Origin: Vitis vinifera
Taxonomy: Eukaryota > Streptophyta > Magnoliopsida > Vitales > Vitaceae
Direction: 5' to 3'
NCBI RefSeq assembly: GCF_030704535.1
Contig: NC_081815.1
Location: forward strand, 2,433,001-2,497,000
Length of the DNA stretch: 64,000 bases
The notes under the pieces were generated by a model, which was not told the origin of the DNA, searched no databases, and saw only the letters and a program-made list of their open reading frames with translations. Below are positions 1 through 64,000 of this stretch, piece after piece. Numbering within the stretch: position 1 is the first letter of the stretch; every line of letters starts with the position of its first letter. Made by a program: the position numbers and the translations under genes.

Positions 1-2030
1 AAATTAGTGTATTTACAATTTCAAGTATTTATATGTAAGTTTTAAAATAAATAGTTATTTTTGTAAGATAAAGGTATTTTTGTCAAAATAAGATCAAAAA
101 ATGATAAAAGTTAAGTTTCCAAAATTGGGTTTTGAATCATTTTGATCAAATAACTCATTTATTTATAACATAAATACTCTTAATCATATAAAATTAATGA
201 ACTGAATGGTTTGTCTAAAAAAAAAAAAGTGAAACTTATTAAATTTATGTCTTTAAAATGGTTGTTATAATTTCATAAAAAATGTTTTATAATATGAAAT
301 TAAAATTAAAAATTCTTAAAATAATTAATAATTTAAAAGTAAAGTAAAAAACCAAAATAAATATCCAATCATGATGTTTGAATTTAAGAGCTAAAGATGC
401 ATAGATTTCAAACTAACCTTTTGGGTTTTCTGACTTTATGCGTACAAATGAAAACAAAAACGTCTCTGGATGTGTCCTTGATTTTTTAGAGTCCATGTAC
501 CAGCATGCCCAAATTTCAATAGGGCCAAAATGGTCAATCACTTATGATTCGGGCTTGTAAACTTAGCTGGCTTTTCTCTGATATGGCGTCCGTATTTCCA
601 TACAATCCAAATTCATGGCTCATATTTACGAAAATACCCCCATGTATTGATCATCGTATGCTTGACCCATAACAAAAGCTCTCCCATCATTTTGAATCTA
701 ATGGTACGGTATTGTGAGAAACTAAGGCCACATTTCCCCCCAAAATTATAAATAATAATACAGAAAAATAGGAAAATTGGGTCTATTTAGCAACTGTTTC
801 CAAGAATAATTTTTTATTTTTTAAAATAAAAACGTAAGAAAACACATTTGATAATAACACGTTTTTTATTTTTATTCTTAAGAACGAAAAATAAAGTATT
901 TTCAGATAACATCTTTTAATTATTGTTACTTATTTTCTGAAAGCTGTTTTAGAAAATAATTATATTAACATATAGAATAATTAAAAATAAAACACTTAAT
1001 ACAAAAATCATTTAAAAAACAAATTAAAAATATTTCAAATTCCTAAACAAACTTTTATTTTATAAAACATCAAAAAACAATTTAAAAAACTATTCTTAAA
1101 AACTGATTTTTAGAACTATTTTCAAAAGCATTTATCAAACAGGGTTTAAAGTTTTTGAAAACTATTTTCTATTCTTTATAACAAAAAGTAGGAAAACATA
1201 TTTAGTAATTAAAAGACCATTTTATATTTTCTATTCTTAAAAATGGAAACTATGATATTTTTTTAATTATTTTGAGTTTACATAATTAGTTTTAAAAAAT
1301 TATTATACAAACATATAAAATCATTAAAAATAAAGCACCGGATGGAAAAATCATTTTTAAAACTAGGTTAAAAACATTTCAAAATTCTAAATAGACTTTT
1401 GTCCCATAAAATATTCAAAAATTATTTTTTAAAACTATTTTTAAAAAAGGACTAAAACTATAAATTGATTCAATAATCCTTTTAAACCTTCTTCCCAATT
1501 TGGAGATGGAAAATTAAGAAAGTTTCAAAATGTCTGCCTTTTGAAGTCTAATAATACTACTATCTAATATTTCAATCTAAATGCAGAATAAAACATAAAA
1601 AATAAAATAAAATGAAATTGAAATTTTCACCTAACAATGATAATGGAAATTATTGACTTGAATCTGGACTCCGGGCTTGCTTTTCTTTTGGGCCCAATTG
1701 GATTTAATTTGCTTCCTTTGGAGCCATTAACGTGCCTGTTTTTTTTCCCCCTTTTTCCGTTACAGAAAATATTCAAATTTATTTTTTCTTTGAGATTACG
1801 TAATTTATTACTTGAATATTAATTTTTTTTAAAATATAATCTTTTAATTTTATTTATTTTTTAAAATTAGAAACCAATCAAAATAGTTTCTATTTCTAAC
1901 CGTGGGCACAGTGCTTTTCCCGCGCCCCGACATCCGTACGCGTCGGCAGGCGACACATAAAAACGGCGGTTTCACCTTCCAAAAATAATCAGGTGCGGCT
2001 ACATCAAACCGAAGACACGTTCTTGCCCAA
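1..2030. other. AT-rich intergenic DNA and upstream region of the poly(A) polymerase gene
   Basis: No ORF here resembles a protein. Positions 1-1850 are AT-rich and include a dispersed repeat (listed separately). From about 1895 base composition shifts to GC-richer, CpG-containing sequence (the stretch near 1920-1965 has several CG dinucleotides), which fits a promoter or 5' leader of the downstream gene. No TATA box could be assigned with confidence. Confidence 0.6.
785..1450. repeat. Dispersed AT-rich repeat, two adjacent copies
   Basis: Two successive blocks (about 785-1140 and 1145-1450) share the same order of short words: an ATTCTTAAAA-type block, ATAACATCTTTTAATTATT, a block like CATATAGAATAATTAAAAATAAA, then TTTCAAATTCCTAAA and a TTTTATTTTATAAAA-type block. 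A third copy lies at about 14640-15060. The left end (TTTAGCAACTGTTTCC) and the inverted right end (TTTGATAAATGCTTTTG) are only weakly similar, so a hAT-like MITE is possible but not shown. Confidence 0.5.
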
Positions 2031-2334
2031 TGAAAATATTCCACCTGGCAAGAAAAACCCCACCCGACCACGGATGCAGCAAAGCTACGCCGCACTCGAA
2101 ATATTCTCCGATAAAAGGATTATTACACGAGGCCATATCCACGTTAAAGCCCTCCCCAACTCTCACCTGAGAGTTGAACACATGGTGGCACTAGTCTCTT
2201 TTTGGTTTCTAGAGACCACCGTGATCTAGGTTTCAGTCGTGATTTTCCAGCTCCTCCGCCGTGTAGGGTGGTTTTTGATCGGAGGTTTAGGGTTTAGCCG
2301 TCATTGGAGATTAGGGTTTTTGGTGGGTTTAAGA

Positions 2335-5563
<3,229 letters not shown>

Positions 5564-5929
5564 CTCTCTATTTTAATGTACTTGTTTGGCCTTTTTACCA
5601 ACTTTTGTTACTCACATTTTCCTTGCTGTGTTGCATGTGAATCTTGAAGCCAAGGGTTGGTGTTTGCTGTGGGATGTTAGCCAAAGCTCAGGGTGAAGAG
5701 GGATGTGGTTTCACCATGTATTCTCAGGAATTCTAGTAGAACTTGTAACTTGTGGGATAAGGCTTTCAGCAGCATTAACTTGAAGACTTTGTATTGGGGT
5801 GTCATATGTATATATGTGCCATTGTTGCACACCTGTATGATCTCTGTTGACTCTTTGTAATTTAGCTTATATATAGTGCAGAATATGATTATCGTTGTTC
5901 TTTGTATTCTCTAGTATGAAAGCAGAGAA

Positions 5930-8900
5930 TTTTATTTTTTTTTTCATTTTTCTTTTTGGAAGCAACATTGGTGGAAGTTAAGATATTGTGAGCATGGACC
6001 ACTATAAGCCCCTGGACTTTCAATTGGGCCACAATCGACCCAATGAGGTGCCCAATGTCCTTCCTGCCAGGCCAGGATCGAATTAAAGGCCCCCGACCTC
6101 CAATAGGCCTAGATAAAAATGGACCCAGATGAGGGCCATTCGCTTGGCATTTTTAGGACTGGTAGCCTGAGTTAGCAGTGGCCCAAGTGAGGTGTTTCTT
6201 CTTTATTGTGTGTAACACGCATGGCGTGCAGGTTTTTTGTTTCCCACCATCGAAATTTATTTAAAAGAAGAAGCAGTTCCAGAAATCAACCATTACTGTG
6301 ATCTCAAATATGGTAAATGCATTTTATCCTTAACTCTGAAGTCAATATTCAAAAATCAACCTGCAGAAAGGAAAGTCTCCATTAACGAATTTGAAAGGCA
6401 AAACAATATTTTTAAGACAAGGTGAGTAAAGAAGGAAGAAGGAAGAAAGGAGAAGAATCTCCATTGTTCTCAGGCATATGTATATGTTTATATAAGAAAA
6501 GTAAAAAGAAAATAAACACATGCATGCAACATGAAAGCATGTATGCATGGGATGGAAGGTTGAATCACGTAGCATGAGTGAGGTTGGAAGAGGGACATCT
6601 ATGGAGGGACCCTTGTGTCGAGATATGGGGGGGTGGAGGATGATGGGAGAGTAAAAGGAAAGCAGAGAAGCTACAAAAAAATAAAAATGTGACAAAGGAG
6701 AGGCCATGTGTGGAGGGAGATGAGGTGCTTGTGGAGGGGACATGTCATGCCAATTTGAGAAATAAAGAAACGGTAAGTTGAACAAATCATGGAACTAACA
6801 CCCCCTACTCATGCAAGGCCCTGCTGCACATAAAAGAATATTCAAACACCAAGTCTTATTGCATCTCTCTGCCACTTGTTGCTTATAAGGTGGACAAAAG
6901 GGTCTGGGACTGTGCCCTAGTTGATCCACCCTACAATCTCACTAGACCCCTCTAGCCTTCCCTTTCATCCACAGACAGCCATGATGGGTTGGCGGGTTTG
7001 GGTGATGATGATGATGATATGGTGCTGTTGTTGGGGTGGTGAGCAGTACTGGTGTGTGGTGTGGAGTGTGTGTGTGTGTTCAAGAATGACAATATCTCTT
7101 TGAAAACAACCAAAAGAAAGACTACTGCTAGCTACTGGAGATTTAGATAAGGGGACAAGAGGAGAGAGAGGCTAAAAGCTGGGGGAATGGGTAAGTTGCT
7201 GAAAAGGGTTAGCCATGTGAGAAGCATGATGGTCTAGAATCATGTTGTCTTTCTCAATTTCTATATATTTTTTCCCTTCTTCCATAGCTGCCTTCTAGCT
7301 TCTATTTTACACCCAAGGGGAATGGCAGCCATGACCCCTCACCTCTTCATAGAGCTGCCTGTGGGGACTCTCTTTCTTCAATACATCCAGTCCAGGCTTG
7401 TTTCACCTCCCTTATTATTATTCTTCCCTTTGTTTTTTTATGACTCCATATGCTGCCAACATGCCCTATACAACATTTATGTGCGAATGGGGATTTCTTT
7501 AATATTCAAATACCAACTTAAGATATTTTCATATCATATTTTATCTTATATTATATTTATGTCCATACAACATTTGATATATGTTACTATATACTTGGAC
7601 CAAAAAGAAAAAAAAAAGAAAAAAAGAAAAAGAAAAAGACAAATACCCTTGTGAGCCATAGGTGATTGACTTGGGAAAGCTGTGATACTGATCATATCAT
7701 CAAATATTCTTGCTCATGCTTTATGTTTTTCTTTGGTGGTTTAATTATGTTAATTGCGTGCCCTCGCTCTACCATGTGCTTCGGTGGAGCATGCAATTGA
7801 CCCGAGATAATCTTATTCTATTGCATATAATTAGGTACATAAACAAAACCTATATTGCAGTAAAGTGTTTGCATACTTGCATGTGATTATGCACCTAGGA
7901 TGTTGCTAGCAATTTCTGGTATCTGAGAGGCCACCGTTTTTGTGCACCCTTTTGGGTGATAGACAATGGGTCCCTTTCCATTTTGTGAATTGGGACATCA
8001 AAAAGTTAGAAGACATCCTCCATTTTAACTGGGGTTGTTTGACAAGGGGCCATGGTACTTCGTCATTTTTTTTTCTTGAATTTTTTGAAATCAATGTAAA
8101 GAGAAGTCATAGATCTACAACATTTTTGGCCACAAAAGAAAGATAAAATGTGTCCTGATCAGGCGAGGCTCACACACAACATACACACATGCCTGGGAGG
8201 AAATATTGGCTTTATACACTGGGGAGTTTGAATTTAAGGCCACATGGCCTAGACATGAGTATTATTCATTTGGCATGCTTGCATAATTTGAAGTCGTGAC
8301 CTTTTCTGATATGACATTGATTACTGAATCATTTTGCGTGGAGGAGTGGTGGGTTTCCACGCCAAACGCCACCCTTCTTTAAAACGTCTATTTTTAGCAA
8401 GAAGTTCCGGGATCGTTTGTTATATGATTTATATCACTTTGGAGATGTGCAGAAAAAGGAAGGGAAAAAACCAAGCCGAAGCCAAAGACTTGGGTGAACA
8501 CAATTTCAATGCGTCACGCTGGACGTTCCCCCAAATCGCATGAGGCAAAAACAATTTCTCCCGTTAGGTTGCTACCAATTTTGCTGACCTCCCATGTCAA
8601 ATTTTCTCTCTTAGGGCCATATCCCAACAGTAGGATCGATCGATCAATCAATCAAGCCGGTTCAAGTAGGCATCATTCGCCATCACATCAAATGAAAATG
8701 CTTAGCTATAATTGCCACCTGATCATCATTCGTGTCTGCTATTATAAAAATGAGCTGACAAATTTGGAATGATTAATGGAACATCAACAGCATAAATGCA
8801 CATCATTAATTTGACGAGTGCCTGCTCTACTGTTCTGTTTGGGATACACGGTTGCATGGTGACACTTTTGCCGTACAGAAAGAGACTTGAATCTAATCTT

Positions 8901-10580
8901 GAACATTCAGACTATTAAATACCATAAAGTCGCCCTCAGATTTGAAACATCCCACATTAGTAGTCTCTGATTTTGGTGGAGAAGTCATATTAAGTAGGCA
9001 GACATGGTTTGGAGGCAATAGCTGGTAAACGCATAACAGCAGCAACGCGTGTAAGTAAGTGCTGAATTCAAAAGCTTGGTTGCCAAAAAGTTTTGGAGTT
9101 GGATGGATTTGATGGGGTTGGGTCCGGAGAAAAAGTAGTGGGGTTGGAGTCTTGAGGAGGAGGAGAAAAGGGGAGATGAATTGGAACTGTAGAGGCACAG
9201 AGAGTGATAAGAAGGGGAGGGATCGTACGTAAGAAAAGAACAAAAGTGGATTTGACCGGTGTGTGTCTGCGTGGAATAGTCGATACCCCCCTCGTGCAAC
9301 ATCTGCATAAAGAACTTCTGCCACTTCAAAACAGACAAGAACTTGTTTTCTTTTCCTTCCCTATGCTGCTGCCATGGCTGTTCTCTTCTGTGGAGGCCCT
9401 TTCTCTCCCCCCAACCCACCTCTTTTTTTTTATTCTTTTTTTTTCTTTAATAATTTGGAATACTGGGTTGAATGAATTATTTTGAAGGGTGGGGGAGGAA
9501 ACTAAATTTGAGTAAGCACTGGAATGTTGTTGCTTTGGTTTGGTACAAATTTTGCATTTTCTTGAAAAGGTAATCAGAGGGAGAAGAAGTGCTTGGGAAA
9601 TGTAGATGCATCAATTTTAGGAAAATGTGACCTCAACAATGACAAAGAGGCATTCTGAAAAAATATACATGTGAAAGATAAAAGTATGATGCATGGGAAA
9701 CAATGCCTTTGGACCTTTGGAAAGTGTTGCATTCATTTTTCAAGCAAATGGGGTCGGTTGTTTTGACTTGTTTTGCCACTCTGTTTTGAACGATGACATC
9801 AAAAGGTGAAAAAAAGAAATGTGGCACTATGATTTACAATTGACATAAAACACCCCTGTTGACTGTCATTCATGGTTTACTATTCAATTCTCCTGGTGAG
9901 GAACAGAAGAAAGGTCAAAATCCTTAGCAGGGAGATATTATTGAGGATTATATGGGGGGTTGGCCGGTTGGGGTGGGAAAGGGCGAATTATAGACGCGGA
10001 CCACAGTGGAGAGTAGAGCCAAAGCCCCCCACTAAAAAAAGTATGAAAAGAAAAGGAGAAGACCATGGGAATGGAGGAGGTGATTGGCCAAATATTTCTA
10101 CCCTACCCTATCAACACAGCCCATGATGTTCAGATAGTATAGAGCTGGATGATGATGACTTCAATCACCACGTGTCTTCCTCACACTTGAATGCCTTCCC
10201 CTCTGCCCTTTTGTCTACACATCAAAAGCTCAGAACAAAAAGGAAGAGACATGTCTGGATTTATGAGACACTCCCCAAAACGGCCAATTGCTTTGTGGCA
10301 TCACTGTTCCAGTCTCTCTCTTTCGTTTTCTCTCCTCTTCCTTGAACCATCCTTTTTAACTTTAACGCAAACTGCCAACCCCCGACAGTGAAAGCTTAAC
10401 AAAATAGTCCACAATAATTAATGGAATTTTTTGGGAAAATAACAACAAAAATTCTCCTTTATCATACTTTCAGGAAGACCCCATCTCTCCCAACCAAAAA
10501 ATCAATAATTCACAATCACAAGTTCAGATTTTAAAATTAAAATGAAACCAAAAAAGAAAAAAGAAAAAAGAAAAAAAATA
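5930..10580. other. Intergenic region without a supported gene
   Basis: Lies between the 3' end of the poly(A) polymerase gene and the 3' end of the MATE gene. Reading frames here are short, overlap on both strands and match no family I know. Composition is less AT-rich than elsewhere, with purine-rich runs (about 6425-6460, 7600-7640, 10550-10580) and GATGAT/GTGTGT simple repeats near 7004-7080. I searched by eye for conserved plant microRNA sequences and found none convincing. Confidence 0.5.
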
Positions 10581-10620
10581 AAATTACACCTGGGTGCCTA
10601 TGTTTTGGTGGTCTCAACTC

Positions 10621-12213
10621 TCAAGATGATGAAGTGACCACTATGCAGATCAAGGGCTGTTCTTCATCCTTGGTATCAGCAGTAGGGAGTGGTGATACTG
10701 TGTCTCCGCACCCTGCGCAGGTTAGCGTCTTAGCCCTCATGGCTTGGTAGTTCCAATCAGTGGTCCCAACCACATACAACATCATCCCAGCGCAGCAGAC
10801 CTGGGCCGCAAGCAAGCCCACCCAAAGTCCACAAAACCCAACGCCCAGCCAAAACCCAAGCCCAACTGCCACCGGCATGCCCACCAGATAAAATGCGCCG
10901 AGGTTGACGTTGGCCGCCGTGCTGGGCCGTGCGCTTCCTCTGAGGACCCCACATCCCACCGTCTGTGGACAGTTTCCGAGCTCGCAGAGCCCTAGGATTG
11001 GCAGGGCCGCTGATGTCAACCGTAGGATCTCGACGTCAGACGTGAACATCCGGCCCCACCTATCTCTCATCCCTGATGCAAACATGGTTGCTGAAAACCC
11101 CATCACACCCGCCAAAAACACGGATACCATTGCTGATACCCTTGCCTTGTCTGGACGATTCGCACCGAGTTCGTTCCCCACCCGACTCGACACGGCGAAC
11201 CCGAGTGACGATGGGAACACGTAAATCAACGACGTCGTTTGTATCAGAACACCCATTGATGCAACCGTTGCCTTGGGGTTCACTAGAAGCCCACACAGTA
11301 CGATCATGATCTCGTACCACCACCACTCCAAACACACCGACACGCAGCTGGGGGCCGCCAGCCGGAGCAGCGGCTTCCACCCGGTCAGGCAGTCGATGCT
11401 CGGCGCGGTCCACGTTGGCTCGTGTATCCCGCGGGCCCACACGTAGGACACGAGGAAGATCAGTACGAAGAAGTTGGAGGCAGAGGAGGCGGCGGCGACG
11501 CCGGCTACGCCGAGTCGAAGGTGGGAGACGAGGATGAGGTTGATGGGTAAGTGGAGGATGGTACCAAGAAGTGATGCTATTGTGAGAGGGTGGGTGATGC
11601 CCTGTGCGCGAAGGTAAATGCGGATTGGGTGGATAAAGGAGTTGGTGAAGAGGTCAGGGAGAGAGAAGACAAGGTACGTGTGAGCGATACGTGTGATATC
11701 GGGGTCCTGATGCAAATAAAGAAGAATTTTGGACATGTTGAGCCAGAGGAGTGAGATGGGTACTGATGAGAAGAGAAGAAAAATCACAGAGCGATGAAGG
11801 GTCAAAGAGAGTAGCTTTGGACGTTGAGCTCCAAAGGCTTGTGAGCACAAGGGCTCCATCCCCAGTGCCAGGCCCGAAAGCACCGAGTATCCGGTGATGT
11901 TAGCAAAGGCTATGGCAAGAGAACCGGCGGCAAGTTGGATGTCGCCAAGATGGCCGAGGAAGAGCATGGAGAAGATAGAGCGAGAGTAGAGAATGAGAGC
12001 CGTTAGAGCTATGGGGAAGGAGAGGTGAAAGAGTGATTTGGCTTCGGTGATGATCTCGGAGAGGGATGGGCAAACGAATTGCGACTGCTTTTCCGGGTTG
12101 GTTTTGGAATTCTGGAAGTCCTTTATACAGTTGGGTAATGATAAAAAATCGAAATACGGTTTCTCGCTCACACCTCTGGTGGCGATGTTGGAAGTGGTGT
12201 TTGGATTACACAT
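10621..12213 (-). CDS. MATE efflux transporter, DTX48-51 type
   Basis: A 530-residue integral membrane antiporter of the DETOXIFICATION/MATE family, intronless. The N-terminal 50 residues are hydrophilic. The core begins at SLFHLSFPIALTALILYSRS, followed by the first-bundle signature MLFLGHLGDIQLAAGSLAIAFANITGYSVLSGLALGMEPLCSQAFGA. Around twelve hydrophobic segments follow, including FAVSSRVGNELGA and the second-half QTVGCGVLRGSARP motif. The lack of introns and the overall sequence fit the plant DTX48-51 clade, whose studied members act on endomembranes or the plasma membrane in hormone-related growth, iron or ABA transport. The substrate cannot be read from sequence. The 5' leader on this strand (12214-12360) holds a TGC/TTG trinucleotide repeat and a GAG-rich stretch. 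The hydrophilic C-terminus is Ser/Thr-rich. Confidence 0.94.
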   Translation of the reverse strand: MCNPNTTSNIATRGVSEKPYFDFLSLPNCIKDFQNSKTNPEKQSQFVCPSLSEIITEAKSLFHLSFPIALTALILYSRSIFSMLFLGHLGDIQLAAGSLAIAFANITGYSVLSGLALGMEPLCSQAFGAQRPKLLSLTLHRSVIFLLFSSVPISLLWLNMSKILLYLHQDPDITRIAHTYLVFSLPDLFTNSFIHPIRIYLRAQGITHPLTIASLLGTILHLPINLILVSHLRLGVAGVAAASSASNFFVLIFLVSYVWARGIHEPTWTAPSIDCLTGWKPLLRLAAPSCVSVCLEWWWYEIMIVLCGLLVNPKATVASMGVLIQTTSLIYVFPSSLGFAVSSRVGNELGANRPDKARVSAMVSVFLAGVMGFSATMFASGMRDRWGRMFTSDVEILRLTSAALPILGLCELGNCPQTVGCGVLRGSARPSTAANVNLGAFYLVGMPVAVGLGFWLGVGFCGLWVGLLAAQVCCAGMMLYVVGTTDWNYQAMRAKTLTCAGCGDTVSPLPTADTKDEEQPLICIVVTSSS

Positions 12214-12222
12214 ACTGATGAT

Positions 12223-12246
12223 TCAACAACAACAGCAGCAGCAGCA
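12223..12246. repeat. CAA/CAG trinucleotide repeat in the MATE 5' leader
   Basis: Three CAA units run directly into CAG units on the plus strand, immediately upstream of the MATE start codon. It would be transcribed as a TGC/TTG repeat in the 5' UTR. Confidence 0.8.
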
Positions 12247-14639
12247 AACTCTCTTTCACTGGTCTTAGCCTCCTCTGTTTCAGCCTCTTCAGAGATACTC
12301 TCATGAACAGCGGCACCCACTCGCGCTCTCTCTCTCTCACTCACTTTCTCCTCAAAACGAGACACACAGATTGATTTCCGCCGGAAGCCAAGTATTAATA
12401 GAGAGGTTGAGGTGGGGTGGTGTTCTTGCTTTAAAAATTCAATTATTTTCTTTTTTCCATTTTCTTTATAGGTTGGTTTGGAATTATAGTGATATATTTT
12501 TAGAGAGTAATTATTTTCTTACTTTATGTGGGTTTAAAGAAAGGGACGTCAGACTGTCAGATCTTTCTGTAAGGTTCAATTTCCAATAAGTAAAAATGGT
12601 GTTTTTACGAGAGATTTTTGCTGGTTATTTCTTTCCCTCCGCCAACCCACCCCTTCGATACGTAACTCAACTTAAAATCACACTAGCCTATGCTCCCCTT
12701 CCAAAAAGACAACTCTCTCCCTCCCCCCACCTTCGCAAGAATAATCAGTTAATCACCACCACCACCCTATCAACTATAATTCCCTCTCCTCCCTTTTATT
12801 TTTGAACAAAATCGAGAAAATTGTGTCAGTTACTTTGACAGTTATTGTCCGTTAAGCTGTTCAATTCTAGTCATACCTAATTGTATGTTTTAATTAGGGG
12901 AGGAAGGTGGTAATGACCAGTGAGACGTGTGGATTGCACGCGCACTGTGGGATTTTTTTTTCGAAATTTTAATGTTGTAATTGGGTGGGGAGGTCCTTGT
13001 TTTAGGGTTGGTCTGTAAACGTTGCGCAGAGTCGCAGCGACGCGAGGGTGGCAGTTTGGGTGATCTGATTGGGGGACTGAAATTTGAGAGATGGACCCCA
13101 CCAGCGGGTCAGGAGGGGTACACGTCAGCAAAATCATTTGCAAACTAAAGTGGGATTTTACTGCCAAAAATGCTGTCGACTGAGCCTTTGCCCCTCCAAC
13201 TTTCTCCAACGTCATTTATCGCGTCACCCCTCCAGAAATTTTTAGTTTTTTTTTTTTTTTTTTAAGAGAAAAACCGAAAATTCCTGGGGAAAAATAAAAG
13301 AAAGTATGCGATGGGTGGGGAGTACAAGAGGCGGGTACGTGATAAACGGAGGATTAGGAGGCAAGATGGCTGGCATTTCCACAAACAGATGGTAGGAAGG
13401 GGACATGGTCAGCAAATTCACTCCCCCTAAACCTGCGCATCAATCTCTCTTCTTCTTTTTAACTTTCGCTTTCTCTCTCTCTCTCCCTATCTCTATCTAC
13501 CTCTGTTGACTGTGGTTGTCGTATCCTAAGGTATCATCTCTGAGTGTGTGTGTGTGAGGGTGTCAGGCCGTGAAGGCCTTCACAGGGCAGCAGTGGTGGT
13601 GGGGTGGGGGTGGTGGTGGGTGGTAGCAAGTAAGGAAGAAGGTACTCAGATTTTTGCCTGTTTGTAGTGAATCTGACTCTGCTGCACACACAGAGCTAGC
13701 CTTGGGTGCGCGACACTGAACCCCATTTTGTTTCTTTGTGTTCAGCCACTCTGACCCGGGCCTCTTCGCCTTTTCCCCCCTCTTGTGGACCCCCATCAGG
13801 ATTTCTCGCCCCGAAATCTGCTTCATCCTTGATTCCACCGCCACTTGCCTATTTATTAACCTCTTTCCCCAGGAATGGACTCTACTCTGTAGATAGATTT
13901 TGATGGACACACTATCATACACCCTTATCACCTTTCCTTCTTTTTTGTAATCATATTATCAATTCTTCTCCTATATGGCAGTTCTTTTTTCCTTAATAAA
14001 ATAAAATATTTGATCCATCTTCATGGGTTATCCATTAGCGTGTCGAAATTTGTTATTAAAGCAGAGGTTTGACCGAATTAAATTGTCCAAATAAATGGAA
14101 AACACATCGGTGGCCTGATAGGGTGGTTGGGGGTTTTGGAGAAGAGGCATGTTACAACTCCTACACTATCATCATGAGACATGCATCATAAATGTGGTCA
14201 AAGAGACTCAAAGGTCTCCCAAGACTAGAAGCAATAAGGAATATATTAATAATAACATCTGGGTCCTAAAAATTTAATGAGAGAAGAGCACAGATGTTAA
14301 TGAGTAAGAGGGTTGGAGGTTGCTTTGGGGAATAATCTTCATTGTTATGGGGTTGTTTGTGGGTGCCAGTAGGAGGAGTCTTTAATCTTTATGGGTCATG
14401 GGTCATGGGCGGCCACAGTGGGATATAATTTTTCATCACCATTTCATGAGTTGGCCATTTGGACTCTATTGACCACTCTCTATGACTTCCAACCCCTTTT
14501 GTCTTCCCCCGCTGACTTTCCTACTCTCCTAACTCCTAATTTCACTGCTCCCCTCTTCTAAATTTTACATACCTAATTTTAGAACAAAGAAAAGCCTGCC
14601 TGATTATAGTTTTTCTAGAAATATTTTTTGAAAATTTTA

Positions 14640-15060
14640 TTTATAAATTTAAAAACACTGCAAATCAGAATCAATCTCAACAAAAAATGGTTTCCTTTTT
14701 TTTCTTTTTTTCTAATAAATTTATGGTTAAGAATGTTTTTGAAAACAATCTTTTATTCTTTAAAACAAAAAATACATAAAATATAATTTGTAACAAAAAA
14801 CCCTTTGATGTTTTATATGTTCTAAAGAAGAAAATATGGTGTTTTCAAATAACATCTTTTAATTATTTTATATTATTTTCACTTATTTTTTTAGAGTTAT
14901 TTTAATAAATAATTATATAAATATGTAAAATAATTAAAAATAAAATACTAAATATAAAAATTAATTTTAAAACATATTTAAAAATATTTTAGATTTTCAA
15001 ATAAATTTTTATTTTACAAAAATCAGATAACTGTTTTAAAAAACTGTTACCAAACATGTC
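14640..15060. repeat. Third copy of the AT-rich repeat seen at 785-1450
   Basis: Shares with the 785-1140 copy, in the same order, ATAACATCTTTTAATTATT, a CATATAG/AAATATGTAAAATAATTAAAAATAAA block, and terminal CAAATAAATTTTTATTTTA sequence. It ends CTGTTACCAAACATG, which is like the ends of other AT-rich elements in the window. It has no coding capacity. Confidence 0.5.
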
Positions 15061-16330
15061 CTTTATTTTTTTATTTTTTCCTAATTAGAAGTGGAGCATG
15101 TGGATGAAAGTGACAATGTATAACTTATCTTTCCTTTATTTTAGAAATGATAAATTTCATTAATGTTGGTGCATTCCAAGTCCTACATGATCTATCAAGT
15201 GCTACATTTATTTTATACATATAAGAAGAAGATGGACCATTAAAGAGGAATTTAATTTGGCTAGTTGGAGCATACTACAAACCTAAACTCAAATCCCATA
15301 ATTATAGCCAATAATTGACTGAAAAAAAATATTTAGTTTTCAATCTTAAGTATTATTTTCTAACATTTTTATTAAATTTAGGCCAATTTTATAAATTAAT
15401 GCATGATTAAAGTTTCATATTTAATCAAAGTCATACCATATTTTATCTTGAAGCAACCCGGAATAATAATTAATAGTAAGTCCAATTAAAATCTTATTCC
15501 CCAACAATTGTATATGGGGTCCATTTTGCATTATTTGTAACATAATTTAGAAGATAATATAAAAAAATGTGGAAATGTTTTAAATTAATTGTCATTCCTT
15601 GGAGATGGGTTAGAAGAATTAACAACAATTGACATTTTGTGGTAGCAACTTTAGACAGAATTAAAATGTGAAAAATCACCCAATGAGCATCACAACACAT
15701 ACAATAAAATTCACTTTTGGTTTAATTTATGGAGAAAGAGGATGCTCAAAAAAATTAAACTTTCCAAAAAGAAAGACTTCAATATGCTTATTGGGACGCG
15801 TGGCAGCACCCCAGATGAGTCAATAAAAAGAGCTTTACACACTTTTTATGAGGCGCTTTTTGCACAAGAGATTGTTTCTAGGGCAGCATTTGCCGAAAAG
15901 CTCAGCATAAGAGCACATGAGTAGTGAAAAGATATGCACATTGGGACAGCACATTTGTTGTTTACATGCTTGATTTGATTTTGGTGCCTTTAATTTTCCA
16001 TAAGCATGGGGCCTCCCCTTGATTTAAGGGTTAGTCAGTCAAATCTGCCCATTACGCTCAACTATTTTTGGTGAGCTTAGGAAAGAGGCTAGGGCTCTTT
16101 TGTTGTTGTTTGGATATGTTTGTTGAGGACCAAGCTTTCCCCTACTTTGACTTCAAACTCAGCTCCAAGCCTAGAACTTGTACTCTTTTGTGTTTAGTGT
16201 ATGTTTTAGTTGAGTAAGCTCGGATTATATATTAAGGGAAATCGTAATATTAAATAAAACAATATATTTAAAGGAATAATATTAAGTTAAGACGGTTGTA
16301 AGTTATATGATTCAGTTCTAATACCATTTA

Positions 16331-16972
16331 TTAGTCCTCGTAACAATTCAATTGAATCTATATCATTAAGCTCGGGTTTAATGGTTGGACTTATAAGCGC
16401 TTACATACCTTTCTCTAAAAAGTCGATTTTAAAGGGTGAATTGCACTTAATATGTGTGTGATAATTGGTTTCAGAGTAAACATCATGCAAAGAAGATCTC
16501 CATCCTAAAAAGAGCAGGTTGAGGAAGGGTTACTACCTAATTGTGAGCGAGATCCACGAAGTCATTTAGTCATAGGTTTCAAAAACATAATGGATTGTAA
16601 CAACCCAATTGAATCATACATCACTTTAGCGGTTAAACCTATAAGCATTTATTAGTCCTCATAACGATTCAGTTGAATCTATATCATTAAGCTCGAGTTT
16701 AATGGTTGGACTTATAAGCACTTACATACCTTTATCTTAAAAGTAGATTTTTAAGGGTGAATTGCACTCAATATGTGTGATAATTGGTTTAAGAGCAAAC
16801 ATCATGCAAAGAAGATCTCCATCCTAAAAAGAGTAGACTGAGGAAGGGTTACTACCTATGTGCGAGATCCACAAAGTCATTTAGTCATAGGTTTCAAAAA
16901 CATAATGGATTGTAACAACCCAATTGAATCATACATTGCTTTAGTAATTAAACCTATAAGCACTTGGATATC
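16331..16972 (+). repeat. Tandem duplication, period 321 bp, two copies
   Basis: Unit 1 starts TTAGTCCTCGTAACAATTCA at 16331 and unit 2 starts TTAGTCCTCATAACGATTCA at 16652. Long collinear stretches match with scattered substitutions and small indels, for example GGTGAATTGCAC, AACATCATGCAAAGAAGATC and AAAACATAATGGATTGTAAC in both. Unit 2 loses similarity around 16965-16975. The sequence just before unit 1 (TTCTAATACCATTTA) resembles the reverse complement of a Copia primer-binding site, so the unit may derive from an LTR retroelement. This is inference. Confidence 0.8.
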
Positions 16973-19900
16973 CTCCCTTAATAACTGGTTTTCAAAAATG
17001 AATTCTACCTATCGTAAAGTATAACAGTCTTAAGTGTTAGTTATTTCATTTGAAAATCAATTTACTATTATTAATACTTCAAAACTTTGATGCCAATTCA
17101 TAAGTAGTTGTTTTTTTAGAGGAACATTATTATATACATAATAGCAATTCATATATAAAGAAGAGTTAAAATAAGTCAATTGATGCCTAATAACATATAA
17201 GGTCATATATGCATAAAGGAAAAGTCACTTTAAAGCAAGTGGTGTCTAATAAAAGAAAAGTTGAATTAGATTAGGAAACAAGTTAGGATTTTGAAGGCCA
17301 TGAATTGAGTTTAACCATTTTAATTAAGATTTGTGAGGGTAGCCAAGCCCAAAGCCAAGTGTAGGAGAAGAAGGAGAGGGAGAAGGAGAAAGGGGATTGA
17401 TTGTATATGTATAACAACACACAGGTGCCCATATTCCAAAACAGGAAAAAATATATAGAAAGGCACGTGAAATATGAGATGGAGTTGCAGAAGGGTGATT
17501 GAAAACGCCAGCTACTTGCCTCACACGCACGTACAGCTCATAGCCACCTCTCCAATGCAGCAAAGCAAAGCAAAGAAAAACACATAGAAAGAAAGGTGTT
17601 CATGTTGTCTATCATCACCTGCAAAAGGACTAAAGGAGTATCTCTTATGACTTATCACGGCCACAACGCCTCCCTCCTTGGGGGCACTTGATGCTTACCT
17701 TTCTACACTTCAACAAATTATTTTTAATCTTTCTCATGTCCTTTGTGTATGGGACTGACCTTCCTTCCCTTTCTTAATTCCACCCTCAAACTGCCCTTAA
17801 ACCACTTTGAAGAGACCCACACGCATGCATGTCCCACGTGGGCCGCATTTCTTCACATGGTATTGTGAGACATGCCTAGGAGGAACTCCCCCTTCCCCTT
17901 CTTTATTATTATTATTTTTTTCTCTTGTTGTCCCAATCCACGACCTTCCTTCTGATCCTCTTTAGGATGGGGTTTCATTTTCTTAGGTTGACGACCTGTT
18001 TTTAAGTCTCCATCATCATCCTTAAGCTAAAAATTGATACCTTTGAAATGGGTTGTGAATATTAATCATATTGGGTTCATCAGTCCTAATTTGTGGAAAA
18101 ATAAATGAATCTAGTTATGAAATGAAGTAAAAGAGAGTGGCATTTTGTCACTGCAGTGTGTAGTGTAGCTGAGTCACCCATATGCTTGAAAGGGCTTAAA
18201 AATTAGGCAGTGAATCTCAGTGGGAGCCACACATACTTCAACTAAAAATTAGGTTGACCCCCCTAATTGTCCAATGAGAATGTGCGGTGGGAAACCTAAT
18301 TTTTGGAATGGAGGTAGTGGGGATCCACTTGGCAAACTGGGTCCTCATCGACGTGGGGTTGTGGGTTTGCTTGGTTTAGCTGTTGTAGTGGAAGTCAAAG
18401 ACTCAAAATGGTGTTGCTTTCATGAACTAAACTCACGTTTTTAGTAATCTTGATAGATTCCTAAACTAAAGCAAGAACAATTCCAATTCTACTTTATGGA
18501 AAAGCAAACCCGATTTCACATGCCCATGAATGGCCCACCCACCATCTTTCATCTTGTGTGATGAGACTCTGTGAAATGAGCACCCAAGTGGACATGGGGT
18601 TTCTTCAAAATGGTCAAACAAGAAGAGAAATCCATTAAGAAACAAAGATTATGTTGTGTCGACAAAATGGGGAAGTAGGAATCAAGGAAATGATTTTTCA
18701 GAGATTTCATCCACTAAAATCATGGCATGATGAGAGTTAGATATGGGGGGATTGTGGGGGGTCAAATCACTCAAACCCAAAGATCTTGAGCTTGTTAAAG
18801 AAAGTAGATTTTTGGATTTACAAATCCCTAAAGACCTCCCTATGGGGGGTTGCATTAATTAGAGATCCCACCATATGGGCACACACCCACATTTTGAATA
18901 ACCCACCACTTCTTCCATTACCCATTTCTAAAAACATGTTAGATTTCTCATTTTTCTTTCTATTCAACCAATAGAAGGTACTCAAATGAGTCAGCTTTCT
19001 ACAACTAAAATCCCATTCTAAAATGGGTTTTGCTTTTACATATAGTACCATGCCATAGAGTTGATCGAAAGGGCAGTTTTAACACTTGATCTTGTTGTGT
19101 AATTTTGTGCCCATTTTCATATTGAATTAGTGTACACATAGAGCACTAGAATGATACTAATATGATAACAATATCCTTTGCTAAGATACCTTTTCCTTTT
19201 CCTTTTCCTTGTAGTCTTGGGTTTTCACTAGCATTTGACTTATGCCCGATTGGAATTAAAAAAAAAAAAGTAAAAAAAAAAAGGAAAAGGTTGGACTAAT
19301 GGTGGGGAGTGTGAAAGAATCATTGATAAGATTGTCAAAAGTGGCATTAATTTATGTATGTGCTAACCGTGTGGCTAAGGGTGTTTTTCAAGAAATATTT
19401 AAAGGAGGAAATCAGAGGTGGGGTTGGCCGACGCCTGATAAAAGGAATGGGATGTTTGGGGGGAATCTCATGATGTTAAGTTAAATCTATGTCCTAGTGT
19501 TTCAAACACAATTTAAGGAACAAATGTAGGGGAATCTCATCATTTAATTTTTACAAAAAGAAATCTTATGTGTAGAGTTTGGAACACAATCATGGGTGTT
19601 TCTTTCTCCCCCCTCTTGCTCTAAAAGATAAGATAGGGTAGGCTCCCTATGAGCATGCATTCCTCCTCATCTTCAACCACCTCAACTATTGACAGCCCAT
19701 CTCAGATTGGGATGGCTACACTTTTTAGTGCAAGCAAGGCTTCTTCTAGAGAATATTAGGCCCAACTCATAATCACTAATGTCATGTTTCGGGTGTTGAA
19801 AGATCTTGGAATAAAAAAACATGAATGGGAAATCAATTTTTATTTTTATTTTATTATTATCTTTGAATTGTGTTTTTTAAGAACAGGGATATGAATAAAA

Positions 19901-20344
19901 AATTGTTGTAGTATGTGACTCATATTAAGGGAAAGATATATATGGAGAAAAAAATGGATAAATATCGGGAGTGGAATGAGGGGAGCGTAGGTACGGTTTA
20001 AGAGTATTTTTAGAATTTTATTATCTAAAGATTAATATAAATAGTCTTTTATATAACCTTAATTTAACATATGATAAAAGTCTTCTTCCTTGTACCCATA
20101 AATATATGCAATTTATCGAATCATATTAAATCTAAGTGTTTTCTTTTCGTTTTTCTCTAATTTTTCACTAGGAATTGTTGCACAAAAATCAATAAAAATT
20201 TATCAGTATGATATCAAATTCTACTTTTGTTGAATTGTTAGTATTTTAATTCTTTTTTTTTACATGGTATCATAATTCATTGTCATTGTCATTCTATTTT
20301 CATTCTTTTTCTCATGTATTAAATACACCTCAAATTTTAAGTAC

Positions 20345-20653
20345 TAAATGTTTAGACAATATTTGATTCCAAAAAAACTATGAAAAAAAAATAAAAAATA
20401 TTTTTTCCATTTTGGTTTTATAATGAAAAATATATATAAAAAAAATTAAATATAATCAAAATTTCTTAAAAACTTATATATTTTCAAATTATTTTATTCT
20501 TAATGAGATTATTAAGAGACTTAGAATAAATGGTATATAAAAATAATTTATTAACTTTAAATATATTTCCGATTTTCTTCCACTTTTCTTTTCCTTCTAT
20601 TACTCTCTATTTTATTTCCCTTATATTTTCCATATATTCTTCAGAACCAAGCA
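20345..20653. mobile_element. AT-rich MITE-like element
   Basis: The left end carries ATATTTGATTCCAAAAAAACT and the right end TTCAGAACCAAGC, which is roughly its inverse. The interior is AT-rich with a TTCTTAAAAACTTATAT-type core also seen at 2816-3004 and 45394-45591. No target duplication was resolved. Confidence 0.35.
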
Positions 20654-20920
20654 GAGCCATATCGTATTCTTAGAGTCATCTATTTATCTTCCATATTCAA
20701 ATGACAAGTTAGCAATTGATTCCACAACTAGGGGGCTAGGCCCAGGAAGCTCCAGTTCAGGCCTAGTCTCAAAACATCTGGGCCTGACTTTATCCCAATT
20801 AAGGTACTGTCCTTCCATGTATTGGGCTTAAGCTGAGCTTAACCGGTCAGACTCTAATGTTCCAGGTTTTCTCTCTTTTCTTCTCGGCTTTATTACAGGC
20901 CCAAATCCAGTAGTGGTCAC

Positions 20921-21012
20921 GCCACGTGACGTAAAATCAGGTGACCGTGTGTGGCGAGGCTCACCGACCTGTGACGCCTCCTTCCTTAAAAAACCCTAGG
21001 GCATTGGCCCAC
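20921..21012 (+). promoter_or_regulatory. Promoter-proximal elements: G-box, telo-box, GGCCCA motifs
   Basis: A G-box core CACGTG followed by ACGT lies at 20923-20932, a telo-box AAACCCTAG at 20991-20999 and a site-II-type TGGCCCA at 21005-21011, 22 bp before the ATG of the next gene. More GGCCCA/TGGGCC cores occur upstream (near 20738, 20779 and 20899). In plants the telo-box plus site II pair is typical of growth-linked genes for translation and mitochondrial functions. Confidence 0.6.
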
Positions 21013-21032
21013 TGTGTAGCGAAGCTCTGAAA

Positions 21033-22311
21033 ATGGAACCTGAATCCAAGAAAAGAAGAATCGGCCATGCAATCTCTCGCAGGTAAGCCCACGAGCCTTC
21101 AATTTTTATCCTCTTCATCGCTTTCTTTCTCTTTTGATTTGTTCTTCTTTTTTTTTTTTTTCTTTTTTTTTTTTTTTCACGCAATTCTTAGCAATAAGAT
21201 TCGTTTTTCATTTCTAATTTTTATCGATTAGGCTTTGCTGAAAAACATTGAATTCATGATACGTGATTTCTGAATACTTCATTCTTCATTAGAGATATTT
21301 TGGTGTTTGGATTTGTTGAATTGACAGTAATGTGTTTTGAAGTTTGAACCGAAAACGTTGGAATAAGAGGAAAGGAAATAGAATCAAACTCCTCTCCCTT
21401 CCATTCCACAATTAAAATTTTCTCGATTAAAATTTTGGTTGGAAACAAAGTGTTAAAGATGGAGAAAGCGACTCCATTGTAAAGGAGTATAAGTAGTATT
21501 TCTCAAACTTCTGAGTTCAAATGTAGACAATTCTCATCAGAACAATGTAAACTGCATAATGAGATGAGTGCAGTGGGTTGATGGATTAATATAATTCATT
21601 TTTGCTGCCACTTCATGGTTTAGATTTCCAAAGAAGCACCTTTGAAACTTTATTTAATGTTAGGGCTTGATAATCTTTCATCGGTGATGAAGAATTTTGT
21701 TGTTGCCCTGAAATTCCTGAAAGCCTGCAGCAGTAGAGATTGTTTCATAAAGTTAGGTTTGTCCTTCCATATACTGTCATAAAAAAGGAAAAAAAAGAAA
21801 AGAAAAGAAAGAAATCTGCACAGTTTCAAGCTTAACTACCAAGCTTTGGTCCAAATATTTTATGATATGAAACACAGAGTATAGTTTCTTTCCGATTTTT
21901 AATTTCATGATTTAATTTTGAATGAATTTGTGATTCTTGAGCTCAACATGTAACCTCTTAAGTGTCAAATGTGCCTTTTCTTCTGGTTGCAGAATGGTCT
22001 CCTCGCCAGCTGCAAAGAACGATGTAGTTTCAACTTCAACTGATATTCCAACTGTGAGCAATGCCCTCCTTTGCTGTGTTCTTGAATCATCGGTTTTTAA
22101 CCCTAGGATTCTCACTAGGTGGCTGATTATGTAGGTTCCACTTCCAGCAGCCCATCCTGGTGGAATCCATTTCAGGATTGAACAAGCTAGGAGACATGCA
22201 GTAGCACAAGCTCAACAAGAGGGTTGCACTGCCAATTTCAAAATCTTTGATTCGCGATTTGGAAATTTTCTACTGCCTGTAATTCCAACTCATGCAGAAC
22301 TAAATGGATAG
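21033..22311 (+). CDS. Small 95-residue protein of unknown function (3 exons)
   Basis: Exons are 21033-21082, 21993-22053 and 22135-22311. Both introns are GT-AG (910 and 81 bp), and the joins keep one frame (50+61+177 nt) ending at TAG 22309-22311. The product has a basic N-terminus (MEPESKKRR, possibly a nuclear signal), a Ser/Thr-rich linker and a C-terminal block of about 55 residues rich in conserved-looking features (HPGGIHFRIEQARRHAV, NFKIFDSRFGNFLLPVIP). I do not recognise the family. Support comes from clean splice sites, a compact final exon with protein-like composition, and a strong promoter context just upstream. If the 81-bp intron is retained, the reading frame stops within it. 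Transcription past the stop probably includes the sequence to about 22560. Confidence 0.7.
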
Positions 22312-22559
22312 ACTCATGCCTCTACAGATACTAGATACTACAACGATGTACTTAAGATATTGTATGCCCTAATCTAAGATTCTGAATGAAGGTTTTGAGT
22401 TGAATGCCAACCTAATGTAACTTGCCTCTTTTCTACAGGTTTGGACCAACTCTTCAACAGCAGTTCTCCAAGGTCCAAGCATAGAATTCCAGACGTGACA
22501 GAAACAGAGTTGCTAGTTGGTTTCTGTAAGTTGGATGCTCTGTGAAATGCTTGATTTTC

Positions 22560-25500
22560 TTTGGTTTTGGGTTAAGCAGCAGTGCTAGAGGAGTGCCTCT
22601 AATGAACCCGTAGTCATACTGTTCAAGATAATGGGATCTGGGAAAAGGGAAATGATAAGTTTCCCAAACTGCTCATCCATCAAAGAATCAAACATTAATA
22701 ATAGATATGGTATAACAAATGTGGTGTAAAGGCTAGAGCTAAGCCTGGAACACTAATTTTTCTTCAGGCCACTTGTTCACTCCTAAACAAAATGGGCTTT
22801 ACCATATTTAGACATCAATGATGCCTTAGAAAGGTTTGGCTGTGGAAACAGCCGAGGGCCTGCCTAGTATTGGAAAGCAACGTGGATTCAAGACTCATCA
22901 ATCAAAAAATGGCAGGTGAAATGGAGTTTGGTGCAGCCATTGCCCCTCCTAACTAACACGATTCACTTGGACTGGACCCAAATTGGGCCTGGCTTGAACG
23001 AACAGGTGAGCTAGAAACTTAGGTAAAAGCGCGGGGTGTGGAATGGTTCCACAATGAATCGGAGCCATGTGGGCAAACGAGAATGAGCCATAATGGTTTC
23101 CGAATCTGAGCCGAACATCACAAGTCCGCAAATCAAGTGCTTTGACTAACACCAACTTGACATCTTTGATCTGATCCGCATCATCCTCCACCCATCCAAT
23201 CTCATGTGGACCACTCACATGCTGACACTTGGATGAGGAATCTGATATTTCTCCAAAATAGATGATGGGCACGAACAAAAAGTGGGCCGCCCACTTTTTT
23301 GATTCTCCCAATTAAGAAACTGCGGCCCAAACGTCAACTGCAGCTACACGTGGGCCCAATTAAGAAACGGACCCAACAGCGCGTCCCCTGGTTTGGTGCA
23401 GCCTCGTGTCCACATTTTCCCTTTATATATATATAAATTTTTACAGCTCCAATTATAAAGACCCACTACTTTATATTAAAATATATTTATATATATATAA
23501 AGGCAATTTTATAAATAATAATTAAGATTCTATGGTACGCCACTAACCATTATTCCTTGCCTCTAGGATTTTATTCCTTAGGACCTGAATTTTAACTGAA
23601 GAATTTTCTTAAGTGGACATGTCACGCGTACTATATTCCTTGTTATGACTCACCACATCCATGGTTTCTAAAAGTTGGATAAGGATGGTCGATTCGTGTC
23701 AAATTAAAATTGGTTGATTTTGGGTAGAACTATTCCCAATAATGTCAACAATGGATGACATTATGGACTGCCTATTGGGTTCGTGTTACTTTCCAGCTTA
23801 ATGGGAAACCATTAAGTTCAAATACTCAAATAAGGGATTAGACCTTAGACACATGAAACAAAAGGGATCAGACCTTAGAAACATGAAGCAAGAGCAAACT
23901 CTCATGGTTGCGCCAACTACTTGCTCGATCAAGCCGGTCGGACCGAGAACTACTAATTTTTTTGCCTTAAAATTGAAGTTATATTTGTAAAATTAGTATA
24001 TTGCTTCAATGTGAGGTCCACGGTTTTAATTATAGACTATATTATAAGGGAAACTTATACCCAGATATTTTTGTGAACATAGACAAGGACACCACGTGCC
24101 CCACACGCGTCAACCATGCAATATCTACAAAGCCACGTGCCTAATTTATACCATTTGGCTGACCCGCTGCAGAGTTTGCAGGTCACGTGCCCTGCCTCAC
24201 CTCATTATCTACCCTACTAATATTATCTAGCATGATAATTTTAGTTTTAAATTATTTTATCTAGTAATTTTTTTTTTCTTCTTTGAAACATTTGATGAAC
24301 ATAAAATTTTTCCCAAATAGGGAATAGAAAAGGAAATAACATAATTTATTTATTAATTAAATGTCATATTTATATTATTTTTATCTAAATAATTATTAAT
24401 TATGATAAATAAATCTTATATTAGTTTTTAAATCTATAATTGTTTTCAATAGTCTTCAAGCATATCCAAATATATGAATAAACTTTGAAAAATCATTTTC
24501 TATGATTGACAGTGGAGGAATTGAAAGCTAACACTTGAGGGGATGTTTGATAGAAAAACAAATTAATTCTAAAAGAATAAAAAGGAAAATGGTGGGTCTT
24601 ATTTCTTAAGTATATTTGATAAAAGTTAAAAATCACTTCTTACAAAACATGATCAACAAATTATAAATTTTTATAATTTTTTTTATAAAAGAAAGAGTTT
24701 TATTATTAAATCATTTTTATTTTAGAATTTATCTTTTTTTTAAAAATCTTTTTTAAATTAAAACATTTTATTATTAATTCATTATTACAATAAAATCAAA
24801 ATTCTAAAAATAATACCTATTTTAATTCTTTTGTGAGATTCAGTTTTAATCAATTTCTTTTAAATTATAATATATTATTTTTATTCATTTTAATGGTTTA
24901 ATGTAATAAAATTCAAGTTCTAAATAAATTTTATTTAATTTATTTATATCAATTACTTTTTTTTCATGTTATTTATTTATTTATCATTAAGTATATATAT
25001 GGATATAATTGTTTTTATTTAACTTTAATTTCTTAATATAATAAAATTAGGGTTCTAAATAATTCTATTTAATTTATTTATCAAAATCATTTTTTTATTA
25101 AAAGGTTTTGAAATTCTTACAAAAAAAAAAGAAGAAGAAAAAATTTACAAAATACAATAAAAAAAAGTTTTTATGTTATTTATTTATTATATTTTATATT
25201 ATTATACATAATTAAAGTAAATATATTATCAATAAATTTAATTTAATTTTATTAATTAATATCAACTATTAGTTTTAACTGAATTAAAAAAATTAAATAT
25301 TTACTATAAGTTATCGTATGTCAAGTGACATATTACGACAAAATGGATAAGGTTAAATTTGCATTAACCAAATGATTAAATTATTCCATCTAAACCAATT
25401 TCATACTTTGTATATTCAATATTATCTCCTTCCATCTTGTTTCCATAATTAATTATTTCTTTTGAATTTTCCTTTTTGAAAAATTAAAGTTAATTTTTAA

Positions 25501-25662
25501 GGTGAATAATTTTTAAAAAGAAATAATTTATTGTAAAAACTAAGAAAATAATATTTTTCATAAAAGTGAATTTTAGCTTGTATAGAAAAATTAATTTTCC
25601 ATATTAAAAAAAAATTCTTTTTATGTTTTTATACCACCATACTTTGGAAAATGTGTATTTTT

Positions 25663-25693
<31 letters not shown>

Positions 25694-26370
25694 CTTTTTT
25701 GTACCAAAAAAATTTACATTTTTTCTACCATTTCCTTGTTTGGGGATCTATTTATTTTTCCCACAAAAGTATATTTAAAATGCGGAAAAAATAAGTGTAA
25801 TTAAAATGAATTAAAACATATTTATAGAGAAAAAAAAAGTTAAATTTATAAAAATAATTTATTAATTTTAATCCTCACAGTAAAAGACAAAAGGGTATTA
25901 TAGTAATTATATAAAAAGAGTGATATATCAAAATCTTAAATTATTATCCTGTTGAGATAAATCTCCAGAGAAGCGGCTGACTTGATAAAATACAAAATAA
26001 AATCGAGAGCACTCGAAGGAAATAAAAATAAAAATAAAAATAAAAAAGGGAATAAAACAAGGAAACCAAAGAAGCAGGAGCTGAGCCTGAGCCCTGTGTC
26101 CTCTTTCTTGTTTTCCTTACCTTATTTTCCCGAGAAAATCGCTCGAAATTCGTCCAATTTTTCAATCAAAATTTCCTCCCCTCTCTCTCTTACACGTGCA
26201 ACTGAATCTCTGAACATCCAGGCAATTTCTCATAAAATCGACCAGGGTTTTCCGGTTTTTCCACCGAGAGGGAAAGCTTGGAGCTTTGGAGGAGCTCGGA
26301 GTTTGGAGATTTGAATCGATCTGCGTCTGGAGAGTTTTATTGATTGGTAGTTGGTGTTGTTGTTGTTGGT
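22560..26370. other. AT-rich intergenic region upstream of hexokinase
   Basis: Positions 22700-23400 are of ordinary composition, with no credible protein. Positions 24240-25900 are extremely AT-rich, with runs of homopolymer A or T, an (AAT)n tract near 25666-25684 and AT-rich MITE-like blocks. ACGTG-containing G-box-like words cluster at 24093-24190. Positions 26100-26377 (CT-rich, then GGTGGTGATG) are the likely 5' leader of the hexokinase gene. Confidence 0.5.
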
Positions 26371-26377
26371 GGTGGTG

Positions 26378-33112
<6,735 letters not shown>

Positions 33113-33963
33113 ACGTGGTTGGCCCATTGTATTTTGGTCCAAGAAGCTTTTACAAATTCAGTTTTTGTATATCTTCCTTATCCCCCTTTCTTTTCACGAA
33201 CTCCCCTCAGATCATTTGGAGCGTTAACGTAGTTCAAGTGATCATTCTAGCAAATCCTTAATTTATGGTCTTGCAGAGTATAGAACTGAATGATGGATCA
33301 GATATGCGGTTGGAATGCCTAAAATTGGCTGACAAGTTCACACTATAGCCTGTCATTTTCTAATGTTCCGGCAGTGTATTGGTACTTATAAAAGTTCATT
33401 GTCTCCTGAATTACAGAATAAAAGGGGATTTAAGGTGTTTTTCTTTGCTACTTGCTTTTGGTAGAACATCCTCTCTATTCTAAATAAAACAGGATTTTAT
33501 GGGTATCAGCAATCTGTTTCTGTACTTATCACTTCTGGTTGCCAAGTACTATTTTGCAAGAGACGCTCTATAGATATTTCTAGGCATCCGAGGAAAAGCA
33601 TCAACTGCCTTCGTTCTTGAGAGTTGAGATGGTTTTCCTGTTGTGCTTGCCTCACTTTTTCTTCCCTTCTAGTGTTTCTCTTTACTCTAAATTTAGGGTT
33701 CGTATTAAACAAGTTGCAAACAAGAACGTATTACTTTTTTTAAGTATAGATATGCAATGTGTGTGCTTCATTCCTGTAGAATCTTATTGTATACAGCAAT
33801 GTTCATGGCCTAACTTGGGCCACCTTTCGCCTTGGTTTCTATATATGACTACAAGATGCTCTCTAAGCTACACGATTCAGAGCAGTTTGGTCTTCTCAAT
33901 ATAGCAACCTATTGCTAACTATATGTTTTCCTTTGCCTCCTGTGACAGCATGGAACAGAGTCA

Positions 33964-36900
33964 TCACACATTGGACGCAAAATTACTGCCATTATTTTCT
34001 GATATTCTCGCTGGCTTTGTGTCGAGGAGGGGGGCGGCATCGTATTCTCTTCCGGTATTCTCCCCTCCATAGACCTCTAGTGGATTGCTGTATTGGAGCA
34101 AGATCTTCAAAACCTTCCTCATGCTGGGCCTGGTAGAAGGCAGTGTGCCAGTACAAATGATCCCTAGCTTGAACACACTGCTCATCTCATCCAAGTAGCA
34201 GGGTTCCTTGATCTCCTTGTCCAAGGCGTCGGCTGTATGCTTGCCTTCTTGGATGTGCTGCCATGCCCACTCAACAAGGCATGTGTGCTCATCTCCATCA
34301 CTGGCTTCCCGTCCTGTTACCAGCTCCAGAAGGATTACCCCGAAGCTGTAAACATCAGTCTTCTCACTCACTCTTGCAGTATGAGCAGACTCTGCAAGTC
34401 AAATTAGAAACAGAGTTTTAACTGAATTTTTCTAGGGAAAATGAGGGAAAATGAATCAGTAGTTTTAAAGGGGAGGTCATTTCCAAATTCTTGCATCACT
34501 CACCTGGTGCCATGTACCCGACTGAGCCTGCCACAGTTGACATTGTGTTCAGCTCTCCGGGCTTGATCAGCATCTTTGCCAATCCAAAATCTGCTAATTT
34601 TGCATTGAACTCAGAATCCAGCAGGATATTGCTCGACTTCACATCTCGATGAACAATGGGAGGTGAACAGTCATGGTGCATGTAGCATAGACCCTGGGCA
34701 ATATCCACAGCAATCTTCAACCTCTGGGGCCAGGCCAAGACAAAATGATGGACTAAACCCGAGGCAATCATCGGCCTTCTCTTCCTATGGAGCCACCGAT
34801 CCAGGCTTCTCCTTTCCATATACTCATAGACCAGAAGTTTTGAATCCTCACTTGAAACACAACACAGCAATTTTATGATATTGGAGTGCCGAATTGCACC
34901 CAGTATTTCAACTTCTGCTAAAAATTCTTTCTCAAGCTTGTGATCCAAGTTTCTGTGAGTCCAAATCCTCTTCACAGCCACAACTTCACCCAAATGATTT
35001 ACAGGAACACAGTATACTTTCCCTGACCCGCCACTTCCAATCACATTATTCTCTGCTAAACTTGACAAAATGTTTGCTTCAGTGAAATTCAATCTCTGGA
35101 ATGAGGTGAGTTTCCATGTGGGATCAAATCTGTGCGTCTTCCTTCTATAGACTCTGAAGACAATGAATGAAAATGACAAGGCCAACACAGCGGCTGCTGC
35201 AGCAACAATCAGAATCAAAGCCAAAGATTCTGATGAGATCTTGCTCTTCTTCCTTGTCTCAGAATGGCAGAGTTGGAAGCCAGTGCCTAGGAATGGGTTA
35301 CTTGTACAGAGACCAGGGTTGTTCAAGAAGCTGCTGTCATATGCTTTGTTTTCAAACTTGGTTGGGATTTTCCCAGTAAGATGATTGGAAGAAAGGTTGA
35401 GAAAGGTGAAAGTCAGGAGGCCGATTTCAGGTGGGATTTCACCGGAGAGTTGGTTCTCCGACAGGTCTAGCTCTGAAAGGTCAGGTAGATAACCAATTTC
35501 AGCCGGGATCATGCCAGAGATCTGATTTCGGCTAAGGTTCAGGAAATTCAGCGACTTCCAAGACACTATCTTGGATGGAAGGTGACCGTCAAATAGGTTT
35601 CTGTCGAGAAAAAGAGTAGTGAGGCTAGGTAGGGCTGTTAATTCAGAAGGAATTGGACCGGATAATTGGTTATTGCGTGCATCAAACACCACCAGGTTCT
35701 TCCAGGAAGCTACTCCAGCTGGAATATTTCCATAAAACATGTTGTCTCTGATCTCAAGCCGAGAAAGATTCCACCCCAATTCATCAGGCAGCTCACCTGT
35801 AAATGAATTGTGGCTTAGCATCAGCCGTGATATGTTCACTAAAGTCCATAGACCACTGGGAACGTTGCCTGAAAGCGAGTTATTGTAAACCATGACAGTT
35901 TTCAAATTCCTGCAATTCCCAAGGGATTCAGGCAATTCCCCACTGAGCTTATTATCAAAGGCTACCAATCCTTCCAATTTTCCACCTGCGCACAAGTTCT
36001 CTGGAAGCCTTCCGGTAAAACTGTTGGAAGCTACCTCAAACGCTTCCAGCATTGAGTATCGCCCGAAGTCTGGAGGCAGTATACCGGACAGATTGTTGCT
36101 GAACAACCTAACGTCTCTCAGGGCTGTTAGATTGCCAATGCTTTCTGGAATCTCCCCTGTGAATTGATTGGAGTACAAAACCAGAACTTCCAATTTGCTT
36201 AGCCTTCCAAAATCTTCTGGGATTGTCCCAGATAAGTTGTTCTTAGAAAGATCAATTCTAAGCAAATTTATGGCCTCAATTGTTGGGCCAATCTCCCCAG
36301 AAAATTGATTTACTTGAAGGTATAATTCGGTCAAATTTTTCAACAGAAACAAACTGCTTGGGATTTTCCCACTCAAATTGTTTGAAGACAAGTCCAAGTA
36401 CTGGAGTGCAGTCATTTCTCCAATCATTTCCGGGATTTCTCCTATCAAATTTGATTGGGCCATCCACAGATACTTCAAATTCTTCAACTTAGTGAAATTC
36501 AGAGGTATTTCCGATGGCCGGAAATCGTTATAGGCCATTCCTAAGTGTTCAAGTTTCGACAAATTACCTATTTCTGGCGGGAAAGAACCGTTGAACTGAT
36601 TTTGGGTGAGCCTAAGAAACCTCAACTCCGGTAATCGCCCAATTGCAGCCGGAATATCGCCAGAGAAGTTGTTGCCGACGAGGAAGAGGAGATACAGCCG
36701 AGGTGACAAGCGGTCAACATCCGCCGGAATGGGGCCAACGAAGTAGTTTTGAGAGAGGTCCAAGTACTCAAGCTTGGTGCAGTTGTACAGACCTGTAGGG
36801 AATCCACCAGGGATGTAGTTGAGTTGGAGATCAATGGTTGTGATGTTCTTCAGGTCACAGATGAAGGGTGGGATTTCGTTGGTGATGTTGATGTTCACAA

Positions 36901-37141
36901 GAGAGATTCCAGTGACAGAGCCATCCTCTGCACATTCAATCTCCGGCCATGTGCAGTAGGATGAATTGGACGAAGTCCAGTGATCGATGGCTGGCGGATT
37001 ATGCCAGTGTTGCTTAAGCTTCAGTAGGATTGAGAGCTCCTGATCACTGGCCTGAGAATTCCCATAAAAGGTTAAAGAGAAGAGGAGGATAGAGAGGGTG
37101 TAGAAGTGAATTTGGACAGAAGGTGGGGGTGTTTTCGACAT
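33964..37141 (-). CDS. LRR receptor-like kinase, HAESA-LIKE 3 (HSL3) type
   Basis: Exons on the minus strand are 37141-34504 and 34391-33964, joined across a 112-bp GT-AG intron to give 1021 residues. Order: signal peptide (about 1-31); N-terminal LRR cap ending YCTWPEIEC (62-70); about 20 plant-type LRRs of the LxGxIP form; a paired-cysteine cap around GLC; a transmembrane segment (about 640-662); and an intracellular kinase with glycine loop GSGGSGKVY (702), VAVK lysine 724, HRD 831-833 and DFG 851-853. It is an RD kinase with subdomain VIII reading APES after splicing. The closest family member I recall is Arabidopsis At5g25930 (HSL3/NUT, receptor for CTNIP/SCREW peptides). Shared stretches include WKLTSF, EKEF.AEVEILG.IRHSN and LVTGRE..DGDEHT. 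Ligand identity here is inference. It converges tail-to-tail with hexokinase (852 bp between stop codons). Confidence 0.93.
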
Positions 37142-39708
37142 TTTGGGACGTGGGTTTCAGAGGTTGAAGATGAAAGTGGTGAGCTTAAACTACCATGGTG
37201 ATACACAGTGGGCTTCAGACTTGAGAGTCCAGGGTAGTAGTGGTAGTAGTATATGTCCAAACACACTGGAACTTGAAAACAAGCAGCTGAGTTCAAACCA
37301 TGGAAATTTGGAATCTGTTTTCCTTTCCATTCAAAGGGTGTCGGAAATTCTAGATGAAGTTTCGTGGGTGAAACTTCTACCAACCTTCTTCCTCAGAAGA
37401 AAGAAAAAAAAAAAGGTTACAGAAACACGCAGAGAGAGAGCCTCTCCTCGTGTGGGAGCAAAATGATTTATTCTTTGATAATTTATGCCAAATTTTATTG
37501 AAGTCAATGGAAAAAAGTTAAAAAACTTCAGACGGTGTGCAAGAGCAGCCACATCGTAGTCGTTACGATGAAGATCTCTTTTCCCTGCATCGTGTTTTGA
37601 CGATTGGCAGGCTGCACGTAATTGGAAAAGTCAATCAAAATTGGCTTCTTTTTCATTTTTTTCTTCTGTTGTCAAATGTTTTAGCACGCCAACGTGATAA
37701 ATACACAAGGACGTGGAGCATGGCGTTCAAAATATGGCATTGGACTGAACTTGGGAAATTTTCTAGATGAGCACGCCATTGTTGAAGGTTCAACCTGAAT
37801 CCATGCCATCATAATTTCTAAGTCAACACTTCATATATGAAATAAATTTGATTGGTGGAGTTTGCAGTTAGAAGTCAGATTCTTTACCTACCTTCCTTGC
37901 TTTTTTTCTCTTTCTCCTTTTATTTCTTTTTGTTCGTGGAAATGCTCCTTTTTTTTTCCATGTTCTAAGGCCTGTCAGTTGTCATCATTTCAATGAATTG
38001 CCTTCTTGTTTCCCCATTTTTGAACTGTGAAATGACCACGTGAGTGTACTCAAATTCTGGCTGCTGGTGATTGTTTGGAAAAGTTGTAATTTCACATAAT
38101 TAAAAAGAATTCCAAGATAAAACATTGGACTGCAATATGGCCACAAGCTTTGTGGATGTTGGGCCTTGTTCAGGGGTCCATTGGCGCTTGTCATGAAGTA
38201 GAATCCATGGCATTAATTCCTTTCTTCCAAAGAGAAACTAAACTGGGTAATACAAATAGGTCTGTTTTAGAATTATTCAAACTTCACACTTTCACTCTAC
38301 TCCAATCCAGATTCAATTGAGATCTCATTAGAAGGGTTCCAGGGCTAACACATGGGCAGAGTCCTGACTAAGTGTTAGAAGAGAGAGACACTTTATCTCT
38401 CTTTCAAGCCACTCCTACCAGCTCGATCTGTTGGGTACATTCAGCACATGAGGAAGGCACCAAAGGTGGAACACAAAGAAGGGAGATTTGAAGAGTGCAT
38501 AGAAAACTTCAACCAAAACAAGATTACCTTCAAGATATTAAGATTGTCGGTTATACCAGTAAGTTAATTGGCATTGACAAGTCAATAATGGAGGAAACTG
38601 GCATTTTGGGCTCCTTCATAACATTGAAAACTGAACTACAGTTTGAATTAAAAAGGAATTTCAAGGCAAAATGATTGACAATTTGACACAAGCAAAGTAA
38701 AAGAAAGTTAACCTAAACAAGAATTTAAAGGCTGCTTAAAAGTTGGGACATCAAGTGCAACATCTAAACAGATGGTTTACATAAGTCAGCCTCTGGTAAC
38801 AGGAAACAATTTTATTTCTTTAATTGGGAATTAAGGGAAACTCAGCAGAACTTTTTTCTTGTTGTAACTTGTTTGCTCAGATATGAACATTTCTAGACCA
38901 TGCTTACAAGGTGAAAATCCTTCAAGAGAAGCTGAATAATGATATTTGCTTACAAGATTAGCTTAGTTTCCTTTCAGATACATCCAACTGATTAGAAAAA
39001 TGGTAAGCAAACAGAGTGATCTTTGACCAGATCAAGGAGACAATTCAAATTTGGCTCTTGACATAGATGTTTTGTATCATAGTTGACTCTTTTGCCTGCC
39101 AATCAAAATGGTTGTTACTACAAGTCTATGGCCATCTTTCTAGAAAGTTGGTGGGTAAGCATGAAGTATGTCAGGGTGGCTGATTGTTGATGATCCCGGA
39201 AAAATGCTTCTTTTTGTTTTTTTTTCTGTATTAGATGCCGAATCCTCACTAATATTGAGGTTTTCCGGTTCAATTTTTAACACCCAATTGTTCAAGACCA
39301 AGCATGGCCATATGTTATTCTCTTCCATGACCTAAGAGTCGAGCAAAGAGAAGATGCCTGTGGGCCTGCTGGTAAAAGTGACGCAAAGAAAGTTTCATTT
39401 TTTAATGAAGTTACACGACACGGTTCTTATTTTATTATTAGTTTACTCAAGAGTTGTTCAATGAATCTGTTGATTCAAAATCACGGTATGGATAGATGCC
39501 AGGGACATTCGGAATTTCATATCTGATGACACTTTTTTAGTTGGGAATAGGAATGAGGTCAGTTATTTCATATATTTTGATATTAAAAATCAGATTTTTG
39601 AGATTAATAACGTTTGGGAAATCATTCCTGACTTGGGTTTGATTCTGTTCAGGAGCTTCAACACCATCTTCACCCTCCAATGACAGACATAAATTCTACA
39701 AATAAGTT

Positions 39709-40250
39709 TTTTTTTTTTTTTGATAGGTAAAATAAGCAATTAAATTAAATGTGCATCAAAGTATACAAGACCATGCAAAGAGCGCCAAAAGACAAGCAAA
39801 AGGAAAATAGCAACAGCCACCACCACCCAATACAAAACCAAAGCCCTAACAACCTAGTAAAACAGAAAGCTCCCAGATGACCGTCTTCCCTTCTCATCAC
39901 CTGAACCCAAGAAACTTCCCACTCCTTGGATCATCACCATCGAACTGACAACAGAAGCACTTTGATCCCTAAAGCTGTCTAGAAACATCCTTGTCTTTGG
40001 CCCTTATGACAGACAACCGCTCCTTACCCAGCCAATAAAAAGGCTGACCCTTTTGGACTGGCTTGAGTGGCAAAATGTTGGGATGGAAGAGATTCCAAGT
40101 TAAAATTTCCAAGGGGAAGAATACAAAAAAGGCAGCAGCAGGTATAAAGCATCTGAAATTCCTATTATCTTCAAGTTTCCTATTGCATGGAATCACCTTT
40201 GGGCTTAAGAAAAATTAGTGAAACTAGGAGCCTAGGCCATACCTAGGTGA
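39709..40250 (-). mobile_element. LINE-like 3' fragment
   Basis: Begins on the plus strand with a run of T followed by GATAGGTAAA, the same tail as the LINE at 40470. The body is CA-rich as in the neighbouring LINE ends. A minus-strand frame at 39969-40196 includes FRCFIPAAAFFVFFPLEILTW and may belong to a retroelement, but I could not tie it to a domain. The right boundary is approximate. Confidence 0.5.
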
Positions 40251-40469
40251 TTAAACTTTTCTTGGTGAGGGGCAAAGGAAGAGAAAAGCTTCTGTCTTGG
40301 TAAGTCAACACTAAAGCTTTTTTATATTAAAAATGTGCAGAAACAGAAAGATTAATGTGCCTTAATTGAAGTACTGCAGCTCTACTTCAATCTCTTACAC
40401 TCGCTGGGGAAATAAATTTACAAGGCACATGAGAAAAAATTTAAAGCAACAATTGATTTTAATAGTGTT

Positions 40470-41640
40470 TTTTTTCTTTTTCTTTTTTTTTTTGATAGGT
40501 AAAAACAAATAGAATATGAAAAATATAGGTGCTAAAAGAGTGTCCCAAAGTATACACAAAACCAAGAGAGAAGAGGAAGAAACAAAAACCATCACCTACC
40601 CTCACTTAGATCCTAACCAATCATTAAAGCTAATTAGAGATAATGAGCCTCATCTACAAACACCCTAGACCAAGACCATGGATTACAAATGAAAAGGTTT
40701 TTCATCATTTGATTCAAAAACTCCACTTTATCAAAGACAATCATATTCCTTTCCTTCCAAATTGTCCAAAAGATACATGAGGGGGCAGCCTTCCAATTCT
40801 TTTTACGATTTCAGCCCAAAAAGGAATCATACCACCCAAAAAGGAATCATACCATCTTTCTACCTAAAGAAGATGGAACCCAAGACACTCCAAAGAGAGT
40901 AAAAAGCAGCTGCCCATAGAACTCTTATCTTAACACTATGGACAAGGGTGTGATCCACGGATTCTTCTTCATTATGACATTTGTTTGCCAGAGAACACCC
41001 CCCCTCCTCTGGACCTAATCCAATGTTAAGGCTTTCTCCCACGTCACCATTCAAACAAAGAAGGTCATTTTAGGTGGCACGCATGACCTCCAAATGATAC
41101 TCATCAGAAACAAAATTGGGTCACCCGACTCCAAAGCATAATAGAAGGATTTTACCAAAAACTTACTGCTCTTCGACTTTGTCCAAACCACCCTATCTTC
41201 CTCATCCTTGTACATCCTTTGATCTTGAAGCTTCAGCAGGAATTGCTCCTGATTTTAGTGTTTTTTTTTTATAGATAAACATCAGAATATATTAGAAAAG
41301 GCTAAAAAGCCGCATGTATACAGGGGGTATACACAAACGCCCAAAAAGGAGAACTGAACAAAAGAGGGGGAGAGCCTCACCCACCCTCAAGTGGCCGCAA
41401 GCCACTCCAAAAAGCCTATGAGAATAGGTATCCTCACCAATGTACACCCTAGCCCAACTCCACAAATTACATACAAAAAAATTCTTGAATTTTTGAATAT
41501 CTAAACCCCCCCCCCCCCCCCCTAAAAGCTAACCTATTCCTTTCCTTCCAAACCGTCCAAATGCTCCTGATTTTAGTGTTAATGCTCACATGATGCCAAA
41601 TTGGATGCAAAACCAAATAGTTCTCAGTCTTGGTAATTGG
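40470..41640 (-). mobile_element. Degenerate L1-type LINE fragment (outer element)
   Basis: The poly(A) end is at about 40467-40492 (T-run then GATAGGTAAAA). On the minus strand, conceptual pieces read in order DEEDRVVWTKSKSSKF, SIIWRSCVPPKMTFFV, an in-frame stop, then CSLANKCHNEEESVDHTLVH followed by IRVLW. These correspond to the C-terminal part of plant L1-clade ORF2, ending in the reverse-transcriptase zinc-binding (zf-RVT) domain, here with stops and altered cysteine/histidine positions. It is interrupted by a younger LINE tail at 41263-41561. A perfect 20-bp tandem duplication (CCCAAAAAGGAATCATACCA) sits at 40815-40854. The 5' limit is unclear. Confidence 0.75.
41244..41580 (-). mobile_element. 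Nested 5'-truncated LINE with 19-bp target-site duplication
   Basis: TGCTCCTGATTTTAGTGTT is present at 41244-41262 and again at 41562-41580. Between them lie about 299 bp starting with poly(T) and ATAGATAAACATCAG on the plus strand, i.e. a LINE 3' end in minus orientation. Its far end includes a long C-run and TTCCTTTCCTTCCAAACCGTCCAAA, which is similar to the matching part of the outer LINE (TTCCTTTCCTTCCAAATTGTCCAAA near 40747). The duplication is intact, so this insertion is younger than the element it sits in. Confidence 0.85.
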
Positions 41641-42054
41641 GCATTTGAGATTTTAGGATTTAGGAAGCCAAGGTGTTGATAAAACATGACATGTTGTAAG
41701 AAGGCAAAAAAAAAAAATCTAAAAACATGTCATGGTGAGTAATAGTCACTCAACATTTGGCTCATCATATCTCCAGCTTATGCTTTATAGTAGGGTTTTT
41801 TCACAATAATTAGGATGCGACATATCATATCATAATGCATAGTCATCATCCAGCATCAATATACAGAAAAAGATAAAAAAAATTCTTGTTAAAAATTCCA
41901 TCTTCTTGTTACATGTTTGGAACCTTTTCTTAAGGAAACAGAATAGCAGCATTCATTGATTCAGAAATGATTATTCGGCTTATCCTTTAACAATATCCCT
42001 TGGACTGCAATGTGCATCAAGCTTGATATCAAAGCGTAAATAGAAAAGCTTGAC

Positions 42055-42235
42055 AAGAGGCCATAAGGCCTAGCTCAGATGACAAGGGATTGAGGATGTT
42101 CCAGGTTTGATTCCAGGCAAAAAGGAAAAAGGAAAAATAGGAAGTAAAAAAAGGGCTCAAGAAGAAAGCTCTTTCTCTCTTATGTTCAGGAGCATATAGG
42201 AAAAAACCCAGTGGGTTCTCTTCATCTTTACCTTA
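42055..42235 (+). mobile_element. tRNA-derived SINE remnant
   Basis: An A-box-like TAGCTCAGATG (42071-42081) is followed 22 bp later by a B-box-like GGTTTGATTCC (42104-42114, one mismatch to GGTTCGATTCC). This is the spacing and order of an RNA polymerase III promoter in tRNA-derived SINEs. No tRNA cloverleaf could be drawn (no matching acceptor stem or anticodon arm), and the sequence runs on into a purine-rich body, so it is not a tRNA gene. Confidence 0.6.
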
Positions 42236-43013
42236 TTAGCTTAGACTCTCCATTAGCCCTCCAACCATGGATCCTAGAAACAAGCAAGATGTTCACTCAA
42301 CCATGATTGTTAATGCACCAAAAGACCATAGTTTCAAGGTCTTGTAAAATTACACTATATACTTGTGGCCAAGGCCGCAAAGGTGCATCTTTTGTGGGGG
42401 ATTGCAGAATCAGGTTTCATATGAGGCTTATTTTCCACCACCAGCATGACCTAAGTTTAATAACTTGAAAAAAGTTCCAACATGTGGGTTCCCTTTCGAT
42501 ACCTCCTCTGCTCATGGAGTAAGCCTCCTTTTTTTGCCAGGTTCTGTTTAACACATCTTTATTTGCCTATCAAGAAGAAAATTCCACCATGTGTATCACC
42601 AATTACAGTCCCTTTCATAGACAGGTATAATTTCTTTACATGTATCTCTACTCGCTTCCTTGTGCTCTTCTATCTTCTATATTCTCTCCGTGCTTGGAAA
42701 ATCCATTTTCACTACATAATAAGAACTTATGCTCTTAGTGGCTTAAGTGTCCAACCCCTATATGCAATATGGACCTATAAGAAAAAAGAAAAAAAGGAGA
42801 AAAAGTAACTTCTGCTATATCTAGAAAAAAAAAAGCAAAAGAAACCCAATACAGAAGAAAGATCTAGCAAACATTTATTGTACGCTCAATTAAAAGATGT
42901 CCAAAGGAATTACCAGATTGTTTATCAGAATCCATACAACTTGAATTAAACCAAGCAAGCACCCCATTACACTAATAATAGTAGAGCAAGATCAAATTCT
43001 CATACTAACCAAT

Positions 43014-44060
43014 CTAAGATGAAGGAGCAGAAGAAGGTTGAAGAGTAACGTTATTAAGACGCTCAAGCGTCAAGATAAGAGCTTGGGTACCCAAATTGCC
43101 CTCCCCGTGAGCCTTGAGTGAGAGATAGAGCTGCTGAGCGAGTGCCAAACCAGGAAGAGAAAGCCCCATTTTTTGACACTCAATCAAACATATCCCCAAA
43201 TCCTTAACAAAGTGATTCACAAAGAAACCAGCCTCGAAATCCCTCTTCAAAATCCTACTCCCATACAAATCCAACGACTTTGAGCCGGCAGCGCCGGTGG
43301 AAATTGCGTTCAAAAACAAAGCCACATCGAGACCAGACTTGTAAGCATACATCATCCCTTCTATCAGTCCAAGCATAGTCGAAGCTATGATGATTTGGTT
43401 CGCGAGCTTCGCGTATTGCCCTTTTCCAGGGCCACCCATGTAGTTAACCTTGCCCAGATGGGAAAATAAGGGGTTCAGGCGCCTGACGACGGACTCGTCC
43501 CCGCCGGCGAAGATAGCAAGGGTGGCGTTCTTGGCGCCCCGGTCTCCGCCGGAGACGGGGGCGTCAACGGAGAAGCAGCCCCTGGAGGCAGCAGAGGAGG
43601 CGATTTCGGCTGCGAGTGAAGGATCAGAGGTGGTCATGTCGACGAGGACTCCACCGGGGCGGAGTCCGGAGAGGGCGCCGGAGGAGGGGTCGAGGAGGAC
43701 GGAGCGGACGTCGGAGGGGAAGCCGACAATCGAGAAAACGACGTCGGATTGGGAGGCGAGAGCGAGAGGAGAGGAGGCGTGGTGAGCCCCCATGTCGAGG
43801 AGGGGTTGTGCCTTGGAGATGGTGCGGTTGAAGATAGTTACAGTATAACCCGCTTTCATCAGATGAGCGCACATCGACCGCCCCATCACGCCGGTTCCAA
43901 TCCAGCCGACGCGGGTGTTGGACGGTGAAACGGGCTCGGCGACAGCAGCGGTGGCCATGGATCGGCGGAGATGGGCGACGATTGAAATGGCGGTGAGGGG
44001 TATTGTAGTGGATGGGGAGTGGGGGAGTGGGAGTGAGAGCAACAGCTTTAGGAATGGCAT
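43014..44060 (-). CDS. 3-hydroxyisobutyrate dehydrogenase-like 1 (beta-hydroxyacid dehydrogenase)
   Basis: A 348-residue NAD(P)-dependent beta-hydroxyacid dehydrogenase with no introns. The Rossmann motif VGWIGTGVMG lies at 51-60, the dinucleotide-specificity region FNRT at 77-80, the substrate-binding motif DAPVSGGDRGAKN at 166-178, the catalytic lysine in GKGQYAKLANQ (K218) and a conserved NHFVKDLG (K286). It matches what I recall of Arabidopsis At4g29120, annotated as probable 3-hydroxyisobutyrate dehydrogenase-like 1, mitochondrial; the substrate in plants is not settled, and glyoxylate or succinic semialdehyde reductase activity is known for relatives. The first 45 residues look like an organelle targeting peptide (hydrophobic and basic, acid-poor). 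Starting at the internal MATAAVAEP (M35) would give a shorter leader. Confidence 0.93.
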   Translation of the reverse strand: MPFLKLLLSLPLPHSPSTTIPLTAISIVAHLRRSMATAAVAEPVSPSNTRVGWIGTGVMGRSMCAHLMKAGYTVTIFNRTISKAQPLLDMGAHHASSPLALASQSDVVFSIVGFPSDVRSVLLDPSSGALSGLRPGGVLVDMTTSDPSLAAEIASSAASRGCFSVDAPVSGGDRGAKNATLAIFAGGDESVVRRLNPLFSHLGKVNYMGGPGKGQYAKLANQIIIASTMLGLIEGMMYAYKSGLDVALFLNAISTGAAGSKSLDLYGSRILKRDFEAGFFVNHFVKDLGICLIECQKMGLSLPGLALAQQLYLSLKAHGEGNLGTQALILTLERLNNVTLQPSSAPSS

Positions 44061-45393
44061 GATCCACCCTTTCCTTTTTAATTTTTATTTTTATTTATCG
44101 TATTATCCAATCAATGGTTGAGACTTGAGACCGAGGGCCAATTTTTAGGTATGATTGTCTTTTGATTTACAAATCTATGTACTGACGAGAATTATTATTT
44201 ACCTAAATATATAAATAAATATTATTATTTTTCTACTCCAATTAAACACGTATTATGATAAAAAAATAAATATTATTTTTATGATAAGATCTTATCATAT
44301 CTTATATTGATCGGATAAGTAATAAGATGTATCATCCATTTTTTTTTTTCATATTATTTTTAATATATAAATATACATACCTCATAGATAAAAATACTAA
44401 AAAATATTTATAAAATTCATTAATTCATAAATTATTATTTTTATATGTTGAATAATATAATAGAAAAAAATTATTTATAAATTTTAAATATTTTAATAAT
44501 AAATATTGTTAAATGTAATACAATTTTCATATGTATTTTTTAATAAAAAATATTAAAATGTAATACAATTTTTTTTAATAAATATAGAAAATTGAAAAAA
44601 AAACCCACGTTAATAATATTATTGATATTTTCGGTTGATAAATTCTTCAAATATCCTTTATATTAATTACATATAAACTTTTATTATTTGAGCTCAAATA
44701 TGTATTTTATATGAAATCTTAAACCCATTTATAAGAAGTGGAGACTCTTAAACACAATTATCCCTATGATTGATGTATATGGTTTGAAATTTTTATAATA
44801 TTTTAAGAAATCATTTCATTGAAGCATTTGATTCTTTTTGCATCAATTTTTTTTTTTTTTTTTTTGTTTCCAATTTCTACTATTGTAAAAATATTTGGCC
44901 CCCCACCCCTTCAAATCAAATTTCTTACACCATTATTGAGATCTGGAAAAATGCCCCCCCACAACATGTGAGCCCTCTCATTTTGTCAGAACACAATTAT
45001 TTGGTTAGAATTTAAAATTTGTAATTAACTTTCTTTCTAGTTTTTTGGTAATTTTAAATTTATAAATACATGGAAAATAATTTCATCTATAAAAATAATC
45101 CTTCAATTTTATAACAAGTAATTAATAAGGGGGGTTATATCTTTCCCACTTTCCAATTCTAGAAATATATCGAAAGGCATTTTTTTTTATAAAAGATTAA
45201 TTTTTGAATACCAAGTGGCAAACAAAGATTACTGGGAATGTTTGGTCCCAAAAAATGGTTGGGAAAGGAACAGAAAAATGCTAAAGAATCATTTTCCTTA
45301 GTTTGACTGACATGAAAAATGGAAAGGAAAAATAATTAGTAAAGAAAATGTTGAAAAAAAATATATTTAAACATTTTCCTCTTTTTAAGGTTG

Positions 45394-45591
45394 TGTTTAG
45401 TTCCTTGGAAAGTACCAAGGAAAGAAAAAAAAATGCAAGAGAAAATAGTTTTCTCATGTTTGGTTTCACTATAAATTTTTTTAAAGAAAATTAAATATAA
45501 TTAAAATTAGTTAAAATTTTGTAGATTTTAAAATTATTTAATCCTTATATAATGGAAAAAATGAAGTGAAATGAGTTTGAAGAACCAAACA
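45394..45591. mobile_element. AT-rich MITE-like element
   Basis: Starts TGTTTAGTTCCTTGGAAAG and ends GAAGAACCAAACA (reverse complement TGTTTGGTTCTTC), with an AT-rich interior carrying the AAAATTAAATATAATTAAAATT core seen in related blocks. A second related block follows directly to about 45856. Flanking trinucleotides do not match, so no target duplication is claimed. Confidence 0.45.
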
Positions 45592-47709
45592 TAGACTATC
45601 TCTAGTTCCTAGAAAATACTAGAAAAAAAAATATCAAGAAAAATAATTTTCTTACCCTAAAAAAAGATATAAAAGAAAATTAAATTAAATTTAAATTTAT
45701 TTAATCTTATTATAATAAAGAAAAATAAGTAAAATGATTTGGAAGACAGCTATAAAAATAATTTATTAAATTTATATTATTTTTTATTTTTCTTTTACTT
45801 TTTTTCTTTATTTTCTTTCCTTCGCATTTTCCTTCAAATTTTCCATAACCAAAGAAAAAAATGTAAACAAAGAAATGATCTAATCCTGAAAAATATGACA
45901 GATAACAAATAATATATTAATAAGACAGTTCCTTTCAATATATATTTTTTTTAATTCATTATAATCCAGTTGATTAAAAAGACTAATGTTAAGAAAAACA
46001 ATAGACAATGCTTAATATCATTTAGAAATAATCTAAATGACTGAGTCTTCAAGAAGACTCTGGTCCTAACATATTCTTAAATCAGGATATGGGTTTTTTC
46101 TCGGGAAAAGTATTACGAGGGCAGTCAGATCACGCATGGAATGGAATCCTGTAACCGAAAAAGAAAGAAGAAGAAGAAGAAGCTTTGATAATATTAAGAC
46201 ATTTGTGTAAGTTAACCAACATTCAGACCTTCTGTAACCACCATTGCATTCCATCCCTGATGGATTTCACTTCCACTGAGTCTCTATGCCTCCGCCTGTC
46301 AGCCTTGAAATGATCAAAGCATGTAAACAAGACAGAGAGCAAACTTCATGATTTCTGGGAACCCAACTATAAGCTGTCTAAATTCTTAAAGACCAAATTG
46401 TCATTCCCATCAGATTTGAAGCTGGAATATGCGATGGACTCAGAAGTCCTGGCCAATTTCTCATTACATGCCAGTTTCCAATGTTATGACACCTATCTGA
46501 GTAACAGTGCAGCTTATATCAGCTAGCCTATTCAATCTCAAAAGTTCTCAGAATTAATGCTCATACATGGAAGATTGAGATTTTATATCTGACTGTCAAT
46601 CTAACACCACCACTCCATTCCTCGAGGTTTAGCCAGTAGTGTAAACTGAAGTCCCTAAACATGACATAAGCAAACTTGAGAAACACCAACAAGAACAATA
46701 TCACAGTCAAAACATTTCCACCATGAGCATTAATGCAAAAATTGAACAAAGTACTTTTTCTTTTGATAGGCAAATGAAAATCTTCTTAAAAGACACTCCA
46801 CTAAAAAAGGGTTAAATCCAAGTACTGATGATGTTAACCCATCTCAAGAACAAGCCTGAAGCATCTTTTGGATACAATTTGATATATTCAGCATAAGCAC
46901 CCACTGTCAAATTGAAAGTTACATTCCACCAACTGTTCTACTTCAGCAGTATTACGCAAATTAAATCCAATCTACTCAAATAATTAACCTATAAAGAGTA
47001 AATATTATCCAGAAACAAATGTACACTCGGGCACCAAAAATTTCCAAGTTCTAAGCAAGAAAATGAATGCATGCTTGAATTGAATGAGGATGCTAAGCAC
47101 ATATGTTGCAGTTTTGCATATGGGACAAGTCAAATTAGAAACATAAGATAACAGAGATTCAACTTATATATAAGGAGGCCTAACTTTCCACAAGGTGGAA
47201 AGACCTGTTTGTGGAACATCAAATTATAGTACGAGGGGAAAAACCTCTTTGAAGATTTGAATTCTATGGTTGAATCAGGAACTGAGGATGCTAATTTTCA
47301 GCATGACCAAAACTGAGCCAAGGTTGGGACTGTCAGGAATTTCAATCTTAATAAGGTTAAACATGGTTAGTTTGAGGGAAGAAGAAATAAATGGTTTTTC
47401 CTTCCCTGGCTAATAAAGGATTTAGCTTAGAAATAACTCTAGCCCATCAATAGAAGGATTCTGAGTAGGAGACAGGTCTATGAGAGCTTTCGCCATGGCC
47501 TATGGAAAGGTAAGGAAGATGGTAAACAGACTAGCAACACACAAACATGAAAGTGTGCCCTATGAGACAGGGTTTGTTCTCAGGCTCATTGTTGTGTCAG
47601 TTACTCTCACCTTTGGAAAGAGAATTTCGTCTCACATATGGATCTGGGCAAGGTCTCCTCCCCTCTCCTCCCTCTCCAAACCAAACTAACCCACCCAACC
47701 ATGAGAATT

Positions 47710-47727
47710 AACACACACACACACACA
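47710..47727. repeat. AC dinucleotide microsatellite
   Basis: An uninterrupted AC run, followed within 70 bp by a second, shorter one at about 47772-47781. Confidence 0.9.
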
Positions 47728-48287
47728 AACAAAAACAAAAAGATCACTAAACTCAACCATGAGAACGAACATACACACACACAAAAGGACACTAAAAGGT
47801 CTCCCACCAATTTGAATCAAGAGATCATAACACAAAATAATCAATATAATCAGTTTTGAGCCACCGATGTTGTTTCCCTTCCCCCATGGATTGAAGCATA
47901 CAAGAGAACAATGGTTAGCAAGCAACCTAGTTCTTTTATTCTCCACGAGAGAAGCAGAACTAACAAAATTTTCTAATTTCCTTTCACAGTTTGTGTATCA
48001 TAAATATGAAAAGAAATCAAAATAACATTGACAAGGCCTAAAGAAAATATATGAATCAATAAATAATACTTAATCACTATTTAACTTTTCTCAAAATAAC
48101 CTCATCTAATACCAAAAAGCATTATTATACAATCCTATAACTATATTCTATATGATGGAAACAGCGAAAAGAAGAGTTGATATTAGATTTCAGAGGCCAA
48201 GTTCATGATAACAGATCCTAGCAATAAATAAATTTCAAATCCCTCCTTTGGTCTTTTACCAGAAAAAAGACCTCAAAACCCCATAAT

Positions 48288-48968
48288 TCACTTGTACTCA
48301 AAACTTGGCATCGGTGTAGGCGTGTCGAAGCTCTCCAAAATCTCCGTCTTGCTTCCACTATTCGCAGCCGGTTCTTGCTTCTTTCCCCCGCCAAACAACC
48401 CTCCAAACCACGAACTTGAACCAGAAGAAGGCTCCGGCGCCGGCGGCGCAGGCGGCGTCATGCCAGGTAACTGACCCATCGGATATCCGGATACGGGACC
48501 GGGAGTCATGCCGGGCACGGGCTCTTCCATCGTCATTGGAAGATTTTGAGGAGCGCTCAGGACCTTGTTCAGCATGATCCCAGCTCCCTCAATGAGACCC
48601 AAGAGTACGCCGCCGAAGATGGCCGATCGAGTGGAAGCGGCTAATCCCTGACGCATCTGGAGGAACCCGCCGGTCGCGGCACCAGCGATGATAGAATTCC
48701 AGGGATCCTCCTTCTGGCGGACGTAGACCATGGTGCAATCAAAGGCGGAGAAGAGGCCTCCCCAGACGGCGAAGCTGCCACCAACCCGCGGCGCGTTCAT
48801 CCTCACGGCTTGGGAGCCGCCGATGACGCGCTCGCCCTTAGGGGAGTTGTAGATGCCCTTGAGGAAGTGGAAAGCCGAGCCGCCGACCGCGCCCATGCCA
48901 AAGGCGCCGCCGACATCGTCGAGGATCCGATCGGGACAGGGTTCCCTGGACGTTTCCGGAGTGCCCAT
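48288..48968 (-). CDS. TIM17: Mitochondrial inner-membrane import translocase subunit TIM17
   Basis: The channel-forming partner of TIM23 that moves presequence proteins across the inner mitochondrial membrane. It has 226 residues and no introns. Residues 8-135 are the Tim17/Tim22/Tim23 domain: REPCPDRILDDVGGAFGMG at the intermembrane-space end, GG-rich membrane segments, and a complete PRAT motif (G70..F73, ten residues, R84, three, D88, six, A95-G96, three, G100). After about residue 140 comes a plant-specific Pro/Gly/Met-rich tail ending in SSSWFGGLFGGGKKQE and a short acidic end, as in Arabidopsis TIM17-1/-2. The start is supported by the conserved N-terminus and by telo-box and TGGGC elements just upstream. 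Confidence 0.95.
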   Translation of the reverse strand: MGTPETSREPCPDRILDDVGGAFGMGAVGGSAFHFLKGIYNSPKGERVIGGSQAVRMNAPRVGGSFAVWGGLFSAFDCTMVYVRQKEDPWNSIIAGAATGGFLQMRQGLAASTRSAIFGGVLLGLIEGAGIMLNKVLSAPQNLPMTMEEPVPGMTPGPVSGYPMGQLPGMTPPAPPAPEPSSGSSSWFGGLFGGGKKQEPAANSGSKTEILESFDTPTPMPSFEYK

Positions 48969-49008
48969 GATGATGAGAGGAGGGCTTGGTGTGCGATTTT
49001 TCTGATTT

Positions 49009-49023
49009 TGGGCTTTAGGGTTT
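49009..49023 (-). promoter_or_regulatory. Telo-box and TGGGC element upstream of TIM17
   Basis: On the minus strand AAACCCTAAA (49014-49023) abuts GCCCA (49009-49013), about 40-55 bp before the start codon. The pair is typical of plant nuclear genes for mitochondrial and translation proteins, which fits TIM17. Confidence 0.6.
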
Positions 49024-49194
49024 TGGGGTTAATCGAGAGAGTGAGAGCGTTATAGAGAGAGAATCGGTTGTCTTGGAGGAGGGGTAGACTCGGTAAGTGT
49101 TATAAACTATTCCTTTGATTTGTAGAATAAACATGATATTCTCAAATCATTTTAGGGTTTAATCCACATAATTCTTAAATTGTGATTTTATACC

Positions 49195-49290
49195 TAGAGT
49201 GTTTTTAATAATGATTTTAAAAAGAGTTTTTAATATTTTTAATACTTGAAAAATAAAAAATTTTAAGTGGACTCTTAATCTTTGTAGATA
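49195..49290. repeat. Copy of the hairpin element seen at 62455-62537
   Basis: AAAAAGAGTTTTTAATATTTTTAATACTTGAAAAATAAAAAATTT-like sequence closely follows the left arm and loop of the 62455 hairpin, with a weaker right arm (AAGTGGACTCTTAATC). It is probably a decayed member of the same MITE family. Confidence 0.5.
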
Positions 49291-49411
49291 CCATTTGGAT
49301 TTTTAATAATTTTTTTAGTTATTCATAAAATGAAGAAAGTGAAAAATAAATATGTAGATATTATTTGCATATTTTCATAATAATAAAAAATTAATATTTT
49401 TCATATAATAT

Positions 49412-50700
49412 TGTTAGTAATTTGAGGCTAATCCAACTTATGATAATCACCCTATAGGGGGGTAAATAGGGTGATGGTCTCTTTTTCACAAATTTAAACT
49501 ATGCAAAAATAAGAGACAATTATATGCAAATATATAATAAACAAAATAAACACAATTACATATAATTTAAAAGAGTTAGGGAATAGAGAGTGCAAACACG
49601 AGAGTTTATAGTGGTTCGGCACTTCCTTGCCTACGTCTACTCTCCTCAACCTCCTAACCAAGTGAGGGTTCCACTATCTTGAAGCTTCAACCAAGCTTTC
49701 AATCTCTTTACAATTAGATTATGGTTCCAATTCACCGTCTTGGACTTTTGGCTCCAAGCATCCTTTACACTTCTTCAGGAGATATCCCTCTCTTGAATAA
49801 CCTCTCAAGTGATACCCCTCACTTGAGAAAATTCCTTTCAAAGATTTACAAATAAAATGATCTCTCAAAAATCCTAGCACAGGAACTTTAAGCTCAAATG
49901 ATACAAGAGAAACTAGGATTGAATGGTGCACTAAAGATATGCAAGTTTTTGAATAATGGTGCACTAAAAAATACTATTCCAAGGCTCAAATATAATCAAG
50001 AAGGATTTGGGAAGGTTAAGCTCATGAAACAATGAAGATTGGAGTCTTTTTATAGAAGAGAAAAATCAAACTAGCCGTTTGGGGGTTTGTCCGGTCGAGC
50101 TAGGGGTCGACCGATTGACTAGCCGTTAGCATTAAATGTTGGTAGGTGACCGTTGGGCCTCGACCGGACCTCAACCGGTTGAGGTTCAACCTTGACCGAG
50201 AAGAGGAGGCCATTGGGAGAGAGAAGGTTTTTGGCCTCCCTCAACCGGTCCTTGATCGGACGAGCATAACCGGTCGACCGGTTGAATAGGTTGAGCCATT
50301 CTTTTGGCTCAACACTCAACATTTTTCAACTTAAAACCTTTTAACACAAGTTTGAAAATTATTTAACAAAAGGTTTTAGTTGAAAACATGAAATCATCCA
50401 ATTTTAAAGATATTTAAAACAAAATAACTCTTGGATGATTTTGGTGCATAAGTAAAGAAAATAATGCATGAAAGTCCTAGTGCACCAACAACCTTACAAA
50501 GAGATCTTAAGAAGTTTTGGTCTTGAAAAACTCTTCTCTTTGAGGTGGTCTTCTTCTTCATGATTTCTCCTTGACTTGATTTGTCTTTGGATTGCCACTT
50601 TAGAAGTTGTCTTGCCTAATCACACTTGAAATATGATCATTAGTTCTAAACGTTATTTTGTTATCATCAAAATCAATACTAACCAAACCTTAGTTTCACA
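49412..50700 (-). mobile_element. Solo-LTR-like element A (minus orientation)
   Basis: A 1289-bp element starting TGTTAGTAATTTGAGG and ending TTTCACA (TG...CA ends), flanked by the 5-bp direct repeat AATAT (49407-49411 and 50701-50705). Read on the minus strand it carries a TATAAAAA box (50047-50054) downstream of a CCGGTTGA/GGTCGA-rich segment, as expected of a U3 promoter region. No coding sequence or internal domain is present. It is the inverted counterpart of element B. Confidence 0.88.
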
Positions 50701-50809
50701 AATATGATATATAAATCATTTTTAATTCTAACATACCATAAAAAACAAATATGTAAATATTATTTATATATTTTTATAATAAAAAATAATAATATTTTGC
50801 ATATGATAT

Positions 50810-52096
50810 TGTGAAACCAAGGTTTGGTTAATTTTGATTTTGATGATAACAAAACAAGGTTTAGAACTCATGATCATATTTCAAGTGTGATTAGGTAAGA
50901 CGACTTCCAAAGTGGTAATCCAAAGACAAATCAAACTAAGGAGAAATCATGAAAAAGAAGACCACCTCAAAGAGAAGAGTTTTTCAAGACCAAAGCTTCT
51001 TAAGATCTCTTTGTAAGGTTGTTGGTGCACTAAGACTTTCATGCATTTCATTCTTTATTTATGCACCAAAATCATCCAAGAGTAATATTGTTTTAAATAT
51101 CTTTAAAATTGGATGATTTCATGTTTTCAACTAAAACCTTGTGTTAAATAATTTTCAAACTTGTGTTAAAAGGTTTTAAGTTGAAAAATGTTGGGTATTG
51201 AGCCAAAAAATGGCTCAACCGGTTCAATCGGTTGAGGAATCGGTCAACCGGTTGTGCTCGTCTGGTCGAGGGAGGCCAAAAGTTTCTCTCTCTCCCAGTG
51301 GCCTTCTCTTCCCGATCGAGGTAACTCTCTTCCCGGTCGAGGTCCGGTTGAGGCTCAACGGTCATCTGCCAAGCATTTAATGCTAACGGCTAGTCAACCG
51401 GTCAACTCCTAGCTCGACCGGTCGAACCCCCAACGACTAGTCTGACTTTTTTCTTCTATAAAAAGGCTTCAATTTTCATTGTTTTATAAGCTTAACCTTC
51501 CCAAATCATTCTTGAATATATTTGAGTCTTGGAAGAGTGTTTTTGAGTGCACCATTGTTTCATAACTTGCATATTTTTAGTACACCATTCAATCCTAGTT
51601 TTTCTTGTATCTTTGAGTCTAAAGTTCTATTACTAGGATTTTTGTGAGATCAATCTTTGTATATCTTTGAGAGGAATTTTCTCAAGTGAGGGGTATCACT
51701 TGAGAGGTTGTTCAAGAGTGGGATAACTCTTAAGAAGTGTAAAGGGTGCTTGGAGCCAAAAGTCCAAGAGAGTGAATTGGAACCATAATCCAATTGTAAA
51801 GAGATTGGAAGCTTCATTGAAGCTTCAAGATAGTGGAACCCTCACTCGGTTAGGAGGTTGAGGAGAGTGGACATAGGCAAGGAAGTGTCGAACCACTATA
51901 AACTCCCGTGTTTGCACTCTCTCTTCCCTAACTCTTTTAAATTATATGCAATTGTATTTATTTTGTTTATTATATATTGCATATAATTGTCTCTTATTTT
52001 TACATAGTTTAAATTTGTGAAAAAGAGACCATCACCCTATTTACCTCCCCCTCTAGGGTGATTACCATAATTTGGATTAGCCTCAAATTCCTAACA
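50810..52096 (+). mobile_element. Solo-LTR-like element B (plus orientation)
   Basis: A 1287-bp element starting TGTGAAACCAAGG and ending CCTCAAATTCCTAACA, flanked by the 5-bp direct repeat GATAT (50805-50809 and 52097-52101). It is closely similar to the reverse complement of element A over its whole length, with scattered substitutions. TATAAAAA is at 51457-51464. Repeated ACCGG/CGACCGG words lie upstream of the TATA box. The length, TG...CA ends and 5-bp duplications fit a solo LTR left by recombination. The retroelement superfamily cannot be assigned without an internal region. Confidence 0.88.
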
Positions 52097-52779
52097 GATA
52101 TGATATGATATACAAATAATTTATAATTCCATTGCATAACTAGAAGTTATATATAAAAATTTTATCTGTAATTATATAGCTAAAAGCTATCTCAAGCTAT
52201 TATCTTATATATTTCATATAAAAAAAAATTATGACTTATAGTTTGAAGCTTTATAAATTTTATATATTTTCATTATCATAAGTTATGCAGAATTTATGTG
52301 AAATAATTTTTTTTAATACATGTATATATTATATTTATTAGTCGTGTGTTTATAATATCAAGTAGATTTATTTCTAATATATTTATCTCATATATTCCAC
52401 AACATATTATCACATGATGCTTCAAATGACCCTCCTCATGGGCTTATATAGGAGATGAAAAACTTCTAAAGACTCTTTGGAGACATCTACACTTAGCTAC
52501 AAAGTGGAAGAGTATGGAAGTTTCTAGAGGAGGGTTAGAGATATGGGGTATTCTAAAATCTTTCAAAATCATCTTGTACATAGACTAGTGTAGAGGATTC
52601 TAAATTATTATTGAGTTGTAAGGAATCCTCCAAGGTTTCAGAGAGTTCCATTGGTGCCTATAATTAGGTTAAGACTTCATTTGGTCAATATACCTCCCTA
52701 AAACCACCCAATAACCTAACTGATTACTACTTAAAAAGAGCATATTTTAGATAATAATTCTCATGAGTTTCATGTCTTT

Positions 52780-54270
52780 TGAGTAGTAATTATGCCTAAA
52801 ACACTCAATTAGCATGTTGTTGCCCTTGCAAGAGTTACTAACAAGTTTTATGAAGTTTTGGAGTCATTTCAAGGTATAATTTTGATAAATTGGTGACAAA
52901 AGAGATTAATCAAATTGAAGAAAACAAATAAAGTTGATGATGATCCAAATGCATAATGAAAGAAACAATGCAATCAGTTTGGATTGGGATTTGGAGCTTA
53001 ATTGAAGATGGTGGAGATGGATTAAACATGAAGAAATGAGATAAATTGCAAAGAGGAGCCGGAATAGCATGATTTTCGATTTCGCACAGTCATGCGAAAT
53101 GAGACAAAATGGTTGTGGCTGCAGCACCAAGGGAAATTGTGACAAAGTGATTTCGCATGACCATGCGAAATTTTCGCACAGTCATGCGAAACGCTCCAGA
53201 AGAACGAAATTGAAGCTTATGGATTCTCCACTTCGCACCATCATGCGAGATTGCTAGGGGCTCGTGCGAAAATGCATTCTCTCCAGATTCCTTGATGAAG
53301 AAGCATCCGGAAGACCTCTAAAATGTTGCCAAGTGTCCTTTTTACTTTGGCCTATAAATAGAAACGGGATTTACTCACTTAAAGACCTTTTGATACATTT
53401 TCTAATTGTAGAACTTTTCATACTTCTTCTCTCTATATAATTCTCCACTTTCCTTCAGTTTTTTTTATTTTCTCGGTAGCCAAACATGTCTTGTGAGATC
53501 AAATCTCCAAGCATGAGTGGCTAAATCTCGTTTTTCTCGGAGGAGGGAGGATCTAGAGGCAAGATCTATGGTGAATTAGAGAATTGAGCTTGAATTGCTA
53601 AGGTAATTTGATCCAATTGATTGATTAATTGAAATTTGGAGATTTTTCTCTTCAAATTGTCTTGGATGATTACTACAATGCAAGCTAGGTAGATTCATCA
53701 AATTCTTAATGCTAGATTTGATGAGATTGAATAGTTGCATTGTGTGAATCATTGGAAGATAATTTAAGATGAATTGAATATATGATTCAAATTGATCTCT
53801 TGGATTAGATTACCTAATTTGAAGAGAAATTAGATCTAGATCTAAAGCTAAATCAAAAATCAGTTTTGATGAAAATTTAGGTTTTCAATCTAACTTGATG
53901 AAAATTAGATCTTAACACCTATTCACTATGGAAATTGCTCTCTAGAAAATCCTAATTCCGAGAATCTCACATCTTATTAATTTTCTTCTCTTTTACACTT
54001 CATTTTCCTCTCAATTTGAATACATTGTTATTTTGAGATTTTATCATGCATTTTCAAACCAATTTCATTTGATCACAATCATTTCTTATCATCTCATTCA
54101 AGCCTTAATTACCAAGAATAATCCATCCTTGTGGACGATACCTAAAAACCACTATGCTACAGTAATTTGTACTAAAACCACTTTTTGATCAGGTACAAAT
54201 TGCTATAGAAGAGTGAATTAGGTTATAAATTTTGTTTTGATCCAACAAACGACAAAATTTGAGCGATCAC
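52780..54270 (+). mobile_element. LTR-like retroelement remnant (boundaries uncertain)
   Basis: A TATAAATAG-type box (CCTATAAATAGAAACG, about 53350) follows a block with CATGCGAAA palindromes. The 3' part (TCCTTGTGGACGATACC near 54130, then CAGGTACAAATTGC and TTGATCCAACAAACGAC) resembles the end of plant Gypsy-type LTRs as I know them. No internal coding region or primer-binding site was found and no target duplication could be placed. Confidence 0.4.
53080..53250. repeat. Four copies of a 20-bp imperfect palindrome
   Basis: TTTCGCACAGTCATGCGAAA occurs at 53080-53099 and 53172-53191, TTTCGCATGACCATGCGAAA at 53151-53170, and a decayed CTTCGCACCATCATGCGAGA at 53231-53250. All lie upstream of the TATA-like box of the LTR-like remnant. 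Confidence 0.85.
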
Positions 54271-54484
54271 TAACCAACCAAGTAAGTGAGTTCCAAAGCA
54301 CTTGTAAAACTTTATTTAAATAATAAAAAGTTTTCATTCTTTAAGAGTTGCTTACTACGGCTTCTAAAGCTTCCAAGTCGTGAGCATTTTAGCTTAGCAA
54401 GCTAAGCATTAAGAGTAAGACTGACTTAGCAAGATCAAGTGTCTTGACTTGTTTAAATGTCGCACAAACTTAGGAAAAGACTAA

Positions 54485-54763
54485 GGTGGTGTTTGTTTTT
54501 TTACTTAATTCTAAATAGAACCTTAATACTTAATAGTATTAAATATTAGGTTGTTTGTTTTTGTAGTATTTTATTTCTATTAAGTATTAAAAAGTAAAAA
54601 AAAAACCATTGTGTTATTTTTTCTATTTAGAAAAAGCCACATATTTTGGCTTTTTCTATTTAGTAAAAAGTTTATAATAAGTCATGAAAAAATAAAAAAA
54701 CAAACAACCTAAATTCTAAAACTAAATGGTTTTCAACAAAAAGCCAAAAAAACAAACACCACC
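54485..54763. mobile_element. Tourist/PIF-type MITE
   Basis: A 279-bp element with matching terminal inverted repeats: GGTGGTGTTTGTTTTTTT at the left and AAAAAAACAAACACCACC at the right. It is flanked by the 3-bp duplication TAA (54482-54484 and 54764-54766). There is a second internal inverted repeat (AGGTTGTTTGTTTTT near 54550, AAAAACAAACAACCT near 54697). It has no coding capacity. Confidence 0.85.
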
Positions 54764-55380
54764 TAAGTCTGTGACAATATGTACTAGTTGATGTTAATAT
54801 ATATCGAGTAAGCTTGACTATGAACTCCTAAAGGGATAAAATTATGTTAGTAATGACATAAAATTTCATGTAAATGATACTTTACATTTGATCAAATTCA
54901 AAAGAATCTGATATGACCAACATGGTCCCGAGGTAAATAATAATGCATCAACTAATTACAAGTCATGCAGATATATTATAAAACTAGAAGTTTTTATTTA
55001 GTGATTTGTTTATCTATACTTTTAAAGGGTAGTATGACATGTTTTGGAAATTATTATTTCAATGAGATAAATTTTCTCACCATTAAGAGGAAGAAGCTGG
55101 TTTTAGAAGAACAATGTGAGAATTCTTAGAATTTTTTTTTATACAAGTGTTAATATCGATGAAGAATAATTAACTAACATCATAGTATATATACACATGA
55201 AGCATAGTAAAATAATTGAAGCAAACATTAATATTAGCTATTATAACTACAAATGAATGCCACAATCACTTGCAACATAGTTTGTCGGTTCAAATGATGT
55301 AATTTCTTGGAAAAGAAAAACACAATATACATGAAAAATGGGCTACAAAATGATTTACCAGTTCAAAATTAAGGAACTTA

Positions 55381-55530
55381 TAGCCCTTAAAGAGGCAACC
55401 ATGGAATAAATAACCCTTGAAGAGATAATTATTGAATAAAGAGCCCTTGAAGAGAGACATATTAAATTAATAGTCCTTAAAGAGACATATATTGAATAAA
55501 TACCCCCTAAAGAGTTATAGATTGAATGAA
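55381..55530 (+). repeat. Minisatellite, five units of exactly 30 bp
   Basis: Five consecutive 30-bp units share the consensus TA.CCCTTAAAGAG followed by an AT-rich part ending ATTGAATAAA. Units start at 55381, 55411, 55441, 55471 and 55501; they differ by substitutions only, with no length change. Confidence 0.9.
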
Positions 55531-57060
55531 TAGGTATGAATATCTACATACCTAAAAGTAAAAGTAACATATATTTGTTATAAACATGATAAGAGAAGGA
55601 TGATAATAAAATAATGTTGTCATTAATAATGCATTTGTCTTATTTTCAAACGGTCTTTGACATAATGAGAAATGATAAAGATTCCAAATAATGAATCATG
55701 GAAGAATGTTGACATAAAAAAAAAAAAGTGACCCAAATGGAAGATGCTATACAAACAAGTTGGACCGGTCGACCAAATAGGAGTATTTAGACTTGTAGTC
55801 TATAAGACATCAAACTTGTTGAATGTAAATGAACTTGAAGTCTAGTGTATAAAGACAAAAAAGTATTTGATATCAATGAGTTATTATACAAAAGTGTATT
55901 TAAGATAAATTATAGCATAAGGTTTCTACAAGAAACCTTGTATCAACCCTTTTAATGGCTTAATCATAGTTCTAACTATCAAAATTGATTGTTCCTAAAT
56001 GACTTAATATGTATTATATAATGCATATAGATTCATAAATATGTTAAAATCCAGAAAGATTCAAAATGCATGAAACAATCAAATCCCTAAGTAATTAACA
56101 TGCTTGAAGCAAATAATTTCCCATAAGGATTAATATCTCATAACATATTTAAAATAATGTTACGTAATATATTTGATTGAGCTACGTTCTTGTATGTATT
56201 AAAATGGAGGTTTATAATTATTATAATTTTATTGGAACTCTTGAAGAGTGTATAAGAGTGGTTAATTATCTAATGAAATATTTTGAAAAATCAAAATGTT
56301 GTCTTGATTTGTAAATCAAACACTTTCCAAATAAAATGTTAATCAATCAATTAACACAGAAAGTCCTGAAACATTTTCAAACAAATCACATCCATTAAAA
56401 CGCAGTTCATTCACTAAAGTGAAAAAAGACTTCTTTCATCCTAAAAAAGATAACAAAAAACTACTTAGTAAAAAAGTACCTTTATTTCAATGTCATTCGT
56501 GCACTAATGTATGTTGTAGATTATATTCATACAAGTTTTGTCTCACTAAGTTTTACAGACAAAATTTTTAACGAGGGAATCGTAGTAGTTCAAAAGAACA
56601 TTATATTATTTTTTCTTCATTAGGATTTTTTTCCATAGAGTTTTTCATAGTAATGTTGTAACGATACATATTCTTATAATCATCCGATGAGGAGTATTAT
56701 AAAATATGAGAATTTATTGAATTATGAGAATTTGTTGATGATCATAAACAAATTTTTTTGGTGACTCTTTGTTAAAAAAAGAAACGTCTAATAAAATATT
56801 GATTCAACTTATTTCATAGTATCCTTTTTTTTTTTTAAACATTCATATTCATTTTTTTCTTCTTCTCATTTTTTAATTTTACAAAATAAAAATAAAAATT
56901 ATAAGAATAGTTTATCTTGCAAGTTTAGTTATTTCAATACCTTATGAAATAATTGAATTTTAGGGATATACCATAAAAAAAAAATTAAAGAAAAGCAAAT
57001 ATAGTTTTTGCCATTTTTATTTTAATTTGAAAAAAAATATAAAGACAGTTTTCATTGTGA
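55531..57060. other. AT-rich intergenic DNA upstream of the SpoU methyltransferase
   Basis: No gene or clear repeat. Near 57069-57082 AAACGACGTCGT, a palindromic ACGT-core element, lies about 60 bp before the short upstream ORF and is a candidate promoter element. Confidence 0.5.
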
Positions 57061-57131
57061 TAAGAGCTAAACGACGTCGTAAGTTACCTGAGCACGGGTT
57101 CACAGAGGAGGAGACGGCGCAGACTCGAGTC

Positions 57132-57182
57132 ATGGTTCTGGTTCAAATATGCAATCGAGAACTTTCTCAGTATTCCTCTTAA
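57132..57182 (+). CDS. Upstream ORF, 16 codons
   Basis: ATG at 57132 opens a 16-codon frame ending TAA at 57180-57182, ahead of the main ATG at 57277 and in a different frame. If the leader is transcribed unspliced from the GC-rich stretch near 57070-57120, ribosomes would meet it first. Translation is inferred, not shown. Confidence 0.4.
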   Translation: MVLVQICNRELSQYSS

Positions 57183-57276
57183 CTTGTAATCAAGGTTAGA
57201 TTTTTCTGTTTCTGAACTCCTTTACTTCAAGTTTTCAGATTCATCTTCTGGAAAGTTTCTCCTTTTAATTCATACC

Positions 57277-59064
57277 ATGTACTGTAATTTCACAAAGTGC
57301 CAGGCATTTCCCTTGGCTATTAGGGTTTCATCACAGCCCATATGCTTCCGAAAATTCCACACATTGAAAACCCAGTTCTTGCCAATTGGATTTCATCCAA
57401 AACCCTCACAAAACCCCATTTTGGTGAAATGCGCAACCCTCTCATGTGGGTTTGGTTGCAAACCCCATGAGAACTCCCATTCGTTGAAATCCACTGGGAT
57501 TTTGATTGAGTTGCATCATAAAGCCCTTGAAAAGGGCACAACAAGAAGACCCAGAAGCGTCTCCTGTGGATTTCGTCTCAAAAATGTTGTGCAAAGTTAC
57601 AATTTTTTAAGAGGTAGAAGTTTTTCGAGTTCATATTCTGTGAGAGTTGTTGGAGGCAGTGGTGCAATGAGAACTGGGAAAGCACTTCCCTGGTTAACAG
57701 CAAAGGGAGCTAAGGAAAGGAAAAGCTCAGACAAAGTGGTGAATTTGAAAAATAATCAGTCTTATTGGGAGAAATCAGCTAAAAGGTCAGAGAAAGTGAC
57801 AACTGCAGAAACTAGTCGCTCTTCCTGGGAGGAATCAGCAGAAAGATTTGGGAAAAATCACAGTTCAAGGGAGCTTCTTCCAAAAAATGGTACACTTAGA
57901 GCGGGGACTGAGGGAAGTAAGAATATAATGGTAGACATGGTAGAGAGTCAGAAAAATGGTTATATGGAGAGAGATGAAAGTGCTGAAGAAGAAATGGAGG
58001 TTATTGACGATCCAAGATGGGATAAGATTAAGAATAGGTATACGGAAACTGGGGATGTCAAAGGCAGATATGAGAGACCAGAATTACGAAGGTGGAATAA
58101 GCAGGAAAATTGGGGTAGAAAGACATGGAAAGAAGCTACTGAATCAACAATACCTAAGATTGTTGGTGAAGGAATTTATGGGGTTGGTCCTGTTCTCGCT
58201 GCATTGTCTGCTGGAAGAAGAGAATTTTATGCATTGTATGTTCAAGAAGGATTGGATTTGAGTGGTAATAATAGGAAGAAGAAGGACAAGAAAGGGTTTG
58301 AGAAGGTTTTGAAGCTAGCAGAAAAAATTGGTTTAAGCATTAAAGACTTATCAAAGCATGATCTCAATATGGTTGTTGATAACCGACCCCATCAGGGACT
58401 GGTGCTAGATGCTTCTCCATTGGAGATGGTAAAAATAAAGGAATTGGACCCTGTTTTAACTGAGGGAGAGAAGGGTCCCTTATGGGTAGCACTGGACGAG
58501 GTTACAGATCCTCAGAATTTGGGGGCAATTATTCGGTCTGCTTACTTTTTTGGAGTTTCAGGGGTGGTATTATGTGCAAAGAACTCAGCTCCATTGAGTG
58601 GCGTTGTGAGCAAAGCAAGTGCAGGCTCCCTCGAGTTGATGGAGCTCAGGTTTTGCAAGAATATGATGCAGTTCTTAACATCATCTGCTGAAAATGGTTG
58701 GCAGGTTCTTGGAGGCTCAGTATCTCCAAGAGCAATTCCTTTGAATGAGATTTCACCTGGTGCACCCACAATTCTTGTTTTGGGCAGTGAGGGCACTGGG
58801 TTGAGACCTTTGGTGGAGAGGTCATGTACTCAGTTAATTAGGATCCCTGGAAACATTCCAGTGCATGTAACTGCAGGAGAAGTTGAAGATGTGGATACCT
58901 CAGAGATGGATCGTAGGTGCTTGACTGAAGACTTCCAGTCCTTTTTGGCAGTTGAGAGTTTGAATGTCAGTGTTGCTGCTGGAGTGCTTCTTCACCATTT
59001 GGTTGGGAATAGCTATGAAAACAATTGCCTCTTAGGCGATAAGCAAGTCGATGCACTTCAATGA
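57277..59064 (+). CDS. SpoU/TrmH-family RNA 2'-O-ribose methyltransferase, organellar (MRM1-like)
   Basis: Transfers a methyl group from S-adenosylmethionine to a ribose 2'-OH in rRNA or tRNA. It is a single-exon 595-residue protein. The first 100 residues are Arg/Ser-rich with few acids, as in a mitochondrial or plastid targeting peptide, followed by a charged low-complexity region. The substrate-binding domain begins near 298 (GIYGVGPVLAALSAGRREFYALYV). The trefoil-knot catalytic domain follows: motif 1 DPQNLGAIIRSAYFFG (411-426, N414 and R420), motif 2 LVLGSEGTGL (500-509, E505) and motif 3 ESLNVSVAAGVLLHHL (560-575, N563). It resembles Arabidopsis At2g19870 and yeast/human MRM1. Odd: about 30 residues (527-557) lie between the IPG turn and motif 3, where bacterial relatives run on almost directly. 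Confidence 0.93.
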   Translation: MYCNFTKCQAFPLAIRVSSQPICFRKFHTLKTQFLPIGFHPKPSQNPILVKCATLSCGFGCKPHENSHSLKSTGILIELHHKALEKGTTRRPRSVSCGFRLKNVVQSYNFLRGRSFSSSYSVRVVGGSGAMRTGKALPWLTAKGAKERKSSDKVVNLKNNQSYWEKSAKRSEKVTTAETSRSSWEESAERFGKNHSSRELLPKNGTLRAGTEGSKNIMVDMVESQKNGYMERDESAEEEMEVIDDPRWDKIKNRYTETGDVKGRYERPELRRWNKQENWGRKTWKEATESTIPKIVGEGIYGVGPVLAALSAGRREFYALYVQEGLDLSGNNRKKKDKKGFEKVLKLAEKIGLSIKDLSKHDLNMVVDNRPHQGLVLDASPLEMVKIKELDPVLTEGEKGPLWVALDEVTDPQNLGAIIRSAYFFGVSGVVLCAKNSAPLSGVVSKASAGSLELMELRFCKNMMQFLTSSAENGWQVLGGSVSPRAIPLNEISPGAPTILVLGSEGTGLRPLVERSCTQLIRIPGNIPVHVTAGEVEDVDTSEMDRRCLTEDFQSFLAVESLNVSVAAGVLLHHLVGNSYENNCLLGDKQVDALQ

Positions 59065-62000
59065 GATTCCGAGCCCTTGCATCAAACTATATATATATAT
59101 GGCATTTGTAGGGCCCTCCTGTAAGTTTCTGGAAGTAGATTACAAGGTTTATTTTCTTTTCATTACTTGATTGATTGGAAAGAAGAATGATAACACAGGC
59201 CACTTAAATGATGGGCAATGTGACTGATTTGGATGAGATTCTATGATCAGCATCAAACTATTTCTTCTCAGTACTTAGATATGTATCTCAAATTACTGAT
59301 TATCTTTCTTTCTTTCAATCTTTATTTTTCCGAATATAATCATTCCATCTGATTGGCATTTGGAGGGCTGATTCTTAGTTACCAAAAATTCAATAGTATA
59401 GATTGTTGCACAACTTTAAGTATCTTTGGCTCAGTAACAAGCTTAGATGAACAGAGAATCACAATTATGTGTGCACTCATGAAATTGGATCAAACTTATT
59501 GTAAGATGACCTCATGGATATGCAGATGCTCTTTCCCTTGCTTTATTTTGGCTTGTTTTGTCATCCCTGTTACATTTACAGCAAATTTGGAGTCTAGATC
59601 CTGATGTTATTCCAAATCACTTCTTACCTATCAAGCTACTCAAGTTTGCAAGAATGAACTTTGATTTTGATGGGTATGTCACAAATACCACACCTATCTG
59701 CTTTCATAGTTCTATTTTATGATGCTCTGCATAACTGTTCGTTCCCTGCAAATTTTGAGCCTAGAGACTGATGCATTGATTCATGTTCCAGTCATATGTG
59801 TGCAAATGCTATAACTTGCATGATTGTATGGTTGGACTCTTTATGTATGAAACAAATTGGCAAGTTTTGCATAAAAATCTGGCTGGATATTGGTATGAAT
59901 ATTATTGTACATCATTGCACTGTGGACTACTTATTGCCTGTTTCAAGCTTTTCATGTGAAATGCTGAAACACGTGCTTGGTGGACCAAGCCTTTTTTTTC
60001 CCATTCATTTTTTGTGTTCTTGGGTAAACCATAGCATCAAAACCTCTAGCAACAGCTGTACTTCTGTTATTTTGGTCAAGTGTGTGCTCACTGTGCAGGT
60101 GGGTTTGCGGGATCAGAATTCTGGAAGTAGTGAGGTTATTTGAACTTTAAGAGCCCGTATAATGGAGGGAAAGAGAAAAGAAAAAGAAGGAAAATCTGTC
60201 TCTTGTTTGTTTATAATGGAAAACAAAAAAGAAGCAAAGATATGATAAAAATTTGTTATACTTAAAACAGCAAAGATAGTTGGGGAAAGAATGGATGGAG
60301 GAACCAAACTTTTATTTTTTTAACCAAGGATTACCTTTCATTCTTCTCTTTTTCCTTGTTCTCTCACAGATTCCGGCATCCAAACAACAGCTTAAGTCAT
60401 AAGCCTGCCAAAAGTCCTCATTTCCGTCAACAAACACAGAAATCCTTGATAAGAGCACCATCAGGGTCCATGGGGGAGTTTAAGGAATAGTCATTTAAGT
60501 GACCACTTCAGCATTTGTTCTACCAATAATTCTATGGGAAACCTCATTCCAGGCCAGGATGAGACGCTGCCTGATAACCTTCAATTCAGCTTTTCTACCC
60601 TCTAATATTCACAAATGTAAAGTTAACCTGCCAACCAATGACCCTACTTGCCCTAATTAGCATACTTCACTTGCTGGTCCTAGTTTTTCATTAGAGAAAT
60701 CACCTGGATTCTCCTCCACCATTGGATGTTGTTACAAGAACTTGAACATGTATCTCAGATGTGAGTGTGTCTATATGTGAGATCCATCTAATACCTATTC
60801 TACGAGACATGGTTGAATGTTCAAAACCTTCAATTTTCCCTCTTCAGTAGGTGTAAAAAATGAAACATCTTCTTGTGGTGTGTGCCTGACATTTGTGCTT
60901 CACTCATTTTTAATCTGTGTAACAAAAGAGCATATGAAATTTGGAATGTTAGCATGAATTTGCCCCTTTCATTCTCTGCTAGCCCATATGTTGGTCCATA
61001 TTTTGACAGCAGGTGTGCCCATTTGGCTCAAGATCATGACAGAAACGCTGCAAATGTTTGTCATAAACTCAAATGATGTGGTAGAATGCAAAAAACACAG
61101 ATTGACACTACCAGTGATGCTGCCATCCATGGCCATCTTTGTGTTCTAATCCCCATTTTCTGCAATAAGTTGTTTTCTAGCTGAAGGGTAGCAAGGCTTA
61201 TATTGTTGTGAGAGAAATGCAGTGTCTGTTAATCAGTAGAATTGCTCGGTAATTGCAGTTATGGCCGTCCATCCCCAATTGAAATTTGATTCATTCTCTC
61301 AAAGATTGACCATTACAGATATTCTTTTCCCCACATGGAGTTGCAGTCGATACACGGTAAACAATGTCTGCCATTCCACTGGTCAATCTCCTCAGATGCC
61401 ATTGCAGGTCCTACTTCTATATCCAATCTGTTTCAGACCATATCTAGAGCATTGGGTCTCAAGGAAATTGCAGAGACTTCATGGGTGGCCAACAACCATT
61501 CAAACATGAAATGCAGGTGTAGGTCAAAGAAAGGACCAGCGGGCTGAGACAATTATGAATTATCCTAGACCAGAGACACATGGACCATCATGCCACATCC
61601 ATTTCAGTTGAAGAATCCAAATTTCCAGTAATGTGCCACATGGGGTCTGCAATCATCTTTAGATGACGTGGCCCCTGGAAGCCAAGCTGGGCAAAAGCAT
61701 GTGGGAGAAGTCATAACCATCTTCCTTACTTAGCTCAAAGTCCCTTTCTGCATCATCACTTCTCATATCCAAACCCCCCTTTTGACGAATGACAACCCAT
61801 TTCTTCGAGGAAACTTCCTTCTTTCATTTTCCTTTTGAAAATCACCAATTCATTTTGGAATATCCATGAGAGCTTCAAGAAGATTCCCAATGACTGCAAT
61901 GGATAAATATTTAAAACAATTTTTAATTTAATTTTGGTAACGTGACGTGTGCAATCTCTCCTCAAAATTAAATTGTCAGCGTGTCCATCTGTCCATTGGA

Positions 62001-62219
62001 TGCCGCCATGGACACTTGAAATTGAACAAGAAAAATTTTGAAAAACTTTAAATTTAAGGAAATTTCACATGGATGCATGTTCATTCCTTAAAATGGAGCT
62101 AAAAAACATTTGAATGTTGTAAGATTCAAATGTAGTGGTCCCCCCTGGGCTTTGTTTGATTTCTTCTAAGATTGACATACCTAATTTATTAATTATTATG
62201 CTATATTTTAATAAAATAA

Positions 62220-62223
<4 letters not shown>

Positions 62224-62252
<29 letters not shown>
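62224..62252. repeat. TA dinucleotide microsatellite
   Basis: An uninterrupted alternating AT run of about 29 bp. Confidence 0.9.
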
Positions 62253-62255
<3 letters not shown>

Positions 62256-62454
62256 TTAAATTAATTATTAATCTATTTAACAAGGGAGACATGCCGCCAA
62301 TTATGATCGGCTTCCATGCCCTCCACAACCATGATGATCAATGGCTCACTATTTTCATGGATTTATTCACTAATGCCACTTTTTTATATATTAAAACATA
62401 AGAGCGGGGAAATATCAAGATAGCATAGATGATTTAAAGTCTGTTTGGTAATAA

Positions 62455-62537
62455 TTTTAAAAAGCGTTTTTAATATTTTTAATACTTAAAATTTTTTATT
62501 ATTCAAGTGTTAAAAATGTTAAAAACGCTTTCTAAAA
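62455..62537. repeat. Hairpin with 33-bp arms (short MITE)
   Basis: The left arm 62455-62487 (TTTTAAAAAGCGTTTTTAAT...AATACTT) pairs with 62505-62537 (reverse complement TTTTAGAAAGCGTTTTTAAC...AACACTT) with only a few mismatches; the loop is 17 bp. A decayed copy at 49195-49290 shows that it belongs to a dispersed family. Confidence 0.8.
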
Positions 62538-64000
62538 CCACTTTCACACTCTTACTTTAATAATCTAATTATTATATTATTTTATTTAATCTAATTATTA
62601 TATTATTTTATTATTTAATAAAAATACATTGAGTGTTGTTTTTTAGGTGATAAAATGCTAAAAATATGAATGATTGAGTTTGTATTTGAAATTGAGTGTT
62701 TGGAAGTAGTTTTAAGAAAAAATAATGATAATTTTGAAAATTTTAAATCTAAATTCTTGTATTGTGCTCAATTAAAAAATTATTTTTTAAAAAAAATTAT
62801 ATAAAATAGAGATAAATTATATTGGATTATTTGTTTGATTGAAATGATAGTTAGTTTCCATATTGAATTATGAATAGATAGAAAAAAAAAGTTAATATTA
62901 TTTTCCATTTAAAATTGTATTTTAAATGTTTTTATTTTATTAAATAAGGATGGAGTCATGGAAAAACCAAATTTGGATATGATTTTGATTATTTATGACA
63001 CTTATCCTTATTCTATACACTTCCTATTTTCCATTTATAAACATATAAAATATTGATAATTTTTATATAAAATATAAAAATTTTCAAGAATTATTTTTTT
63101 TTTTTAAAAACGATAACTTTTAAAAATTTTAAATGGTAAAAAAATTTAAAATTTGAGGTATAATTTTTTTTTTTATTCATAAACTCTTTAAATAGCTTTT
63201 AAAAATCATTATCTTAAAAAGGTAGGTTTTAGTCTTATATAGAAATTATTATCATGAAATAAAGGGTATATCCAAAAGATAGATAATGTTTGAATATAAA
63301 TTCAAAGAAGTGTTTTAATAGTGGGTTTTAAATATATTATATGAAAAAAAAAGTTTTTTTTTTTTTGAAAATATTGTTTTTAAATTTTTTAAAAATGTTT
63401 TGAACATTTTAAAAAGCTGCTACAAATTAAAAATGTTTGAACGAGAATCATTTTCAAATAAATTTGAAGTCAAATTTAAAAGGTTTTTTTTTTAAATTGA
63501 AATTAAAATGTGTTAAATTATAATATTAAAAATTATCAAATTTGAATCAATTTTCAAATCAAATCAATCATTGTTACAATTAATTTTTTGAAAAGATGAG
63601 TCTAAAAAAATTTAAAAATGATTTTCAAATATCTATCAAAATAAGAGCTTCCAAGTATTTTTTAAAAGCATTTATAATGAAAGTTCTACTAAATTCTAAA
63701 ATTATTTTATCAAAATCATTTTTAGATGAAATCGAAGTCAAATTTTAGGAGATTTATATTTAAAAATGGAGTGGAAACGTGTGACGTGTGGAATCATAAT
63801 ATTAAAAATTATGAAAATCGAGTCAATATTCAAATCAAATCAAAGCTTGCTTGGGAAGGTTTGTGTTGTGTTTATAAATATATATGAAATTGAAACTCCT
63901 CCCTCTCATAATGGAAACAGAGGGGCGTGGGACCAGCAAAAAGTGAGGTGGAAGTAGCCCACCCCCAGCGCAGAAAGGAGCTGTAATCAAAAGCGACAGC

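Follow-up and report, generated by a model that had tools for sequence, protein, structure and literature searches.

The closest described systems come from grapevine itself and from Drosophila. The Vitis Sirevirus of Bousios et al. 2010 (PMC2829016) has an LTR of 1.24 kb, against a Sirevirus average of 1.28 kb. Its LTR has palindromic boxes with the consensus CGGTCGACCG (10 in the 3'LTR), clustered in a CpG-rich stretch of the upper half, and, shortly downstream of the boxes, a cTATAA-type box in the middle of the LTR. CGG-CCG palindromic boxes of this kind, clustered into a CpG-rich stretch upstream of the TATA box, are reported there in 13 of 21 Sireviruses. The grapevine row of MASiVEdb, if its columns are read rightly, gives 49 intact Sireviruses, a count in which solo LTRs are not included (PMC3414828).

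Two further cases resemble the arrangement that we describe here. At AMAT, a 499-bp Vitis TRIM/solo LTR is bordered by a 5-bp target duplication, and neighbouring LTRs in opposite orientation have already been published for Vitis in the same paper (PMC7166211). That LTR is, however, a different and shorter one, and the excerpted text of the paper does not describe a duplicated target unit. In the CG18446 promoter of Drosophila melanogaster, a cluster of roo solo LTRs shows that one family has inserted repeatedly in front of a gene, with differing target duplications and, at three sites, in opposite orientations at the same position (PMC6415491). Unlike the roo insertions, of which any strain in that account carries at most one, our two LTRs share one chromosome and a duplicated site. 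An inverted pair of solo LTRs in a duplicated target does not appear in the titles or abstract openings among the matches listed in our literature search, which was not a close one. The pair looks like a tidy natural example of LTRs that inserted repeatedly, and in both orientations, at a single site.

The window analysed here is a 64-kb stretch of Vitis vinifera DNA, in which elements A and B lie 109 bp apart (Table 1). Their lengths, strands, TG...CA ends and perfect target duplications, AATAT for A and GATAT for B, are confirmed in the sequence as the initial annotation had given them. Such ends with a 5-bp target duplication are a trait of solo LTRs, and an internal region is absent between or beside the two. 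A blastn search found no further copy of the LTR in the window, and the whole window gave no Rfam match at gathering thresholds. Relatives outside the window were sought with exact patterns, three in viral contigs and two in genome contigs, and there were no matches in these non-plant collections, from which records of the source genome, or of one very close to it, may be missing.

Table 1. Features of the inverted LTR pair and its surroundings (positions in the window).
Feature	Positions	Strand	Remark or basis
Element A, probable Sirevirus-type solo LTR	49412-50700	minus	1289 bp, TG...CA ends
Element B, probable Sirevirus-type solo LTR	50810-52096	plus	1287 bp, TG...CA ends
Target duplication of A, left copy AATAT	49407-49411	.	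sequence
Target duplication of A, right copy AATAT	50701-50705	.	sequence
Target duplication of B, left copy GATAT	50805-50809	.	end of left part of host copy 2
Target duplication of B, right copy GATAT	52097-52101	.	sequence
Host duplication copy 1, left part, ending in target duplication AATAT	49342-49411	+	60/69 identical to 50741-50809
Host duplication copy 1, right part	50706-50740	+	measured similarity 50702-50728; outer limit not sharp
Host duplication copy 2, left part, ending in target duplication GATAT	50741-50809	+	alignment to 49342-49411
Host duplication copy 2, right part, starting with further GATAT units	52102-52129	+	alignment to 50702-50728
Mid-LTR box of A, first base of TATAAA	50054	-	LTR position 647, reads leftwards to Tim17-family gene
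Mid-LTR box of B, first base of TATAAA	51457	+	LTR position 648, reads rightwards
Tim17/22/23-family gene	48288-48968	-	Pfam PF02466, E 1.4e-31

Judged from the features of the LTRs alone, A and B are most likely Sirevirus-type (Ty1/copia) LTRs. Both have the length of about 1.2-1.3 kb and the mid-LTR cTATAA-type box of Sireviruses, here within cTATAAAAAG, although length by itself does not identify one. Each LTR has a second TATAAA, at LTR position 1091 in A and 1088 in B. Both also carry a cluster of CGG-CCG palindromic boxes at LTR positions 403 to 619, shortly before the mid-LTR TATA box. The cluster lies in a CpG-rich stretch, with a CpG observed/expected ratio of 0.93-1.17 in two 200-bp windows (401-600 and 501-700). 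Allowing at most two mismatches, we count three CGGTCGACCG boxes in each LTR; 300 mononucleotide shuffles per LTR gave means of 0.07 for A and 0.16 for B with maxima of 2, and the remaining 61,315 bases of the window hold three. With at most one mismatch there are two boxes in A and one in B, the latter also reached by a shuffle. At up to three mismatches the counts rise to six in A and nine in B, and the shuffle maximum is six for each, so that this looser count is not distinctive for A. The poly(A)-signal forms AATAAA, AATAAT and ATTAAA have a single match per LTR; it is at position 338, ahead of the mid-LTR TATA box, and neither LTR has one downstream of that box.

The two LTRs resemble the Vitis Sirevirus (PMC2829016) in length (about 1.24-1.29 kb across both), in their palindromic boxes clustered in a CpG-rich stretch of the upper half, and in the position of the TATA box shortly behind the boxes. 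In contrast to that element, the boxes of A and B are fewer and degenerate, and only LTRs are present here; the likeness is one of described features. The Sirevirus polypurine tract AGGGGGAG, the AT/TG attachment site and the tRNA-Met binding site adjoin the LTR on the side of the internal region, which A and B lack, as they lack the region that would carry the reverse transcriptase and gag. Nine of the ten grapevine Ty1/copia families of PMC2576258 were rejected as sources, their LTRs of 147-373 bp being too short; the tenth, Brand, lies outside that range.

The initial annotation had placed the two LTRs at matching positions of a small tandem duplication of host DNA, and the flanks bear this out. 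The left flanks are identical at 60 of 69 ungapped positions with one 1-base gap, and none of 1000 shuffles aligned as well. Their local score is 88. Two rounds of 1000 dinucleotide shuffles reached at most 50 and 51, and 319 overlapping 200-bp pieces from other parts of the window, each with an AT content of 78% or more, reached at most 47. Likewise claimed to be alike, the flanks on the right (50702-50728 and 52103-52129) agree at 24 of 27 positions, the first four of which belong to the right target copy of A; the score of 39 was reached in none of 1000 shuffles (maximum 33). When longer right flanks were aligned, a different alignment was chosen, with a score of 42 that 25 of 1000 shuffles equalled.

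For the joined flanks, from which the LTRs and one copy of each target duplication had been taken out, TRF gives a period of 105, 1.9 copies and 82% matches, so that the host duplication is an AT-rich, direct tandem one of about 105 bp. If the alignment is anchored on the left, the insertion points of A and B have zero offset, and their target duplications (CATATAATAT, CATATGATAT) correspond base for base. With a right-hand anchor the offset is 5 bp, because copy 2 holds one extra ATATG unit. A third copy of the host unit farther to the right (TRF 2.8 copies, 67%) was rejected as too weak in AT-rich DNA.

We aligned A with the reverse complement of B and found 1155 of 1271 ungapped columns identical (90.9%), with 34 gap columns, 82 transitions and 34 transversions (K2P 0.098). 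Near-equal inverted arms (1289 and 1287 bp) of this identity, so closely spaced, are what the two ends of a single long-inverted-repeat (fold-back) element spanning A, spacer and B would look like. AATAT and GATAT, the outer 5-mers, share four of five bases, and the spacer is partly self-complementary (9 of 1000 shuffles as good), an observation on which we do not build. Yet each arm has the complete layout of an LTR and its own perfect target duplication, the outer 5-mers differ, and the spacer is a direct repeat of host DNA that lies beyond the arms. We therefore regard a fold-back element as almost certainly the wrong reading.

When the LTR is divided into tenths, the identity of A and B is uneven and ranges from 81% to 98% (chi-square p 0.0001), with the minimum around the repeated boxes and the ends more alike than the middle. 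We read the low identity around the boxes as fast change of the boxes; partial conversion of the LTR ends may be another source of the unevenness. The longest identical run is 53 bases, a length reached by 2585 of 5000 permutations and thus within chance, on which ground a long recent gene conversion tract between A and B was discarded. A divergence of 9.1% with no identical run above chance is as expected for different members of a family.

Gene conversion or inversion of an LTR had been proposed by the initial annotation, and these comparisons speak against it. Under such an origin, one insertion would have been duplicated in tandem with its flanks, and one LTR then inverted or replaced by conversion; the coincidence of the sites would disappear, and the greater likeness of the LTR ends would fit. 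A tandem duplication, however, preserves orientation and would leave both LTRs facing one way. The one base that distinguishes AATAT from GATAT does so in left and right target copies alike, and 9% divergence comes without unusually long identical runs. Compared as inverted repeats, the outer flanks do no better than chance (equalled by 491 of 1000 shuffles). The orientation and the outer flanks argue against both inversion and a fold-back element, and we consider a single duplicated insertion very improbable.

Each LTR has its own target duplication, which matches the local host copy, and two integrations are thus the simplest reading. We consider it likely that two independent Sirevirus-type insertions took place in opposite orientations at homologous sites of a pre-existing duplication, and that each later became a solo LTR. 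Recombination between the two LTRs of an element is the usual route from a full element to a solo LTR. In this course of events, the AT-rich tandem duplication of about 105 bp would have existed first, full Sirevirus-type elements would have integrated separately at its homologous AT-rich positions, and each would then have been reduced by recombination between its own LTRs. Seen directly in the sequence are the complete LTR-like ends, a perfect target duplication for each LTR, and host DNA duplicated in direct orientation on either side. The coincidence of the sites would count against independent insertions: if sites were random, two insertions at the same base of a 105-bp unit would be expected in about 1 of 100 cases, and within 5 bp in 1 of 10. 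Where LTR copies are numerous in a genome, close pairs from the same family should not be uncommon.

The host copies are identical at 84 of the 96 homologous positions to which the count was restricted, and the LTRs at 1155 of 1271 (Fisher p 0.27). As this difference is not significant, a duplication that came first is unproved and the order of events is one that we infer. These figures are also compatible with an allelic origin, in which LTRs inserted at the same site on two haplotypes were brought together when the right flank of one LTR exchanged unequally with the left flank of its counterpart, an event that would also have created the 105-bp duplication. That origin would account for the two LTRs at the same point of the unit, and same-site roo solo LTRs of opposite orientation on different chromosomes are published (PMC6415491). 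Two insertions at one site would still be required, however, and differences at 12 of 96 positions are many for alleles unless the event is old, so that we rate an exchange between alleles as quite improbable. Two independent insertions into an existing duplication remain our preferred account, and the locus is a neat yet in essence ordinary episode in the history of the genome.

A strong target preference had been suggested as the reason for the shared position. This is only a possibility; it rests on one coincidence, and one pair cannot establish it. The sites are AT-rich yet not clearly palindromic. Among six position pairs placed symmetrically about the 5-bp duplication, one is complementary for A and none for B (local mean 2.11); among twelve pairs, five are complementary for A and two for B (local mean 4.33), counts that 44.5% and 94.6% of local positions reach. 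A palindromic target like that of Tos17, as cited in PMC6911290, was rejected on these counts. Plant LTR elements are reported there to have a weak preference for palindromes, the Sire group being among the significant ones; given the symmetry counts, this weak preference does not explain the shared site. In the ten canonical grapevine elements of PMC2576258, target duplications are described as lacking conservation except for a predominance of A-rich ones. Conceivably, though we think it unlikely, the integrase of this Sirevirus lineage recognises local sequence or DNA shape, such as an ATATG or AT-rich tract, with enough strength to have chosen the same base twice, in opposite orientations, in both copies of the host duplication. 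If so, other ATATG tracts in the genome should be hotspots. The locus is a candidate for testing the local target preference of a Sirevirus.

The pair is most likely a relic in function. Nevertheless, a 2.7-kb inverted repeat lies beside a Tim17-family gene and places a putative Sirevirus-type promoter upstream of it in the matching direction: 443 bp separate the start codon of the gene from the end of A, and transcription from A would proceed on the same strand as the gene. If anything were active, A could serve as an upstream promoter or enhancer of the gene, and transcription from B could run off rightwards. The idea that the near-palindrome gives rise to hairpin RNA and 24-nt siRNAs is weakened by the promoters themselves. 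The mid-LTR TATA boxes of A and B diverge (Table 1), and the second TATAAA of each LTR faces the same way as the first, so that a transcript started in one LTR would not cross the other arm; hairpin RNA from both arms would need read-through from outside. Just upstream of the gene, a sequence resembling a splice donor, GGTAAGT, was noticed by eye on the plus strand at 49092-49098, and a divergent transcript running from this point could extend into A and B.

Other repeats occur in the window. A near-palindrome at about 62435-62540 is possibly a small fold-back or MITE, and a related part copy at 49195-49268 ends about 140 bp to the left of A. A direct tandem duplication (16325-16650 and 16646-16965) is 91% identical over 326 bp, and the neighbouring copies of a dispersed repeat at 805-1094 and 1148-1400 are 70-73% related to 14732-15048. 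A tandem array at 55380-55533 consists of 5.1 copies of a 30-bp unit with 76% matches.
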